NCBI GenBank assembly: GCA_021832345.1
Contig: JAKBKY010000001.1
Span: forward strand, 148,385 to 212,384
Direction of reading: 5' to 3'
Length of the DNA: 64,000 nt
Source: a bacterium
Lineage (GTDB): Bacteria > Vulcanimicrobiota > Vulcanimicrobiia > Vulcanimicrobiales > Vulcanimicrobiaceae
Notes under the pieces: generated by a model
The model's input: only the letters and a program-made list of their open reading frames with translations
What the model was told of the DNA's origin: nothing
The model's database searches: none
Part shown: piece by piece, positions 1 to 64,000 of the stretch
Layout of the letters: each line of letters starts with the position of its first letter
How positions within the stretch are numbered: the first letter of the stretch is position 1
Program-made: the position numbers and the translations under genes

Positions 1-6
1 TGCACG

Positions 7-43
7 AACGGCCACCCGCAGCCGGAACTGCGAGGTGGCCGTT
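7..43 (-). terminator. Hairpin terminator downstream of hsp20
   Basis: A 10-bp outer stem (AACGGCCACC at 7-16 with GGTGGCCGTT at 34-43) encloses a 5-bp inner stem (CGCAG with CTGCG) and a 6-nt loop. It lies just past the stop codon of the minus-strand hsp20 gene. No long T-run follows in the minus direction, so it could be a terminator without a U-tract or an mRNA-stabilising 3' hairpin. Confidence 0.6.
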
Positions 44-65
44 TGAAGAACACCGTTACGAGAGC

Positions 66-458
66 TTAGTTGTGGCTTTTGATCGCGATCTTCTTGGGTT
101 GCGCTTTCGGGTGCAGCTTGAGCTGCAACGTCAGCATGCCGTGCTCGACGATCGCCTCGATGGCGTCGGCGTCGATCTCTTCCGGCAGCACGAGCGAACG
201 CGTGAATGAACGCCTCTCGCTCTTGCCGGCGACGCTGAGCACACCGTCTTCAACGGTGACGTCGATCTCGTTGGGTTTGTATCCGGGAACCGGGACCTCG
301 ACGGTGTAACCGGTTTCAGTACGCGCCACGTCGATCCCCGTACTCCCCGGCCAACCGCCGAAGAGCGACCGGAACGGATCCCAACCCAGCATATCGTAGG
401 CGCTGCGAGGAACAACGCTCCGGACTGGAGCGCGCTCAACGGTCGATAGGTTGTTCAT
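66..458 (-). CDS. hsp20: Small heat shock protein, Hsp20/alpha-crystallin family
   Basis: ATP-independent holdase chaperone of 130 residues. An alpha-crystallin domain spans about residues 35-120, with the family motif GVLSVAG near residue 64 and a second GMLTL strand near the C-terminus. The C-terminal I-x-I motif (IAI, residues 124-126) that docks neighbouring dimers during oligomerisation is present. The open frame continues upstream, but the ATG at 458 is preceded by AAGGAGG at good spacing and starts a typical short N-terminal arm, so I chose it. The gene is divergent from mfd. A CIRCE-like operator lies in the shared upstream region, so heat-inducible HrcA repression is likely. Confidence 0.93.
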   Translation of the reverse strand: MNNLSTVERAPVRSVVPRSAYDMLGWDPFRSLFGGWPGSTGIDVARTETGYTVEVPVPGYKPNEIDVTVEDGVLSVAGKSERRSFTRSLVLPEEIDADAIEAIVEHGMLTLQLKLHPKAQPKKIAIKSHN

Positions 459-513
459 ACGTGAAAGCCTCCTTCTTCTGGTATACTTAGCGGCCCGTGA
501 ACTTCTGCCGCTC

Positions 514-540
514 CTAGCACTCTCTGCCCGAGACTGCCAA
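514..540. promoter_or_regulatory. CIRCE-like inverted repeat (putative HrcA operator)
   Basis: CTAGCACTC, nine bases, then GACTGCCAA. Compared with the CIRCE consensus TTAGCACTC-N9-GAGTGCTAA this matches 8/9 in the first arm, 7/9 in the second, and the spacer is exactly nine. It sits about 56 bp upstream of the hsp20 start, between hsp20 and mfd. Read on the minus strand, one arm contains TTGGCA, a near -35 box, so a bound repressor would overlap the hsp20 promoter. The assignment to HrcA is by sequence similarity only; hrcA is not in this window. Confidence 0.6.
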
Positions 541-587
541 ACTTTACTACCGATCGCCCCCCGTAAAGGTTGCACTTTTCTATCGTG

Positions 588-3500
588 ATGACGACCCCGA
601 GCGCCCCTCCAACCACCCCCCACCCGGTCACGTTGCGCGAGCTCATCGCCGCCCTCCCCGAGCTGCACCGCGGCTTCGGAGCGCTCCTGGAACGGCTGAG
701 CCGTGGCCACGGCGCCGTGGCCGTTCATGAGACCATCGCCGCCGCGCGCCCCGCGCTGCTGGCCTCGCTCTACGCGCGGCTCGGCGGCGTGATGGTCGTC
801 GTCCTGCCGACTCCGGATGCCGCCGAGCGCGCCTACGCCGATCTGCTGGCATATCTCGGCGAGGAGGATGGCCGCATCGCCCTGGTTCGTCCGCGCGACG
901 AAAGCCTCGGGGCGCTCGAAAGCCCCTCTGAACGCAGCGCCCGCATGATGCTCTTGGCGGACCTTTCGGCAGGGCAGCCCCGCCTGGTGCTGGCCCCGGT
1001 CTCAGCGATGTGCCAAACCACGATGGCGCCACACCTGATGCAAGAGCTGCGCTTCACGCTGCGCGTCGGGCAGACACCCGGCTGGGAGGCGACCCTGGCG
1101 CGCCTGCATCGCCTAGGCTACGACCGTAGCGATGTCGTCGGCGCCGCGGGCGAATACGCGGTCCGCGGAGGAATTCTGGATATCTTCACGGCCGGCGGCC
1201 AGGCACCGACGCGCATCGAGTTCTTCGGCGACACCATCGAGAGCATCCGCACCTTCGCCATCGAATCGCAGCGCAGCAGCGCAGAGCTCGACGCCATCGA
1301 GATCGCCCCGTGGCGCGAGATCGTGCGCGACGAGGCCGTGCGCGCACGCATCCTCGAACGCCTGCAAGCACCGGCAAGCGTCGTCGCGGCGGTTGCCGCC
1401 TACACCGAACGCGGCAACGACATTCCCGATGCCTGGCTCTCCCTCGCGCAAGCAACGCAGGCCACGCTGCTGGATTACCTGCCGAACGACGCGCTCGTGG
1501 TGCTGGACGAACCCAGTATGCTCTCCATGTTCGAACGCTCGCTCGATGACGAACGCGAACGCGAACGCAGCGCGGTGCTCGCCGAGATCGACCGAGCACC
1601 GGACGAACTCTCCGTGGCCGGCGACGACGTCGAAGCCGCACTCCTGGCCGAAGTCTCGGCTCCGCATCCGCATCTGGCAGATCTTACCGCAGGGTTGCGC
1701 GCACGCACGGTACTCACGTTGCCCGGCGGCATCGAAAGCGAAGAGGCCACCACGTGGGTCCCCGAAATCGATTCAACGTTCGTCGTGGCGAGCCGGCCGA
1801 TCGATCACTTTAATCGCCAGATCGAGCTCTTTACGCGCACCTTGCGCGAGTGGGTTGGGGGCGGAGAGACGGTCGTTATCGCAACCTCGTCGATCGCGCG
1901 TATGCGCGATCTCTTGAGTGCGGCCGGCATCGAGGCAACGCAAACGTACTCCCCGCGCTCGCAGGCTCACGGCGGCGTCATCCTCGCGCAGGGTTCGCTC
2001 GAGAGCGGCTTCGTGTTGCCGGATGTTCGCCTGCGCATTCTGGGTGACCGTGAGATCTTCGGGCAGCCGCCCAAACGCGTGAAGCTCCGCGCGATTAAAG
2101 AAGGCGTCCCGATCACGCTGGCCGATCTAAAGGTCGGCGATTATGTGGTGCACAGCGTACACGGCATCGGCCGCTATGTCGGCTTGCGCACCGAGACGAT
2201 CCTCGGAGCGACCCAAGACTACCTCGACCTGCAGTACGCCGGCAACGACCGCATGCTCATTCCCGTCACGCAGATGCACCATGTCGCCAAGTACAGCGCA
2301 TCCGAAGGGCAGAGCGCACGGCTCTCCAAGATGGGCGGCGCCGATTGGGCTCGCTCCAAGTCGCGCGTCTCCGAGTCACTGGCGAAGATCGCCGACGGCT
2401 TAGTCCAGCTCTACGCCGAGCGAGAGCTGGCGCGCGGCCACGCCTTCGCCGCCGATACACCGTGGCAGACGGAGATGGAGGAAGCCTTCGCCTACGAGCC
2501 GACGCCGGATCAGCGCAAGGCCATCGACGACGTTAAGGCCGATATGGAACGCGCGCGACCGATGGATCGCCTGGTCTGCGGTGACGTCGGCTACGGCAAG
2601 ACCGAAGTGGCGCTGCGCGCCGCCTTCAAAGCGGTCGCCGACAAACGGCAGGTGGCGATTCTCGTTCCAACGACGCTGTTAGCCGATCAGCACTACCATA
2701 CGTTCTCCACGCGCTTCGCGGGCTTCCCCATCCGCATCGAAGAGCTCTCGCGTTTCAAGAGCAAAGCGGAACAACGCGAGACCTTGCGGGACCTCGCGCT
2801 CGGGAGAGTGGATATCGTCGTCGGCACACATCGTTTGCTGCAGAAGGACGTCACCTTCGCCGATCTCGGCCTCATCGTGATCGATGAGGAGCAGCGCTTC
2901 GGCGTCGCGCATAAGGAACGGCTCAAGGCGCTGCGCACGAGTGTCGACGTGCTCACGCTCTCCGCAACACCTATCCCGCGAACGCTGCATATGTCGCTGG
3001 TGGGCGTACGCGACCTGTCGTTGATTCGAACCGCACCGCGCAATCGCATGTCGATTAAGACCGTCGTCGTTCCCGGAAGCGATGCGATCGTGCAACGAGC
3101 CGTCACCGCCGAGTTGGACCGCGGCGGGCAGGTCTACTACTTGCACAACCGGGTTGAATCGATCCATTCGGTGCATGCCGCGCTTGCGCAGTTGGTACCG
3201 CGCGCGCGCATCGCCGTGGGCCACGGACAGATGGGCGACGATGCCCTAGAGCCCATCATGGCTTCATTCATCGCAGGTGACATCGATGTGCTCGTCGCCA
3301 CGACCATCATCGAGAACGGCATCGACATTCCCAACGTCAATACGATGATCGTCGCCGATGCCGACAAGTTTGGCCTAGCACAACTCTACCAACTGCGCGG
3401 TCGCGTCGGGCGCTCGAACCACCAAGCGTACTGCTACTTGCTCTACCAGGGGCACAAGGCACTGAGCGAAGACGCCAAAGCGCGCCTGGAAGCCATCCGT

Positions 3501-4130
3501 GAGTTCACGCATCTGGGCTCCGGGCTGCAGATCGCCATGCGGGATCTGGAGATTCGCGGTGCGGGCAACCTGCTGGGAGCCGCGCAATCCGGGTTCATCG
3601 CCTCGGTGGGTTTCGATACGTACTGCCAGTTGCTCGCCGAAGCGATCGCCGAGCGACAGGGCAAGGGCACAGCACTGGCAGAGCGTCGCGAAGCCGTGAT
3701 CGACGTGAAGATCGACGCGTTCGTTCCCAACGACTATATCCCGCAGGTCTCGCAGAAGATCGCCGTCTATCAGGAGCTGGCACGGGCTCGCTCCGTCGCC
3801 GACGTCGAAGCGATCGCCGAGGGTGTCCGCGACCGGTTCGGCCCACTCCCTCAAGCAGCGGCCAACCTCGTCGAGCTGACGAAACTGCGCGCCATTGCCC
3901 TGGGCAAGCACGTCACGCGCGTCATCGTCGACGAGCATCGCCTCACCTTGGGCGTCGGCAGCGGCTTCGCGCTGCAGCCCAGCGCCGTCCCCCGCTTCCA
4001 ATCCCTTACTAAGAACCGCTTCCGCTTCGCGGAGGGCAAGATGCTGATCGACCTGCCGCCGCCACGCCCGGGCAGCCGCCCGGAGGAGACCTGGATGCCG
4101 CTCCTGCGCGGACTGCTTGAGGCCATGTGA
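588..4130 (+). CDS. mfd: Transcription-repair coupling factor Mfd
   Basis: ATP-driven DNA translocase that removes RNA polymerase stalled at lesions and recruits UvrA. About 1180 residues, usual for the family. In order: UvrB-homology region; CarD-like RNA polymerase interaction domain near residues 515-570 (VGDYVVHSVHGIGRYVG); SF2 translocase core with Walker A GDVGYGKT at 665-672 and DEEQ box at 766-769; RecG-like TRG region; C-terminal D7 domain. Start choice is uncertain. The frame opens with TTG at 570, which has AAAGG directly against it. The ATG at 588 gives a more ordinary N-terminus, with a GTG at 585 as a further option. Confidence 0.97.
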   Translation: MTTPSAPPTTPHPVTLRELIAALPELHRGFGALLERLSRGHGAVAVHETIAAARPALLASLYARLGGVMVVVLPTPDAAERAYADLLAYLGEEDGRIALVRPRDESLGALESPSERSARMMLLADLSAGQPRLVLAPVSAMCQTTMAPHLMQELRFTLRVGQTPGWEATLARLHRLGYDRSDVVGAAGEYAVRGGILDIFTAGGQAPTRIEFFGDTIESIRTFAIESQRSSAELDAIEIAPWREIVRDEAVRARILERLQAPASVVAAVAAYTERGNDIPDAWLSLAQATQATLLDYLPNDALVVLDEPSMLSMFERSLDDERERERSAVLAEIDRAPDELSVAGDDVEAALLAEVSAPHPHLADLTAGLRARTVLTLPGGIESEEATTWVPEIDSTFVVASRPIDHFNRQIELFTRTLREWVGGGETVVIATSSIARMRDLLSAAGIEATQTYSPRSQAHGGVILAQGSLESGFVLPDVRLRILGDREIFGQPPKRVKLRAIKEGVPITLADLKVGDYVVHSVHGIGRYVGLRTETILGATQDYLDLQYAGNDRMLIPVTQMHHVAKYSASEGQSARLSKMGGADWARSKSRVSESLAKIADGLVQLYAERELARGHAFAADTPWQTEMEEAFAYEPTPDQRKAIDDVKADMERARPMDRLVCGDVGYGKTEVALRAAFKAVADKRQVAILVPTTLLADQHYHTFSTRFAGFPIRIEELSRFKSKAEQRETLRDLALGRVDIVVGTHRLLQKDVTFADLGLIVIDEEQRFGVAHKERLKALRTSVDVLTLSATPIPRTLHMSLVGVRDLSLIRTAPRNRMSIKTVVVPGSDAIVQRAVTAELDRGGQVYYLHNRVESIHSVHAALAQLVPRARIAVGHGQMGDDALEPIMASFIAGDIDVLVATTIIENGIDIPNVNTMIVADADKFGLAQLYQLRGRVGRSNHQAYCYLLYQGHKALSEDAKARLEAIREFTHLGSGLQIAMRDLEIRGAGNLLGAAQSGFIASVGFDTYCQLLAEAIAERQGKGTALAERREAVIDVKIDAFVPNDYIPQVSQKIAVYQELARARSVADVEAIAEGVRDRFGPLPQAAANLVELTKLRAIALGKHVTRVIVDEHRLTLGVGSGFALQPSAVPRFQSLTKNRFRFAEGKMLIDLPPPRPGSRPEETWMPLLRGLLEAM

Positions 4131-4227
4131 GAGGAGGCCGAGGCAGCTACGCGAAAGGGCAACGGGTCACGGGGCTCATCGGCCTTGTGCCATGTATCAA
4201 CGCTTTTCTCTCTCTTTGGAGCGCACC

Positions 4228-5223
4228 ATGTCGAAAGCCCACCGCACGATCGCGGGCCTCGCTACGGCACTGCTCGCCGCCTCGCTGGCAGCGTGTTCGG
4301 GTGGCGGCGGCTCCGTGGCAACCGTAAACGGACAACCGATTTCCAAAGCATCCCTTGATACCAAACTCGAAGCGAGCCCGACCGCTCGCAACCTCTTACA
4401 GCAACTGGTCTACGGCAAACTGATCGATCAGTATGCAACCAAGCACGGCATCAAGGTCTCAAGCGCCGAGATCGCCAAGCGCGAAAAACAACTTAAGGCG
4501 AACTTCCCGGCCGGTTCTTGGAGCTCCATGCTCAAGACTCGCGGCTTAACGGAGAAGGACGTCCGCAATGCCTTGCGCCAGCAGATCATCATCGACAAAG
4601 CCGTCGGTACCGGCATCACCATCAGCAACTCCCAAGTCGCCGCTTACTTTAGCAAGAATAAGGCCGCGTTCAATAAGCCGGCTGAAGTGAAGGCGCGCCA
4701 TATCCTCGTTGCAAACCTTGCGACCGCCGACAAGGTGGAAGCGTTGCTCAAGCAGGGCAAGAAGTTCTCGGCGCTGGCCAAGAAGTATTCGATCGATCCC
4801 GGCAGCCGCGATAAGGGCGGCGAGCTTGGCTACTTCACCAAGAACCAGATGGTCGCACCCTTCTCGAAGTACGCGTTCTCGGCGCCGATCGGCAAGATCA
4901 GTCCGCCGATTCACTCGCCCTTCGGCTACCACATCATTCAGGTGCAGGCGCGTAAGCCTGCGCTGACCGCCACGCTGGCTAACACGCGCTCGAAGATCGT
5001 CACGCTGCTCAAGCAGCAGCAAGAGTCGCCGCTGATCCAACCCTTCATCATGGGCTTGGTCCAAAAGGCGAACATCAAGATCAACGATCCGCGCTTCGCT
5101 GGGCTCTTCCCGACGCCGGCTCCGTCACTGCCGCCGGCAAGCCCGGCTGCCAGTGCGGCCCCGGCCAGCGCTGCCAGTGCAGCTCCGGCTACCGCCGCCT
5201 CCCCGGCGCCGGCCGCAACGTAA
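4228..5223 (+). CDS. SurA/PrsA-like peptidyl-prolyl isomerase lipoprotein
   Basis: Secreted folding factor of 331 residues. The N-terminus is a lipoprotein signal with lipobox LAAC (Cys23) followed by SGGGG, so the mature protein is membrane-anchored outside the cytoplasm. A SurA_N-type helical region (about 30-145) precedes one parvulin PPIC domain (about 151-243: ARHIL, SKDKGGELGYF-like and FGYHIIQV elements). The last roughly 35 residues are a Pro/Ala/Ser-rich tail, unusual for the family and probably a flexible linker. The ATG at 4228 has GGAG six bases upstream; longer in-frame starts would destroy the signal peptide. It may follow mfd in one transcript and is closed by a strong hairpin at 5247-5281. 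Confidence 0.9.
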   Translation: MSKAHRTIAGLATALLAASLAACSGGGGSVATVNGQPISKASLDTKLEASPTARNLLQQLVYGKLIDQYATKHGIKVSSAEIAKREKQLKANFPAGSWSSMLKTRGLTEKDVRNALRQQIIIDKAVGTGITISNSQVAAYFSKNKAAFNKPAEVKARHILVANLATADKVEALLKQGKKFSALAKKYSIDPGSRDKGGELGYFTKNQMVAPFSKYAFSAPIGKISPPIHSPFGYHIIQVQARKPALTATLANTRSKIVTLLKQQQESPLIQPFIMGLVQKANIKINDPRFAGLFPTPAPSLPPASPAASAAPASAASAAPATAASPAPAAT

Positions 5224-5246
5224 CGCAACCCCTCGCGTCTGCTCAT

Positions 5247-5281
5247 GAGGAGCCCCGGCGACACCGTCGCCGGGGCTCCTC
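5247..5281 (+). terminator. 16-bp perfect hairpin after the PPIase gene
   Basis: GAGGAGCCCCGGCGAC pairs perfectly with GTCGCCGGGGCTCCTC around a 3-nt loop (ACC). It lies 24 nt after the lipoprotein stop and 30 nt before the mazG start. No T-run follows, so termination is inferred from the stem strength and position. Confidence 0.65.
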
Positions 5282-5310
5282 GCATAGCGTAGCGAAGCAC
5301 TCGACCGAGT

Positions 5311-6519
5311 ATGCTCCTTCGCATCGTAGGACTCGGCCCCGGCGATCCAGCCCTGCTGACGATCGGCAGCCTCGACGCTTTGCGTCAGGTGCGCCGTGTC
5401 ACCACCCTGGTGGCGCCGCCGGATCTCACCGGCTACCTGCGCGATGCCGGGATCACTCTCGTACCGGAGCTGGTGCGCGATGCAGCGCTCCTGGTGCGTG
5501 GAAGCGGCGATGAAGTCAGCGCCTACGTGCAGAGCCTCGCAAACCGGCGCAGCGACGGGGACGAAGGCGCGTGGGGCCTCGGCGTACTCGGCAACCCGCT
5601 CTCCGATTTCCCAGGTCTGCCGCCGCTGCTGCGAGCCTTGCAAGAGCTCGGCATCCGCACCGAGATCCTCCCCGGTATGCCGCGGGCGACGCTGGCAGCC
5701 TCGCTCTCGATGCCGCTGGTTCCGCTGCCGCCAAAGTCCGCGCATCACTCCTTCGACGATCTGGTCGAGATCATGGCGCGGCTGCGCTTAGGCTGCCCAT
5801 GGGATCGCGAACAGACCCATCGCACGCTCGTGCCGTATCTGATCGAGGAGACCTACGAAGTCGTCGAAACGATCGAACAAGCCAACCTCGAGGGACTCTG
5901 CGAAGAACTCGGCGACGTCCTGCTGCAGATCGTCTTCCATGCGCAGCTCGCAGCCGAAATCGGCGCCTTCACGGTGGCAGACGTCATCGATGCGCTCTCA
6001 AACAAGATGATTCGCCGCCATCCGCACGTCTTCGCCGACGCAGTGATCGAAGATGTCGATGCGCAGTGGCGCAACTGGGAGCAACTCAAGGCCCAAGAGA
6101 AGACCGGACGCTCGCGCAAGAGCCGTTTGGAAGGCATCCCCTTGCACCTCGGCGCGCTGCAGCGCGGTCAGCGCATGCAAGAGAAGGCCGCGCGCGTCGG
6201 CTTCGACTGGCCAAACGTCTCCGGCGTGCTCGACAAGCTGCACGAAGAACTCTCGGAGCTTGCACAAGCCCGTCGCGAGAAACACGACGACGCACATGTG
6301 CGCGAAGAACTCGGCGATGTCTTCTTCACGCTGGTCAACCTCTCGCGATGCCTGGGCATCGACGCCGAGACCGCGATGCGCGAAGCCAACGCCAAGTTTT
6401 ACCAGCGTTTTTCCTTCATGGAAGAACGCGCCGCGACCGACGGAAAGACGCTCTCCGATCTCACCCTTGCTGAACTTGAGGTACTGTGGCAACTCGCAAA
6501 GACGACCAGCGCAGCCTAA
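5311..6519 (+). CDS. mazG: Nucleoside triphosphate pyrophosphohydrolase MazG with N-terminal YabN-like domain
   Basis: Hydrolyses NTPs to NMP and pyrophosphate as a house-cleaning enzyme. Residues 1-140 resemble a tetrapyrrole (corrin/porphyrin) methylase domain ([12 protein letters not shown] at the start), as in Bacillus YabN, but it is shorter than the usual 200 or so residues. Two MazG repeats follow from about residue 150 and 295, each with the metal site pattern: EETYE...EELGD in the first and HEELSEL...REELGD in the second, so both active sites look intact. 402 residues. The last 34 nt overlap the next gene, suggesting translational coupling. Confidence 0.92.
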
Positions 6520-6887
6520 TCCGCCTGCGCATGAGCGCGCACGATGCGCACTACGGCGGGAACCTTGTCGACGGTGCGCGCATGCTCGCGCTCTTCGGTG
6601 ATGTCGCAACCGAGCTGCTGATCCGCATGGACGGCGACGAAGGGCTCTTTGTCGCCTACGATCAGGTTGAGTTTCTCGCACCGGTCTTTGCCGGCGATTA
6701 CATCGAAGCTGAAGGGGAGATCGTCACCGTCGGCAACACCTCACGGCGCATGCGTTTTGAAGCCCGCAAAGTCATCGCGGCACGACCCGAGATCAACGAC
6801 TCGGCCGCCGACCTGCTCGAGGTGCCGCTCGTCGTCTGCCGCGCCGCCGGCACCTGCGTTACCCCAAAGGCCAAGAAGCGCATCTAG
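6486..6887 (+). CDS. kal: 3-aminobutyryl-CoA ammonia-lyase (hotdog fold)
   Basis: Removes ammonia from L-3-aminobutyryl-CoA to give crotonyl-CoA, a late step of lysine fermentation. The 133-residue protein keeps the family's signature stretches: [52 protein letters not shown], and a terminal [10 protein letters not shown]. The GTG at 6486 has GAGG five bases upstream and lies inside the mazG 3' end; an internal ATG at 6531 is a fallback. No other lysine-fermentation genes (kamA, kamD/E, kdd, kce) are in the window, so its substrate here may differ. It converges with the MATE gene and their stop codons share one CTAG. Confidence 0.85.
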
Positions 6888-8275
6888 ACCAAACGCTCGT
6901 GCGTCCTGCGCTTCCAGACGAACTCGTAGTAACAGAGCTGGAGCGCCAAGCCCACCACGTAGGCCGCGGGATAGCCAACCCAGACGCCGTCCAGGCCGAT
7001 GCGCTGCATGAGCAGGTAGGCCACCGGCACCTCGACCGCAACGATCGAAAAGATGCCGATCGCCGTCGGCCATACCACGTCACCGCTCGCGCGCATGATG
7101 CCGCTCAGGACGGCTGAGTTGCCGAAAATAACGTAGCTCCAGAGCGTGATCATCAGCAACCGGTCTGCGATATCCAGCGTATGCCGGTCGACGATGAACC
7201 ACCCCAGCAGATCTCGGGCAAAGATGTAGCAGATCGTGATGAGCACGCCTCCGACGATGTAGTTCAGCGCAATGCCGGAGCGAATCACGCCGGCCAAACG
7301 ATCCTCGCGCCGCGCTCCGATGGACTGCGCACCGAAGATGGATGACGCGATGCCGATCGAGATAGCCGGAAACTGCACGTAACTCACCACCTGGTTCACC
7401 GCACCGTACGCTGCGGTGGCGTCAGAGCCGAAGCGATTCACAAACGAGATGACGGCGATCTCCGCAAGCGAGACCATCACGACCTGCATCCCAGTGGGCA
7501 CGCCGATGCGCATCACCAGCCACAGGATATTCCAATCCACGCGCATGTCGCCGGCCATCTCTCGATCGAAGCGCAAGGGATGGCCGCGCCGGCGCAGCAC
7601 GATGAGCATCGCGGCAAACGCGATCCCCTGACCCAAGAAGGCCGAGACCGCGGCGCTCACGACACCCAGGTGCGGCAAGCCGAACCAGCCGAGGATGAAG
7701 GCCGGGGTAAAGAGCAGCGAGAGCATCGTACTCACGATGAGAAAGTAGAACGGCGTCTTCGAGTCACCGGTTCCACGCAGGCACGTCGTATAGACGAAGT
7801 ATGGAAAGACGACCGGTGCCGTCCAGAAGATGACGCGCGCATACGCATCTGAAGCCGCCAGAATATTGGCCGGCGTACCGAGCAGGCCGAGAATCGCCGG
7901 TGAGAGCCACGCTCCGATCGCGGCGATGATCACGCTCAAACCCAGCGTTGCGCCGAGCACGGTCCCGGCGATCTTCTTCACCCGGTGCTCGTCGCCGGCA
8001 CCGTAGGCCTGTCCGATCAGCACCGTGCTGCCGCTGGCGATGCCGATCAAGAACGACACCAAGAAAAAGAAAACGGGAAAGACCGCAGAGACCGCCGCCA
8101 GCGCATTGACGCCGATCAAACGCCCGAGATAGATGCCGGCGAAGGTCTGCGATGCCGCCTGCAGCACATTGCTCAGCATCAACGGCACGAGAAAGATCAG
8201 CAGTAATTGCCAGATCGCCTTGTTTTCATCGAACACGTTGGTGCCCATACGGCGAACGGCCCGCACTTCTGCCAT
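6884..8275 (-). CDS. MATE family multidrug/metabolite exporter
   Basis: Cation-coupled antiporter in the cytoplasmic membrane, about 463 residues with 12 hydrophobic segments in two related halves. Family features include the first-helix pattern [21 protein letters not shown] and an '[19 protein letters not shown]' type loop. Substrate cannot be predicted. The frame begins at a TTG at 8287; I prefer the ATG at 8275, with another ATG at 8248 also possible, none having a clear Shine-Dalgarno site. It is divergent from rqcP and convergent with kal. Confidence 0.9.
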
Positions 8276-8334
8276 CCACTGCGCCAACCCGCGCGCAGCA
8301 GGTCTCGGTTGCGCGACTTGGTAGACACCATCCG

Positions 8335-8610
8335 ATGCGACTCGATAAGTTTCTCAAGGTCGCGCGCTTGGCAAAGCGGCGCACGGAGGCTCACGAAGCG
8401 CTCGAGCACGGGCGCATCACGCGCGACGGCCTTGCGCTCAAGCCCGCCTACCAAGTGAAACAGGGCGACGTGCTGGATATCCACTACGCCGGCCGCTTGG
8501 TGCGGGTACGGGTGCGGGAAGTGCCCTTGCGCGCCACGCCCGGGGTCAAGCCCGCCGAACTGTACGAGGTCCTCGCGACGCGCCGGGACGACCCGGCCGA
8601 CTGGATCTGA
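8335..8610 (+). CDS. rqcP: S4-domain RNA-binding protein, RqcP type
   Basis: A 91-residue S4-fold protein opening with MRLDKFLKVARLAKRRTEA, very close to Bacillus RqcP (YabO) and related to Hsp15. RqcP binds the stalled 50S-peptidyl-tRNA complex and helps RqcH add alanine tails during ribosome rescue. The S4 RNA-binding region covers about residues 1-60 (LKPAYQVKQGDVLDI), and a short basic C-terminal part follows. The ATG at 8335 gives the canonical start; the frame extends further upstream through unrelated sequence. It lies 8 nt before whiA. rqcH is not in the window. Confidence 0.85.
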   Translation: MRLDKFLKVARLAKRRTEAHEALEHGRITRDGLALKPAYQVKQGDVLDIHYAGRLVRVRVREVPLRATPGVKPAELYEVLATRRDDPADWI

Positions 8611-8618
8611 CCTCGCCT

Positions 8619-9500
8619 GTGGCGAGCAGCCTCTCCGCCGATGCCAAGGACGCGCTCGCCCGCGAGGTGCCGCAGCCGCCGCACTGCCGGGCGGCGCTCT
8701 TAGGCGCCCTCGCCTACTACGGGCGGACGGCAGACGGGCGCTTCCTGACCCATCGCAATCCGGTAGCCCGGCTCTTTCGCGCCCTCTTCGAAGAGCGCGC
8801 CGAGTGGCCGATCCACACCGAGCCCGGGCGGCGACTCCAGAAGCTGGCGGCCTACTCCCTCGATCTGCCGGAGCGTCTGCGCGGCACGCCGCCGCGCCCG
8901 GCCAAGCGCTGCGATCGCTCGATGGAGCTGCGGGCCGCCTTCCTCACCTGCGGCTCGCTCTCGTCCGGCGCGCACGGTTACCACCTTGAGTTTGCCCTCG
9001 GCGGGAGCGCCCAAGCCGAACGCTTATCCGCGCTCTTAGCCGGCTTCGAGCGTCGACCGCGGCGCCTGCTGCGGCGTGGGCGCACGGTCCTGTACTTCAA
9101 GGAGTTCGACGCCATCGAAGATGTCCTCACGCTCTGCGGAGCGTTCGGCGCGGTCCTGGCGCTTGAGGATCTGCGCGCGCTTCGGGAGACCAAGAACCGC
9201 ATCCACCGCTTGGTCAATACGGAGGCGGCCAACCTCGAGCGCGCGGTCGCGGCCGGCGCCCTCCAGCGGCGCACCATCGATTTCCTCGCGCACCAGTATG
9301 GCCTGGAGCGGCTCAGCCCCGCCCTGCGCGAGATCGCCGCGCTGCGCCTGGCGCACCCCGAGGAGTCGCTCGCCCAACTCGGGCAACGCTGCGACCCACC
9401 CGCCGGCAAGCCGACCGTCGGCAGCCGCCTGGGGGCGCTCGCACGCTTAGCGCAACGGTTGGGGGCTCCGGCGCAGGGCAAGCCACGGCCTGCCCGGTAA
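8619..9500 (+). CDS. whiA: DNA-binding protein WhiA
   Basis: Sporulation/cell-division regulator fold: N-terminal LAGLIDADG-like domain (about 1-190) and C-terminal helix-turn-helix (about 195-285). The family signature [19 protein letters not shown] is present near residue 190, and [24 protein letters not shown] marks the HTH. 293 residues, GTG start at 8619 eight bases after rqcP. WhiA usually lies in the rapZ-yvcK-whiA-gap region of Terrabacteria. Here only the whiA-gap junction is kept, with an 11-nt spacing to gap. Confidence 0.88.
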
Positions 9501-9510
9501 ACCCCAGGCC

Positions 9511-10518
9511 ATGCGTATCGGAATCAACGGTTTCGGCCGGATCGGCCGTAACTTTACTAAAGCGCTCATCGAGCGCCATCCGCACATCGAGATCGCGGCG
9601 GTCAATGATTTGACCGGCGCCGCAACGTGCGCACATCTGTTTAAATACGACAGCAACTACGGCCGGTATGCCGGAGAGGTCGGCGTCGACGGCGATACTC
9701 TCCAGGTCGACGATCGCCGCATCGCGGTGTTCGCCGAACGCGATCCCGGCAAGCTTCCCTGGCACGACCTCGGCTGCGACGTCGTCATCGAATCGACGGG
9801 AATCTTCACCGACGCCGCACGAGCGCGCGCGCACATCGACGGCGGCGGCGCCAAGAAAGTCATCATCTCCGCACCGGCCAAGGGCCAGGACATCACGATC
9901 GTTCTCGGCGTCAATGGCGATCGCTACGACCCGGCGCGCCACCACATCATCTCCAACGCATCGTGCACGACGAACTGCTTGGCGACGGCCGTCAAGCCGA
10001 TTGTCGATCGGCTCGGCTGGGTGAAGGGTTTCATGACGACCGTTCACTCCTACACCAACGATCAAGTGGTGCTCGACGGGCCGCATCCCGATCTCCGGCG
10101 AGCGCGCAATGCCGCAACGAACATCATCCCGACCTCGACCGGTGCGGCCAAAGCCCTCTATCTGACGATCCCGGAGGTGCAAGGCACCTTCGACGGATTC
10201 GCATTGCGGGTTCCGACGGCAACGGTCTCGATGATCTACTTGGTCGCGCAAGTGAAACACGCGACGACGAAAGACGAGCTGGATACGATCCTGCGCGAAG
10301 CGGCGGCAGGCGAGCTCCACGGCATCCTGCAGTTCACCGACGAGGAACTGGTCTCCAGCGACTTCAAAGGGTCTTCATACAGCTCGATCGTGGACGGCGG
10401 CCTAACCAATGCCAACGGTGATCTCATCCAGATCGGCGCCTGGTACGACAACGAGTGGGGCTACTCGTGCCGCCTGGCCGATCTCACCGCGATGGTCTTG
10501 GAAACCCTTCCAGCATAA
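9511..10518 (+). CDS. gap: Glyceraldehyde-3-phosphate dehydrogenase
   Basis: Phosphorylating, NAD-type GAPDH of glycolysis, 335 residues. The N-terminal Rossmann fingerprint is NGFGRIGRN, with Asp in VNDL at about 33 favouring NAD. The catalytic centre is SNASCTTNC (Cys152), with the catalytic His in the [10 protein letters not shown] segment about 27 residues later. The C-terminus carries [11 protein letters not shown]. First gene of a four-gene lower-glycolysis block. Confidence 0.97.
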
Positions 10519-10537
10519 CGCCGGGAAAGGACCCTAG

Positions 10538-11737
10538 GTGAACTTCCTGACGCTCGATGATCTCGACGTTGCCGGCAGACGCGTGCTGCTTCGAGAAGAC
10601 TTCAACGTGCCGATGAACCACGGCGCGATCTCCGACGCCGGCCGCATCGACGCGGCCTTGCCGACGTTGCGCGAACTGCACGAACGCAAAGCGCGAACGA
10701 TCATCCTCTCGCATCTTGGACGCCCCAAGGGCGCTGCCGATCCGGCCTTGAGCCTCAAGCCGATTGCAGGCGCCCTCTCGCAGCGTCTGGGCATCCCTGT
10801 CGCCTTTGCCGAGGACTGCGTGGGGCCGGTGGCGCAGGCGGCGTGCGCTGCCGTGCAGGACGGCCGGATTCTGCTCCTGGAGAACGTGCGCTTCCACGCA
10901 GAAGAAGAACGCAACGACCCGGCCTTCGCCGCGCAGCTCGCGACGCTGGCCGACATCTACGTCAACGACGCCTTCGGTACCGCTCACCGCGCGCATGCCT
11001 CAACCGAAGGTGTCGCGCATCTGCTCCCCAGTGCGGCGGGCCGGCTGATGCAGACCGAACTCGAAGCCCTCGGCCGGCTGACGGATCATCCGGTACAGCC
11101 TTACATCTGCCTCATCGGCGGAGCCAAGGTGAAGGACAAGGTTGAGGTCTTCCGCCACTTGATGGAACGAGTTCGCGCCTTCTGCATCGGCGGCGGTATG
11201 GCGAACACGTTCCTTGCTGCTCAAGGTATCGATGTCGGCCGTTCGCTGCGCGACGATGATCTCGCACCCGCAACAGCCATCCTGGCACTGGCCAAGGAGC
11301 GCGGCGTCGCAATGCATCTGCCCACCGATGCGGTCGTCGCACCGGCCTTCGATGCCGACGATCAAGCGCACGTCGTCGATATCGGCGCGGTCGGCGGCTC
11401 GATGATCCTGGACATCGGACCACGTACTGCGCAAGCCTATGCCGCGATCGTCGCGCAAGCTAAGACGATCGTCTTTAACGGGCCGATGGGCGTCTACGAG
11501 AAGGCTGCCTATCGCGCCGGAACGCAGGTGGTCGGGCAAGCCATCGCACGCGCCACCCGCAACGGCGCGCTCAGCGTCGTCGGCGGCGGCGACGCGGCGG
11601 CGGCCGCCCATCTGCTTGGCTTCGCCGAGGCGGTAAGCCATCTCTCCACCGGCGGCGGCGCAACGCTTGAGTATCTGGAGGGCAGGACGCTGCCGGGGAT
11701 CGCGGCGCTCGGCAAGACGGAAGCGTACCGCGCGTGA
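10538..11737 (+). CDS. pgk: Phosphoglycerate kinase
   Basis: Makes ATP and 3-phosphoglycerate from 1,3-bisphosphoglycerate. 399 residues in two lobes: N-terminal substrate domain with a RxDFNVP-type motif (REDFNVP, where Val is replaced by Glu) and the HLGRPKG loop; C-terminal nucleotide domain with GGAKVKDK, FNGPMGVYE and VGGGDAAAA. In the last motif the usual Ser of GGGDS is Ala, a conservative change. GTG start with AAAGGA upstream. The 3' end overlaps tpiA by 4 nt. Confidence 0.97.
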   Translation: MNFLTLDDLDVAGRRVLLREDFNVPMNHGAISDAGRIDAALPTLRELHERKARTIILSHLGRPKGAADPALSLKPIAGALSQRLGIPVAFAEDCVGPVAQAACAAVQDGRILLLENVRFHAEEERNDPAFAAQLATLADIYVNDAFGTAHRAHASTEGVAHLLPSAAGRLMQTELEALGRLTDHPVQPYICLIGGAKVKDKVEVFRHLMERVRAFCIGGGMANTFLAAQGIDVGRSLRDDDLAPATAILALAKERGVAMHLPTDAVVAPAFDADDQAHVVDIGAVGGSMILDIGPRTAQAYAAIVAQAKTIVFNGPMGVYEKAAYRAGTQVVGQAIARATRNGALSVVGGGDAAAAAHLLGFAEAVSHLSTGGGATLEYLEGRTLPGIAALGKTEAYRA

Positions 11738-12498
11738 GACAAACGATCTTCGCCGGCAACTGGAAGATGAATAAGGGCGTCGCGCAGACGCGCGAGTACA
11801 TCGAACGCTTTCTCACGCATGCCGAAGCCATCCCCGAGACGGTTCGCGTGGTTCTTGCACCGCCGTTCACCGCGCTTGAGGCTGCTGCCGATCACCTCTA
11901 CGGCAGCCGCATCGACCTCGGAGCGCAGACGATGCATTGGGAGGAGCACGGCGCGTTCACCGGCGAGATCTCCCCGCCGATGCTCGCTGAACTCGGCGTC
12001 ACCTACGTCATCCTCGGTCACTCCGAACGGCGAGCGTACGAGGGAGAGACCGACGACGATGTCCGCCGCAAGGTCGCCGCGGCGCTGGAGCATGGCCTCA
12101 TTCCCATCGTCTGCGTCGGCGAGACGCTGGAGGAGCACGACGCAGGCCGCGCGCAGCAACGCGTGGTCGAACAGGCCCGCACGGCATTTGCCGGGCTCCC
12201 GGCCGAGAGCCTGGCCGGGTGCGTCGTGGCCTACGAGCCGATCTGGGCGATCGGAACCGGACGCAACTGTGAGAGCGCGCAAGCAAACGAAGTCATGGAA
12301 GCCATCCGCGCAAGTCTCCCGGGACTCGCCGACGCATCCATCCTCTACGGCGGCAGCATGAACGCCGACAACGTCGCCGGCTACCTCGCGCAACCGCAGA
12401 TCGACGGCGGGCTCGTCGGCGGCGCCTCGCTCGATGCCGAGCAGTTCCGGCGTTTGATCGAAAACGCATTGCCGGGCGCGGGGGGAAGCCGCCCGTGA
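11734..12498 (+). CDS. tpiA: Triosephosphate isomerase
   Basis: Interconverts dihydroxyacetone phosphate and glyceraldehyde 3-phosphate. 254-residue TIM barrel with GNWKMNK near the N-terminus (catalytic Lys), GHSERR (His96), the flexible-loop glutamate in AYEPIWAIGTG (Glu168), and LYGGSMNADN phosphate loop. GTG start inside the pgk stop region (GTGA overlap), and the 3' end overlaps gpmI in the same way, so translation is coupled along the operon. Confidence 0.97.
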   Translation: MRQTIFAGNWKMNKGVAQTREYIERFLTHAEAIPETVRVVLAPPFTALEAAADHLYGSRIDLGAQTMHWEEHGAFTGEISPPMLAELGVTYVILGHSERRAYEGETDDDVRRKVAAALEHGLIPIVCVGETLEEHDAGRAQQRVVEQARTAFAGLPAESLAGCVVAYEPIWAIGTGRNCESAQANEVMEAIRASLPGLADASILYGGSMNADNVAGYLAQPQIDGGLVGGASLDAEQFRRLIENALPGAGGSRP

Positions 12499-14093
12499 GC
12501 TATCGGCCCGTCGTCCTGGCCGTACTCGACGGGTGGGGCTGTCGCGACGCAAGCCGCGGGAATGCGATTACCGCCGCGCGGTTGCCGTATTGGCGCGCCT
12601 TCTTCGAACGCTATCCGTGGACCACGCTCTCAGCCTCCGGCGAAGATGTCGGCTTGCCAAAAGGCATCATGGGGAACAGCGAGGTCGGTCATATGAACTT
12701 AGGCAGCGGCCGCGTGGTGCCTCAGGGCGTCGTCGTCATCGATCACGCGATCGCCTCGGGCGCTTTTGCCTCCAACGCCGCCTTGCAACGCTGCATCGCG
12801 CACGTGCGGCGTACCGGCGGCCGGCTCCACTTCCTTGGGCTGCTCTCCGACGGGCAGGTCCACAGTTCGTTCGACCATCTCCTGGCACTGATCGATGCCG
12901 CCGTGACTGCCGATCTCCCGTTCGCCATCCATGCGTTTCTCGACGGGCGCGACACGCCGCCGCGCTCGGCGCACGCGTTTCTCTGCCGACTCGAAGCGAA
13001 GCTGGCAGCGGTTGGGCGGCCGGGCGCGATCGCCGACGTCATCGGCCGCTTCTACGCGATGGATCGCGATCGGCGTTGGGAGCGCACCCGGCGTGCCTAC
13101 GAGACGCTCGCCTACGGGCGAGCGGCATACACGGCCAACAGCGCGCAGCACGCGCTCGACGCCGCCTACGCCCGCGATGAAAACGACGAGTTCGTCGAAC
13201 CCACCGTGATCGGGGAGGCACAGCCCATCGAAGACGGCGACGCCTGCATCTTCTTTAACTTTCGACCCGATCGCGCACGGCAGATGACGAGTGCCTTCAA
13301 TGCAGCAGCGACCGGCGCGCCGGCCAAGGACTTTGAGGCCTTCCCCGTCAAGCGGTATGAGAATCTTCTTTTCGCCACGATGACGCGCTACGATGAAACG
13401 TATCCCAACCCAGTCCTCTTCGGGCCACGCCCGCAGTTTGAGACGTTCGGCGAGATCGTTGCAGCAGCGGGGTTACGCCAGTTGCGCCTTGCCGAGACCG
13501 AAAAGTATGCGCACGTGACGTACTTCTTTAACGGCGGGCGCGAAGATGTCTTCGCAGGCGAAGACCGTAAGTTGATTCCCTCGGACCGCAGCGTACCCAC
13601 CTACGATCTCGCCCCGGCGATGCGCGCCCATGAGATCACCGATTATGCCGTCGAACAGATCGCATCGGGAACCTACGACGTCGTGGTCATGAACTACGCC
13701 AATGCCGATATGGTCGGTCATACGGGCGCGTGGGAACCGACGATCGCGGCGGTCGAGATCCTCGATGGCTGCCTGCAACGGTTGGCCGATGCGGTACTGG
13801 CCGCAGGCGGCTTGCTGGCCGTCACCGCAGACCACGGCAACGCCGAAGAGGAGATCGACGAGCAGGGCAATGCGCTCACGGCGCACACCACCAACCGCGT
13901 GCCGTTTCTGCTCATCGCAGCGGGTCTGCACGGCACCTTTCGCAACGGCGGTCGCCTCGGGGATGTGGCGCCCACCTTGCTCTCCCTGATGAACGTCCCG
14001 ATACCCAAGGAGATGACCGGGAGCAATCTCTTTCATCCAACACTCGCCGCCCTCCGAGGTAACGCCATCCATGCACGACCGCCGCGCGCCTAG
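12495..14093 (+). CDS. gpmI: Cofactor-independent phosphoglycerate mutase
   Basis: Mn-dependent 2,3-bisphosphoglycerate-independent mutase, alkaline phosphatase superfamily, 532 residues. The metal-binding Asp is in LDGWG and the phospho-accepting serine is Ser62 in MGNSEVGH. Further family marks are DGRDTPP, FNFRPDRARQM and the C-terminal metal ligands in NYANADMVGHTG and TADHGNAEE. GTG start overlapping tpiA by 4 nt. The last 23 nt overlap the following purine phosphorylase gene. Confidence 0.97.
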   Translation: MSYRPVVLAVLDGWGCRDASRGNAITAARLPYWRAFFERYPWTTLSASGEDVGLPKGIMGNSEVGHMNLGSGRVVPQGVVVIDHAIASGAFASNAALQRCIAHVRRTGGRLHFLGLLSDGQVHSSFDHLLALIDAAVTADLPFAIHAFLDGRDTPPRSAHAFLCRLEAKLAAVGRPGAIADVIGRFYAMDRDRRWERTRRAYETLAYGRAAYTANSAQHALDAAYARDENDEFVEPTVIGEAQPIEDGDACIFFNFRPDRARQMTSAFNAAATGAPAKDFEAFPVKRYENLLFATMTRYDETYPNPVLFGPRPQFETFGEIVAAAGLRQLRLAETEKYAHVTYFFNGGREDVFAGEDRKLIPSDRSVPTYDLAPAMRAHEITDYAVEQIASGTYDVVVMNYANADMVGHTGAWEPTIAAVEILDGCLQRLADAVLAAGGLLAVTADHGNAEEEIDEQGNALTAHTTNRVPFLLIAAGLHGTFRNGGRLGDVAPTLLSLMNVPIPKEMTGSNLFHPTLAALRGNAIHARPPRA

Positions 14094-14886
14094 CGACAAA
14101 GTTCTCAGCCACGATGCCGATACGCTGCAGAGTGCAGCCGGTGGCCCCATTGACGTGGCGATCATCTTAGGGAGCGGTCTCTCGGAGTCCCTTTCCAACA
14201 TCGCGCCCTTCGATCACATCCCGTACGACCGGCTGCTCGGCATGCCGATCGCATCGCTCATCGGCCATAAGGGCGAAGTGCTGGTCGGTATGCTGCACGG
14301 CAAGCGCGTCGCGGCGCTGGCCGGGCGCGTGCATCTCTATCAAGGCTTCTCGGCTCACCAAATCACGGTGACGATTCGCCTGGCGCGAGCGGCGGGAGCC
14401 AAGACGCTCATCCTCACCAACGCCTCAGGGACCCTCAACCCGGGGTTTGCGCCCGGCGATCTCATGCTGATCACCGATCAGCTCAACCTTACCGGCGCAA
14501 ATCCGCTCATCGGTAGTGCCAACGCGGATCGCTTCGTCGACATGCTCGATGCTTACAGTCCCCATCTGCGCGACCTCGCCTCGGCGGCAGCCGATCGCGC
14601 CGCATGGCTGCGGCACGGCGTCTATGCCGGCGTCCTCGGGCCAACCTATGAGACGCCCGCCGAAGCACGCTACCTGCGAACCATCGGTGCCGATGCGGTC
14701 GGCATGTCGACGGTCCTCGAAGCAATCGCAGCCCGCGCCAACGGCATGGACCTGCTCGGCATCAGCCTGATCACCAATCGCGCCGGGGATGAGACGACGA
14801 CCACCGCGCTGGACGTTACGGCGGTCGCAGCCTCGGCGGCCCCGCGCCTGGCAGCACTCGTCGACGGCGTCATCGCGCGGATGTAG
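14071..14886 (+). CDS. punA: Purine nucleoside phosphorylase, trimeric class
   Basis: Cleaves (deoxy)guanosine and inosine with phosphate. 271 residues, class I PNP fold: phosphate site ILGSGL, substrate segment GRVHLYQG, LTNASGTLNPGF, the glutamate loop GPTYETPAEAR and the base-contacting Asn in ITNRAGD. Start at the ATG 14071 within gpmI; the N-terminal 20 residues are poorly conserved, so a later start is possible. The 3' end overlaps the minus-strand small gene by 17 nt, a tail-to-tail overlap. Confidence 0.93.
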   Translation: MHDRRAPSDKVLSHDADTLQSAAGGPIDVAIILGSGLSESLSNIAPFDHIPYDRLLGMPIASLIGHKGEVLVGMLHGKRVAALAGRVHLYQGFSAHQITVTIRLARAAGAKTLILTNASGTLNPGFAPGDLMLITDQLNLTGANPLIGSANADRFVDMLDAYSPHLRDLASAAADRAAWLRHGVYAGVLGPTYETPAEARYLRTIGADAVGMSTVLEAIAARANGMDLLGISLITNRAGDETTTTALDVTAVAASAAPRLAALVDGVIARM

Positions 14887-15181
14887 CGCGGTAACTCCCG
14901 CTGATATCCACGGTGACGCGCTGGGTACCGACGACGATCCCAAGCACGCGATGGTCCCAGAACGTCAGCACCCGTACGATGATCGGTTGGAGCCGAGCCG
15001 CGAAGGCCTTGGCGCGGTACGAGACAGCGAGCGCATCGCGCACCAGCGGCGGAAGATCGCGCGGCAGCGGCGGGCTCTCCAGTTCGTCGTCAGGGGCGAT
15101 CGGAGCGACGGCCTGCGCCGCGTTCGGCGGCAGCGGCGCGTAGCGCCCGGCCTCCCGCTCGCCCTCAACCCGCCGGAGCAT
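14870..15181 (-). CDS. Hypothetical protein downstream of the sigma factor
   Basis: 103 residues, not recognised. It starts 17 nt inside the 3' end of the sigma-factor gene on the same strand and continues to a stop inside the 3' end of the PNP gene. That position, with an ATG at 15181, suggests a translationally coupled last gene of the flagellar operon. The N-terminal half is Pro/Ala-rich; the C-terminal half (VRVLTFWDHRVLGIVVG and following) looks folded with alternating hydrophobics. No membrane segment or signal peptide. It could still be a chance frame; the coupling is the main support. Confidence 0.5.
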   Translation of the reverse strand: MLRRVEGEREAGRYAPLPPNAAQAVAPIAPDDELESPPLPRDLPPLVRDALAVSYRAKAFAARLQPIIVRVLTFWDHRVLGIVVGTQRVTVDISGSYRATSAR

Positions 15182-15845
15182 CGAGCATCCGGCGCAAGCG
15201 ATTCAACGCGGCGAGGTGCAACTGTGAGACTCGCTGAGGTGAGACGCTCATCTGCTCTCCGATCTCACGCAGCGAACGCTCCCCGAAGTAGTGCAACGCG
15301 AGTACGCGCGCTTCGCGCGGTCGAACCCGCCGCAGGAGCCGCCGTGTATCGGCGCGTTCGATCCGCTCCTCGACGGCGCGGGCCGGATCGCCCTCCCAGT
15401 CGAGGGCGACGCGCTCGCACACCGGCAACGCCGCATCGAGCGAGAGCGGCATGCCGCGATAGGCATCCATCGCGGCGCGTCGCAGGCCGGGGACGAGTTG
15501 CTCCATCTGCACCTGCGAGGGCATCGCGCCGGTCTCGACGGCGAGCGCATACCGGTGCCGCTGCGCTTGGCGCAGCGTGCGACGCGTCCGCTCGGAGATC
15601 GGATCCATCCGCCGGATGCCGTTGAGCATCGTGCCGAGAACGATGCGCCGCACATACTGCGAGACCGTCGTCCCAAAGACCGGATCGTAGGCATCCACCG
15701 CGCGAATCAGCCCGACGCATCCATCGCCGATGAGATCATCCAGATCGACGCTGGGAACGAGCCGCCGGATCCGCCGCGCAATCGTGCGAACCAGGGGCAG
15801 GAACGAACGCACGATGCGCTCGCGCTCGTCTTGAATCTCAGGCAT
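15165..15845 (-). CDS. RNA polymerase sigma factor, FliA/WhiG-like sigma-70 family
   Basis: Alternative sigma factor of about 226 residues with region 2 (LVRTIARRIRR, DLDDLIGDGCVGLIRAVDAYDP), region 3 and region 4 (ARVLALHYFGERSLREIGEQMSVSPQRVSQLH, a helix-turn-helix). Lack of region 1 and its place behind flagellar rod genes fit a motility or development sigma factor. The ATG at 15845 overlaps the previous gene by 8 nt. An upstream in-frame start exists but would lie deeper in that gene. Targets cannot be read from this window. Confidence 0.85.
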   Translation of the reverse strand: MPEIQDERERIVRSFLPLVRTIARRIRRLVPSVDLDDLIGDGCVGLIRAVDAYDPVFGTTVSQYVRRIVLGTMLNGIRRMDPISERTRRTLRQAQRHRYALAVETGAMPSQVQMEQLVPGLRRAAMDAYRGMPLSLDAALPVCERVALDWEGDPARAVEERIERADTRRLLRRVRPREARVLALHYFGERSLREIGEQMSVSPQRVSQLHLAALNRLRRMLDAPAG

Positions 15846-16035
15846 GCGATCTCTCCAACACACGCGCGAGCGCTCGAGTGAAACCGTCGTGATCGCCCTC
15901 GACCATCCGGCTCACCACGGAAGTCAGCGCAACATCACCCATCGGTCCAAGTGCGGTTGCCAACGGCGCAAAGACTCCTCTGAGCAGTAGCCCTTCATAC
16001 TGCCCGGCAACACGGAGCGCGGATGACTCATCCAC
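15838..16035 (-). CDS. Short FlgJ-like rod-binding protein
   Basis: 65 residues from a GTG at 16035 that overlaps the end of the flgG-like gene by 8 nt; the gene's own 3' end overlaps the sigma factor by 8 nt. The core pattern AxQYEGLLLRGVFAPL followed by a helical tail resembles the N-terminal rod-binding domain of FlgJ (A-x-x-FE-x-L-F), without the muramidase domain, as in many lineages. A longer frame starting at 16107 exists, but it would run through flgG. The position between rod genes and a sigma factor supports the flagellar role; the family assignment itself is tentative. Confidence 0.55.
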   Translation of the reverse strand: MDESSALRVAGQYEGLLLRGVFAPLATALGPMGDVALTSVVSRMVEGDHDGFTRALARVLERSHA

Positions 16036-16756
16036 GGTTGAGGTTATCCGCGATGCGCAGCATCTCATCGGCCGCCTGAACCCCTTTAGCGTTGGCTTCG
16101 TAGGCACGCTGCGCGGTGAGAATCTCCATCATCGCCTCGACGATCGACACGTTGGCTCGCTCCAACATGCCGAACGCCAGCGCAGGCTCGTGTACGCCGC
16201 CCGCACTCATCATGCGAGGGGGACCGGAGGCATGCGTAGCGATAAAGAGGGCGCTGCCGATGGTACGCAGCGCCTGCGGCGCGGCAAACTCAGCGAGACG
16301 AATGCGGCCGACCACGCGGATCGCGCCGCGAACGGTGACGCTCACCACTCCGCTCGGCGCCACATGCGCGGCCAGGGCATCGCTTGGAATGCGGAGGCCT
16401 TCCAGATGCCACCCGGCGGCGTCGCGTAGCCTGCCGTCGGCGCCGCGCGCGAAGGAGCCGTCTCGAGTGTAGGCGACGTGGCCCTCTGCATTGCGCACCG
16501 CAAAGAAGCCCGGCCCGCGAATCGCCAGATCGAACGGGCCACCGCTCTTGCTCAGCTTGCCCTGCGTGAGCAGCAGGCGCGTTCCCAAGGTGACGGTGCC
16601 CAAGCCCACGCGACCGGCAACGCCGACCGCCGCGAAGGTCGCCGTTGCGGCCTTAAACCCGGTGACGTCGGCGTTTGCCAGATTATCGGCAATCACGTCG
16701 AGGTTGCGCTGCTGAGCGGCCATGCCGCTGGCAGCGATGGCAAGCGCACGATCCAC
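16028..16756 (-). CDS. flgG: Flagellar basal-body rod protein, FlgG-like
   Basis: Distal-rod/hook family protein of 242 residues. The N-terminal rod motif is present (AASGMAAQQRNLDVIADNLANADVTGFK, cut here to its key parts ANNLAN-type), a central GPGFFAV and YTRDGSF domain follows, and the C-terminus has the family ending EMMEILTAQRAYEANAKGVQAADEM. It is second in a minus-strand rod cluster, 6 nt after the flgF-like gene. Assignment to FlgG rather than FlgF rests on the longer, better conserved C-terminus. Confidence 0.87.
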   Translation of the reverse strand: MDRALAIAASGMAAQQRNLDVIADNLANADVTGFKAATATFAAVGVAGRVGLGTVTLGTRLLLTQGKLSKSGGPFDLAIRGPGFFAVRNAEGHVAYTRDGSFARGADGRLRDAAGWHLEGLRIPSDALAAHVAPSGVVSVTVRGAIRVVGRIRLAEFAAPQALRTIGSALFIATHASGPPRMMSAGGVHEPALAFGMLERANVSIVEAMMEILTAQRAYEANAKGVQAADEMLRIADNLNRG

Positions 16757-16762
16757 GGTCGA

Positions 16763-17365
16763 TCACCCCACCTTGGCGACGTCGTCGGCCGCCTTGCGCT
16801 GCGTGCCGTCGATCGCCGCAACGGCTTTCTCCGCACTCTCAAAGGCTCGCTGCGCGCCGAGAACATCGATCATCTGCGTGACCGCGTCCACGTTGGCAGC
16901 CTCCAGATAGCCGCTGCGCACGCTGCTCCGCGCGGGCAGAAGGATGCGATCGATGGTTCTCCCGTGCAAGCGCACGCGACCTCGGGAGTCAACGCTCGCA
17001 CCGGGTAGCACGTGCACCTCGCCGCGCGCACCCATCAACGCCCGCCCCGCATCGTCGCGCAGAACGCCGTACCGATCGGGGGTGAAGGCACCGTCGCGCG
17101 TGTGCACCGGTGTGCCGCGCGCATCGCGCAGGCAGAAGCTCCCGCCGCCGACAAGTGCGAGATCGTACGCTCGCCCGGTGCGGCGCAGCGGCCCCTGCGC
17201 CGGCAGGGTCCCCTGCGAGATGCGCACACCGTGCGCGGTGAGGCGACCGCGCGCGACCAGACCCCGAAAGCCGTCGGTGGACGCGTTCGCCAGATTCTGA
17301 GAGGCGATCTCGAGGCGCTCGCGCGCTGCGAGCATTGCGCTCGCCGCCCATGCAATCCCATCCAT
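16763..17365 (-). CDS. flgF: Flagellar basal-body rod protein, FlgF-like
   Basis: 200 residues, same family as the next gene but shorter and more divergent. It has the N-terminal ASQNLANASTDGFRG rod motif, a central GGGSFCLRDARG plus TRDGAFTPD element, and a C-terminal QMIDVLGAQRAFESAEKAV helix. It heads the cluster flgF-flgG-flgJ'-sigma-unknown. No hook, motor or export genes are present in the window, so these must lie elsewhere. Confidence 0.82.
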   Translation of the reverse strand: MDGIAWAASAMLAARERLEIASQNLANASTDGFRGLVARGRLTAHGVRISQGTLPAQGPLRRTGRAYDLALVGGGSFCLRDARGTPVHTRDGAFTPDRYGVLRDDAGRALMGARGEVHVLPGASVDSRGRVRLHGRTIDRILLPARSSVRSGYLEAANVDAVTQMIDVLGAQRAFESAEKAVAAIDGTQRKAADDVAKVG

Positions 17366-17390
17366 GGCGCGAGCCTACATGAGACGGGTG

Positions 17391-17407
17391 TCCGGCACGT
17401 TGCCGGG
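17391..17407 (-). terminator. Small GC hairpin between leuB and flgF
   Basis: CCGGCA (17392-17397), loop CGT, TGCCGG (17401-17406), within the 45-nt gap after leuB on the minus strand. It could separate the leuB and flagellar transcripts. The stem is only 6 bp and no T-run follows, so support is weak. Confidence 0.3.
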
Positions 17408-17410
17408 CGA

Positions 17411-18478
17411 TTACAACTCGGCGATCACCCGTTGCGTAAACGCGCCGGTCGAGAGTGGCGGCTCGCCGGCTCGCGCCAGCTCCGCAGTACGCGCGCCGGC
17501 GGCGTAGGCGGCCTCGACCGCGGCTTCGATACGCGCAGCACTCGATTCATCGCCGAGCGAATGCCGCAACAGGAGCGCCGCGGAGAGGATCGCCGCGGTC
17601 GGGTTGGCGATACCGCGGCCTGCGATATCCGGAGCGGTCCCCGCAATCGGCTCGTAGAGGCCAAACTGCCCACGCGCAGTTCGACGCGTCCCCAAGCTCG
17701 CGCTGGGCAGGGTCCCGATCGAACCGGTGAGGATGCCGGCTTCATCGGAGAGGATGTCTCCAAACATATTCTCCGTGACGATCACATCAAAATCCGCCGG
17801 GCGCCGCACCAACTGCATCGCCGCGTTATCCACCAAGAGGTGTTCGAGGCTCACGTCGGGGTAGTCAACTGCCGTACGCCCGACGACCTCTCGCCACAGG
17901 CGCGAGGTCTCTAAGATGTTCTGCTTGTCGACGGAGGTCAGCTTCTTGCGCCGGTCGCGCGCCAAATCGAACGCCACGCGCGCGATGCGTTCGATCTCCG
18001 GCGCCCGGTAGATCATCGTGTCGATTGCGGACTCGATGCCGTCAACCACGCGACGTTCTTTCGGCTGGCCATAGTAGATGCCGCCGGTCAGCTCGCGCAC
18101 GACGACCAGGTTGAGCCCATGCACGAGCTCCGCTTTGAGCGACGAGGCCGCTTCGAGTCCTGCAAAGACGCGCACCGGGCGGATGTTGGCGAAGAGTTCG
18201 TAATCGCGTCGCAGGAGAAAGAGCGCGTACTCGGGCCGCTCCTGGAGCGGCTTGTTCTCGTACTCGGGCAGACCCACCGAACCGAAGAGTATCGCTTCGC
18301 TGCGTTCGCAGATGGCGCGCGTCGCCTCCGGCAACGCGGGGAGACCGGCCGTTAGAGCCGCGCCACCCACCAACCCGTGCTCGCAGGCAAGCTCCGGGCG
18401 GACGGCGCGCAACACCTCAACGGCAGCACGCATCACCTCAGGCCCGACGCCGTCGCCGGGGAGAACCGCGATCATCAT
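17411..18478 (-). CDS. leuB: 3-isopropylmalate dehydrogenase
   Basis: Oxidises and decarboxylates 3-isopropylmalate in leucine synthesis. 355 residues with the start LPGDGVGPEV, RELTGGIYYG (substrate region), and VTENMFGDILSDEA with the metal-binding aspartates. One oddity: the NAD-adenine loop, normally EPxHGSAPDIAG, reads EPIAGTAPDIAG, so the usual His is Ala and Ser is Thr. The rest of the loop is intact, so activity is likely but cofactor affinity may differ. No other leu genes are adjacent. Confidence 0.93.
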   Translation of the reverse strand: MMIAVLPGDGVGPEVMRAAVEVLRAVRPELACEHGLVGGAALTAGLPALPEATRAICERSEAILFGSVGLPEYENKPLQERPEYALFLLRRDYELFANIRPVRVFAGLEAASSLKAELVHGLNLVVVRELTGGIYYGQPKERRVVDGIESAIDTMIYRAPEIERIARVAFDLARDRRKKLTSVDKQNILETSRLWREVVGRTAVDYPDVSLEHLLVDNAAMQLVRRPADFDVIVTENMFGDILSDEAGILTGSIGTLPSASLGTRRTARGQFGLYEPIAGTAPDIAGRGIANPTAAILSAALLLRHSLGDESSAARIEAAVEAAYAAGARTAELARAGEPPLSTGAFTQRVIAEL

Positions 18479-18493
18479 GCGTTTCTTGCCGGC

Positions 18494-19066
18494 CTAGTAA
18501 ACGGTCAGCCGGCCGGTATCGTCGCTGCGAGTATCGCCGGTGACGACCTCGCCGAGCGTGTCGGCGGCGGCGAGCGGCAACTGCGCTGCGACCGCGCCGG
18601 CGCGCGAGACCGCTGCCGGGCTGTCCGCGCGCTCCAGCAACGCCAGGTGCGTCATCAGCAGGCTGCGCAGCTCACTGCGCGCCTTCTCACAGGCTTCCAC
18701 GGCATGCTGATGCTCGCGGCGCGCGTCGGATATCGCTTCGTTGAAGCCGGCCATCTCGCGTTCGGCCGCCATGCGCGCCTGCTGGCGAATCAAATCGGCC
18801 TCCTTATGCGCCGAAGCCTTCACCTCATCGGCAGTGCGCTGCGCCAGAACCAACGTATGTTGCAGCGACTCCTCCATCGCCTTAAAGTGGCTGATCCGCT
18901 CTTTCAAATCCGCAATTTCAGATTCTAGGGCAACGCGCTGCTGCGCATCGTCTTCGAGCGTTTCGATAATCTCGTCGAGAAACTGATCGACTTCCGCACG
19001 CTCGTACCCTTGCAGCGCCTTCTTGAAGGATTTGTGCTGAATATCGACCGGGGTGATTCGCTCCAC
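18494..19066 (-). CDS. divIVA: Cell division/polarity protein DivIVA
   Basis: Coiled-coil protein that binds negatively curved membrane at poles and septa. 190 residues. The N-terminal DivIVA domain is clear (ITPVDIQHKSFKKALQGYERAEVDQFLD), followed by long heptad-rich helices to about residue 150 and a short Ala-rich tail. It sits 2 nt after sepF, the usual division-cluster order. leuB follows at 15 nt. Confidence 0.92.
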   Translation of the reverse strand: MERITPVDIQHKSFKKALQGYERAEVDQFLDEIIETLEDDAQQRVALESEIADLKERISHFKAMEESLQHTLVLAQRTADEVKASAHKEADLIRQQARMAAEREMAGFNEAISDARREHQHAVEACEKARSELRSLLMTHLALLERADSPAAVSRAGAVAAQLPLAAADTLGEVVTGDTRSDDTGRLTVY

Positions 19067-19068
19067 GT

Positions 19069-19485
19069 CTATCCTCTCTGAGATAGGAAGTCTAGGCTTC
19101 CATCGGCCATCATCGTTTCGCGCAGACCCGCAACGTTCACCGTCACGCCCGCCGGAACGATCAGGTACATCGCTTCGGCGAGCTTCTGAATCTTGCCGTC
19201 GATCGTGTAGGCAACGCCGGAGGTGAAGTCCACGACTCGTTGCAGCAACGTGCGATCCGCATTCTGCAGGTTCACGATCACCACTTGGCGACCGCGCAAG
19301 GCATCGGCAATCTCTACGACATCGGCAAACGTGCGCGGCGCATAGACGCTCACTTCGACTCCGTTCCGGCGCCCCGCCGCGGCGAGCGGAACAACACGGG
19401 GCGAGCCGCCGGGCTCGTCGTCATAGAGGTCTTCTTCTTCCTCGCGCATCGAGAAGAACGATCCGAGTCGACTAAACATGCTCAT
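19069..19485 (-). CDS. sepF: Cell division protein SepF
   Basis: FtsZ-binding membrane anchor that can stand in for FtsA. 138 residues: N-terminal amphipathic helix (MSMFSRLGSFFSMRE), acidic linker, then the SepF/DUF552 domain (about 50-135: VVEIADALRGRQVVIVNLQNAD, RVVDFTSGVAYTIDG). The ATG at 19485 has AGGAGG ten bases upstream; a second Met at 19479 is also possible. Part of yggS-sepF-divIVA on the minus strand. Confidence 0.93.
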   Translation of the reverse strand: MSMFSRLGSFFSMREEEEDLYDDEPGGSPRVVPLAAAGRRNGVEVSVYAPRTFADVVEIADALRGRQVVIVNLQNADRTLLQRVVDFTSGVAYTIDGKIQKLAEAMYLIVPAGVTVNVAGLRETMMADGSLDFLSQRG

Positions 19486-19555
19486 GCGTGGGCACCTCCT
19501 GCGGCGCGCGTGCGCATCTGACGACTCGGTTCGGTTCTCGGCGCGCGACGCCTTT

Positions 19556-20224
19556 TTAGGCCCTGTACGAGCGGGGGCCGAAGAGGGCGGTGCCGATGCG
19601 AATCAGCGTCGAGCCGGCACGCACCGCCTGCCGCCAATCGCCGGACATTCCAAGCGACAGGGTGCTCCCGCCGACCTGTCCGAAGAGTGCGGCCGCACGC
19701 TCGAAGGAACGCGCTCGCGCATCGGGATCCTCCGTGAGCGGCCCGATCGCCATCACGCCGTCGAGCTCCAGGGACGGCAAGGCGCGCAGCGCCTCGGCCA
19801 GCTCCACGGCCTCTTCGGGGCGCACGCCGAAGCGCTCGCTGGGGGAGATGTTGACCTGAAGCAGTACCGGCAGGCGTTTGCCCAGGGCTTGCGCGGCCTT
19901 CGCGAGGGCCAGGCCAGCCTCGAGGCGATCGACGCTCTGGATGACGTCGAAGGCGGCGGCGATGCCCGATGCCTTGTTGGTTTGAAGATGCCCGATGAAG
20001 TGGGCGCGCAGCTTCGGGAAGGCCCTAAGCTTGGGCCGAGCCTCCTGCAGATAGCTCTCGCCGATCTCCTCGATTCCAAGCACCACCGCTTCGCGCAGCG
20101 CGTCGATGGGCTGCCGTTTGGTGACGGCGACGATCCGTACGCTGCCCGGAGCGCGACCGCAGGCACACAGCTCCGCCGCCAGATCGCGCTTGAGTTCGGC
20201 GTAACGCGAGGCGATCGACGGCAT
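19556..20224 (-). CDS. yggS: YggS-family pyridoxal phosphate homeostasis protein
   Basis: PLP-binding TIM-barrel protein (PLPBP) that buffers PLP; no catalytic reaction is established. 222 residues with the PLP lysine in VAVTKRQP, GENYLQE-like GESYLQEA, HFIGHLQTNK, LLQVNIS and a C-terminal LSMGMS-type segment (LSLGMSGDW) before the IRIGTALFG phosphate loop. In many Terrabacteria it lies directly upstream of sepF, as here. Confidence 0.92.
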   Translation of the reverse strand: MPSIASRYAELKRDLAAELCACGRAPGSVRIVAVTKRQPIDALREAVVLGIEEIGESYLQEARPKLRAFPKLRAHFIGHLQTNKASGIAAAFDVIQSVDRLEAGLALAKAAQALGKRLPVLLQVNISPSERFGVRPEEAVELAEALRALPSLELDGVMAIGPLTEDPDARARSFERAAALFGQVGGSTLSLGMSGDWRQAVRAGSTLIRIGTALFGPRSYRA

Positions 20225-20238
20225 GCGCTCGTCACCCG

Positions 20239-21141
20239 TTACGACGGTGGGGCCGCCTCGATCTTGGCGTCCATCGGCGTCACATCGGTGCGGGGCTCAT
20301 GCTTCCAGCACCACCACACCCCATAGGCACCGATGAAGATCATCGGGACCGCCAAGAGCTGGCCGCCGGTTAGCCCCAGAAACATGAAACCCGGCGCCCG
20401 CCAGAACTCGGCGGTCGTGCGGGTGATGCCGTAGAGCATGAACCAGCTCCATGCCACGACCCCATCCTTCGGTTTGCGACTGTAGAGATAGAGCAGTATC
20501 GGCAGCGTTGCGATGTCGAGGATGCCTTCGTAGAGCTGCGAGGGATGGCGATAGTAGGGTCCCCAGAAGGCAGTATTGCCCGGGACCATGCACCAGGGGT
20601 AGTCGGGGCGGCAGATATGCCCCCACAGCTCATCGTTGATGAAGTTGACGACGCGCGTGAGGGCGATGCCGATCGGCAGCAGCATGACGACCTCGTCGCC
20701 CAGGACCGTGAACTTCAACTGCGGATGCTTGCGCCGGAAGAGCGCAAGCGCAATGATGACGCCGATCAGGCCGCCGTGAAAGGCCATGCCGCCGTCCCAG
20801 ACGGCGATCAGATTGATCGGGTGCGCGCCGTAGTACATCCAGATGGAATGCCAGCTATGATGGGCGTAGTGAGGATCATGGACGTTGAGACGCGTGATGA
20901 TGTTGGCAATGACGAAGAGCGTCCGCCCGCCCACCAGGACCCCGACCAAGGCATAGACCAGGAAATCCTGGATCTGCTCCTTGGTTAAGCCCAAACGCCG
21001 ACGCCCGGCCGGGCGGCTCATCCAGAGGTAGACGCAGATGAAGCCAATCAAGTACGAGATCCCATACCAGTGGATCGCGATCGGCCCCAGCTTCAGGGCG
21101 ATGGGGCTGACATTTGTCGGATAGTGGAACCAATGGTGCAT
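20239..21141 (-). CDS. lgt: Prolipoprotein diacylglyceryl transferase
   Basis: Transfers diacylglycerol from phosphatidylglycerol to the lipobox cysteine. 300 residues with seven predicted membrane helices and the family motifs AHWYGIxY-like IHWYGISYLIGF, GGMAFHGGLIG (catalytic His region), and GRVVNFxNxEL-like TRVVNFINDELWG. The ATG at 21141 starts at the first conserved residues; longer frames overrun the divergent ccdA start. lspA lies on the opposite strand about 0.7 kb away, so both lipoprotein-processing enzymes are neighbours. Confidence 0.95.
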   Translation of the reverse strand: MHHWFHYPTNVSPIALKLGPIAIHWYGISYLIGFICVYLWMSRPAGRRRLGLTKEQIQDFLVYALVGVLVGGRTLFVIANIITRLNVHDPHYAHHSWHSIWMYYGAHPINLIAVWDGGMAFHGGLIGVIIALALFRRKHPQLKFTVLGDEVVMLLPIGIALTRVVNFINDELWGHICRPDYPWCMVPGNTAFWGPYYRHPSQLYEGILDIATLPILLYLYSRKPKDGVVAWSWFMLYGITRTTAEFWRAPGFMFLGLTGGQLLAVPMIFIGAYGVWWCWKHEPRTDVTPMDAKIEAAPPS

Positions 21142-21161
21142 CTGTCGTACCTTATGGGCAA

Positions 21162-21893
21162 ATGGCTTCGACGCATCTCTCCGTCGGTCTAGCGTTCCTG
21201 GCGGGCCTCGTTTCCTTCGTATCGCCGTGCGTCCTCCCATTGGTCCCGGCGTATCTCTCGCTTTTGACCGGAACCAGCGTGGAGGAACTGCGAGCCGACG
21301 CCAAGGCGCGCGTCCGCATGCATACGCTCGCGCACGCGCTTTCGTTCATTCTGGGCTTCACCTTGGTCTTCGTCGCGCTGGGAGCGACGGCCAGCACGCT
21401 CGGCACAACGCTACGCGACCATCAGTTGCTCATCGCCAAGATCGGCGGCGTCATCGTGATCGTGCTCGGGCTGCAGATGATGGGCGTCTTTCGCTTCGCG
21501 TTCCTCATGCGCGATGCGCGCATGCACGTCGCACAACCGCAACGCAGCTACTGGGCCTCGGGCCTGGTCGGGCTCGCGTTTGCCGCCGGCTGGTCGCCGT
21601 GCATCGGGCCGATCCTCGCCGCCATCTACGTCTTGGCCACCGAAACCAAGACGGTGGGCGCAGGCGCGTTTCTGCTCTTCGTCTATGCCTTGGGCCTGGC
21701 GGTCCCATTCTTCATCACCGCGCTTGCGCTCGATGCCGTCCTTCCCTGGCTCAACCGCATCAAGCGCTTCCTTCCCGCCATCGAGTTCGCTTCCGGAGCG
21801 TTCCTCATCTTGGTCGGGCTCGTACTCTTTAATGACGCATTTCTCCGCATAGCAGGATGGTTCTATCAATTTGTCCCGCAACCGCAACTCTGA
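21162..21893 (+). CDS. ccdA: Cytochrome c biogenesis/thiol-disulfide transporter CcdA
   Basis: Moves reducing equivalents across the cytoplasmic membrane to extracytoplasmic thioredoxin-like proteins. 243 residues, six membrane helices, and the two redox cysteines in the typical settings SFVSPCVLPLVPAY and AAGWSPCIGPIL. Only 20 bp separate its start from the divergent lgt start, so each promoter must lie inside the other gene's 5' end or be very compact. Confidence 0.92.
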   Translation: MASTHLSVGLAFLAGLVSFVSPCVLPLVPAYLSLLTGTSVEELRADAKARVRMHTLAHALSFILGFTLVFVALGATASTLGTTLRDHQLLIAKIGGVIVIVLGLQMMGVFRFAFLMRDARMHVAQPQRSYWASGLVGLAFAAGWSPCIGPILAAIYVLATETKTVGAGAFLLFVYALGLAVPFFITALALDAVLPWLNRIKRFLPAIEFASGAFLILVGLVLFNDAFLRIAGWFYQFVPQPQL

Positions 21894-22321
21894 CACCCTG
21901 ACGATCGCGCTGACGGCGGCGATCGTCTTCTGGCTCGACCAGTGGTCGAAAAGCATCATCGCCCGCACGTTCTTGCCCGGCGAGAGCCGGATGGTGATTC
22001 CAAACGTTCTGCGTTGGACGTACGAGCAGAACAATCGCGGAGCGTTTGGCCTCTTCGGCAGCAATACGGCACTCTTAATCGCCATGGCCATGGCCGTGCT
22101 CGTGATCTTCTGGTTCAGTTTTCGCGAGGCCGCACGCCAGTCGCTGCTCGTGCGCATCGCCTTCGGGATGATCGTCGGCGGCGCGGTCGGCAACATCGTC
22201 GATCGGCTCCATCACCAGTACGTCATCGACTTCATCGACTTTTACCGCATCTGGCCGAATATCTTCAACGTCGCCGATGCCTGTATCACCACCGGTGTCA
22301 TCCTCTTGATCTTGGCAAGCT

Positions 22322-22344
<23 letters not shown>
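21871..22344 (+). CDS. lspA: Lipoprotein signal peptidase II
   Basis: Aspartyl membrane protease that removes lipoprotein signal peptides after Lgt action. 157 residues, four membrane helices; DQWSK near the N-terminus, the NRGAFGLF segment, and the catalytic aspartates in VIDFIDF and NVADACI. The only start that keeps the first helix is a TTG at 21871, 23 nt inside ccdA. Confidence 0.94.
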
Positions 22345-24308
<1,964 letters not shown>

Positions 24309-24318
24309 CAGGTCGCGG

Positions 24319-24343
24319 AAAAAGGCCTGCTAGGTTGCAGGCC
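24319..24343 (-). terminator. Intrinsic terminator of ileS, overlapping its stop codon
   Basis: Read on the minus strand: GGCCTGC, 6-nt loop, GCAGGCC (24343-24324), immediately followed by TTTTT (24323-24319), a standard intrinsic terminator. The ileS TAG (24332-24330) lies inside the hairpin. A competing 8-bp pairing, CTAGCAGG (24305-24312) with CCTGCTAG (24326-24333), spans both the tgt and ileS stop codons and could serve the convergent plus-strand transcript. Confidence 0.7.
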
Positions 24344-27161
24344 TCTCGCTCCGTGCGGCGAGATCGGCGCCGCGCACCACGGCCGCGCAATCCGCGCAGA
24401 GGCTCGGATGCTCGGCGTCACTGCCCAACGCCTGATACTTCCAACAACGCCGGCACTTCTGCCCGTCTGCTCGCGAGATCGTCAACTCCACGCGGTCGCC
24501 GGCGCTCGGCCTGCCGTTGAGGCCGGCATCGCGCTCGAGATGGACCTGCGACACCACCAGCGCCAGCCGAAGATCGTCGCCAAGAGCGTGGAGTGATTCG
24601 TAGAGATCGTCCGAAGCGCGCACACGCACCTGGGCTTCAAAGTCGCGCGCCTCACCACCGGCGGCGATGCGCCCGCGCAGCTCCTTGAGCAGCTCCCAGA
24701 GTTCGGCGTGTCGCGCAGCACCTGCCTCCTGCGGTACGCTCCGTACGTCAAACGAACAATCGAAGACGCCGGCGCGCGTTCCGCGCAGCGGTTGCGCAAG
24801 CGCCTGCCAGGCCTCTTCTGCGGTAAACGAGAGAATCGGCGCCAGCACGACCAGAAAACGTTCGAGAATATACCAGATCGCGCTCTGAGCGCTACGCCGT
24901 TGCCGTGAATCCGCGGCGCTCGTGTAGAGGCGATCTTTGAGGGCGTCGAGATAGAAGCCGGAGAGATCGCTGCCTTGAAATGCGACGAAGGCGACGTAGG
25001 CATCGTGCAGGGCAAACGCTTTGAGCTTGCCGTAGACGCCGGCGATCCACGCATCGGTCACTTCGCAAGCCAAGGCATCCAAGGGGAGCATCTGCTCGCG
25101 CGCGACGGCCATCTCCGGACGGAAGTCGTCGAGATTGCCCAGCATGAAGCGAATGCGATTGCGCATGTTCCGGTAGACGTTGCCCACCTGCTCGACGACA
25201 TGCGAGCCAAAGCGCACGTCATCGACGAATTCGACGGACGCCGCCCATAGCCGCAGGACGTCAGCCCCCCATTTCGCCATAGCGTCGCCGGCGTCAGCGC
25301 CGGTGCCGCGCGATTTGCTCATGGGGCGGCCCTGTTCGTCGTTCACCCAGCCGTTCTTGACGATGTGCTTATAGGGCGCGCGGCCACGGATCGCGACCGC
25401 CGTAACGATCGAGCTGCGAAACCACCCACGATACTGATCTCCGCCCTCGAGGACCACGTCCGCCGGCCACGGCAGGCCGTCATGCCCGAGAACGGCGAGA
25501 TGCGTCACGCCCGATTCGAACCAGATGTCGACGATGTCGCGCATCTTCTCAAACGCACCGCCTCCGCAGGCCGGGCAGAGCACGCCCTCCGGCACGAAGC
25601 TCTCGACGGGATCGCGCCACCATGAATCGGCGCCGTCTTGCGCAAAACGCTCGGCCGTCAAACGCGCAACCCGGGCGTCGAGGAAGGGCTCGTCACACGC
25701 CGTGCAGCGCAGCGCCGGGATGGGCGTTCCCCACGTGCGTTGGCGTGAGAGGCACCACTCCGGGTGGTGTTCGAGCATCTGCACCAGACGCTCTTCGCCC
25801 CACGCCGGCGAGTAGGTTACGTCGCGAGCCGCATCGATCGCGCGGGCGCGCAGACGATTCTGGTCCATCGCGAGAAACCACTGAGCCGTCGCGCGAAAGA
25901 TCACCGGATTGTGGCAGCGCCAACAGTGCGGATAGGAATGCTGATACTCAAGCGCACGCAGGAGTGTCCCGTTCTGCGCGAGGTCGGCGACGATGCGCGC
26001 GTTCGCCTCGAAGATCTGCATCCCGGCGTACGGCCCGGCCTCCGCGGTGAAGTGACCGGTGGCATCCACCGGGTTGAGGATCGGCAGATCGTACTTCACG
26101 CCGGTTTCGAAATCGTCGGCGCCGTGGCCCGGAGCCGTGTGCACCGCGCCGGTCCCGGTCTCTAGGTCCACGTACTCAGCCAGGACGATCGCCGAATCTC
26201 GGTCCAGGAACGGATGCCGGACGCGCAAGCCATCGAGCGTGCCTCCCTGCACGCGAGCGAGCAGCCGTGCGGAACGAAAATCTTCGCCGAGCGCCGCAGG
26301 GGCCAGCAGGGTTGCAACGACGAGCAACTCCTCCCCCACCGCATAGAGACCGTAGGTCGCGTCTTCACGCAACGCGATGGCGACGTTGGCCGGCAACGTC
26401 CACGGCGTCGTCGTCCATGTGAGGACGCTCGCGCGTCCCGGTACGCCTTGATCCACTCCAAAGGCCGTCAGTAGCGCAGCGCGCTGCTCCTCGTTTGCCG
26501 GAAAACGAACGTAGATCGATGGCGACATCTTCGGTTCGTACTCGATCTCAGCTTCCGCCAGCGCCGTTTCATCGTGAATGCACCAGAGGGTGGAGCGCAA
26601 TCCGCGATAGAGTTGATGCTGTTCTGCCAGATCGGCCAGCGCGTTCACGATGGTGGCTTCAAACGACGGATCGATCGTGCGATACGGATGCTCGAAGTCG
26701 CCGAAGCACCCCATGCGCTCTCGCACGCTGCGCTGGCGATCCAACCAATAGAGCGCCCGTTCCTTACAGTGCGCGCGTAGCTCCAATGGATCGACCGCAT
26801 GAAAATCGCGAATTTTCAGATGCTTGAGCGTGTCCAGTTCGATCGGCAAGCCATGCATATCCCAGCCGGGAACAAACGTCGCCCGTCTGCCGTCGAGCAA
26901 GGCGATCTTCACGAAAATGTCCTTGACGACCATGTTCAGGAAGTGTCCCATGTGCAGCTCGCCGTTGGCGTAGGGCGGGCCGTCATGCAAGACCCACGGG
27001 TCGCTGCCGGCATTGGCCGCCAAGCGCCGGTTGTAGGTCTGCTCCGCCTTCCACCACTGCACACGCTCCGGCTCACGCTTGGGAAGCTCGGCCTTCATCG
27101 GGAAGGAGGTCTTGGGAAGATGCAGCGTATCGCGATAATCGCGCTCGACGGAATGGCTCAT
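24330..27161 (-). CDS. ileS: Isoleucyl-tRNA synthetase
   Basis: Class I synthetase charging tRNA-Ile, 943 residues. HIGH-type motif ANGELHMGH at about 65-73, CP1 editing domain in the middle, the KMSKS loop as MSKSRG, anticodon-binding domain, and a C-terminal zinc finger CRRCWKY...CADC. The zinc-bearing C-terminus and length match the bacterial IleS1 type. The 36-nt gap to csaB leaves no room for a T-box leader. Confidence 0.96.
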   Translation of the reverse strand: MSHSVERDYRDTLHLPKTSFPMKAELPKREPERVQWWKAEQTYNRRLAANAGSDPWVLHDGPPYANGELHMGHFLNMVVKDIFVKIALLDGRRATFVPGWDMHGLPIELDTLKHLKIRDFHAVDPLELRAHCKERALYWLDRQRSVRERMGCFGDFEHPYRTIDPSFEATIVNALADLAEQHQLYRGLRSTLWCIHDETALAEAEIEYEPKMSPSIYVRFPANEEQRAALLTAFGVDQGVPGRASVLTWTTTPWTLPANVAIALREDATYGLYAVGEELLVVATLLAPAALGEDFRSARLLARVQGGTLDGLRVRHPFLDRDSAIVLAEYVDLETGTGAVHTAPGHGADDFETGVKYDLPILNPVDATGHFTAEAGPYAGMQIFEANARIVADLAQNGTLLRALEYQHSYPHCWRCHNPVIFRATAQWFLAMDQNRLRARAIDAARDVTYSPAWGEERLVQMLEHHPEWCLSRQRTWGTPIPALRCTACDEPFLDARVARLTAERFAQDGADSWWRDPVESFVPEGVLCPACGGGAFEKMRDIVDIWFESGVTHLAVLGHDGLPWPADVVLEGGDQYRGWFRSSIVTAVAIRGRAPYKHIVKNGWVNDEQGRPMSKSRGTGADAGDAMAKWGADVLRLWAASVEFVDDVRFGSHVVEQVGNVYRNMRNRIRFMLGNLDDFRPEMAVAREQMLPLDALACEVTDAWIAGVYGKLKAFALHDAYVAFVAFQGSDLSGFYLDALKDRLYTSAADSRQRRSAQSAIWYILERFLVVLAPILSFTAEEAWQALAQPLRGTRAGVFDCSFDVRSVPQEAGAARHAELWELLKELRGRIAAGGEARDFEAQVRVRASDDLYESLHALGDDLRLALVVSQVHLERDAGLNGRPSAGDRVELTISRADGQKCRRCWKYQALGSDAEHPSLCADCAAVVRGADLAARSERPAT

Positions 27162-27197
27162 AGGACTAGGCGCTTTCGCCCCCGGGCTCGGTCTCCC

Positions 27198-28280
27198 TTA
27201 TTCGCGCAGCAGCTCTCCGGCGATGTCGAAGTTCCGCGCGGCGGCCATGCGCACGTTCTCCAGACGCGCCAGAAGATGTGCCTGGAGCGACGCTCGCTCT
27301 TCGAGGAGCCGATCCACCAGGGCGTCGACCTGAGCAGCACTCGGGATCGGCTCGCCGGCAGTCCAGAGCGCCGGCAAGGGATAGGTAAGATCCTCACAGA
27401 GAGCCGTAACCTTGGGATCGTAGGGCACAGCCAGAAACGGCACACCGTAGCGAGCGGCAAGAATCAGCGCATGCAAGCGCATTCCGATGACCACGTGCGC
27501 CCGCGCCAGCACCGCCGCCGCACGCGGCAACGACATCTCCGGCAGGAGCATCGGCGCGCTGGTGCACTTGCGAATGACGGAGGTGGCGGCCTCTGCGTCC
27601 GGTACGCCCCCAAGCGGCAGAAAGGCGACGGCAACGCCCTGCGCCGCCAAACGATCGGCGGCGCGGGCGAGCAGCGCTACGGCATCATTGAGGGCCGCGA
27701 TCCTGCGGATACTCAAGACGGCAAACGGCTGACTCCTCGCACCCAAGCCCTCGCGCTCTAAATCGAATTCGTCGTCGGGGGCGTCGTAAAGAAAGACCGG
27801 ATCGGCGGTCTGTTCCACCGCGACGGCCGGCAGCAACGACTGCAGCAGCTTGGCGGAACGCGCATCCCGCACGGTAGCGCGCGCGACCCCCCTGCACCCT
27901 TCGCGCACCACGACCCTCCCCAACGGGTCGAGTGGACCGATCGACTGGGCGAAGATCATCGCTCTGCGCTTGAGATGAACGGCTTGGTGTACGATGCCGA
28001 CGTAGTAGAGCAGGCTGCGCAAGCTGGTGGCATTCTGCAGCAGGCCTCCGCCGCCGGAGAGCAGCACATCGGCTCGGCGCACCGACGCGCGCACCGCGCG
28101 CGCATCCCAGCGGCTAGTCGCCTCCACCTGAAGGCGATTCACCGTTTCATGAGGCTGTGCGGAGAGCACATCGATCTCCACGTAGGGGAACCGCGTACGC
28201 AACTGGGCTACGGTCACGTCGAGCAGTGCTTCGTCTCCAAGATTGCCGAAACCGTAGTAGCCTGAGAGCACCACTCGCAT
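27198..28280 (-). CDS. csaB: Polysaccharide pyruvyl transferase CsaB
   Basis: Adds ketal-linked pyruvate to cell-wall polymers; in Gram-positives this modification anchors SLH-domain S-layer proteins. 360 residues with the N-terminal SGYYGFGNLGDEALL glycine-rich motif, GGGLLQN, and a C-terminal MRLHALILAARYGVPFLAVPYDPK donor-site region. It is preceded by a DUF5693 membrane protein at 9 nt, a pairing also common in Clostridia and Cyanobacteria, so a joint role in surface-polymer pyruvylation is likely. Confidence 0.9.
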   Translation of the reverse strand: MRVVLSGYYGFGNLGDEALLDVTVAQLRTRFPYVEIDVLSAQPHETVNRLQVEATSRWDARAVRASVRRADVLLSGGGGLLQNATSLRSLLYYVGIVHQAVHLKRRAMIFAQSIGPLDPLGRVVVREGCRGVARATVRDARSAKLLQSLLPAVAVEQTADPVFLYDAPDDEFDLEREGLGARSQPFAVLSIRRIAALNDAVALLARAADRLAAQGVAVAFLPLGGVPDAEAATSVIRKCTSAPMLLPEMSLPRAAAVLARAHVVIGMRLHALILAARYGVPFLAVPYDPKVTALCEDLTYPLPALWTAGEPIPSAAQVDALVDRLLEERASLQAHLLARLENVRMAAARNFDIAGELLRE

Positions 28281-28289
28281 CGCGGCTCT

Positions 28290-30284
28290 CTACGAACGCG
28301 CGAAGCGTCGCATGAACATTCGATAGACGACGATCGTTATCGCGCCGATAACGGCGCCGAGCACGAGCGCGATGAAGACGCGAATGATCGACACCAGCAA
28401 CGGCGTATGGAGATGCGAAAACGTATCGACGACGTCGCCCAAACCGACGCCGATGCCCAGCGCAAAGAGCCAACCGATCGCGCGCCGATGGGCTAGTGCC
28501 AACGCCGGCAGAAGCGTCATCGCCGGCACACCGATGAGGAACTCTTTAAAGCGAGGACGGATCGAGAGCGCATCGGTGAGCGACTGCCGGAGCCACAGCT
28601 CCAGCGCCGACGGTGCGATCTCGCTTTGATTGCCGCTGCGCATCACCAGGAGCGCCGCCGCGAAGCCCAGGATCCCGATAATGACGAGGTGGTAGGCACG
28701 CAGCGGAGCCGCCAGCACGTCGCGCGCACGCTCTCGCGTGCCATAGCGACCGGAGAAAAGGTAGAGGCAGAGTGCGATCAGCGGGGGCAGCACCAGGATC
28801 ATCTTCACGCCGCGAAAGCGATCGATCTCTTCCATAGCGAGCGGCGTACTGAGCATCCCGACGACGATCAGTGCCCCCAAGAGCACGACGCCGGTCCCAA
28901 GGGACGCCGTTCGGACGCCGCGCAGAATCTGCGGCCCGACACCTTCGGGCGGTTCCGCCCGAAAGGTCGGCGCCAGCACCAGAAACGCCGTTCCGGCAAA
29001 GAGCAGCCCTCCGGCAAGCGCGATCAAAGAACGCGCCAGCATCTCATGGTGCAAAGCCAAACCCGCGGCAAAGAGCAGCACGGTCGCAGCGTAGGCAGCG
29101 ACGGCATAGCGGCGCCGATACCATCCAAAGGCGTCGAGCAACAAGAGAAAGATCGACGGAACGGCCAGGGATGTGAGGAAGACGAGGATGCCGTTGCTGC
29201 CCTTATACTGCGGGATCGGCGTGGCTCGGCCGAGCGTAAAACCGGCGGCGCGAAAGTGCCGGGCCAAAGATTGGACGAGCGCGACGTTCGTCTTTTCAAT
29301 CGAGAGACCGCGTACTTCGTGCGCGTAGGGTCGCAGGTAGACGACGCGGATATTGCGCTCGCGCACACCGAGCAAGTAACGCTCGACGATTTCGCTGAAT
29401 TTGAGTTTATCGAGTTCAAGCTTGGCGATCGCCTGCACGCGCACCGTCTGGCCCGGAATCAGCCGCGCAAGCGCCGCGTTCCCACGTTGTAGCTGGCTCG
29501 GGTCGTAGACCTCGATGGTCCCAAAGTTGAGGCCGTGCCGGCGCAGCACGGCGGCCGTAGCCTTGATGTGGTGAGGATAGCCCAAGACCTGGTTACGCAA
29601 CCCGAAGAAGATCACCGTCGAGACGCGGCGATAGCCGCCCAGACTGGCAAAGAGCGTGTCGATCTGCTTGGCATGGAAGCGCTCGTCGTTCTGGAAGCGG
29701 GGGATGATCTCGAGCCCCAAACGGCGGGCCAAGGAAATTTGCCGGCGCGGAATCCCGAGACCGATGGTATCGAAGTAGTCGAGTTGGGTATGAATTTGCA
29801 CGATCCAAGGCCGCGTTTTGCGCAGCACGGTGACCGATTTTGGCTGGAAGTGCAGCGCCAGCATTTGGCGGTAGCGGTGGTAGGCCGACGCATCGTAGGC
29901 GACCAGATAGATGTCGTCCGTCTTGACCTTCTTGGCACGCACCAGTGAGGCCAGCGCCGGATCCTTCAAGGTTGAGAGCCGCGCCGCATCGAGAAGCTGC
30001 ACTCCCGAGAGCACGTAGGCATGCCCGGCAGCGCCGACGTTGGAGCCTAGCTCTTCGCTCAAGGCCAATGACGTCAGGCCCGCGCGCCGCAGGGCGATCA
30101 GAAAGTTTGCCGGGTTGTAGCCATAGGAGCGGGCAAGCGTGGAGAAGTCGTTGTAGTCCATCGCGATCTCGACGCGGCGAGCGCGCATCTCGACGCGCAT
30201 GCGTAAGAGCGCAACTCCGCCGGCGGCCAAGAGGGCGAGAGCTAAGATGATCGCGGCATAGCGTGTGCGAGCGGAGGTCGTCAT
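28290..30284 (-). CDS. DUF5693 family multi-pass membrane protein
   Basis: 664 residues. An N-terminal membrane anchor (about 9-30) is followed by a large extracytoplasmic domain (about 35-385) that resembles a barrel-type carbohydrate-active fold. About eight membrane helices make up the C-terminal half. I recall this architecture as DUF5693, found next to csaB; function unknown, probably in S-layer or wall polymer handling. The frame extends upstream to 30422, but the ATG at 30284 directly before the anchor is the natural start. A hairpin at 30313-30337 separates it from the upstream gene. Confidence 0.75.
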   Translation of the reverse strand: MTTSARTRYAAIILALALLAAGGVALLRMRVEMRARRVEIAMDYNDFSTLARSYGYNPANFLIALRRAGLTSLALSEELGSNVGAAGHAYVLSGVQLLDAARLSTLKDPALASLVRAKKVKTDDIYLVAYDASAYHRYRQMLALHFQPKSVTVLRKTRPWIVQIHTQLDYFDTIGLGIPRRQISLARRLGLEIIPRFQNDERFHAKQIDTLFASLGGYRRVSTVIFFGLRNQVLGYPHHIKATAAVLRRHGLNFGTIEVYDPSQLQRGNAALARLIPGQTVRVQAIAKLELDKLKFSEIVERYLLGVRERNIRVVYLRPYAHEVRGLSIEKTNVALVQSLARHFRAAGFTLGRATPIPQYKGSNGILVFLTSLAVPSIFLLLLDAFGWYRRRYAVAAYAATVLLFAAGLALHHEMLARSLIALAGGLLFAGTAFLVLAPTFRAEPPEGVGPQILRGVRTASLGTGVVLLGALIVVGMLSTPLAMEEIDRFRGVKMILVLPPLIALCLYLFSGRYGTRERARDVLAAPLRAYHLVIIGILGFAAALLVMRSGNQSEIAPSALELWLRQSLTDALSIRPRFKEFLIGVPAMTLLPALALAHRRAIGWLFALGIGVGLGDVVDTFSHLHTPLLVSIIRVFIALVLGAVIGAITIVVYRMFMRRFARS

Positions 30285-30312
30285 TACGGGCGGCCTTCGC
30301 TCCCGGAAACAC

Positions 30313-30337
30313 CAAGGCCCGCCAGAGGCAGGCCTTG
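30313..30337 (-). terminator. Hairpin between the ECHDC3-like gene and DUF5693
   Basis: CAAGGCC and GGCCTTG form an outer 7-bp stem, followed after one mismatch by GCC/GGC around an AGA loop. It lies in the 154-nt gap after the ECHDC3-like gene. On the minus strand it is followed by GTGTTTCC, a poor U-tract. Confidence 0.5.
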
Positions 30338-30438
30338 TTGCCGTCGCGTATGCGGTTGCCCGCATACCGGGTGTGGGCGACGCTTCGTGGATCGACAACC
30401 GGGGGACGCCCACGTTCCGCACTCGGCTACCGGCTCAT

Positions 30439-31266
30439 CTATTCGTACCGGGTCGACGCACTCCTTGAGCTGTCGGTTAACTTCCAGTGAGGTTTGCGCT
30501 TGGCAAGGAATGCACTCATCCCTTCCTGAGCGTCCGCATCGAAGGCATTAAGGCTCATGACCTCCTGCGCATAGGCGTAGGCCTTGGGTTGATCCAGATC
30601 GACCTGCGCGTAGAATGCGGACTTCCCCAGGGCGACGATGTCGGCACTCGCGCCGGTGATACGATGCGCCAGGGCCAGGGTCTCCTCGGAGAGGCGCTCC
30701 GGCACGACGACGCGATTGATCAGTCCCCACTGCGCCGCCGTGGCCGCATCGATCGGCTCTCCCGTGAGCAGGAGTTCCATCGCCCGCTTGCGCCCAATCG
30801 CGCGGGTGAGCGCAACCATGGGCGTCGAGCAGAAGAGGCCGATCTTCACCCCGGGTGTCGCGAAGTGCGCGCTGGAGGCTGCTACGGCCAGATCGCAGGT
30901 CGCCACCAACTGGCAGCCGGCAGCGGTCGCCATCCCTGCGACCTCGGCGATCACGGGAGGCGCGATGCGCTGGATGCACTCCATCAGCTCCACGCAGGTT
31001 GTGAAGATTCGGCGGTAGGCGTTCACGTCCCGACCGATCAGCTCGCTCAGGTCGTGGCCCGCGCAGAACGCAGGGCCCGCACCGCGCAGAATCACGGCGC
31101 GTACTTCACCGGCCGCGTTGATCTCCTGGAACGCCTCGATCAACGCACGCATCATCGCCAGCGACAGCGCATTACGGCGCTGCGGACGATTCATCGTGAG
31201 GATGGCGATGCCGTCGTCACGGTCGGAGCGTTCGACGAAGGGGGTCTCGCTATTGCTTTGCATCAT
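30439..31266 (-). CDS. ECHDC3-like crotonase-fold protein (catalytic glutamates absent)
   Basis: 275-residue crotonase fold. Oxyanion-hole motif PAFCAGHDLSEL is intact, and the segments GVKIGLFCSTP and a C-terminal QEGMSAFLAKRKPHW match the ECHDC3 subfamily. Both general acid/base glutamates of true enoyl-CoA hydratases are replaced: the GGGCEL position is AAGCQL, and the QPE position is TPG. Hydration of enoyl-CoA is therefore doubtful; another CoA-thioester reaction is more likely. ATG at 31266 (or 31263), only 10 nt after tRNA-Val on the same strand, so they may share a transcript. Confidence 0.85.
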   Translation of the reverse strand: MMQSNSETPFVERSDRDDGIAILTMNRPQRRNALSLAMMRALIEAFQEINAAGEVRAVILRGAGPAFCAGHDLSELIGRDVNAYRRIFTTCVELMECIQRIAPPVIAEVAGMATAAGCQLVATCDLAVAASSAHFATPGVKIGLFCSTPMVALTRAIGRKRAMELLLTGEPIDAATAAQWGLINRVVVPERLSEETLALAHRITGASADIVALGKSAFYAQVDLDQPKAYAYAQEVMSLNAFDADAQEGMSAFLAKRKPHWKLTDSSRSASTRYE

Positions 31267-31275
31267 AAAGTTACC

Positions 31276-31348
31276 TGGGCGATGTTGGGTTCGAACCAAC
31301 GACCCCTTCCGTGTAAAGGAAGTGCTCTCCCATCTGAGCTAATCGCCC
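31276..31348 (-). tRNA. tRNA-Val (anticodon TAC)
   Basis: 73-nt cloverleaf on the minus strand: acceptor GGGCGAT with ATCGCCC, D-arm TTAGCTCAGATGGGAGAGC, anticodon stem CTTCC/GGAAG around TTTACAC (TAC), and T-arm GTTGG-TTCGAAC-CAAC. Discriminator base A; CCA is not encoded. It is antisense to the upstream region of the RsbW-like gene. Confidence 0.95.
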
Positions 31349-31425
31349 GAGGCGGGAAGGATTCGTTCTTCATCGGATGGCGCCTGGGTTACAAAGCGGT
31401 CGTCTATGGGAACCTTCTAGCATGG

Positions 31426-31842
31426 ATGTCCTCCTCGGCCCAACCGTCGCCGTCTTATCACGCAACGTTCACGAGCGAACCACGCAATGTATCGCTTGCC
31501 CGCAACGCTATTGCGAAGTTTGCCGGCATGTGCGGTTTCGACGATGAGTCGGTGGGCGAGATTCGCCTGGCCGTCGGTGAAGCCCTAAGCAACGCGTGCG
31601 AGCATGGGCGTTCGCAACGCAACGCCGCATTCTCCGTGCTCTGTCTCTTCGAGAACGGTCAGTTGACGGTCAGCGTTCAGGACAGCGGAGAAGGCTTCAT
31701 TGAGCCTGCTCACACCGACGCCTGCGGACCCGACGAACGCGGGCGCGGCTTCGGCTTATTCATCATGCGTCAACTTATGCACTCGGTGAGCTTTGCCCGC
31801 AACGGCACCCACGTGCAGCTCACCCGCCGCATCGAACCTTAA
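31426..31842 (+). CDS. RsbW-type ATP-binding anti-sigma/serine-protein kinase
   Basis: 138-residue GHKL ATPase domain. N-box RLAVGEALSNACEHG, G1 box VQDSGEGF and G2 box ERGRGFGLFIM are all present. Such proteins phosphorylate an anti-sigma-factor antagonist (STAS protein) or sequester a sigma factor. No STAS or sigma partner is adjacent; the flagellar-type sigma factor of this window is 15 kb away. The open frame reaches far upstream, but the first ATG at the domain edge is 31426. It converges with ctpA with only 3 nt between the stops. Confidence 0.85.
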   Translation: MSSSAQPSPSYHATFTSEPRNVSLARNAIAKFAGMCGFDDESVGEIRLAVGEALSNACEHGRSQRNAAFSVLCLFENGQLTVSVQDSGEGFIEPAHTDACGPDERGRGFGLFIMRQLMHSVSFARNGTHVQLTRRIEP

Positions 31843-31845
31843 CAT

Positions 31846-33171
31846 CTAGCGCGAGGCGATCTTCTTCTGCAGCAGATCGAAGGCTGCGCGCAGTTGCGCA
31901 TCGTGCATGACGTTGGCGAAGCGCGCGTCCTTATTCTCTTTAACGTGCACGTTGGGTTCTATGCCGCGCAGATTGATATCCTGACCGTTGGGCGTACGAT
32001 AGCGCGCCGTCGTGATCTTGATCGCCGAACCACCGGGGAGCGGGGTCAATGTCTGCATGACGCCTTTCCCAAATGTCTTGGTCCCCACCAGCATCGCAAT
32101 GCCGTCGTCCTGTAGTGCGCCCGAGGTGATCTCAGCCGCCGATGCGGTGTAACTATTCACGAGCACGACCATCGGCAGATGCACGACCGGGCCCGGATCG
32201 GCATCGATCGCAACCATGCCCTTGCCGCGCTCCTGGTACTCCATCAGCATCTTACGCGAGATGAAGCGCGAGAGGATCGTAAGCGCCGAATCCACATAGC
32301 CTCCGCCGTCGTTACGCAGATCCAGGACCAAGGCACGAGCATGCTCCGTGCGCAGACGCGCAAGCGCAACATCGAACTCCTGGGGCGTCGTCTTGCCGAA
32401 GGCTGCCACGAAGATATACCCGATGCGATCGGGGAGCATCTTATAGACCACGGTCGGCGGACGAATATCGGAACGCACGATCGCGATGGGAGCGAGCGTC
32501 TTCCCGTCACGCCGTAGCGTCACATGCGCGACGCTGCCGGCCGCACCACGCAGGTGCGAGGTCGCCGTCACTAAGGACATTCCAAACGTCGGAACACCGT
32601 TGATACCGACGATCTCATCGCCCGAGCGCACGCCGGCGCGCGCTGCAGGCGTTCCCGGAACCACAAAGTAGGCGCGCAGCAGCTTGGTGGCAGGATCGAT
32701 ATCCATCAACACTCCGATCCCGGAGATCTTCCGCGGATCGAGTGCATCGTTAAATGCCTGATACTCCTTCGGCGTAAAGAACTCGGTCCAACGATCCTTC
32801 ACCGACGAGGCCATCGCGGTGATCGCCGCGTAGGCGACGTCACTCGGCGCAACGTGCGCTGCAGCCGCTACTTGTGCAATCGATGCATCCAGCCCGGCGA
32901 TGCCGGTGCGGCCGGCTTCGTTCGGCACAACCACGTGATGGACGTGAGCGAAGTGCTCCAAGGCCGTACGGCCGGCGCGCAGGAGCACCTGCGGATCGAT
33001 CGGCTTGTAGAACCTATTGGAGAGCAGCCGATAGCTCTGACGCACGTCGGCGTAGGCGTTCGTGACGCCGGAGCCGACCGCGGCACGCCCGGCGTACGGG
33101 CCGAACAGGCCTAGCGCCAACAGGACGGCGATGACGGCAGGGGTTGAAATCTTATGCGAGCTCGGTTTCAT
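31846..33171 (-). CDS. ctpA: C-terminal processing peptidase, S41 family
   Basis: Extracytoplasmic serine protease with a Ser/Lys dyad. 441 residues: an uncleaved or cleavable N-terminal hydrophobic segment (about 10-30), a helical N-terminal part, PDZ domain (about 150-230: GIGVLMDID, GTPAARAGVRSGDEIVGING), and the protease core with the Ser in VNSYTASAAE and the Lys in TKTFGKGVMQ. LRNDGGGYVDSA is also typical. Start ATG at 33171. Confidence 0.93.
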   Translation of the reverse strand: MKPSSHKISTPAVIAVLLALGLFGPYAGRAAVGSGVTNAYADVRQSYRLLSNRFYKPIDPQVLLRAGRTALEHFAHVHHVVVPNEAGRTGIAGLDASIAQVAAAAHVAPSDVAYAAITAMASSVKDRWTEFFTPKEYQAFNDALDPRKISGIGVLMDIDPATKLLRAYFVVPGTPAARAGVRSGDEIVGINGVPTFGMSLVTATSHLRGAAGSVAHVTLRRDGKTLAPIAIVRSDIRPPTVVYKMLPDRIGYIFVAAFGKTTPQEFDVALARLRTEHARALVLDLRNDGGGYVDSALTILSRFISRKMLMEYQERGKGMVAIDADPGPVVHLPMVVLVNSYTASAAEITSGALQDDGIAMLVGTKTFGKGVMQTLTPLPGGSAIKITTARYRTPNGQDINLRGIEPNVHVKENKDARFANVMHDAQLRAAFDLLQKKIASR

Positions 33172-33255
33172 CTTATTCCACTCTAACTACCGCAACGCCG
33201 CCGAAGTTCCGGCATCGCGGAAGATTGCCGGCGCCAAGCCCAGGGTTGCTCCCTC

Positions 33256-34209
33256 TCACCGGGCACTGCCGCGCGTGAGGCGATCCATGATCGCAGAACC
33301 GAGGCCGCTCTCCGGAACCGGCTCTACATCGATTCGGGTGGCCCCGGCGGCGTCGAGCCGATGCAGAGCGTCAAAGAGGTGCGCGGCGGCAATTCGCAGG
33401 TCGCCGCTCGGCGAAAGGGCCAACGCGGCCCGATACCCGGACTGCACGCGACGAAATGCCAGCGAGGCCGCCTCGGTGCGCTCCTGCATCGGCACGCGCT
33501 CCGGCGCAATGAGCCGCAGCGGCGTATGGGGCGCATAGTGATGCGGCAGACGCCCCGGTGCGAGCGTCGCGCTGCCGGGAGGGATGTCGCGTTGCACGGG
33601 CCCGATGACGGCTTCGATCTGCTCGACGGGTATCGCGCCGTGGCGCAGCAGCGTCGGCGTCGGTTCGATGAGGATGATGCTCGACTCAAGACCATACTCG
33701 GTCGGACCACCGTCAAGAATCATATCGACGCGATCGCCCAGCGCCGCCGCGACATGTTCGGCTCGCGTCGGGCTGAGGCCGCCGAAGGGGTTGGCACTCG
33801 GCGCTGCGATGGGCGAGCCCGTCCGCTCTAGGAGCGCGCGGGCGACCGGATGCGAGGGCATCCGAACGGCGACGGTGGCAAGGCCGCCGGTGAGCAGCGA
33901 GCCGATCGCCTCGCACTTACGCAGGACCAACGTCAACGGACCCGGCCAGAACGCCGCGATCAACCGTTCTGCGACCGGCGGGACGTCGATGACGCACTGG
34001 GCCAACTGCTGCCTGTCGGCGACGTGGACGATAAGCGGATCGAATCTCGGACGCGCTTTGATTTCAAAGATGCGTGCCACCGCAAGCCCGTCAAAAGCCA
34101 CAGCACCGAGCCCATAGACGGTCTCGGTGGGGAAGGCGACGATACCTCCGGTCCGCAAGAGCGCCGCGGCGCGCTCAAGTTGTTCATCGCTCACGGGCAG
34201 GCATGCCAT
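33256..34209 (-). CDS. ywlC: Threonylcarbamoyl-AMP synthase, Sua5 type
   Basis: Makes threonylcarbamoyl-AMP for the t6A37 modification of ANN-decoding tRNAs. 317 residues: YrdC domain (about 1-190: GGIVAFPTETVYGLG, KARPRFDPLIVH, SAPSANPFGGLSPT-like) joined to a C-terminal Sua5 domain after a HHYAP-type linker (PHHYAPHTPL). The two-domain length separates it from short TsaC. Divergent from glgP across 103 bp. Confidence 0.93.
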   Translation of the reverse strand: MACLPVSDEQLERAAALLRTGGIVAFPTETVYGLGAVAFDGLAVARIFEIKARPRFDPLIVHVADRQQLAQCVIDVPPVAERLIAAFWPGPLTLVLRKCEAIGSLLTGGLATVAVRMPSHPVARALLERTGSPIAAPSANPFGGLSPTRAEHVAAALGDRVDMILDGGPTEYGLESSIILIEPTPTLLRHGAIPVEQIEAVIGPVQRDIPPGSATLAPGRLPHHYAPHTPLRLIAPERVPMQERTEAASLAFRRVQSGYRAALALSPSGDLRIAAAHLFDALHRLDAAGATRIDVEPVPESGLGSAIMDRLTRGSAR

Positions 34210-34312
34210 GCGCGGATCTTCGCGTTCCTGCGCGCTTGGGACTGCCCGGAGCGCTATTGCACTGCACCATGTGCGTCCAACGCTCGCTTGGCCGCTCGTG
34301 GAGGGAGCCTCG

Positions 34313-36874
34313 ATGGGGTTGCGTAAGGTCGCGTCAATGGCGACCCCATTCTCAATCGAAGTCCAACCGACGATTCCGCCGCGTCTCGCTCGTTTGAGCG
34401 AACTCTCGGAGAACCTACGCTACACCTGGGATCGCCGTACGCGTGGCCTCTTCGCGCGTCTCGAACCGCAGCTCTGGGACGATGTCGGTCACAACCCAAA
34501 GGTCTTTCTGCGCCGCGTCTCTCAGAGCGTACTCGAACACGCAGCGACCGATACGGTCTATCTCGACGAGTTCGACCGCATCGTGGCTCGCCACGACGCC
34601 TACATGGCCGGCACCGCTCGCGGCGAATCGTCGCTGCCCGACGATGCGCTCATCGCCTACTTTTCGGCCGAGTTCGGCTTCCACGAAAGCGTCAATCTCT
34701 ACTCGGGGGGGCTCGGAATCTTAGCGGCCGACCATTGCAAAGCGGCAAGCGACATGTCGCTGCCGTTCGTCGGCGTGAGCCTGCTCTATCGACAGGGGTA
34801 CTTCAACCAAACGATCGACGCGGAAGGCAACCAGATCGTCAGCCATCGGATTGCCGACTTCGCCGATCTTCCGATCGCACCGGTGTTCGATGAGAACGGC
34901 GGCGAGCGCACCGTACACCTGAGGATCGCAGGACGCAGCGTCGCGGTGCGCATCTGGCGCGCGCAAGCCGGCCGCGTTGCGCTCTTCCTCCTCGATACAG
35001 ACCTGCCCGAAAACGATCCGTCGGACCGCGAGATCACCCATCAGCTCTACGGCGGCGATCAGCGCATGCGCATCTGCCAAGAGATCGTCATGGGCATCGG
35101 TGGAGTGCGCGCGCTACGTGCCGTCGGGCTAGCCCCGACGGTCTGGCATCTCAACGAAGGCCATGCGGCCTTCGCGATCATCGAGCGGGCGCGCGAACTG
35201 GTCGCCGCAGGCCATGACTTTGACACGGCCTTCGAATCGGTCGCCGGATCGACGGTCTTCACCACGCATACCCCCGTTCCGGCCGGGCATGACGTCTTCA
35301 GCGAGTCGTTGGTCGACGAGTACTTCCACGAAATGTACGCGCAGCTTGGGATCGATCGAGCGCGCTTCATGAACCTCGGCTTCAAGTCGGACGAAGGCAG
35401 CGGATTCAACCAGACGGCGCTGGCGATTCGCGGCTCCCGTTATCGTAATGCAGTGAGCCGGATCCACCGCCGGACTTCGGCACGTCTATCGGCCGCGCTG
35501 TGGCCCCAGATTCCCGACGCCGAAAATCCAATCGATTCGGTCACCAACGGCGTTCATGTCGCCACCTTTCTCGCGCGCGATTGGGTCGAGCTCTTCGATT
35601 CTTCCTTCGGAGGCGAATGGCGCAACCGCATCCGATCGACCGAGTACTGGGAGAACCTTTCCCGTATTCCCAATCACATGTTCTGGAGCATTCGGCAAAC
35701 GCTGAAATCCCGTCTGCTCGAAGACCTGCGCGTGCGCTTGCGCGCTCAATACGTCCGCAACGGAATCGGCGACTTCGAGATCGATCGCGCCCTTCGCTAC
35801 ATCGACCCCACCGAACCGACGGTTCTAACCATCGGCTTTGCGCGGCGCTTCGCAACCTATAAGCGCGCGACGCTCCTGCTCCAAGACGAAGAACGCTTTC
35901 ACCGTCTTCTCTCCAATACGTCGTGCCCTGTGCTGGTCATCTTCGCAGGGAAGGCGCACCCGGCGGATCATCCCGGGCAGGAGCTCATTCGCCGCATCGC
36001 GCGCTTGAGCGAACGGCCGGAGTTCAACGGACGCATTCTGCTCGTCGAAGGCTACGATCTGGCGCTGGGGCGACAACTCGTCGCGGGAGTCGATGTCTGG
36101 CTCAACACGCCTGAGTACCCGCTGGAAGCCAGCGGAACGTCCGGGCAGAAGGCCGCCATCAACGGCGGCATCAACCTCAGCGTTCTCGACGGCTGGTGGG
36201 GCGAAGGATACGACGGAACGAACGGCTGGGCGATCAAGCCCTCATCGTCTCACGATGCCGACCGGAGGCTGCGCGAAGAGGCAACGCAACTCTACGACAT
36301 CCTTGAATCGGCGGTGATCCCGTTGTACTACGAGCGCAATATCCATGGCTATTCACAAGGTTGGATCGAACGATCCAAACGCTCGATGGCCACGATTCTC
36401 CCGCGCTTTAACGCAGAACGTATGGTCGGCGAATACGTCGACCGGCTCTATGCTCCCGCCGATGCTCGCCATCGGATGCTCGATGCCGGCCGCCTCACAA
36501 GCGCCAAGACACTCGCCGACTGGCTGCAACGCGTACGCTTGGCTTGGCCACACGTGGCCTTGCGCCGAGTCGATGCGGTGCCCACGACCGCAACATACGG
36601 CGAGCCCGTCTGCATCGACATCGCCGCCGCCTTGAGAGGACTCTCCCCGGAAGACGTGCGCATCGAACTGGTCGCGCAGTGGTCGGATGCGCCCGAAACG
36701 CATGACGCCTTCGCCTTCGGATGGAGCGGGATCATTGAAGAAACGCAAGAGCATCGTTTCACCGTCGAGTTTGCGCCGAAACGTTGCGGCTTACTCGCGT
36801 ACAACATCCGCGCCTATCCGCGCCATGCGTTGCTGGCCCATCCGCACGAAACCGGCCTCATGACCTGGCTTTAG
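34313..36874 (+). CDS. glgP: Alpha-glucan phosphorylase with N-terminal DUF3417 domain
   Basis: Releases glucose 1-phosphate from alpha-1,4-glucans with PLP. 853 residues, the size of the DUF3417/GT35 type. The first 115 residues are the DUF3417 domain (LSENLRYTWDRRTRGLF). The PLP lysine is Lys613 in SGTSGQKAAING, next to NLSVLDGWWGEGY. The ATG at 34313 has GGAGG eight bases upstream; a second Met at 34337 is also possible. The frame runs on upstream through the divergent Sua5 gene, which I discount. Its 3' end overlaps the convergent GH57 gene by 17 nt. Confidence 0.94.
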   Translation: MGLRKVASMATPFSIEVQPTIPPRLARLSELSENLRYTWDRRTRGLFARLEPQLWDDVGHNPKVFLRRVSQSVLEHAATDTVYLDEFDRIVARHDAYMAGTARGESSLPDDALIAYFSAEFGFHESVNLYSGGLGILAADHCKAASDMSLPFVGVSLLYRQGYFNQTIDAEGNQIVSHRIADFADLPIAPVFDENGGERTVHLRIAGRSVAVRIWRAQAGRVALFLLDTDLPENDPSDREITHQLYGGDQRMRICQEIVMGIGGVRALRAVGLAPTVWHLNEGHAAFAIIERARELVAAGHDFDTAFESVAGSTVFTTHTPVPAGHDVFSESLVDEYFHEMYAQLGIDRARFMNLGFKSDEGSGFNQTALAIRGSRYRNAVSRIHRRTSARLSAALWPQIPDAENPIDSVTNGVHVATFLARDWVELFDSSFGGEWRNRIRSTEYWENLSRIPNHMFWSIRQTLKSRLLEDLRVRLRAQYVRNGIGDFEIDRALRYIDPTEPTVLTIGFARRFATYKRATLLLQDEERFHRLLSNTSCPVLVIFAGKAHPADHPGQELIRRIARLSERPEFNGRILLVEGYDLALGRQLVAGVDVWLNTPEYPLEASGTSGQKAAINGGINLSVLDGWWGEGYDGTNGWAIKPSSSHDADRRLREEATQLYDILESAVIPLYYERNIHGYSQGWIERSKRSMATILPRFNAERMVGEYVDRLYAPADARHRMLDAGRLTSAKTLADWLQRVRLAWPHVALRRVDAVPTTATYGEPVCIDIAAALRGLSPEDVRIELVAQWSDAPETHDAFAFGWSGIIEETQEHRFTVEFAPKRCGLLAYNIRAYPRHALLAHPHETGLMTWL

Positions 36875-38882
36875 CGCTCAACCGTATGGTGTAGGTGCCG
36901 CCCGCCGGGCTTAAGCCCCACATGCAGTCGAGCGTCACGGACTGCAAGACGCGCTCGAAGCCTGTCTCCGATTGCGACACCGTATCGTGCGGCGCGATCA
37001 CCACCATCGCCGGGGGATCGTAATCCAAGCGAACGCGTGCACCAAGCTGCGCATCATCGAACCAGACGGCACGCAGTTCGCCTGCAAAGCGGACGCGCAA
37101 GCCTCCGTCGAGCAACTGCGCCGATGCATCGCCCCCGAGCACCCAGACGGCGGCCGACGGCGCGTCCACAGCGACCAGCGACAGGTCGCTGCGCACGCGC
37201 AGCGACCCCTCGGGTGCAGCGACGCGATAGGTGACGCCGAGGGTACCGTCGCGCAGCTCGTAGCGTTTCCGAACGGCCACGGACGGATCGCGATGCTGGA
37301 ACGAGCAGCCGAGGGCCTCCTGTGCCGCTTCTTCGTATTCGAGCGGCACCATGGACTGCGAACCATCGGGGCACCACCATTCCAAGAAGCAGTTCCTCGG
37401 GCGTTCATCGATGCGCAGGTCTTCTTCCGAGATAGCGGTCCGGAACGCGGTGCGATCGTGAATCGAAGCGATGCCTTCGGCCGGTTCCGGCGTCTGCCCG
37501 GCACCGGCGCGCATCGCGTCATCGTAGGCCTCGGGGCGGCGGGAGAGCGAATCTGCAAGGTCGTGGGCGAAGGGGTAGAGCGCGATCTCGCAGGCAGCGG
37601 CGCCATGGTGCGGGCGCAGGATCACTTGCATACGAGCATCATGCAAGACGATCTCCGGCATGCCGTCAAAATCCACATCCATGCGTTCGACCGGCGGACG
37701 CGCCTCGATCCGGTCCAGACGCGCTTCGAGGGCGATCAGGTTGGCATGAACCGCACGGCGCAGATGCGGCAGATAGAGGCCGCCGAACAGACCGTGCCAG
37801 TATGCATCGTTGGCCTGGGACCGATGTAAGAGCGTCGTCAGCTCGTCGCGTTCTAAAGCCGGAACATCAAGCCCATGCAGCCGCTTCGAGAGTCCCAGCA
37901 TCCGCTTGTGCATTCGGTTTGACTCGTCGTAACGCATGAAGAAGTTTGGCCAGATGCCGCCGCGCAAGAGCGGTTTATCGATCTGCAGCGTACCTTCGGC
38001 GCGAGCACGTGCCACAAGCTGATCGTAACGGCGCGCACCCTCCGGCGGCAGCGTCCAAGCGTTCATCTCCGCATATGCCGTCGTAGGAAGGTAGGCGATG
38101 CCGCGAGCGAGATGGCGTTCCCGGTAGAGGTGATATGGTAGCGTTTCGATCTGTGTCGAGGCCTCAAGGCAGGTGAGAAACTCCTCGAGCCAACCACGTT
38201 CGTAGACCCATTCGTAGGTCTGCGGCCAGATACCGAATTTTTCGATGTCGTCAAAGTACACGGCGGCACTGCCGGCAGGCCTAGCCTCGATGGCGGCCAC
38301 GACATCGTGTGCCGGCGCAAACGGGATGGCATAGCGCAAGGCCTCCGAGATCGGAAAGAGATCGAGACGCTGCCCCCCTTCTTCGGTCGTATAGTAGCCG
38401 TCGAGCGCCTCGGACGAGATGCCCGCGCAGCGGAAATGATAGTCGTCGACGGCCACGTAGCCGATCCCCTCGGCAACGAGCGCCGGAACGACCGATGATT
38501 GCCAGACCCGTTCGGCCAACCACGCGCCAACAGGGCGCATCCCAAAGTGCCGCTGGATGCGATCGCCAAGAGCGCGCAGTTGTGCGCGCCGATCGATCTG
38601 CGGGATCGTCGCTAAAATGGGTTCCGTATCTCCACCACCCACGATCTCGACCTGGCCGCGCTCGACCATACGCCGCAGCGTGGTGATGTCTTGCGGGAAA
38701 CGCTCCCAGAGCGTCTCCAACAACCATCCGCTACAATGCAGCGTGAAACAGATACGCGGATGACGATCCAACGCTTCAAGGAAGGGCCGATAGCAACGCA
38801 GACGCGCATCATCGACGACGTGGGTGAAGTTGCCGACCGGCTGATGCGCATGCACGCCGAACAGCAGCGCGACGCGACTCAC
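36858..38882 (-). CDS. GH57 4-alpha-glucanotransferase/amylase
   Basis: 674 residues, close in size and layout to Thermococcus 4-alpha-glucanotransferase: catalytic (beta/alpha)7 barrel, then DUF1925- and DUF1926-type beta domains. Conserved region 1 is HAHQPVGNF, the nucleophile Glu lies in AWLAERVWQ, and the acid Asp in YFDDIEKFG. It probably transfers or disproportionates maltooligosaccharides released during glycogen turnover. Last gene of the operon, with a 4-nt ATGA overlap with the previous gene. Confidence 0.88.
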   Translation of the reverse strand: MSRVALLFGVHAHQPVGNFTHVVDDARLRCYRPFLEALDRHPRICFTLHCSGWLLETLWERFPQDITTLRRMVERGQVEIVGGGDTEPILATIPQIDRRAQLRALGDRIQRHFGMRPVGAWLAERVWQSSVVPALVAEGIGYVAVDDYHFRCAGISSEALDGYYTTEEGGQRLDLFPISEALRYAIPFAPAHDVVAAIEARPAGSAAVYFDDIEKFGIWPQTYEWVYERGWLEEFLTCLEASTQIETLPYHLYRERHLARGIAYLPTTAYAEMNAWTLPPEGARRYDQLVARARAEGTLQIDKPLLRGGIWPNFFMRYDESNRMHKRMLGLSKRLHGLDVPALERDELTTLLHRSQANDAYWHGLFGGLYLPHLRRAVHANLIALEARLDRIEARPPVERMDVDFDGMPEIVLHDARMQVILRPHHGAAACEIALYPFAHDLADSLSRRPEAYDDAMRAGAGQTPEPAEGIASIHDRTAFRTAISEEDLRIDERPRNCFLEWWCPDGSQSMVPLEYEEAAQEALGCSFQHRDPSVAVRKRYELRDGTLGVTYRVAAPEGSLRVRSDLSLVAVDAPSAAVWVLGGDASAQLLDGGLRVRFAGELRAVWFDDAQLGARVRLDYDPPAMVVIAPHDTVSQSETGFERVLQSVTLDCMWGLSPAGGTYTIRLSAKARS

Positions 38883-40564
38883 GCCGGGGCTCCGGCAATC
38901 ATCGTTCCACCTGCCGCCGGTGCGCCATGACCGCGTCCGATCGCAACGGTAAGCTCCGGCGGCGCCGGCAACTCCAGCGCGACATAGAGATCGCTCAAGT
39001 GGGCTCGATAGAGCCGATCGAACTCCTCAACTGTCTCGGCAGCGTTGTGTTCCGCATACCACCAGAACCAGTCGGAGGCTTCGCAGACGGCCAGCAGCTC
39101 TTCGGCGCGAGCCGCTCGTTTGGGGTTGAGCCGAGGTAGCGCTTCGTCATAAGCGCGCTTGGCAGCAACGAGCATCTCCCACGCCCGATTCTTCTCAGGG
39201 CTTCCGATCCAGGTCGAGAACGTCCCGTACACCCAGCTCCCGGCGACCACATGCTCCAACGTCGCTTCCGTCGCAACGCGCTGCAGATGCTCGGAGAACG
39301 TGGTGAGCCGTATCCCCGGCATCTCGACCAAGCGGTCGTAGAGCTGACGCAAAAAATAGTACCCGTTCTCCGGATAGTACTCCCAGGCGTTCTCGCCATC
39401 GAGAATCACGCTTGTGATCGGCGCGTTATCGTGCGCGGTGGCCGCACGAATCCGCTCAAGTTCCGCAGCGAAGTTCTCCACCGCGTCATCGGCGTGCCAG
39501 CTCGCATACTCAAAGCCGATGCGATCGGAGAGATGCACGTCGCGAAAGAAGAGCGTCACCGCCGGATGCACGGCTCGCAGACGATACGCCCGATAGAGGT
39601 AGCCCTCGCGGACGCTCACCAGCGTTGGGTCCTGCGCGAGCAGGCTATTCGCCAGAACGTTCTCGCCGGAGGCGATCCACAGAAAACCCTCCTGCGCGCA
39701 GAGCGCCACCGTTTCATCGGAGACTCCGGCCTCCGAAGGCCAGAGCCCCGCGGGCGGCATGCCAAAACAGCGCTCGTGGAGCGCGCGCGCCTTTCGCAGT
39801 TGGTCGACCACGCGCGCCGCGCCCCCGGGATAGCCTGCCGCCTGCGGCAACGGCACATCGGGCATGGCGTCTCGGGCGCTTGCGAAGTCCAGCAGCAACG
39901 GCATGATCGGGTGCGTAAACGGACTGGTTGAGAGTTCGACGCGGCCGGCCTGCGCAAGCGCGGCAAAGCGTGGGAGGATGCCCCCGATGAGCTCTTGGAG
40001 CACGCCAAGGAGAAGCCTGCGATCTTCGTAAGAGAAGTCGCGCTCTTTGGCTAGGAGCGTGCGAACACGCGGATCGTCACGACGGACCGCCTCCCCGAGC
40101 CATGACAGGTGATACCAGACCAGGAGGTCCCCAAAAAAACGCTCCGAGAGATCGGCATCTTCACCGTGAGCGCGCACTGCGGCATCCAGGAGATACAAAG
40201 CCTGGTAGCGAGGAGAGCGTTCGATCATCCGTTCGCGATTGGCCCGAAAGAGTGAGTGTCGTAGCTGCGTGCGATCCTCAAGCGTATCGAGATCGCGTGC
40301 CGCTAGAGCGATGAGCAGCCGGTCGCGAAAGCGGTTCGTTGCGAACTGATCGGCGTAATCAAGGAGTTGATCGAGCAGAACCGGCGTAAAGTTCACCACC
40401 GATTGAGCCCGCGGATGGGCCTCGAGATGCGCCGCTATATCGGTGTAGTCTTTCATCGCATGAAGATAGGTCCACGGCTGCCGGTAGCCACCGTCCGCCG
40501 TGCGATACTGCGGCTGATGCATGTGCCACATCAGCACGACATCGAGGGGGCGGTCCGCGCTCAT
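38879..40564 (-). CDS. GH57 alpha-amylase/amylopullulanase-like glycosidase
   Basis: 561 residues, a second and distinct GH57. Region 1 is MWHMHQPQYR, nucleophile region GLWPSEAGVS, acid region VILDGENAWEYY, and a C-terminal helical part with ASDWFWWYAEHN, as in the DUF3536/amylopullulanase-type branch. It probably hydrolyses alpha-1,4 or alpha-1,6 bonds inside the cell, as no signal peptide is seen. The frame extends upstream, but the ATG at 40564 overlaps the GH15 stop as ATGA, which fixes the start. Confidence 0.86.
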   Translation of the reverse strand: MSADRPLDVVLMWHMHQPQYRTADGGYRQPWTYLHAMKDYTDIAAHLEAHPRAQSVVNFTPVLLDQLLDYADQFATNRFRDRLLIALAARDLDTLEDRTQLRHSLFRANRERMIERSPRYQALYLLDAAVRAHGEDADLSERFFGDLLVWYHLSWLGEAVRRDDPRVRTLLAKERDFSYEDRRLLLGVLQELIGGILPRFAALAQAGRVELSTSPFTHPIMPLLLDFASARDAMPDVPLPQAAGYPGGAARVVDQLRKARALHERCFGMPPAGLWPSEAGVSDETVALCAQEGFLWIASGENVLANSLLAQDPTLVSVREGYLYRAYRLRAVHPAVTLFFRDVHLSDRIGFEYASWHADDAVENFAAELERIRAATAHDNAPITSVILDGENAWEYYPENGYYFLRQLYDRLVEMPGIRLTTFSEHLQRVATEATLEHVVAGSWVYGTFSTWIGSPEKNRAWEMLVAAKRAYDEALPRLNPKRAARAEELLAVCEASDWFWWYAEHNAAETVEEFDRLYRAHLSDLYVALELPAPPELTVAIGRGHGAPAAGGTMIAGAPA

Positions 40565-42945
40565 GAGTTTACCGGTTGGCCGGCCACTTCCACGCGAAAG
40601 TCTCGTCCCTCCCAACTTTCGCGCCGCAACCAGTACAGCGTGAAGTCGATGTTCGTGCCTACCGGCAATCGCTCCGTCGCCAGATCGGCAACGAAGACGC
40701 CCAGCCCCAGATCTCGGGCGCGAACGTCCGCGATGCTCTGCCAACCGTCGAACGAGACGTGGACCAGCGCCGGTTCCAGCGTCTCGATCCGCAAGGTCTT
40801 CCCGATGCGCATCCACGACTGCGCATGACCGTAACGCCACCATTCGATCGAAGGGCTGGGCACCTGCCCTTGATAACGGGCCCACACGGCGCCGGAGCGA
40901 TCGAAGGCCCGCCCAAGACCCAGACTCGCGCAGAGCTTCAGGAACTCCGAATGCGCCCATACCAAAGGCATCGCGCTACCGGTTGGCCTGCCGGGATACA
41001 GACGACACTCCGGGATGACCGGCGCATCCCATACTTGCTCCGGGATCATGCCCCCGCGACTAGCCATGCGCAGCATCGCACGCAGATAGGGAGCCCCATC
41101 CTGCCCGCAGGCGACGGCATAGTGGCCGCGCTCTCCCGTCAATAACGGCCATCCGCGCCCGATCCCGGTGCCGTCGAAGGGCGAGCCGTCTTCGTGTTCA
41201 CCATAGCCGTCGTCGGGGTAACGATGCCAGACCGGACCGCTGGGAGTCTCAACGCGCAGCAGCCCGTCGGCGACGACGACGCTATCCATGATGCGCGGAT
41301 CGTCGAAACGTCGCAATCCCATGCGCACGAGTTCGAGAAACTCGAGGCCCACGACTTGGGACGCCGGCTCGCTATCGCTGCCTGAGGGCCGGTTCTTTAT
41401 CGGAATCCTTCCACATATCGCATCGCGAGAGTCGAGCGCCTCCGGCGGAGTCGTACGAACATAGTACCCGTGGACGCCGAAGCGATCGGCGAGCGCGGTT
41501 CCTTCAACGTACGTCCACGCTTCAATTTGGGAGTTCCAGACATCGGCCAGTTCCAACGCATACTCCTTGGCACTACCGTCAAGAAAGTCGGCGGCGCACA
41601 CGAGTGCAGAGATCGTGATGGCCAGCGTGAACGGATTGAGTCCGGCATCCTCTTCCCAACGATCTTGCCCGGTTAGCGGGCCTTCTCGCGCGATCAGCGT
41701 GGCGGCCCGGCGGACCATCTCCTTGACACGGACGCCTCCGAGTGCCTCACGCTCGCGCAACATGGATGCCAGTAAGATAGGGAAGCCGGCTTCATCGAGT
41801 TGGAAGCCGCTCCAGTACGGCGCGCCGTTGAGCCACTGATTCTGCGACCAGCGACCATCGCCGCGTTGCGTTGCAATAACGTAGCGAAGGATGTCACGAG
41901 CCGTTTCATCATCACCGATCGCCAAGAGCGCACCGGCACTTTCGACGAGGTCGCGAATCCACACCAAATGGTAGCCGCCGACATCATCGCGACTCTGTCC
42001 CCAAGGGATCGAGAGACTCGCGACCATTGCACCGCGAAAGACCTTGTCTTGGTGGGTCTTGAGCACGGCGGCCGACACGACAGCCTCGTTGAGCAAGTCT
42101 TGATCGAAGTCATCGGGAACACGTGCGCGTTCGCCGATCTGTGCAAACCACTGCCGCCAGTTCTCGATATATGCATGCCAAACATCGTCAAACGGAACCG
42201 CCAGACACGACGCGGCCAGCGTCACGGCGCTGTCCACGCGATTACCGAATGCCAATGACAGCGTCACCTGCGAAGGCAACTCGCAGGCTAGAGCGACGTT
42301 CCCCGGACCAGCGCTCTCGTACGTCCACGTCATCGCGCCGTTACGATGAAAATCTTGCCAGGTATCGCTCTCCCCAACGTAGCCGCAGTTCGCTCGACTG
42401 ATTGCATCATCGCCGTTTTCGCCACCCGCCAGAAGCGCAAGCACGTACGGGCTACGCTGCGCAACCAGCGCCGTCCAACGCCCATGCTCGGTGATGACGG
42501 CCTTATTCTCCATGCCTCGGTCGCCCAGGTGCGGCGCCAGCAGCGCGTAGAGACGCAAACCCTGACCTTCCAGGTGCGCATCGATCAAGAGCGCATCGCG
42601 ATATGAGTTTGAACAAACACGCAACGTCAAGGTGAAACGCTCATGGCGATGCACGATCGTATACGCAGGGATGCCGGGTTCCGGGGTCGTCAGTTCGTAG
42701 TCGTCGAGGCGCTTTACTTCGACCCAGAAACCCTTGCTATCCGCCACGATGAACCCGAGGTCTCGCAACTGCGGCGTATCAACATTTGGATAGAAGACCT
42801 CGTTGAGAATTCCAAACCCGAGCGTAAACCAGATTCTCGATGAGCACAGACTGGTGCCCACGGCATCTTTAGCGCTCGACGACCAGGTCGAGGCAATCCC
42901 GGGTCCACCCGGCGCTGGGCCGCTGCGGGCAACGCTCGCGCTCAT
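40561..42945 (-). CDS. Bacterial glucoamylase-type glycoside hydrolase, GH15
   Basis: 794 residues: N-terminal beta-sandwich (about 40-270) and a C-terminal (alpha/alpha)6 barrel. GH15 marks are [11 protein letters not shown], the general acid/base region [17 protein letters not shown] and [13 protein letters not shown] near residue 650. It would release glucose from the non-reducing ends of maltooligosaccharides. It lacks an obvious signal peptide, so cytoplasmic action on glycogen fragments is likely. ATGA overlaps at both ends couple it to glgC and to the downstream GH57. Confidence 0.88.
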
Positions 42946-44222
42946 CGCGCCACGTGCATAGGCAAACCGAGCATGGCCGGCGTCACCAGGGTGACGCCGC
43001 CTTCCGTACGCTCGAAGCGGCGCGCGTCGTCGTCCGCGTTCTCGCCGATCACGATGTCATCCGATAGCGAGCATCCCTTCTCAATGATGGTGCGGCGCAA
43101 GCGAACGTTCTTGCCGATCCTGACGTTCGGCAGGACGACCGAATCCTCTACCACGCTGCCTTCGTCGATGCGCACGTTCCAGAAAAGCAACGAGCGGCGC
43201 ACACTGGCGCCCGAAACGATGCATCCGCCCGAGAGCAAGGAATCGACGGCGCTGCCACGACGATGCTCTTCGTCAAAGACAAACTTGGCCGGCGGCAACT
43301 GGTGTTGGTTCGTCCAAATCGGCCACTTGGCATCGTAGAGATTGAGCGCCGGCTGAACTTTGGTGAGCTCCATATTGGCCTCCCAATAGGCATCGACCGT
43401 GCCGACATCCCGCCAATAGCCTTGTTCGGCTCCACCGTCTTTTACCGCACTATCGGAGAAACGGTGGGCATAGACTCTATGGCGCTCGACGCAGTGTGGA
43501 ATGACATCCCGTCCGAAGTCCCTCGACGACGTATCGTCGGCGGCATCGCGCGCGAGCTCTTCGAGCAGAAAGTCGGTTCCGAATATATAGATCCCCATGC
43601 TTGCGAGAACTCTCGCCGGATCGCCGGGGATCGCCTTGGGATAGATCGGCTTCTCGGCAAACTCGACGATGCGATCCTCATGATCGACATCCATGACGCC
43701 ATAGTCGGACGCCAAGTGCACCGGAACCTCGACACATCCCACCGTGACATCGGCGCCTCGCTCGACATGCGATGCCAGCATGATGCCGTAGTCCATCTTA
43801 TAGATATGGTCGCCTGCCAGAATAATCACATACTTTGGATTGTAGGCGCGGACGATATCGCCATTCTGAAGCACGGCATCGGCCGTGCCTTGGTACCACG
43901 ATTCCGCCATGCGTTGAGAGGCCGGCATCAGGTCGACGAACTCGCCGAGTTGCCCTTGTGCGAAGCTCCACCCTCGTTGGACGTGGCGGATCAAGCTATG
44001 GGCTTTGTACTGCGTCAGCACACCAACCCGTCGAATGCCGGAGTTAAAGCAGTTCGAGAGCGGAAAATCGATGATCCGAAACTTCCCTCCAAACGGAACG
44101 GCGGGTTTGGCGCGCCACTCCGTCAGTTGGCGCAGACGACTGCCGCGTCCACCGGCCAGAATGAGCGCTAGTGTCTGCTTGGTGAGGACACTGACGAAAC
44201 GCGACTCCGTGGCGGCGACCAT
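42942..44222 (-). CDS. glgC: Glucose-1-phosphate adenylyltransferase
   Basis: Makes ADP-glucose, the committed step of glycogen synthesis. 426 residues: N-terminal nucleotidyltransferase with [19 protein letters not shown] and [27 protein letters not shown]; and EFAEKP. A C-terminal left-handed beta-helix of hexapeptide repeats follows. The ATG at 44222 has GGGGAGGG six bases upstream; longer frames are rejected. First gene of the operon glgC-GH15-GH57-GH57 and divergent from glgB over 120 bp. Confidence 0.95.
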
Positions 44223-44342
44223 GGATACCCTCCCCGGCGATAGTGTCGGCCTCTGCCCGCATTTCACGCGCTCGACGCATGCGACCTCCGGCGGCATGGC
44301 AGGCGAGCGTCCACGCTACCGGAAAGGACCGCAGGACCGATC

Positions 44343-46514
44343 ATGAACGCACTGCTCCGCTCGATCCTCGAAGCCCGCTGTCACGATCCCTTCGCCGTCC
44401 TCGGGATGCATCCAGCGGGTCATGCGTGGGAGGTGCGCGCGTATCTGCCCGAGGCTGACGCCGCCTTCGTTGAAGAGTCCGGCGGTTGGCGTACGATGAC
44501 ACGGCTGGGGAACACCCCGCTCTTTCATGCAACTGCGGCAGCCGCGATGCCGCGTCCATATCGCCTTGCGGTCGACCAAGCAGGCTCCCGCACCATACGC
44601 TACGATCCATACAGCTTCGACCCGCAGCTTTCCGACCACGACCTCTACCTCTTTGGCGAAGGGCGCTTGTTGCAGGCATGGGAGACGCTCGGCGCCATGC
44701 CGAAGAGCGTGGCCGGCGTTCCCGGCGTCCTCTTTGCAACGTGGGCCCCAAATGCCGAACGGGTGAGCGTCGTCGGCGATTTCAACGGCTGGGACGGCCG
44801 TCGCCATCCGATGCGCGCACGCGGGTCGAGCGGTGTGTGGGAGCTCTTCTTGCCGGGCATCGATCCCGGCGCGCTCTATAAGTTCGAGTTACGCCACCGT
44901 GGAAGCGGCGTGGTCTTTACGAAGATCGATCCGTACGGTCGCTCCTTCGAACGGCGCCCGGCCACGGCCGCCCGCGTCGTCAGCGACGCGCCGTTTGCTT
45001 GGAACGATGCGGCCTGGATGGCGCAACGCGCTGCACGTGACTGGTTGCGCGCGCCGATGAACTGCTACGAAGTCCACCTCGGCTCGTGGCGGCGTTCGCC
45101 CGAGGGCGAGTTCCTCTCTTACGAAGAGCTCGCGCGCGGGCTCGCCGAACACGCACATCGACTCGGCTACACCCACGTCGAACTCTTGCCGATCGCCGAG
45201 CATCCGCTCGACGAATCCTGGGGATACCAAGCTACGGGTTATTTCGCGCCGACCAGTCGCTTCGGTTCGCCCGACGGCTTTCGCTCGTTTGTCGATCGGC
45301 TCCATGCCTCGGGTATCGGCGTCATCGTCGATTGGGTCCCAGGGCACTTCCCCAAGGATTCCTGGGCGCTGGCTCGATTCGACGGAACGGCCCTCTACGA
45401 ACACGACGATCCGCGGCGCGGCGAGCATCCCGATTGGGGCACGCTCATCTTCAACTACGAGCGCAACGAGGTCCGCAACTTTCTCATAGCCGGCGCCCTG
45501 CACTGGCTCTCGGAGTTTCACGTCGACGGTCTACGCGTGGATGCGGTGGCCTCGATGCTTTATTTGGACTACTCACGCAAGGCAGGCGCATGGGAGCCCA
45601 ACCGCTACGGCGGACGCGAAAACCTTGACGCTATCGATTTTCTGCGCGAGGTCAATAGCCTCGTCCACGAAAGACACCCGGGCGCCGTGACGATCGCCGA
45701 GGAATCGACGGCCTGGCCGATGGTCTCACGCCCAACCTATGTGGGCGGCCTTGGCTTCTCGATGAAGTGGAACATGGGGTGGATGAACGATACCTTGCGG
45801 TACATCTCCAAAGATCCGATCTATCGCCACTTCCATCAAGGCGATCTCACGTTTAGCCAGCTTTATGCCTATACCGAAAACTTCGTTCTCCCGCTCTCGC
45901 ACGATGAAGTGGTCCACGGAAAGGGCTCCTTACTCGATAAGATGCCGGGCGATGCCTGGCAGAAGTTTGCCAACATGCGCCTCCTGCTGACCTATCAGAT
46001 GACGCATCCGGGGAAGAAACTGCTCTTCATGGGCGACGAGTTCGCGCAAGGTCTTGAGTGGAATGCCTCGCGCGAGCTGGACTGGAATCTGCTGGCAATC
46101 GCCCCGCACGCTCAAACGATGCGCACCGTTGCCGACCTCAACCACCTCTATGTCGAGCTTGCGGCGCTCCACGACCGTGACTTTGAGTCAAACGGCTTTG
46201 AGTGGATCGATTGCCACGATGCCGATGCCTCGGTACTCTCGTTCTTACGACGAGGCAGCAATGGAGAACTGGCAATCGTCGTCTTGAACTTCACGCCCGT
46301 GGTACGACGCGACTATCGCATCGGCGTTCCGGTCGGCGGAGAGTACCGTGAAGTGTTCAATAGCGACGCAACGATCTACGGAGGATCCAACGTCGGCAAC
46401 GCCGGATTGGCACACAGCAGTGAGATCGGCTGGATGGGGCGTTCCCACTCGCTATGCATCTCGTTGCCGCCGCTGGCCGGAGTGATCTTCGTCCCGCAGC
46501 CGCCACCGCGTTGA
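44343..46514 (+). CDS. glgB: 1,4-alpha-glucan branching enzyme GlgB (GH13)
   Basis: Introduces alpha-1,6 branches into glycogen. 723 residues, full length: N1 domain, CBM48 (about 125-215), GH13 barrel and C-terminal beta domain. The catalytic Asp is in [16 protein letters not shown], the Glu in IAEEST, and the third acid in [16 protein letters not shown] at 44343 preceded by AGGA. The stop overlaps the glgA start by one base (TGATG). Confidence 0.96.
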
Positions 46515-47971
46515 TGCGCGTCCTCTTTGCCGCCTCGGAAGCCTACCCCTTAGCCAAGACCGGCGGGTTGGCCGACGTCGTGGGATCGCTGGCAGCGGCA
46601 CTCGGCGAGCTCGACGTTGAGACGAGAATCATCATGCCCGGTTATCCGTCGGCGCTCAAGCATATGCAGCGTGCGCGCGTCAAAGCCGACTTCGGTGATC
46701 TCTTCGGCTTCGGGCCCACAACGTTGCTGGCCGGAACGATGCCGAATTCGCCGGTAGGCGTCTACCTGGTGCGCAACGCCGAACTCTTCGAGCGCACCGG
46801 TTCACCCTATGCCGATGCGACCGGAGCGGATTGGCCGGATAATGCTCGCCGATTCACCCTCCTCTGCCGCGTCGCCGCCGCGCTCGCAACAGAACACTCG
46901 CCGCTGAACTGGCATCCCGATCTCGTTCACGCGCACGATTGGCAGACCGCCCTGGTACCGGCACTGCTGGCGACGCGACGGGGAGGCCGCCCACCGACCG
47001 TCTTCTCGATTCATAACGTGGCGTTTCAAGGCATCTTCCCGGCCTCGGTGTTCCCGGAGCTGGGATTACCGCAGAGCGCGTTTTCCATCGACGGCGTAGA
47101 GTTCTACGGGAACGTTTCACTGCTGAAAGCGGGTCTGGCCTACGCCGACCGCTTAACGACGGTGAGCCCAACCTATGCGCGAGAGATCCAAGAGCCGCGC
47201 TTCGGTATGGGCCTTGATGGCGTCTTTGCGGCGCGCTCCGCCGATCTCACGGGGATCGTCAACGGCATCGACGAGCGGCTCTGGGATCCAACGCGCGATC
47301 CGCACATCCCGGCACACTACAGCGTGGAACACCTCGAAGGGAAGCGCGCCTGCAAAGCCGCGCTGCAACAGGAGCTAGGATTGCGCGAGGAAGCAACGGT
47401 GCCGCTGATCGCCATGATCGGCCGCATGACCGAACAGAAAGGGCAGGATCTCGTGCTCGGTATCGCGCCGTGGCTGCTGGCGCGCGGCGTGCAACTCGCC
47501 GTGCTCGGCAGCGGGGACCGGGCGCTGGAATCCGCCTTTGTGACGCTTGCAAAAGATCATCGCGGGAGCGTCGCCACGCGCATCGGCTACGATGAACCTC
47601 TGGCGCATCGGCTCGAAGCCGGCGCCGACCTCTTCCTCATGCCGTCGCGTTTCGAGCCGTGCGGATTGAATCAGATGTACAGCCAACGCTACGGGACGCC
47701 GCCGATCGTTCACGCGGTCGGAGGGTTGGCCGACACCGTAACGGACGCCGGCGCCCAAGCCATCGCTAGCGGCCAAGCCTCGGGATTCGCCTTTACCGAA
47801 CCGACGCAAGAGGCACTTCTGGCGGCAATCATGCGCACGCTCACCCTCTTGCGCAACGCGCAGACCTGGCAACGCATTCAAGCGGCCGGCATGCGACGTG
47901 ACTTCGGCTGGCATCGCTCGGCGGCTCGCTACCGGCGTCTGTACGCCGAGCTAGGAGGCTATCGGAGCTAA
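46514..47971 (+). CDS. glgA: Glycogen synthase GlgA (GT5)
   Basis: Extends alpha-1,4-glucan using ADP-glucose. 485 residues, GT-B fold. KTGGLADVVGSL near the N-terminus is the ADP-glucose loop, followed by HAHDWQTALVP, IHNVAFQG, and the C-terminal PSRFEPCGLNQMY donor site. The ATG at 46514 overlaps glgB by one base; the frame's earlier Met lies within glgB. With divergent glgC this completes the synthetic pathway. Confidence 0.96.
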   Translation: MRVLFAASEAYPLAKTGGLADVVGSLAAALGELDVETRIIMPGYPSALKHMQRARVKADFGDLFGFGPTTLLAGTMPNSPVGVYLVRNAELFERTGSPYADATGADWPDNARRFTLLCRVAAALATEHSPLNWHPDLVHAHDWQTALVPALLATRRGGRPPTVFSIHNVAFQGIFPASVFPELGLPQSAFSIDGVEFYGNVSLLKAGLAYADRLTTVSPTYAREIQEPRFGMGLDGVFAARSADLTGIVNGIDERLWDPTRDPHIPAHYSVEHLEGKRACKAALQQELGLREEATVPLIAMIGRMTEQKGQDLVLGIAPWLLARGVQLAVLGSGDRALESAFVTLAKDHRGSVATRIGYDEPLAHRLEAGADLFLMPSRFEPCGLNQMYSQRYGTPPIVHAVGGLADTVTDAGAQAIASGQASGFAFTEPTQEALLAAIMRTLTLLRNAQTWQRIQAAGMRRDFGWHRSAARYRRLYAELGGYRS

Positions 47972-47995
47972 GCACGCTTCCGTCTTTGGGCCGCC

Positions 47996-48074
47996 TTTTG
48001 TTCGAATACTTCGTTGCTCATCAGTCACGAAGCTACGGCTTCGCTCCTTCTTCGCGCCTCGTCTCCGAACAAAA
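47996..48074. repeat. Intergenic inverted-repeat element downstream of glgA
   Basis: TTTTGTTCG at 47996-48004 and its exact complement CGAACAAAA at 48066-48074 enclose a second hairpin, CGAAGC-TACG-GCTTCG (48028-48043). The 182-nt gap between the convergent glgA and transketolase genes holds nothing else. The nested layout and purine/pyrimidine-biased inner sequence resemble a mobile palindromic (REP-like) unit or a bidirectional terminator. No second copy is visible in this window. Confidence 0.45.
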
Positions 48075-48153
48075 TTCGGCGCCAAATCCGAAAACAGCTC
48101 AACTCCGACAGTCTCCTAGTGACACACAAGATACGCAAGCCAACGCCGCGAGC

Positions 48154-49164
48154 TTAGACCTTCCGAGACAGGGCCCGGCGCACCGTCGCTTTGATCGCAG
48201 CGGTTCCCATGCCGTAGTGTTCGATGAGTTCGGTCGGTTCGCCCGACTCGCCAAACCTATCGTCCACGCCCACGAACTCGATGGGCACCGGATACCTCTG
48301 AGCAAGAATCTCTGCCACACGCGAGCCCATGCCGCCATGGACTTGGTGCTCTTCAACCGTGACCACCGCTCGGCACGTCTGCGCAGCGGCGACGATCGCC
48401 GGTTCATCCATCGGCTTGACCGTGTGGTTGTTGACGACGCGACACTCGATGCCGTCTTCCTTCGCTAACTCTGCGGCTGCCATCAAGGCATTGTAGACGA
48501 GGATGCCGCAGGCGATAATGGCCACGTCACCGCCTTCACGAAAGACCTGCGCTTTACCGATCTCAAACGGCGTCTCTTCCGTGGTGACGACGGCCGATTT
48601 CTCTCGAGCGAATCGCAGGTAGGCCGGCCCGAACATGGCAGCCAGGGCCAGCGTCGCCTTCTTGGTCTGCACGGCATCGCATGGCACGACGACGGTCATG
48701 TGAGGAATAACGCGCATGATCGCGATGTCTTCGATGGCTTGATGGGTTGCGCCGTCGGGGCCGACGGAGACGCCGGCATGGGCACCGGCGATCTTGACGT
48801 TGGTCTCGTTCAAGCACATGATCGTGCGCACTTGTTCCCAGGAGCGACCGGGATTGAACATCGCATAACTGGCAATGAACGGGATCTTCCCGACCGCTGC
48901 CAAGCCGCCGGCCATGGCCACCAGCAACTGTTCGGCTACGCCGATTTCAATGTACTGTTCGGGGCACGCCTCTTTGAAGGCGAGCATGCGCGTTGACTCC
49001 GAAAGGTCGGCGCAGATCGCCACCACGTTGCGATCCCGTTTGCCGGCCTCGACGAGCCCCTGCCCAAACCCGTTGCGCGTCGGGACCGATTCGAGCGCAG
49101 CGGCGTTCGTATAGTCAACCAAATGCATCGCAGTCGCGCTCTCCACCAGATTCACATTAGACAT
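48154..49164 (-). CDS. Transketolase, C-terminal subunit
   Basis: 336 residues covering the pyrimidine-binding and C-terminal domains of transketolase: ADLSESTRMLAF, GVAEQLLVAMAGGLA with the catalytic glutamate, and VEEHQVHGGMGSRVAE. Start ATG at 49164 overlaps the N-terminal-subunit stop by 8 nt. A split enzyme of this type is common in archaea and several bacterial phyla. Works with the next entry in the pentose phosphate pathway. Confidence 0.92.
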   Translation of the reverse strand: MSNVNLVESATAMHLVDYTNAAALESVPTRNGFGQGLVEAGKRDRNVVAICADLSESTRMLAFKEACPEQYIEIGVAEQLLVAMAGGLAAVGKIPFIASYAMFNPGRSWEQVRTIMCLNETNVKIAGAHAGVSVGPDGATHQAIEDIAIMRVIPHMTVVVPCDAVQTKKATLALAAMFGPAYLRFAREKSAVVTTEETPFEIGKAQVFREGGDVAIIACGILVYNALMAAAELAKEDGIECRVVNNHTVKPMDEPAIVAAAQTCRAVVTVEEHQVHGGMGSRVAEILAQRYPVPIEFVGVDDRFGESGEPTELIEHYGMGTAAIKATVRRALSRKV

Positions 49165-50017
49165 GGACGGCTCCGATCTGTTCGCGATCGGCCTGTAGCT
49201 GCGCCAAGGCAAGGGCCGCCTGTTCCTTGTTCGGCGGTTTCCCGTGCCATGTGTAGTCGCCTTCCATATACGAGACACCCTTGCCGGGAACCGTATTGGC
49301 GATGATGACGCTTGGTTTACCCTTCACCGTTTGCGCGCGCTCGACGGTGGCGATGATGGCCGCCATGTCGTTGCCGTCGCACTCGAAGACTTCCCAGTTA
49401 AAACTACGGTACTTATCGGCCAGCGGCTCAAGGGGCATGATCTCTTCCGTACTTCCGTCAATCTGGATGAAGTTCCGATCGATGAAACTGATGAGATTAT
49501 CCAGCTTGAACTTTCCGGCGGTCATCATCGCTTCCCAGTGCAAGCCGCATTGGTGCTCCGCATCCGATGTCACGACATAGACCCGCCAATCCTCGCGATC
49601 CAGCTTGCCGCCAAGAGCCATGCCGACGCCCTGGGCGAGACCTTCGCCGAGGGGCCCGGAGGTAGTCTCGACCGCCGGCAGACGCATCCGCTCGGGATGG
49701 CCTTGCAAACGCGTTCCGAGCCGGCGTAACGTCAGCAGCTCATCGACGGGGAAGTACCCCGCATAGGCCATCGCACTGTAACGCACCGGCGCGATGTGGC
49801 CGCATGAAAGCAGGAGCCGGTCGCGCTTTGCCCAGTCGGGGCGCTGCGGATCGTGCCGCAGAATGTGGAAGTAGAGCGCCGTGAAGACGTCGGCCATGTC
49901 CAGCGAACCGGCCGAATGGCCGGAGCCTGCCGCGACAAGCGAGCGGATGATTCCCTGGCGAACGTCGTTCGCAGCTAAACGCAGCTCGATCAAGCGCTGC
50001 GGCGTGAGTGATTGCAT
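49157..50017 (-). CDS. Transketolase, N-terminal (TPP-binding) subunit
   Basis: 286 residues forming the thiamine-pyrophosphate domain: GHSAGSLDMADVFTALYF, the GDGE-like metal site as SDAEHQCGLHWEA, and the Asn of IDRNFIQIDG. Upstream of and coupled to the C-terminal subunit. ATG start at 50017. Confidence 0.92.
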   Translation of the reverse strand: MQSLTPQRLIELRLAANDVRQGIIRSLVAAGSGHSAGSLDMADVFTALYFHILRHDPQRPDWAKRDRLLLSCGHIAPVRYSAMAYAGYFPVDELLTLRRLGTRLQGHPERMRLPAVETTSGPLGEGLAQGVGMALGGKLDREDWRVYVVTSDAEHQCGLHWEAMMTAGKFKLDNLISFIDRNFIQIDGSTEEIMPLEPLADKYRSFNWEVFECDGNDMAAIIATVERAQTVKGKPSVIIANTVPGKGVSYMEGDYTWHGKPPNKEQAALALAQLQADREQIGAVHV

Positions 50018-50084
50018 CCCGCCTTATACCCGGCCGACCCTGCCGCCCCCTCGAAGGCGGCTCCTCCGATCCAATCGACCGGCG

Positions 50085-50975
50085 CTAGCCGGGGCTGGTC
50101 GTCTGCTTATGCGCCGGGCTGACGGCCAGGCGCGCCAGCATCTCCGGAGTCGGAGTCTTGATCTCCCACGCGAGCCGCAAGCGGCGAAGCATACGGATCA
50201 CCAGCCACGTGGAGTCGAACTCGAACCAGCGCAGGCCGTGGCGCGCCGACGACGGGAAGGCGTGATGGTTGTTATGCCAGCCCTCACCAAAAGCCATGAT
50301 GCCGACCCACCAGCAGTTGGTCGAACGATCTCCGGTCCGGTAGCTGCGATACCCCGTCGTGTGCGACGCGCTGTTGACCAGCCACGTGACGTGGTAGAGC
50401 ACCACGATCCGAACAAAGATGCCCCAGATGACAAACGGCCAGCCGCCGAGCGCAAAGAACGCCACGGCAAGCAGCAGTTGTAAGGGCACCGCAAAGCGCT
50501 CGAGAAAGCGATAGTAGGGGTCGTTCACCAGCTCCGGCGCCCAGCGGGCGTACTCGTCCGGAGCCAGACGGTCCGCATTGGCGCGATACAACCATTCGAC
50601 GTGCGCCCATCCAATGCCGCGATGGATGTTGTGCGGATCGCCCGCAGCATCGGTAAAGGCGTGGTGCTTGCGATGGGTCGCAACCCACTCGATCGGGCCG
50701 CCTTGCAGCGCGAGCGTCCCCAGCAAGCCGGCGACATACTCCACCGGCCGCGAGAGCTTCAGGCTGCGGTGCGTGAGAAAACGGTGGAACGAGAGCGCGA
50801 CGCCCAGGCCGCCGCAGAGCCAGAAGGCCGCCACCGCCAGCGCAACGGCGGGCCATGAGAAGAAGACCGGGAGAAACGCCAGCAATGCACCGAGGTGCAG
50901 AATGGCTAAGCCGATCCCGGTCGTATAACTGCGCTGCCTAGGTCGCGCCGTCTCGGCGCTCAAAGTCTCTTGCAT
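50085..50975 (-). CDS. Acyl-CoA/fatty acid delta-9-type desaturase
   Basis: Membrane di-iron desaturase, 296 residues with two hydrophobic hairpins. The three histidine boxes are HRFLTH, HRKHH and HNNHH, in the order and spacing of delta-9 (DesC/OLE1) enzymes. Introduces a cis double bond into saturated acyl chains and needs oxygen, so the organism is at least facultatively aerobic. No electron-transfer partner is adjacent. Confidence 0.92.
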   Translation of the reverse strand: MQETLSAETARPRQRSYTTGIGLAILHLGALLAFLPVFFSWPAVALAVAAFWLCGGLGVALSFHRFLTHRSLKLSRPVEYVAGLLGTLALQGGPIEWVATHRKHHAFTDAAGDPHNIHRGIGWAHVEWLYRANADRLAPDEYARWAPELVNDPYYRFLERFAVPLQLLLAVAFFALGGWPFVIWGIFVRIVVLYHVTWLVNSASHTTGYRSYRTGDRSTNCWWVGIMAFGEGWHNNHHAFPSSARHGLRWFEFDSTWLVIRMLRRLRLAWEIKTPTPEMLARLAVSPAHKQTTSPG

Positions 50976-51395
50976 CGGTGGCCTTTTCCTTGACGGATGG
51001 GGGCTACTTCGATCTTACCCTTCCGCAGGCAGAGCCCTCGCTGCCTCCGGCGAGGGCGCCAAGGTTAGCGAGGCTGCCGCCAATACGCCGGACGCGATGC
51101 GTCGAAACGCGCTGATCGAGCGCCGCACACCCATAGGCGACAGCGACGTGACGACTCGGCCAGCCCAACATCGTCATCGACACGGTCGTCGATATCTTGC
51201 CGAAGAAGCACTAGCGCGTCCGCGCTTGAGGCCGTCATGCCGACAGGCGACGATGACCTCATCAAGTTTTAACCTGAGCAGTGAAAACCCGTTCATCGCT
51301 TGGCACGCAACGACAACCGCTGGACGAGCGTTGTCAGCGTTTCTCAATGAACTATCAGCTAGAGGGGATAGCATGAGCCATCGGAGGATCTGACC
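50976..51395. other. 420-nt intergenic region without a supported gene
   Basis: Between the divergent desaturase and efflux genes. It contains an 8-bp hairpin (GCCCTCGC 51034-51041 with GCGAGGGC 51050-51057) in the desaturase 5' region and the dyad and promoter listed separately at 51312-51358. Short frames here lack ribosome-binding sites and family features. Confidence 0.5.
51312..51358 (+). promoter_or_regulatory. Putative promoter with overlapping dyad upstream of the efflux operon
   Basis: GACAACCGCT (51312-51321) and AGCGTTGTC (51327-51335) form a dyad with one extra base. The right arm runs into TTGTCA (51331-51336), a 5/6 match to a -35 box, followed after 16 bases by TATCAG (51353-51358), 4/6 to -10. 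A repressor bound to the dyad would cover the -35 region. Predicted by eye only. Confidence 0.35.
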
Positions 51396-52916
51396 ATGGC
51401 TTCACAATCGCTACCACGCATGAGGGAAATAGACTCTGTTTGGCGATGGGTTCAGACGACGCCGTATCGCCGATTGTTGTGGTTCGCCGGTGCGCTCGCC
51501 GTCCTCGCGATCGCCGGCATCCTCGCGGCGACGCGCACCCGCGCGAACATTTCCTACACCACCGTCCCAGTGCTTTCGCAGACTCTCGCCCAGAGCGTCA
51601 CGGCATCGGGAACGGTGAACCCACAGAACAGCATCTCCGTCGGTACGCAGGCCTCCGGAACGATCGCTGCGATCTTCGTCGATTTCAATAGTAAGGTAAC
51701 CAAAGGTGAGGTCCTCGCGCGGCTCGATCCAAGCACCTTCCAAGCCCAGCTCGCTCAGGCGCAGGCCAGCCTCGCGCAGGCGCAAGCTCAAGCGCAGGCC
51801 GCGGCCTCCAACGCGACGGGCGGACTCTCAAGCATCACGATTGCACGTGACAATAACGTCGCAGAACGCGCAGCAGTAGCCTCCGCACAAGCAAACATCG
51901 CTAAGGCAACGTCGACCCTGCAACTCGCGCAGGCACAGGAGACACGCGATGCAAGCCTCTTCGCCCAGGGGTATCTCGCACGGACTCAGATGGATACCGA
52001 CCGCTCAACGGTTGCACAGGATCAAGCCGCCGTCGTCGCCGCGCAATCCGCTGCAGCGCAGGCACATGCGCAAGCCCAAGCCGGCGGCGCCGGCGTGTCG
52101 CTGACCTCTGCAACCGCACAGGCGCAAGGCGCGAGTGCACAGGCTGCGCAAGCCACGGTACAGTTGGAGTCTGCCATCGTAGACGAGGACCAACTCAATC
52201 TCTCGCACACCGTCATCACCTCACCGGTGACTGGAACCGTCGTGGCGCGCGATGTTTCAGTCGGCCAGACCGTCGCAGCGTCGTTCAGCACTCCAACACT
52301 CTTCACGATCGCGCAGAACCTCGCTAAGATGGAAGTCGATATCAACGTCGGTGAGACGGATATCGGCAGCGTGAAGGCCGCAGACCCCGTCGCCTTTACC
52401 GTGCTCGCCTACCCGACGCGCGTCTTTCACGGCACGGTCGCACAAGTGCGCATCAACCCCCAGACGCTCGCTAATGTCGTCACCTACGCCGTCGTTGTCG
52501 ATGTGAACAACCCTGACGGCGCACTGCTCCCGGGCATGACCGCGAACGCCACGATCCAAACCGCCAGCGTTCCTCACGCACTCGTCGTGCCGCTGGCCGC
52601 GCTCGGCTGGAATCCTTCGGGCAGAAGCGCCTCCGGCGCATCGCCCTGGGGGAAGGTCGCAGGTGGCAGCGCCAGCGGCCCTGTGAACCCAGGCGCCCAC
52701 GCGACGCTCTTCGTCCTTCGCAATGGAGTTCCTAAGCGCGTCAACGTCACGGTGTCGCTAGCGACCAGCACACAGGCCGCCGTTGTGCCGATGCTCACCG
52801 ATGGCCTCAAAGCCGGCGACTCCGTCATCGTCGGTTCGACAGGGGCGGCACGCACCAGCAAGCACGGGCCCATCGTGCGTTCTCCGGTCGCCGGCGCACT
52901 GCGAGGGCTGCGCTGA
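51396..52916 (+). CDS. Efflux periplasmic adaptor subunit, MacA/YknX type
   Basis: Membrane-fusion protein of 506 residues, longer than MacA (about 370). One N-terminal membrane helix (about 27-45), lipoyl/barrel-sandwich halves (SVTASGTVNPQNSISVGTQASG; LSHTVITSPVTGTVVARDVSVGQTV), and between them a long coiled coil rich in Gln/Ala (AQAQASLAQAQAQAQ type, about 110-260), then beta-barrel and membrane-proximal domains. ATG at 51396 with GGAGG nine bases upstream. Stop overlaps the ATPase start by one base. Confidence 0.9.
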   Translation: MASQSLPRMREIDSVWRWVQTTPYRRLLWFAGALAVLAIAGILAATRTRANISYTTVPVLSQTLAQSVTASGTVNPQNSISVGTQASGTIAAIFVDFNSKVTKGEVLARLDPSTFQAQLAQAQASLAQAQAQAQAAASNATGGLSSITIARDNNVAERAAVASAQANIAKATSTLQLAQAQETRDASLFAQGYLARTQMDTDRSTVAQDQAAVVAAQSAAAQAHAQAQAGGAGVSLTSATAQAQGASAQAAQATVQLESAIVDEDQLNLSHTVITSPVTGTVVARDVSVGQTVAASFSTPTLFTIAQNLAKMEVDINVGETDIGSVKAADPVAFTVLAYPTRVFHGTVAQVRINPQTLANVVTYAVVVDVNNPDGALLPGMTANATIQTASVPHALVVPLAALGWNPSGRSASGASPWGKVAGGSASGPVNPGAHATLFVLRNGVPKRVNVTVSLATSTQAAVVPMLTDGLKAGDSVIVGSTGAARTSKHGPIVRSPVAGALRGLR

Positions 52917-53617
52917 TGAGCAATGTCGTCGACGTGCAAAGATTGCGCAAGGTGTACCCGATGGATGCCGATGAGGTCATCGCGCTGGCAGCAGTCGACC
53001 TCACCATCGAGTCCGGTGAGTTCATTGCCGTGATGGGCCCCTCGGGCTCGGGCAAATCAACGTTCATGCAGATCGTGGGGATGCTCGATCGCCCCACGTC
53101 CGGCGACTACCATTTTGAAGGCCGGGATGTTGCTTCGCTGCGCGACGACGAGCGTGCAGCTATCCGTAGTCGCCGCCTCGGTTTCGTCTTTCAGTCCTAC
53201 AATCTGCTCTCACGAACCAGCGCCCTGGAAAATGTCGAGCTTCCAATGGTCTACGCCGGTGTGCCGGAACACGAACGCAGGAGGGTGGCCCTTGAGATGA
53301 TGTCCATCGTCGGCGTCGAGCAGCTCGCACGACATGGCTCGAACCAGATGTCAGGCGGCCAACAGCAACGCGTGGCGATCGCCCGTGCGCTCGTCAACAA
53401 TCCCGGCTTGATCCTCGCCGACGAACCCACCGGGGCCCTCGACACCAAGACGTCGCTCGATGTCATGCGGCTCTTCACAGAGTTGAATCAAGAGCGTGGC
53501 ATCACGATCATGCTCGTGACCCATGAAGCCGACATCGCGGCATTCGCACGTCGCATCGTGACGTTTCGCGACGGGCACATCCTCTCTGATGTTGCCAACG
53601 AAGAGAGGGCTGCATGA
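52916..53617 (+). CDS. ABC transporter ATP-binding protein, MacB/YknY type
   Basis: 233-residue ATPase: Walker A GPSGSGKS, signature [15 protein letters not shown], Walker B LILADEP followed by TGALD, and H-loop VTHEAD. The LolD/MacB subfamily is indicated by the ALD sequence after Walker B. Provides energy to the FtsX-type permease encoded next. Overlaps of 1 and 4 nt with its neighbours. Confidence 0.94.
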
Positions 53618-54831
53618 ATCTCTTGGCGACCATCCGCCTTGCCTTCAATGCACTCGTGCGGAATAAGGCTCGCTCGCTCCTCACGATGCTCGGCATCGTC
53701 ATCGGCGTGGCCGCGGTCATCATTACCGTCGCGATCGGGGTCGGCGCACGGGTTTCGGTGCAGCAGCGCATCGCGAGCCTGGGTGCAAATCTGATTATCG
53801 TGCAACCCGGCAGCGTCACCCAAGGCGGCGTGCGCACCGGCTTTGGCGGCGCTTCGACGCTCACGCCGCAGGACGGCATGGCCATCGCGCAACTTCCCGG
53901 CGTCGCGGCGGTTTCGCCGATCGTCAATATGCGCACGCAGGCCGTCGCCGGCGGGAACAACTGGCAGACGCTGATCACCGGCGTCGCACCAACCTACACC
54001 TATATTAAGTCCTGGTCATTGGCGAGCGGACGCTTCTTCTCTCAGAGCGAAGTGAACTCCATCGCAAAGGTTGCCGTCCTCGGGCAAACGGACGTGCATG
54101 AGCTGTTTCCCAACGGTGCCTCTCCGATCGGACAGACCGTCAACATCAAAGGCTCGCCGTTTACCGTCATCGGGACGCTCGCCGCCCGCGGTCAAAGCGG
54201 CATGGGGCAAGACCAGGACGATGTCATTCTCATTCCCTATACGTCGGAGATGCAGCGACTGACGGGGCTAAAAACCGTCAATCTGTTGATGATCTCCGCA
54301 GCGGGAGCCTCCCAGATCATCCCGGTTCAGAACGAAGTCACTGCATTACTCGCCGCCCGCCATCGAATCGTTGCACCACAGCCATATGACTTTCAGGTGC
54401 GTAACCTCCAAGCGTTTGCTCAAGCGGCCTCCTCGACCGGCGCGGTCATGGAGTTCCTGCTCGCGGGTGTCGCCGCCGTCTCTCTGCTCGTCGGGGGTAT
54501 CGGCATCATGAACATCATGCTCGTTTCAGTGACGGAGCGAACGCGCGAGATCGGCCTGCGCATGGCGGTCGGGGCGCGCGCACGCGACATTCTGCGGCAG
54601 TTTCTTACCGAGTCGATCGTGCTCTCGACGCTCGGCGGGTTGCTCGGCGTCATGGTCGGCATCCTGGGGACGGTGTTTGTCGCGCTCAGCGCGCACTGGC
54701 CAACCATCATCCCGCCGCAGTGGGTCCTCGCAGCGGTCGGTTTCTCCGGCATGGTCGGGATCTTCTTCGGTTACTATCCCGCGCAGAAAGCCGCACACCT
54801 CAACCCGATCGACGCCCTACGCTTCGAATAG
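53614..54831 (+). CDS. ABC transporter permease, MacB/FtsX type
   Basis: 405 residues: N-terminal membrane helix, MacB periplasmic core domain (about 45-245), and three C-terminal helices with the family stretch GGIGIMNIMLVSVTERTREIG. In MacB the ATPase and permease are fused; here they are separate, as in Bacillus YknYZ. With the adaptor this is a complete tripartite inner-membrane assembly. Likely substrates are peptides, lipids or macrolide-like compounds; none can be inferred. Confidence 0.93.
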   Translation: MNLLATIRLAFNALVRNKARSLLTMLGIVIGVAAVIITVAIGVGARVSVQQRIASLGANLIIVQPGSVTQGGVRTGFGGASTLTPQDGMAIAQLPGVAAVSPIVNMRTQAVAGGNNWQTLITGVAPTYTYIKSWSLASGRFFSQSEVNSIAKVAVLGQTDVHELFPNGASPIGQTVNIKGSPFTVIGTLAARGQSGMGQDQDDVILIPYTSEMQRLTGLKTVNLLMISAAGASQIIPVQNEVTALLAARHRIVAPQPYDFQVRNLQAFAQAASSTGAVMEFLLAGVAAVSLLVGGIGIMNIMLVSVTERTREIGLRMAVGARARDILRQFLTESIVLSTLGGLLGVMVGILGTVFVALSAHWPTIIPPQWVLAAVGFSGMVGIFFGYYPAQKAAHLNPIDALRFE

Positions 54832-54905
54832 CCCGTCGATCGACACGATGGCACGTAGTCGATATCACGCAGAAGCTTACCTGCTGCAACAGAGAACGCC
54901 TTCGC

Positions 54906-55292
54906 TCACGGGTCCCCGTGCAGATGTTCGGCAATTCGCGTGAAGAGCTCGCGCAGCACGACGGCCTCGTTATGCTCCGTATCCTTTGCGGCATACACGA
55001 GCGTGATCGTCTTCGCGCTCCTCGCGAGCTTGAGCAACTCTTCAATGGTTTCGCTCGCGTTGGCGCTTGCGAGTTCGGCGCGATACCGCTTGCAGAACTC
55101 GGTCCATCGAGCAGGATCGTGCGCAAACCATTGCCGTAACGTCGTGCTGGGCGCCAACGCCTTTGCCCATGTGTCGAGACGGAGATCCTCTTTCCTCACT
55201 CCGCGCGGCCAGAGGCGATCCACGAGAATCCGAAATCCGTCATCTCTGACCGGCTTGTCGTACGCGCGCTTGAGCTGGATCATCAACGTCAT
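54906..55292 (-). CDS. DUF488 family protein (YeaO-like)
   Basis: 128 residues with the family pattern: KRAYDKP near the N-terminus, RILVDRLWPRGV, a central WFAHDPARWTEFCKRYRAEL, and TLVYAAKDTEHNEAVVL at the C-terminus. Biochemical role unknown. The start at 55292 has GGAG six bases upstream; the frame runs further upstream to 55391 through low-quality sequence. Confidence 0.85.
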   Translation of the reverse strand: MTLMIQLKRAYDKPVRDDGFRILVDRLWPRGVRKEDLRLDTWAKALAPSTTLRQWFAHDPARWTEFCKRYRAELASANASETIEELLKLARSAKTITLVYAAKDTEHNEAVVLRELFTRIAEHLHGDP

Positions 55293-55457
55293 AACCATCT
55301 CCAAGTTGAACCCCGGCGCTGCACGCGACGGCGGTCGAGCGCGCGTTGCGAACAGCCGCCGCGAGGGCTGCGCCGGGCGCAGTCTTCGCATGCAATGCTG
55401 GAAAATCAGTGCGGTATCCTAGCCGCCACCGCCACGCGGCGCCGGCGTAGCTTCGAT

Positions 55458-55514
55458 CTAAAGCAGTACCTTGGCGATGAGAATACCTATGATGATGAGG
55501 ACCAATGCCCACAT
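55458..55514 (-). CDS. Possible 18-residue single-pass membrane microprotein
   Basis: ATG at 55514 opens a frame of 18 codons encoding MWALVLIIIGILIAKVLL and a TAG stop. AAAAGGGGG lies 8 bases upstream, a strong ribosome-binding site for so short a frame. Apart from Trp and one Lys the peptide is entirely hydrophobic, enough for one membrane span. It stands alone in the 276-nt gap between DUF488 and the secreted protein gene. No family is recognised and no homology could be tested. Confidence 0.4.
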   Translation of the reverse strand: MWALVLIIIGILIAKVLL

Positions 55515-55668
55515 GAGCGGAACCCCCTTTTCAAGCTGGCGGTAAAGTCATGGCGCTTATGTACCCCACAGGACGCCAAGCAAAACCAAACCGCAGGTCG
55601 CTCATTTTCCCCGAAAGCGGTGCAAGAAAAGCAGCGGGAATGTCCCAAAAGCCAGGGAAGTCTTCACG

Positions 55669-56517
55669 ATGTCGTCCGCTCCCTTCGCACCTCATGCACT
55701 CGCCGTCACGTTGCTATGTACATTCGTTAGCACTAGCCGCTTAACGGGCATCGCAGACGCGCAACCTGCCGCCCCCAGCGCAACCGCATCACCATCGCCG
55801 GGCAGTACCGTTGCGCTTGGCACGATCGAGGCCAAGTCCGTCCTTGCGATGAGGGCGCAGGCATCGCCGGCGCTCATCTCATACAATGAGACCTTCGTCC
55901 CGAAGGGTCTGGGGCTACGAATTCTCCAAGTCCACGAAAAGGCCGTCGTTCATGTCGCGTTTTCGTCGGCTACAACACCGCAGACCTTTCAGGTTACGCA
56001 GCATGCCGGGCGGAATACTACCGCTATCCTTGATACGCGCTCAAAGCAACGCTATGTCGCGCAACGCCCATTTTGGTCCGCAGTATGGTCAACGGTTCAT
56101 CACAGTAAACCGACCGCTTCGCCATCACCGGCTCAAACAACGGTGCTCCTCGGCGTCAGGAAGAAGATGATCGGCAGCCTTCTTGCCCCGAGCAGCAAGG
56201 ACTACACCGTTTCATTCGCTGGGACGCAGACTCTCGATGGCTCGTCGGTGTATCACCTTCACTTCGTCGCGCGGAAGGACGCCGCCGCGCATCCCCTTAC
56301 CGACGTTTTCATCGATACGCATTCGTATCTGGTTCGCAGAGCCGTCGCAGCCTTCAGCGAAAGCACCCCCGCCAGCGTGACCGGAACTCTGACGTTAAAC
56401 TTCGGCCAAGTCGACGGTTTTTGGTTGGTTCATTCCGGCAACGTTACCGCTACCGTACACGCGTTCTTTCGACAAGTCTCCGGGAGCGCGGAATTTTCGG
56501 TCTCGCGCTCGCTATGA
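55669..56517 (+). CDS. Secreted protein with LolA/outer-membrane-lipoprotein-sorting-like fold, unassigned
   Basis: 282 residues. The N-terminus has a signal-peptide-like hydrophobic stretch (about 8-25), then a Pro/Ala/Ser linker. The rest is beta-rich, with repeated patterns such as RKKMIGSLL, YTVSFAGTQTLDGSSVYHLHF and DVFIDTHSYLVRRAV. These resemble LolA/LppX-type half-barrels that carry lipids, but this is a guess from pattern. The 3' end overlaps the methyltransferase gene by 4 nt. Confidence 0.6.
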   Translation: MSSAPFAPHALAVTLLCTFVSTSRLTGIADAQPAAPSATASPSPGSTVALGTIEAKSVLAMRAQASPALISYNETFVPKGLGLRILQVHEKAVVHVAFSSATTPQTFQVTQHAGRNTTAILDTRSKQRYVAQRPFWSAVWSTVHHSKPTASPSPAQTTVLLGVRKKMIGSLLAPSSKDYTVSFAGTQTLDGSSVYHLHFVARKDAAAHPLTDVFIDTHSYLVRRAVAAFSESTPASVTGTLTLNFGQVDGFWLVHSGNVTATVHAFFRQVSGSAEFSVSRSL

Positions 56518-57284
56518 CGGCCCGTGATGGCTTTGATTCCATGTATCGAGCGATCAACACCAGTCTCGCCTATCGCGCTGCTGTGCGCGCATCGGAAACC
56601 GGGCTGCCTGATTGGCTCGTGCCCTTCAGTTTCATCAATGCTGCATTGCTGGAACTAATTACCGCAACGCTTCGGCTCGGCACCGGCGATACCGTCATCG
56701 ACCTGGCGTGTGGCACGGGCGGTGCCGGAGTCTGGGTCGCCGAGCGGACCGGTGCCGCACTCATCGGCGTAGACTTCGCCCCAGCCGCGATCGAAGCAGC
56801 GACGCTCCTTGCCGAGCGCCGCTGCCCCGGGGGGCAGGCGCGCTTCATCACGGCGGAAGCGACCGCCACGGAGCTGCCGGCCGCCTGTGCCTCAGCCGTC
56901 ATGTGCATCGATGCGCTCATGTTCATCGATGCAGCGGCTGTCGCAACAGAGATCGCCCGATTACTCAAACCGGGCGGCATCTTCATCGCAACAGCGGCGG
57001 AGTCGCTCGGCGAAGCGCTTCTCCCGACGCTGGTAGCCGACTATCGCCCGATCTTTGAAGAGGTCGGCTTTAGGACGCTGCGTTATGAAGAACTTGCCGG
57101 CCACGACACACAGCGGCTCGCGTTCTACCACGCATTAGAGAAGCATGCCGATGCCTTGCGTGCCGAAATCGGCGATGCGGCCGAGCGTCTCCTCGCGGAA
57201 GCGCGCAACGGCTTAGAGCGCGCGGTCCACAACACGCGGCGCGTGCGCCAGGTACTGTTCATCGCCGAACGCGCCGATGCTTAG
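56514..57284 (+). CDS. SAM-dependent methyltransferase, class I
   Basis: 256 residues with the Rossmann-fold motif I VIDLACGTGGAG (about residue 62), motif II IGVDFAPAAIEAA, motif post-III LLKPGGIFIATAAES. Ubiquinone/sterol-type small-molecule methyltransferases look like this; the substrate is unknown. ATG at 56514 overlaps the preceding stop as ATGA, so the two are co-translated. Confidence 0.85.
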   Translation: MTARDGFDSMYRAINTSLAYRAAVRASETGLPDWLVPFSFINAALLELITATLRLGTGDTVIDLACGTGGAGVWVAERTGAALIGVDFAPAAIEAATLLAERRCPGGQARFITAEATATELPAACASAVMCIDALMFIDAAAVATEIARLLKPGGIFIATAAESLGEALLPTLVADYRPIFEEVGFRTLRYEELAGHDTQRLAFYHALEKHADALRAEIGDAAERLLAEARNGLERAVHNTRRVRQVLFIAERADA

Positions 57285-57369
57285 GGGTGAAGCACAGCCC
57301 CGCACGACGCGTTCACGAACACAGGCTACAATAACCTTGAATTTCATCACTTGAAGCTGTGAGGAAAAC

Positions 57370-57633
57370 ATGCAAGCGACATGGGAGCCACACGAAAAGC
57401 ACGGCCGGCTGACCAAGCAGAGCGACCTGCCCGATACGGCCTTTGCTTTCCCCGGAGCACGCAAGGAACCGATGACCGATGCACAGCATGTCCGAAATGC
57501 GGTGGCGCGCTTTGATCAGGTCGAAGGCGTCTCCAATGCCGAGCGCGAGTTGGCGTTTGAGAACATTCAGAAGGCGGCGCAGCACTACGGCGTTACCCTG
57601 ACCGAGACGTCGTGGAAAGAACTCATGAAATAG
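57370..57633 (+). CDS. Small conserved protein, DUF6582-like
   Basis: 87 residues. The pattern LPDTAFAFPGARKEPMTDAQHVRNAVARFDQVEGVS, seen here as DLPDTAFAFP...KEP...HVRNAVARF...VEGVS, followed by AxxNIQKAAQHYGV, matches small proteins I know as DUF6582, common in soil bacteria and phage-type regions. Function unknown, cytoplasmic. A GAGG site lies upstream of the ATG. Confidence 0.65.
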   Translation: MQATWEPHEKHGRLTKQSDLPDTAFAFPGARKEPMTDAQHVRNAVARFDQVEGVSNAERELAFENIQKAAQHYGVTLTETSWKELMK

Positions 57634-57674
57634 TTGTCCGATCAGCGGAGTACGCGCGGTCTGTTCGATCCTGC

Positions 57675-57703
57675 TTGACATGCGCCACCGGAGGGCACAT
57701 TAT
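57675..57703 (+). promoter_or_regulatory. Putative sigma-70 promoter upstream of the small membrane protein
   Basis: TTGACA (57675-57680, 6/6), 17 bases, then CATTAT (57698-57703, 4/6 to TATAAT); a TATGAT begins three bases later. It ends 47 nt before the start of the gene at 57751. This is the best promoter match I found in the window. Confidence 0.5.
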
Positions 57704-57750
57704 GATTCTTGGTACGCATGCGACGGCAACCTCTTCGGGAGAAGGTGCAC

Positions 57751-58119
57751 ATGAATAGCTGGAATTGGCGTACGCTGTTGCCGCTTGGTGCGGCAGTCAT
57801 CGTTATAGCAGTCATTATCAACATTGCAATCGTGGCCACGTGGGTACATGGGACATCCGCGGGAGCATACGGCAACGGTGAGTATGGCCCGATGATGGGA
57901 CCATGGATGTGGTCGGGCATGGGATTTTTCTGGATCTATCCGATCATCGGCTTCTTGTTCATAATGATGCTGATCGCGATCGTTGGGCGCGCATTCTTTG
58001 GGGAGCAGGCACGACCATTGCCAGCCGACTGGGCGGTGTGCCCGTATTGCGGTACGCGGCGAAATCACAGCGAGTCGACTGAAATACGCCCCGCATCGGA
58101 CGAACTGGAGAATCGCTGA
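57751..58119 (+). CDS. Small two-helix membrane protein with C-terminal zinc-ribbon-like motif
   Basis: 122 residues. Two membrane helices (about 10-30 and 55-80) are linked by a Gly/Tyr/Met/Trp-rich extracytoplasmic segment (GPMMGPWMWSGMGFFW). The cytoplasmic tail contains CPYCGTRR, half of a zinc ribbon. Met-rich linkers of this kind occur in SHOCT-type and metal-response small proteins, but no family is assigned. The ATG at 57751 has GAGAAGG five bases upstream; a GTG/ATG further upstream is less likely. Confidence 0.65.
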   Translation: MNSWNWRTLLPLGAAVIVIAVIINIAIVATWVHGTSAGAYGNGEYGPMMGPWMWSGMGFFWIYPIIGFLFIMMLIAIVGRAFFGEQARPLPADWAVCPYCGTRRNHSESTEIRPASDELENR

Positions 58120-58439
58120 CCCAAGATCCAGCCAAGATGGAACCGATGCACGACCATTGGGGTGTGCATTCGTGCCACAACGGAGCTGTCGGCGCCGCGA
58201 TAAGGTAAACCCACCTCCGCCGGGTTAAGGCGCCCCCTTCCCGGAATGGCGTTCGCGTCAGCAAGCGTTACGAATAGGAACAGCGGCCGCCCCATTGCAG
58301 GGCAGCTCCCAGCCGACCTCCCAAGTTGCGCAGAGTTGTCGACGGTTGGCCTCGACGGCAATCGTTGGGTAACGTTGGGTGGAGTTCTCGGGACGGGCTC
58401 TTTCCAGCCAATGCAGGACTACTTGGTCGTGTCGGGATT
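58120..58439. other. Intergenic stretch without a supported gene
   Basis: Frames in this stretch lack ribosome-binding sites and recognisable motifs. It is probably the eroded remainder of the AbiEi-type locus, since the reading frame of the relic stays open on the minus strand but its sequence no longer resembles the family. Confidence 0.4.
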
Positions 58440-58607
58440 TTTCCGAGCGCTGACGGTTCCCGCAGCCTAAGACTGATGCGCTCTAGCCGGCCCCGCTCGA
58501 CCATACCCGCGTCGGCCGCCGACCGGGTGGTCACGAAGCCTTCGTTTTCGGAGGCAAGCTCAAAGAGCGCGTCGAGGTGGTTCTTGGGAACGTCAAAATG
58601 TTACCAT
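58440..58607 (-). pseudogene. Decayed AbiEi-type antitoxin/transcriptional regulator
   Basis: From the ATG at 58607 the minus strand reads MVTF, then one extra T in a four-base run (58595-58598) breaks the frame. After skipping it the product reads DVPKNHLDALFELASENEG, FVTTRSAADAGM, then VERGRLERISLRLREP. This is the N-terminal winged-helix region of AbiEi-type antitoxins, where LxELASxxxGxxTTxQAxxAG is followed by GRLERISRGLYR. Several residues between DAG and VERGR are missing, and nothing recognisable follows. No AbiEii toxin remains. Confidence 0.6.
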
Positions 58608-58619
58608 GGCGGTGACATT
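58597..58619. promoter_or_regulatory. Palindromic operator at the AbiEi-type relic
   Basis: AATGTTACC, five bases, GGTGACATT: arms match at 8 of 9 positions. It spans the start codon of the decayed AbiEi-like gene, the place where AbiEi-type antitoxins repress their own operon. A longer imperfect repeat extends the arms to 58587 and 58630 (GGAA...TTCC ends). Confidence 0.5.
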
Positions 58620-58665
58620 CTGAAAATTCCTGGGCGTTACTGGCTCATTGAAGCCTGTTCCCGTC

Positions 58666-59166
58666 TCAGCGGGGGCGACCGTAACGACCGATCAGCACCG
58701 CCTTGCCCAGCACATGGCCGCGAATGGTGAAGCGTAGCGCGGCACCCGTTGCGTGCTGGTCGAGCGGCAGCGAGGGCACATCGAGCGCATAGAGCGTGAA
58801 AACGTAGTGGTGAGGCGGATCTCCGGCCGGCGGACACGGGCCGCTGTAGCCGGGTGAGCCGAAGTCGGTGGTGCCCTCCACTATCCCCTTCGGCGCGCTG
58901 GGCGAGTCGGGCGTCCCCGCCCCCTTCGCTAGCGCGTGCGTCGACACCGGGATGTCGAAGGCCACCCAGTGGAACCAGCCAACGCCGCCGGTAGGTGCAT
59001 CGGGGTCGTGGACATCGAGCGCGAAACTCTTCGCCCCCGCGGGCGCGTCCTTCCAGGACAAGTCGGGCGATCTATTGCCGCCCTTGCAGGCCGTGTAGAC
59101 GACAGAGATCGGCAGCGTGTCGCCATCGGCGAACGTTTCGCTACCGAGCGCGAATGTTGTTTCCAT
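58666..59166 (-). CDS. YbhB/YbcL family PEBP (Raf-kinase-inhibitor-like protein)
   Basis: 166 residues, phosphatidylethanolamine-binding fold. Family marks: SPDLSWKDAPAGAKSFALDVHDPDAPTGG (short pieces SPDLSW, DPDAP), WFHWVAFDIP, GYSGPCPPAGDPPHHYVFTLYALD. The anion-binding pocket residues Asp-Pro-Asp and the GPCPP...H pair are intact. Function in bacteria is not settled. ATG at 59166 with AGGAGAAAGG upstream. Confidence 0.92.
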   Translation of the reverse strand: METTFALGSETFADGDTLPISVVYTACKGGNRSPDLSWKDAPAGAKSFALDVHDPDAPTGGVGWFHWVAFDIPVSTHALAKGAGTPDSPSAPKGIVEGTTDFGSPGYSGPCPPAGDPPHHYVFTLYALDVPSLPLDQHATGAALRFTIRGHVLGKAVLIGRYGRPR

Positions 59167-59507
59167 CGGTGTGCCTTTCTCCTATCGGCGATCCGCGATC
59201 GTGAGAGTCGCCGGCGCATTCGCCGGCGATGACTGAGTCGTCATTCCAGCCATTGCAGGCGCCCCAATAGAATCCTTTGTTGCCCTTTACCGCCGCCATC
59301 GAGCAACAGGTGCCCTACCACGCCGGCGAAGGGCACGAGCGACATCGTGGCGTCGATCGTAACGTGCCGCGCGAATCTTCGTTGCACTACGCTCGCGAGC
59401 GATTCCGATGGTACCTTGGGCCTTCACGTCGCGGCCGAACGCTGACAACGATCGCTCGTAGCGCAACGCGCAGATCACCATGGGTAGCGATTCCTCCTGC
59501 CGATCAG
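59167..59507. other. Intergenic stretch, no recognisable gene
   Basis: A minus-strand frame of about 55 codons ending near 59250 (core LVPFAGVVGHLLLDGG) is open but has no start with a ribosome-binding site and no known family. I see no repeats. The stretch could be the 3' remnant of a lost gene. Confidence 0.35.
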
Positions 59508-59548
59508 ACCCCGAAGGGGTGATAATCCCAACTTAGTTGGGTTATACT
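59508..59548 (+). promoter_or_regulatory. Hairpin followed by dyad operator and -10 box
   Basis: ACCCC-GAA-GGGGT (59508-59520) is followed by ATAATCCCAAC, TTA, GTTGGGTTAT (59522-59545), a palindrome perfect except for one extra T. The right arm runs into TATACT (59543-59548), a 5/6 match to -10. A repressor on the dyad would cover the whole promoter. The first gene downstream is decayed (next entry), so this is probably an autoregulated antitoxin-type promoter left behind. Confidence 0.45.
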
Positions 59549-59551
59549 GAG

Positions 59552-59944
59552 CCGCGCCGCAGCGCCGCTACGGGAAGTTCCACGTCTGGGTCTACACGAA
59601 GTTCGCGCGATCGAGGACATGACCAAGGCCGATGCTCGTAAGGCCTTGGAGGTCGTGGCCGAGCACAGGCCGGCAAAGCCGCGAAAATGGCCCCTACGAC
59701 CGTTGTGCGGGCCTCGGTCACGATCCCGATCAGCGAGGGGCTGCTCTGGCCCGCGCTCGACGTTGGAATCTCAGCACCGGGACTGCTTGAGGACTTTTTC
59801 GGCTACGTGACGCGTGCAAAAATCGCCCGCGCCGGCGGGAGCCGATCGACGCCGGCGAAGGCCATTGCCGCCCGAGAGAATGGCCGAAAGGGTGGTCGTA
59901 AAAAGCAACGACCACGGCCCGTGGTTACAGAGCGAATGTGGTAG
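59552..59944 (+). pseudogene. Decayed small gene behind the dyad promoter
   Basis: No complete frame leaves the promoter. One frame reads LREVPRLGLHEVRAIEDMTKADARK and ALEVVAEHRPAKPRKWP in pieces; then a different frame from 59687 carries on for 85 codons and ends in AARENGRKGGRKKQ, an ending typical of small antitoxin-like or HTH proteins. This suggests a frameshifted gene. Its stop falls inside the tRNA 3' fragment. Identity unknown. If the 59687 frame is translated alone it lacks a ribosome-binding site. Confidence 0.3.
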
Positions 59945-59966
59945 CGCTAACGGGAATCGAACCCGC
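59939..59966 (-). other. tRNA 3'-end fragment (putative attachment site)
   Basis: On the minus strand: T-stem GCGGG, loop TTCGATT, T-stem CCCGT, then TAGCGCTACCA, that is, T-arm, acceptor 3' strand and encoded CCA. The matching 5' acceptor strand (AGCGCTA) and the D- and anticodon arms are absent from the next 200 nt, so this is not a whole tRNA. Isolated tRNA 3' ends mark the distal end of elements integrated by tyrosine recombinases. Confidence 0.6.
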
Positions 59967-59975
59967 GAATCGGGG

Positions 59976-60062
59976 TCCCGGCCGCTCCCGTCGATTACCG
60001 GAAAGTCCCGTCCTGTAAGGGTTTTCGCGTTCTCAAGTCCCGGCTCGTCCCAGCCAATCCCG
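59976..60062. repeat. Helically phased TCCCG decamer array beside the tRNA fragment
   Basis: TCCCG or a one-base variant begins at 59976, 59986, 59996 (TACCG), 60006, then 60038, 60048 (TCCCA) and 60058: two groups with exact 10-nt spacing, 32 nt apart. A repeated protein-binding site on one helix face is the simplest reading. The spacing is read directly; the binding role is inference. Confidence 0.5.
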
Positions 60063-60078
60063 GCGATTTCCGCGAAAT

Positions 60079-60099
60079 CCGTTAGACGGCCGTTAGACG
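60079..60099. repeat. Tandem 10-bp direct repeat
   Basis: CCGTTAGACG at 60079-60088 and again at 60090-60099, one base apart, 17 nt beyond the phased TCCCG array and between the tRNA fragment and the unknown gene. It may belong to the same recombination or regulatory site. Confidence 0.5.
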
Positions 60100-60184
60100 A
60101 TCGAGCACACCCTTCTGGCCCGGACGACGCTGTCCGGTAAGCGATGTCAGAGAGCTGCTCGATGCTCATGGCGATTGCTCGGTT

Positions 60185-61738
60185 CTATCCTGGCTGGTCA
60201 CTTCCGAAGGCGCCGCGCGACGGCTCCAAGCGAGTCTCGCTTGCAAGAGGACCTGCTGCTGCAACGGATGCCTTCAGTTTCTCATGCTCCAGGTGCACAG
60301 TTTGAACGGGATCCCACCTCGGTCCGATGATGAGTTCCGTGATTGAGTGACATTCCAACTCGTCGACGAGTTCGGTACTCTGAGTCGCTAGTCGTAACGA
60401 GATCTCCGTGTCGTTGAATGCATCACTAGCTTTATCGAGATTCAACTGACGGCGCCTCAAGCTCCCGCTGTACGCCGTCCGGTATCTCCTTAAGGCGTCG
60501 TCGGCTCGTGTAAGCCACCCGATGATTCCCGACCTCCCAGGTGCGCCTACGGTGTCGATAACATCGCTCTTAACAAGCTGAAGCCTCCGCTTCTTTGTGG
60601 TCACCCTTGCGTGTACTCCGAACCTCGGAACAAGGTAATCTATAAGTCCCTCCCAGGATGGTTGGCGGAGGGCGCGTCTCCTCTCTATCACTTTGCCTTG
60701 TTCGATGACGGCTGCAAGCGCTTTTCGCGCTTCAATCGACTCTTTGTTTAGGTGCCCGTCGGCTGTTGCATCTTCTAGCGCCTTCTGGCTCTGCTGGAGT
60801 TTCGAGGCGTGCTGCGCGTGAAGCGTGGAAAGCGTGTCGATCTTTGCGATGATCAATCGCCGAATTTCCGTCGTTGGCTGGTAACGTGCGCGCGCTCCAT
60901 CGGGTGAAAGAATCCAGCGAGCCGGTATTGCTCCAGCAAAGAGTTTTGAGATCAGGTCACGGCGGAGCTTTTCCTCGTCCCTCTCAAGGTCCAAATTGCG
61001 CTCTGGAAGGAGCTCGAGCGCGAAGAAGCCGAGTTTTAGAATATCTGTAAGTCTTTGGTAGGACTCAACTTGACTCGTTATCCCGATCTCTATGAGCAGA
61101 GCATTCCCGATAAGCATCTCTGATGCACTTGCTGGAATCTCGTCGGCGAAGAGATCGTGGCGGCGAGTTCCTCTGAGCACTCTCAGATCTTTTCGGGTGG
61201 TCCGCTCAATACTCGTGCTCGGTCCCAGTCGCGCCCAGAAGATCGCTCCGTTGATTGAACAGCGAAGGTAGTTCAGGTCGAAGATAAGTTCTTGCAGAAT
61301 CCTGTGCGTTGGACTTGTGCCGGGATGGTGCCCGTGTTTTCCCGCGCCCAGACGCCAATACGAGAAATAATGATTATCGGCGATTTCTCGCTTCCTGCCC
61401 GGGAGAACCTTTCGACACATTCGTCGCCCCAGCAGATCGCTGTATTTCTTGTTATCAGGAGCCTGTTTCGCGTTTATCCATTCGTCATTCTCATCGAAGG
61501 CATAATACTTGCGAGCGAGGCACATTCGCAGGCTTGCTGGATTCGACAACAGCGGATCAGCCCCAAGCGACGAGGGTGACCCGACGATACGAACTCGTTC
61601 CGCTGCGGAGCTCGGAGCCGAGCGACCCCCAATGAGAGCCCCCGGGTCTTGATGATCACGATGCAAGAGTGTTACCCGTGCTTCGGCTCTCGTTTCCAAG
61701 GCCGAAGTCTTCGCGCAGCAGTTGGAGAAAGCGCGCAC
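60185..61738 (-). CDS. Unrecognised protein, up to 517 residues
   Basis: No family recognised. The frame opens with a GTG directly after the HTH gene's stop, but the first 70 residues look like translated non-coding sequence. A start nearer residue 72 (ATG at 61525, followed by CLARKYYAFDENDEW) is plausible. The middle is mixed alpha/beta and hydrophobic (LTDILKLGFFALELLPERN); residues of about 300-365 are strongly helical (KIDTLSTLHAQHASKLQQSQKALED) and may form a coiled coil; the C-terminus is charged. No membrane span or signal peptide. Base composition is less GC-rich than the core genes, suggesting recent acquisition. Position behind an excisionase-type HTH gene, where a PIN toxin is normally found, raises a toxin or defence role, unproven. 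Confidence 0.6.
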   Translation of the reverse strand: MRAFSNCCAKTSALETRAEARVTLLHRDHQDPGALIGGRSAPSSAAERVRIVGSPSSLGADPLLSNPASLRMCLARKYYAFDENDEWINAKQAPDNKKYSDLLGRRMCRKVLPGRKREIADNHYFSYWRLGAGKHGHHPGTSPTHRILQELIFDLNYLRCSINGAIFWARLGPSTSIERTTRKDLRVLRGTRRHDLFADEIPASASEMLIGNALLIEIGITSQVESYQRLTDILKLGFFALELLPERNLDLERDEEKLRRDLISKLFAGAIPARWILSPDGARARYQPTTEIRRLIIAKIDTLSTLHAQHASKLQQSQKALEDATADGHLNKESIEARKALAAVIEQGKVIERRRALRQPSWEGLIDYLVPRFGVHARVTTKKRRLQLVKSDVIDTVGAPGRSGIIGWLTRADDALRRYRTAYSGSLRRRQLNLDKASDAFNDTEISLRLATQSTELVDELECHSITELIIGPRWDPVQTVHLEHEKLKASVAAAGPLASETRLEPSRGAFGSDQPG

Positions 61739-62254
61739 TCATTCAAAACTGCTTCGATCAACATCACGCAGTCGTGCGAGGTGCTGCATCGCCTCTTCAT
61801 CCTGATCGTACAAGCCGTATTGTTTGCTCAACTCGATGAGATTGTGAAGATGCTGACGCCGTTCGCGCCGGCGTGCGGCGCCGAAGGTCACTACGTCAGC
61901 GAGCGCAACGCGACGGTGACGGCCGACGCGCTCAAATGGTATCTTGCCCTCGTCTAATAGCCGCACAAGATGGGTTCTTGAAACGTTGAGGAAATCGGCG
62001 GCCTGTTGCGAGGTGAGCATCCGGTCTGCTGGTAGCACACTGACGGCTCCACCGCGCGCGAGCATCTGCGCGGCGATGACGAGCACTTGGCGCAAAGCCG
62101 ACGGAAGCGGAAAGGGCTCGTCGTTCGGGGCCGCGAGGTAGCCCGTAGCGTCGGGATCAGATCGCGCGATGGCCTCGCCGAGGCTCCGAATCAGGGCCCG
62201 TTGACCAGCATTGGGAGCCGCTACAACCTGGCCGGCGTCAGGGATACTGTTCAT
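61739..62254 (-). CDS. Excisionase-family HTH DNA-binding protein (antitoxin-like)
   Basis: 171 residues. The C-terminal half is an HTH_17/MerR-like domain: LTSQQAADFLNVSRTHLVRLLDEG, GKIPFERVGRHRRVALADVV. A short helical tail (RRRERRQHLHNLIELSKQYGLYD) follows, the usual layout of antitoxins that precede PIN-domain toxins. Here the next gene is not a PIN protein. The frame can start at a GTG at 62329; the ATG at 62254 is preferred for its ordinary N-terminus. A CGAATATTCG palindrome at 62293-62302 just upstream may be its operator. Confidence 0.8.
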   Translation of the reverse strand: MNSIPDAGQVVAAPNAGQRALIRSLGEAIARSDPDATGYLAAPNDEPFPLPSALRQVLVIAAQMLARGGAVSVLPADRMLTSQQAADFLNVSRTHLVRLLDEGKIPFERVGRHRRVALADVVTFGAARRRERRQHLHNLIELSKQYGLYDQDEEAMQHLARLRDVDRSSFE

Positions 62255-62292
62255 ATTATTCGCTGCGAACGCCTCCTGAGTGTCGATTATGG

Positions 62293-62302
62293 CGAATATT
62301 CG
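62293..62302. promoter_or_regulatory. Short perfect palindrome upstream of the HTH gene
   Basis: CGAATATTCG, 39 nt upstream of the preferred HTH start and 75 nt upstream of the divergent helical-repeat gene. A 10-bp palindrome can occur by chance; its position in the divergent intergenic region is the only support for an operator. Confidence 0.25.
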
Positions 62303-62376
62303 GTGAGGCTGTTGCTTGCGCCTTTGCACGTGGCAAAAAGGGGCAAGGCGTGTTGCGCGTGGTACTCACGCCCCCG

Positions 62377-63606
62377 ATGCCGCGCTCCAGCACCAAAGCC
62401 ACTGCTCCTCACAAATGGGTTTTCAAAGCCCGCTTCCGGGCGGGCGCGTTCGGCTGGCGCTCGCAGCCCGCGATCGCGCGCATCGCCGAGGCGGCAAGCG
62501 AGATCCACCGCGTCGCGCGCACCGATCCGGTACTCGCAGCCGACGGAGCCGTGGCATTTCTCCAACGATTGGTACCCGCGATCGAGCAGGTTGACAGCTC
62601 GTCCGGCTCCATTGGCTCCGCCGTCAATCGAGCGATCCGCGAGCTGACGGAGTTGATAGCGGCGGCGCCGGCCGCGGCAAGCGTCCGCGACGCGTGGCTG
62701 GAGCGCCTCTGGGACGCGTTCAGCGGAGACGGCTACGGTTATCTCGACGAGCTCGGCGATCTCTGGGGCGGCCTCTGTGCAACCGACGAGCACGCAAATG
62801 CGTGGGCGGACCGGCTCGCGCAATTCGTGCGGGCGGCTTATGCCATCCCATGCGACGGCTTTCGCTACGTCAAAGGCATTGATGCCTGTCTCAGCACGCT
62901 CTTCAGAATCAATCGTTTCGAAGAACTGCGCGCGATACTCGAGCTGACCGGCAAGACCTTTTGGCACTACCACCAGTGGGGATTCAAAGCGCTTGTCGCC
63001 GAGGGGAAGCGCGCCGAAGCGTTACGCTACGCGGAAAGCCATCACGGCATCAACGACGGCTACGCTATCGATCGTGCGTGCGAAGAGCTGCTGCTCGAAT
63101 CGGGACTCGCCGACGAGGCCTACCGCCGCTACGCCTTACGCACGAATCACCAATCCACGTACCTTGCAACGTTCCGTGCAATCGCCAAGAAGTATCCACA
63201 CAAAGATCCGCGCGATATTCTCGCAGATCTCGTCGAGAGCACTCCGGGCGAACGCGGCAAGTGGTTCGCTGCCGCCAAGAGCGCCGGTTTCTATGATGAA
63301 GCGATCGCGCTCGTGCAGGCCGCACCCGCTGACCCCAAGACTCTCGGGCGCGCAGCTCGCGACTTCGCAGAGAAACGTCCGCTGTTCGCGATGGAAGCTG
63401 CGCTCGCCGCGCTGCACTGGGCAGCAAAGGGCTATGGCTACGAGATCACCGGATTAGACATCCGTGAAATCTACCGCAGCGGCCTGACCGCCGCCGTCAA
63501 CGCAGATCGCGGCAACGACTACAACGCCCGCACTCACGCCATTCTTCAAACTTCCGATAAGCCGTTCGCCGACGCAATCACGTTGGCCTTACCGCCGCGC
63601 AGATGA
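62377..63606 (+). CDS. Helical-repeat protein, DUF6880-like
   Basis: 409 residues, almost entirely helical, with paired Ala/Leu/Trp-rich helices like TPR or HEAT repeats. The segment FLQRLVPAIEQVDSSSGSIG, then WLERLWDAFSGDGYGYLDEL and GLCATDEHANAWADRL resemble proteins annotated DUF6880, many of which carry an added SWIM zinc finger; none is seen here. Function unknown, probably a scaffold. ATG at 62377 chosen; the frame opens 27 nt earlier. Its 3' end overlaps the convergent SLOG-like fragment by 18 nt. Confidence 0.65.
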   Translation: MPRSSTKATAPHKWVFKARFRAGAFGWRSQPAIARIAEAASEIHRVARTDPVLAADGAVAFLQRLVPAIEQVDSSSGSIGSAVNRAIRELTELIAAAPAAASVRDAWLERLWDAFSGDGYGYLDELGDLWGGLCATDEHANAWADRLAQFVRAAYAIPCDGFRYVKGIDACLSTLFRINRFEELRAILELTGKTFWHYHQWGFKALVAEGKRAEALRYAESHHGINDGYAIDRACEELLLESGLADEAYRRYALRTNHQSTYLATFRAIAKKYPHKDPRDILADLVESTPGERGKWFAAAKSAGFYDEAIALVQAAPADPKTLGRAARDFAEKRPLFAMEAALAALHWAAKGYGYEITGLDIREIYRSGLTAAVNADRGNDYNARTHAILQTSDKPFADAITLALPPRR

Positions 63607-63780
63607 CACATGTCGAACGATTCCTGGTTCAGCGATGCGATGCGAAAGACAGTTATCTGCCCCGTTGGCGTCGCCGATAACGATCGGGAAACCTCGCTCT
63701 ATCATGTTATCAATCCGTGCGCGTACTTCATCGTTCAAGCGTGAGACGTGCCGTGAACCGCCCAAGAACACTGTCGTCAT
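63589..63780 (-). pseudogene. Truncated SLOG/YspA-like nucleotide-binding protein
   Basis: The first 42 residues (MTTVFLGGSRHVSRLN, IDNMIERGFPIVIGDANGAD) match the N-terminus of a SLOG-type Rossmann family whose members run to about 110-130 residues and continue with KAVQ after GANGAD. Here the frame breaks at that point and stops 21 codons later. A shift to the next frame gives a longer but unfamiliar sequence. The gene is therefore truncated or frameshifted. ATGA overlap with the upstream gene shows it was once the second gene of an operon. Confidence 0.6.
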
Positions 63781-64000
63781 TGATTGCTCCGCGTTCCCTT
63801 CCGCCGACGCTTAGGCGCGTCAGTTTTTGGCGCTAACTCAGCCGTGATCAGATTGACGGATACACGAGATCCGCCATCATAACCAAAGCGCTCAGCGTTC
63901 GCGGCCATCCAATCGCCCCAACGCTGCTTGAATTCCTCTGGCGAAAGAAGCAGGAGCTCTACAAACGGCTTAAAGTCGCGTTCTTCTGCGAGACGGTAGC
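63777..64000 (-). CDS. Partial CDS, unknown protein (5' end beyond the window)
   Basis: The last 73 residues of a minus-strand gene: RLAEERDFKPFVELLLLSPEEF, KQRWGDWMAANAERFGYD, SVNLITAELAPK, ending in a basic tail PKRRRKGTRS. Its TGA overlaps the ATG of the SLOG-like gene by 4 nt. Not recognised; the visible part is helical and soluble. Confidence 0.6.
   Translation of the reverse strand, partial: YRLAEERDFKPFVELLLLSPEEFKQRWGDWMAANAERFGYDGGSRVSVNLITAELAPKTDAPKRRRKGTRSNQ

What the first reader, a model, noticed from the sequence alone, without database searches (positions are those of the whole stretch)
55458..55514. Possible 18-residue membrane microprotein with a strong ribosome-binding site
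AAAAGGGGG eight bases before an ATG that opens a purely hydrophobic 18-codon frame is more than expected for random sequence at this GC level, where Leu/Ile-rich runs are rare. Peptides like this include regulators of membrane transporters and type I toxins. No antisense RNA gene is evident.
Basis: partly seen in the sequence, partly recalled or inferred. Interest (0 to 1): 0.5.

Follow-up and report, generated by a model that had tools for sequence, protein, structure and literature searches.

The report
Conserved 18-residue membrane microprotein gene
A tiny gene for an 18-amino-acid membrane peptide, overlooked because it is so short, is real: close copies with the same start, stop and key residues but different silent letters occur in a few related bacteria of the phylum Eremiobacterota; what it does is not known.

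Summary
On the minus strand, 55514-55458 reads MWALVLIIIGILIAKVLL*, with AAAAGGGGG ending eight bases before the ATG. It is the only ORF of its kind in the window; 0 of 60 shuffles gave one. It is a real gene. Nine copies lie in 8 of 149 genomes of the phylum, in three genera. All nine have 18 codons with no indel, invariant M1 W2 G10 L12 A14 K15 V16 L18, and mostly silent differences. A scan of 84,980 species found the pattern only in Eremiobacterota-type MAGs. All nine have a GGGTA promoter-like motif 15-58 bases upstream. Five appear leaderless; four, the window's included, have a Shine-Dalgarno. Two end in a strong intrinsic terminator. A close relative lacks the whole unit at the same site. 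The window's copy is syntenic with one in another genus: both are divergent to the same secreted (LolA-like) protein gene. Other copies sit elsewhere, so this is not a leader peptide of one operon. Best reading: a lineage-restricted single-span membrane microprotein acting through a conserved GxxxA-K face, either on a membrane partner or by self-association. Type I toxin remains possible, but no antisense promoter motif was found. Function is untested.

The parts
55458..55514 (-). 18-codon microprotein ORF, MWALVLIIIGILIAKVLL*, TAG stop
55523..55531 (-). Shine-Dalgarno-like AAAAGGGGG, 8 bases before the ATG
55558..55566 (-). GGGTACATA, putative -10 promoter element; the same GGGTA motif lies 15-58 bases upstream of all nine copies
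55531..55551 (-). possible leaderless upstream mini-frame MTLPPA*, its ATG 15 bases from the GGGTA motif; the G114 copy 2 leader has an ATG in the same place
   Evidence: significance unknown
55669..56517 (+). divergent neighbour: secreted 282-aa protein, weak LolA_like match; homologue (45%) is the divergent neighbour of G114 copy 2
54906..55298 (-). downstream DUF488-family gene; not a neighbour in the loci examined for the other copies

Best explanation
It is a genuine gene for an 18-residue single-span membrane microprotein, found here only in a few genera of one Eremiobacterota family. It is transcribed alone from its own GGGTA-type promoter, leaderless in five copies and SD-led in four, and ends in an intrinsic terminator in at least two. 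The peptide most likely inserts as one short helix. The variable N-terminal half (residues 3-9) is filler. The nearly fixed C-terminal half G10xLxA14K15VxL18, with its small-xxx-small (GxxxA) face and one Lys near the cytoplasmic end, packs against a helix of a larger membrane protein, or against itself, and changes that protein's stability or activity. Shown here: gene, frame, conservation, recurrent promoter motif, terminators, gain or loss as a unit. Inferred: transcription, translation, membrane insertion, orientation, helix packing, a partner.
For: Nine copies, all exactly 18 codons, none with an indel. G118/G119 differ at 7 of 54 coding bases, all silent, while the flanks are 121/148 and 123/149 identical; random placement gives no amino-acid change in 0.01% of trials. 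G115/G117: 11 substitutions, 1 residue change. Window/G114 copy 2: 20 substitutions, 5 changes against 11.5 expected. Over four disjoint pairs, codon positions 1/2/3 change 8/2/30 times. GGGTA upstream 9 of 9. Perfect hairpin terminators after the G020 and G100 copies, G100 z -6.33. G099 lacks the roughly 330-bp promoter-ORF-terminator unit at the site where G100 has it. All 7 hits of the 84,980-species scan are these MAGs. Varied neighbourhoods argue for a product that acts in trans.
Against: No expression, localisation or partner data. 18 residues is short for a full span: W2 to K15 is about 20 A of helix. No neighbour is shared by all copies, so no partner is suggested. Present in only 8 of 99 family genomes and not found in relatives of the same genera (3 of 8 in g19, 1 of 3 in g21), so it is dispensable. 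Conserved small residues would also suit a self-associating toxic helix.
Confidence: 0.55

Rival explanations
1. Type I toxin of the Ibs kind: a very short hydrophobic helix that depolarises the membrane when an antisense RNA fails to silence it.
For: Same size class as IbsC, 19 residues (passages of PMC8309996); stand-alone, patchy, two copies in G114, different loci, gained or lost as a unit.
Against: No GGGTA element on the antisense strand placed to read into the frame in any of 9 copies; no meaningful Rfam match (two sub-threshold snoRNA matches). Leaderless mRNAs leave no 5' UTR for the usual control. Near-fixed C-terminal residues with silent drift contrast with IbsC, which keeps toxicity after shortening to 15 residues or frameshifting (abstract and discussion of PMC7192591).
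Confidence: 0.2
2. Leader peptide or upstream ORF whose translation controls the downstream gene (DUF488 in the window).
For: It precedes DUF488 by about 160 bases on the same strand with no obvious terminator between.
Against: Different genes lie downstream in other copies: LytR_cpsA_psr in G114 copy 1, convergent DUF885 in G118/G119. G020 and G100 have a terminator right after the stop. The protein, not codons or RNA structure, is conserved.
Confidence: 0.07
3. Subunit or assembly factor of a respiratory (cytochrome c-linked) membrane complex.
For: In four g19 genomes (G115, G117, G118, G119) a cbb3-type cytochrome c gene lies upstream on the same strand.
Against: Window, G020, G100 and both G114 copies lack this neighbour. 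G113 has a related (50%) cytochrome c without the frame. The micro-ORF has its own promoter motif rather than sharing an operon.
Confidence: 0.12
4. Chance hydrophobic frame in an intergenic region.
For: Antisense of acidic-looking codons can give Leu/Ile runs.
Against: as above.
Confidence: 0.02

Closest known systems
Ibs toxins of the Ibs/Sib type I toxin-antitoxin systems (E. coli)
   Same: 18-19-residue, almost wholly hydrophobic single helix; stand-alone and repeated in a genome (the 18-residue members and Ibs copy number are recalled; IbsC at 19 residues is).
   Different: No antisense RNA signal found; far tighter sequence conservation of the C-terminal half; a Lys near the C end; leaderless copies; no sequence relation claimed.
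Single-span regulatory or assembly microproteins such as KdpF, CydX, MgtR, AcrZ (recalled)
   Same: Tiny single-span membrane peptide under purifying selection.
   Different: Those are 29 residues or longer (recalled) and several lie beside their partner; here 18 residues, no constant neighbour, and no Pfam or NCBIfam match.

Membership tests
Bacterial single-span membrane microprotein (general kind) | short frame under protein-level purifying selection | tested here: met
   9 of 9 intact; silent-site bias in three of four disjoint pairs with P at or below 0.0001, fourth pair 2 of 2 silent
Bacterial single-span membrane microprotein (general kind) | one hydrophobic segment | tested here: met
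   17 of 18 residues apolar in each copy by reading; no topology program or structure run
Bacterial single-span membrane microprotein (general kind) | translated and membrane-located | not testable with these tools
   needs ribosome profiling or tagging
Type I toxin (Ibs-like) | overlapping or trans antisense RNA antitoxin | tested here: inconclusive
   0 of 9 with an antisense GGGTA positioned to read in; loose TANNNT matches occur in 8 of 9 and mean little; no Rfam RNA near threshold
Type I toxin (Ibs-like) | toxic when overproduced | not testable with these tools
   none
Leader peptide | constant regulated gene downstream | tested here: not met
   differing downstream genes, terminator in G020 and G100
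Known Pfam or NCBIfam small-protein families | profile match | tested here: not met
   none for the window's 29-aa stop-to-stop frame (both libraries) or three other copies' frames of 33-52 aa (NCBIfam only); HMM tests are weak at this length

The most novel reading that the evidence does not exclude
A new lineage-specific protein family near the lower size limit for a dedicated gene product: an 18-residue GxxxA-K helix carried as a promoter-ORF-terminator unit that is gained and lost between loci and genera and is often translated from a leaderless mRNA. It would work as an obligate self-assembling or partner-completing transmembrane helix, or as a toxin without an antisense RNA.
Probability: 0.2. 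Interest if true: 0.7.

Novelty: new member of a known kind. Interest (0 to 1): 0.5.

Why it matters
It shows that an 18-codon gene can be recognised with confidence from genome comparison alone, in a phylum with very few cultures. It gives a minimal, strongly constrained transmembrane sequence (W2, GxxxA, K15) whose role can be tested directly. The two family libraries tried have no family for it.

Tried and rejected
Direct DNA orthology at the window's site: G020 shares 93% DNA with window 55554-56508 but diverges just upstream of the frame, and carries integrase-like coding sequence there instead (by eye). G020's copy is elsewhere.

Looser search (up to 3 mismatches) gave 7 rows besides the nine copies: G060, G061, G064, G068 twice, G048, G140. 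I looked at all seven. All are longer frames (46 aa or more, up to 411 aa), four of them apparently one 116-129-aa protein family (name recalled: Sbp/DUF1290). The reversed control pattern gave 4 hits, so they were dropped. Profile hits below the nine copies (12 rows, best E 0.02) lie inside frames of 177 aa or more and were dropped.

No copies found in viral contigs, plasmids or phages; the last two are weak at this length. Rfam gave two sub-threshold snoRNA matches on the + strand, taken as chance. The sigma-70 consensus scan found no promoter. Search beside the secreted-protein homologues of G070, G032 and G018 and the G113 cytochrome c found no further copy. No structure prediction was made: 18 residues is below the tool's minimum.

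Full report
WHAT IS THERE. The frame lies on the minus strand: ATG at 55514, TAG ending at 55458, MWALVLIIIGILIAKVLL. AAAAGGGGG at 55531-55523 is eight bases upstream. It is the only ATG frame of 14-30 codons in the window with at least 94% apolar residues; none occurred in 60 dinucleotide-preserving shuffles. The frame sits between a DUF488-family gene downstream on the same strand and a divergent gene for a 282-aa secreted protein.

IT IS A GENE. A protein search of 60 relatives (the window's own genome included) gave one hit besides itself, MWFFVALILGILIAKVLL in G020, with its own AGGAG. A degenerate pattern that did not specify residue 2 found 8 copies in 149 phylum genomes, all beginning ATGTGG, with 0 hits of the reversed pattern. 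Allowing mismatches added a second copy in G114. A profile of seven distinct peptides found the same nine copies, E 5.9e-9 to 4.2e-7, in 8 of 99 family genomes: g1 1 of 1, g21 2 of 3, g19 5 of 8. The same pattern with a stop codon, run over 84,980 species, hit 7 records: four titled Candidatus Eremiobacterota and three titled only 'bacterium'. Their contig lengths equal those of the seven phylum contigs already found, so nothing outside this group was hit. The scan needs exact G10, A14 and K15, so distant relatives could be missed; a pattern of the N-terminal 12 codons alone found no more in the family.

PROTEIN-LEVEL SELECTION. All nine have 18 codons, no indel, a stop at codon 19 (TAA 5, TAG 2, TGA 2) and invariant M1 W2 G10 L12 A14 K15 V16 L18. 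G118 and G119 encode the same peptide but differ at 7 of 54 bases, while flanks are 82-83% identical; random placement of 7 changes leaves the peptide intact in 0.01% of trials. G115/G117: 11 changes, 1 replacement (none of 20,000 trials as few). Window/G114 copy 2: 20 changes, 5 replacements (0.01%). G020/G100: 2 changes, both silent (6%, not significant alone). Over these four disjoint pairs, changes by codon position are 8, 2 and 30 (chi-square P 8e-8).

EXPRESSION SIGNALS. Every copy has GGGTA on the sense strand within 60 bases: at -15 or -16 in five g19 copies, and at -48 to -58 in the window, G020, G100 and G114 copy 2. The five near ones have no SD and look leaderless. The other four have SD-like sequences. 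In the sequences on hand, GGGTATA is followed by ATG or GTG mostly at 14-18 bases; there were only 11 sites and five are these copies. Other genes with the motif placed alike include the window's transketolase-like frame at 49157-50017 (name recalled from its sequence) and a signal-peptide-like frame in L098. So I read it as a general promoter element of this lineage, by inference; in the window alone the pattern GGGTAYNWA is not enriched (3 sites, 0.97 expected), a gene-start enrichment test in the window gave nothing (2 sites, 1.5 expected), and the sigma-70 scan found nothing. Downstream of G020 and G100 is a perfect GC hairpin with a T run; G100's region folds at z -6.33, G020's at only -1.40. 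The window and the g19 copies show no such terminator (G114 copy 2 was not folded).

WHERE IT SITS. The window's copy and G114 copy 2 are both divergent to homologous secreted proteins (45% identity). Four g19 copies follow a cbb3-type cytochrome c gene on the same strand: directly in G118 and G119, after a gap in G115, and beyond a chloride-channel gene in G117. G114 copy 1 precedes a LytR_cpsA_psr gene. G020 and G100 copies are divergent to a sugar-nucleotide dehydratase gene, with tsf (name recalled from its sequence) about 1.1 kb downstream in G100. G099, whose EF-Ts is 99% identical to G100's, matches G100 on both sides but lacks about 330 bp holding promoter motif, frame and terminator, with about 22 bp in its place. 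So the gene comes or goes as a unit. Whether G099 lost it or the others gained it is not settled. By EF-Ts identity to G100 (70-74%), g1 and g19 are no closer to g21 than several genera without copies, so the spread is patchy. Some genomes are incomplete, so single absences are weak.

HOW IT PROBABLY WORKS. Residues 3-9 vary among apolar residues; residues 10-18 hardly vary. G10 and A14 form a GxxxA spacing, a helix-packing motif (recalled), beside Lys15, with Trp2 near the other end. That pattern suits a short transmembrane helix packing on a partner or itself. The positive-inside rule (recalled) would put K15 on the cytoplasmic side. This is inference; no fold was computed. The changing neighbours suggest that the target is encoded elsewhere.

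RIVALS. A type I toxin fits size and patchiness: IbsC has 19 residues (passages read, PMC8309996). But antisense GGGTA placed to read in occurs in 0 of 9, and IbsC tolerates shortening and frameshifts, unlike the tight constraint here. A leader peptide is unlikely given differing downstream genes and the terminators. A respiratory role rests only on the four g19 neighbourhoods.

NOVELTY. No Pfam or NCBIfam family matched; such tests are weak at 29-52 aa. Paper searches for Eremiobacterota with 'small protein' (3 papers), with 'leaderless' (1 paper), and for microprotein terms (10, of which 7 listed) showed no title or abstract start on this peptide; only listings were seen. A large small-protein catalogue predicts frames from 30 nt (PMC11364881, passages), so the sequence may be listed there unnamed; I could not check.

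Noticed in passing
window 49157-50017 (-), L098, and GGGTA sites: GGGTATAAG about 14-16 bases before start codons suggests that leaderless transcription from a GGGTATA-type -10 element is common in this family of bacteria.
   Followed up: partly
L121 (G099) against L045 (G100) 1014-1345: Precise absence of the promoter-ORF-terminator unit between the dehydratase gene and tsf in a very close relative.
   Followed up: yes
L019 near base 9838 (G020), against window 55554: 93% DNA identity between two genera over 955 bases ends just upstream of the micro-ORF, where G020 has integrase-like coding sequence, suggesting an insertion or exchange.
   Followed up: partly
window 55531-55551 (-) and L043 leader: In both SD-led syntenic copies an ATG sits where a leaderless transcript would begin (MTLPPA* in the window; a 16-codon frame overlapping the micro-ORF in G114), both with TTACCG after it.
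   Followed up: no
window 55669-56517: The secreted protein has relatives in 31 of 99 family genomes, several with more than one copy; weak LolA_like similarity.
   Followed up: no

Follow-up and report, generated by a model that had tools for sequence, protein, structure and literature searches.

A displaced tRNA-Glu 3′ end beside a phased decamer array: probable attR of an integrase-less island at a tRNA-Glu(TTC) hotspot

The window, a 64,000-nucleotide stretch corresponding to C3:148385–212384 of genome G000, contains an isolated tRNA 3′ fragment flanked by short repeats spaced one helical turn apart, which raises the question of what kind of element ends here and which proteins its repeats serve. 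The site is probably the attR of an integrase-less, CIME-like island that forms the outer end of a four-module stack on the 3′ end of tRNA-Glu(TTC), with the decamers acting as Xis sites.

The tRNA fragment, its flanking repeats and the tandem locus

The fragment, GCGGGTTCGATTCCCGTTAGCGCTACCA, occupies 59939–59966 on the minus strand and is a displaced tRNA-Glu(TTC) 3′ end comprising T-arm, acceptor strand and CCA, with two mismatches to the intact tRNA at C3:235469–235543; it would constitute the core side of attR. The earlier note had recognized a T-arm and acceptor end with CCA here, correctly, and had placed the repeats after it. They do adjoin the fragment, but since it lies on the minus strand they are on its 5′ side, inside the inserted element, rather than beyond the CCA. 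On the same strand, a core-proximal group of CGGGA/CGGTA-like decamers (59976–60010) is positioned at −42, −52, −62 and −72 from the CCA end, and a distal group of CGGGA/TGGGA units (60038–60062) at −104, −114 and −124; the former are proposed RDF (Xis) operators and the latter proposed RDF operators. Read on the forward strand, these are the seven TCCCG-like pentamers in two groups at 10-nt spacing that the earlier note had listed, each in its place (59976, 59986, 59996 as TACCG, 60006, 60038, 60048 as TCCCA, and 60058), and an additional weak pentamer, TTCCG, lies at 60068. Between the groups sits a central segment, AACGCGAAAACCCTTACAGGA (60011–60031, minus strand), a proposed bend or accessory site whose reverse complement recurs in the attL of the cognate type (TCCTGTAAGGGTTTT in G056). 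Further out, two direct repeats CGTCTAACGG, 11 bp apart (60079–60099, minus strand), form proposed integrase arm-type sites, which complete relatives have at both attL and attR; the two CCGTTAGACG copies already noticed, at 60079 and 60090, are these 11-bp TCTAACGG repeats. On the other side of the fragment, positions 59530–59944 resemble a degraded small-gene remnant, so that the real chromosomal edge may be further left.

The intact tRNA-Glu(TTC) lies 27 kb from the window fragment. A tyrosine integrase gene adjoins it at C3:234155–235387, with Phage_integrase and SAM-like domains and a near-cut-off arm-binding match. Five tRNA-Glu 3′ ends, all on the minus strand, occur at C3 positions 208323 (the window fragment), 214161, 225111, 230764 and 235469 (the intact gene), and the locus consists of four tandem modules: M1 (230.8–235.5 kb, with the integrase), M2 (225.1–230.8), M3 (214.2–225.1) and M4 (208.3–214.2), the outer end of which is carried by the window. 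The pairing of a tRNA 3′ fragment at one end with an intact tRNA at the other holds for this array as a whole, and G064, G066, G001 and G034 carry single islands with a fragment opposite the intact tRNA. The element boundary proposed in the earlier note is thus supported by the intact tRNA-Glu, the tandem 3′ ends and the complete relatives. That note had also suggested a search for an intact tRNA with a tyrosine recombinase nearby; both exist 27 kb away, but the integrase belongs to another module and has different arm sites. The eno side of tRNA-Glu is kept in nine of the ten relatives examined and the opposite side is variable, which marks an integration hotspot; none of the window's left-flank genes was found near tRNA-Glu in 10 relatives.

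Tyrosine integrase genes are present within M1 and G056B and absent from M2, M3 and M4, and direct queries of M2–M4 with four integrases and two Xis proteins returned no convincing trace. Apparent integrase remnants beside orphan arrays are likely artefacts of stop-to-stop ORFs reading through the array; querying directly with four integrases yielded nothing at those positions. M4 lacks both int and xis, stands in tandem, keeps its attR well and has a left end of another arm type. Its own integrase is lost, and M4 is therefore a decayed derivative rather than a complete island.

The window covers M4 from 59939 to 64000; the module runs on to the tRNA 3′ end at C3:214161 (position 65777, past the window end). 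It encodes a 517-aa ORF with no confident family match, whose true start is probably internal (60185–61738, minus strand), a HTH_17/excisionase-family DNA-binding protein of 196 aa as called (61739–62329, minus strand; relatives in G056B at 85% and M2 at 78%), and a 418-aa DUF6880-like ORF, under the family cut-off, within the stretch homologous to G056 element B (62350–63606, plus strand). Specifically, 1.9 kb (61764–63654) is 91.8% identical to G056:C6:84485–86366, the same distal part of element B. The homology to G056 ends at ~63654, a probable junction with the left half of a different element. The arm repeat at the left end of M4 differs (GGGTGCA), so M4 seems to be a hybrid whose integrase half has been lost. 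The probable hybrid junction holds a 63-aa ORF (63589–63780), the beginning of a truncated gene that G056 carries complete, at 187 aa. M3 matches the tandem neighbour of the G056 island at up to 88.5%.

Excisionase-family HTH_17 proteins of 171–196 aa are encoded both in M2 (L007:2911–3977) and at window 61739–62329 in M4. The M2 gene is paired with a PIN_3 gene, a probable toxin–antitoxin combination, and the M4 gene is followed by the unclassified 517-aa ORF. As the RDF of the island the window protein is disfavoured, because the PIN-domain partner of its M2 relative makes it more likely an antitoxin than the island Xis. Other cargo includes, in M2, a 956-aa SF1 helicase with a PLD domain (G000:C3:226029–228899, L007:30–2900) that strongly matches MkoC of Mokosh-type defence (694 bits), and, in M3, the type I restriction-modification genes hsdM, hsdS and hsdR beside an AbiEi-like gene (G000:C3:218506–224131, L006:12507–18132), parts of which are 84–89% identical to the island in tandem with that of G056.

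Complete relatives and conservation of the array

A complete counterpart is found in G056, which belongs to another genus. Its 28-kb island (C6:82518–110677) extends between two tRNA 3′ ends, from 110677 to 82518, and its attR is 95% identical to that of the window. The integrase gene (109348–110580) is adjoined by a 73-aa HTH_17/excisionase-family gene, and TCTAACGGCCGTCTAACGGA occurs in attL, 58 and 69 bp past the CCA, as well as in attR at −159 and −148. The same plan is seen in G064, G066, G001, G034 and G026, and integrases 81–88% identical to that of G056 adjoin tRNA-Glu with the same arm repeats. Within the family, array DNA gives up to nine matches per genome, and a class-wide DNA search of 117 genomes yielded matches in that one family only. 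A plasmid search returned no match, a phage search matched tRNA-Glu alone, and IMG/VR contributed a single distant integrase with no arm match. A 20-mer match in L044, a Chloroflexi MAG, is attributable to chance, since the sequence there looks like coding sequence and shows neither a tRNA core nor arm repeats. In G019, sequences that diverge ahead of the CCA follow several array-type ends (C1:190691, 242150 and 291424; L052–L054), which are situated apart from the intact tRNA-Glu; these may be secondary-site insertions or decayed ends. A partial array-like match also occurs ~590 kb off at G000:C3:797033–797109 (74% over 77 bp), with no recognised tRNA-Glu 3′ end within the stretch fetched.

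Scoring the array against shuffled sequence, as the earlier note had suggested, gives a divided answer. Six TCCCG-like pairs at 10-nt spacing, including the weak 60068 unit, are reached in 0 of 2000 dinucleotide shuffles of 59966–60105, and the lag-10 self-identity of 49, against a shuffle mean of 33.6, is attained in 1 of 2000 over the same interval. An agnostic version admitting any pentamer at any period of 8–13 is not significant, since 120 of 500 shuffles attain the observed value. The array by itself is accordingly weak evidence, and conservation is decisive: its register is found again in many genomes, and across relatives decamer positions 1–5 carry 1.64 bits per column versus 0.99 for positions 6–10. 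A chance origin is ruled out by this conservation across genomes.

Assignment of the repeats to proteins

The two repeat classes are distributed differently. In the complete islands G056B, G064, G066, G001 and G034, and also in G026, attL and attR each carry the 11-bp TCTAACGG (TCTAAC) repeats, identically oriented. Other integrase types, at this tRNA or a related one, have 11-bp repeats of their own, CGGTTGCC at both M1 ends and GTGTCACA at tRNA-Glu(CTC). Present in both arms and specific to integrase type, the TCTAACGG repeats behave as integrase arm-type sites. The CGGGA decamers are confined to attR, where they lie between arm sites and core in a single orientation, one helical turn apart and at near-constant distance from the core (about −42, −52, −62, −72, −104, −114 and −124); they are absent from attL and from the rest of the islands scanned.

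This arrangement most likely identifies the decamers as operators of a recombination directionality factor (RDF) of the Xis/Cox/Apl kind, as judged from their placement and spacing. RDFs bind head-to-tail on tandem repeats one DNA turn apart; those of lambda Xis lie in attR, and the 186 Apl protein recognizes five direct repeats at 10–11 bp spacing at att (PMC7498355); about one RdfS molecule binds per 10 bp (PMC11963761). The attR arm here carries direct repeats at about this spacing, as RDF operator arrays do. The earlier note had named no known att architecture with this exact decamer array; one-turn phased repeats are in fact already documented for RDF operators (PMC7498355). Of the binding proteins that it had offered for the phased sites, an RDF fits the attR-only decamers best. 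By sequence, the natural candidate for this RDF is a small HTH_17/TIGR01764-like gene that adjoins int at nearly every type-A, A′ and related locus. It scores above the Pfam HTH_17 cut-off, reaches 25 and 21 bits for TIGR01764 excisionase against a cut-off of 28.8, and has as its best PDB sequence match 4j2n Gp37 (E 0.0094), which we take to be Pukovnik Xis. Two features count against the RDF reading: the 32-bp spacing of the two decamer groups does not fit a multiple of 10, and the HTH_17 gene matches the excisionase model weakly.

The decamers could instead be integrase sites, whether of the arm type or repeating the core half-site CGGGAATCGA, with the TCTAACGG repeats serving another protein. 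The decamer form CGGGATTCGA is nearly identical to the T-arm half-site, and the P′1–3 arm-type sites of phage lambda are likewise ~10 bp apart. This assignment is nonetheless unlikely. The decamers are missing from attL, whereas the TCTAACGG repeats occupy both arms; moreover, in tRNA-Glu(CTC) islands the decamers at −42 and −52 become CAGGAC while the core keeps its T-arm sequence and remains CCCG/CGGG-like, and this failure to track the core argues against decamers as core copies. Recognition by a host architectural protein common to all islands (IHF-, HU- or Fis-like) would accommodate a register kept across several integrase types, and even type-C ends show faint units at −42 and −104/−105. 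We consider it quite improbable, as these proteins typically occupy just one or two sites rather than a head-to-tail decamer series, and type-B ends at the same tRNA have no array. A ParB-like partition centromere, or a regulatory array unconnected with recombination, would fit phased repeats insofar as these generally suit cooperative binding, but it is extremely improbable: the array is fixed 42–124 bp from a tRNA core and followed by arm-type repeats, and a search of seven contig stretches from complete islands and G000 for strict arrays of three decamers found them only at the two G000 attR ends. Among the main ORFs whose families were scanned, none is a partition protein.

With the decamers taken as RDF operators, we infer the following assignment of proteins to repeats. 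In a complete island, the integrase would recombine the attP of the element with the tRNA 3′ end, leaving the restored tRNA in attL, beside xis–int, and the displaced tRNA fragment in attR. The integrase N-terminal domain would hold the 11-bp TCTAACGG repeats of both arms, and a winged-helix Xis would polymerise head-to-tail on the attR CGGGA decamers, bend the arm and drive excision.

A less expected feature is an inverted repeat matched within integrase type. A segment of ~24 bp directly past the CCA in attL returns inverted in attR, between the decamer groups. Paired scores of 30–46 are obtained for types A, A′, E and F, a level that none of 1000 shuffles attains, and the best partner of an attL is generally the attR of its own type (loci L046, L045, L055–L059, L095, L100–L103, L106–L107 and L113). 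The E pair joins an attL and an attR that come from separate loci in a single genome, and the F pair joins two sites sharing a contig, which makes these the weaker pairs; types B and C have no such inverted repeat. The attL copy is able to form a hairpin after the restored tRNA, and the repeat may act as a terminator, a bend site or both. A broader proposal is speculative and, in our estimation, has little chance of being correct: that integrase-less modules with retained att arms are moved in trans by the integrases of co-resident islands, that tRNA-Glu arrays perform cassette-like shuffling of defence genes, and that the matched inverted repeats belong to an undescribed attachment-complex geometry.

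Comparison with known systems

The result is a clear breakdown, at sequence level, of attL and attR in a large, uncharacterised group of islands known so far from a single bacterial family. With these repeats, comparison alone suffices to assign integrase, RDF and core sites, so that attR ends can be located by pattern. The locus also shows defence genes (restriction-modification, Mokosh-like and AbiEi) collecting at one tRNA hotspot.

Attachment sites of lambda, P2 and 186, with their Xis, Cox and Apl operators, share with these islands the arm-type integrase repeats at both ends and a small winged-helix gene beside int. As in lambda, tandem direct repeats about one turn apart lie between arm site and core at the int-distal end, so that the int-proximal attL has arm sites only and the distal attR has arm sites plus a phased array. 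Unlike those phage systems, the present sites have other sequences, seven units in two groups and 11-bp arm repeats, belong to an island rather than a phage, and are known from sequence alone. ICEMlSymR7A attP, with IntS and RdfS, similarly combines tyrosine integrase arm-type motifs with a winged-helix RDF that is oligomeric, roughly one subunit occupying each 10 bp; RdfS, however, follows no consensus motif and binds close to attL/intS, whereas clear repeats occur here, in attR (PMC11963761). Decayed elements that stand in tandem with an integrase-bearing element on the end of a tRNA gene follow the CIME/accretion pattern of the ICESt1 type, in which integrase-less elements keep their att ends at the tRNA 3′ end (PMC5704250). 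M4 differs in resembling a hybrid of two elements, and its likeness to CIMEs is judged from its tandem order, its well-kept attR and its loss of int and xis. The stacking of decayed, CIME-like islands in tandem at a tRNA hotspot is thus of a kind already known, and this site is a fresh, well-preserved case of it.
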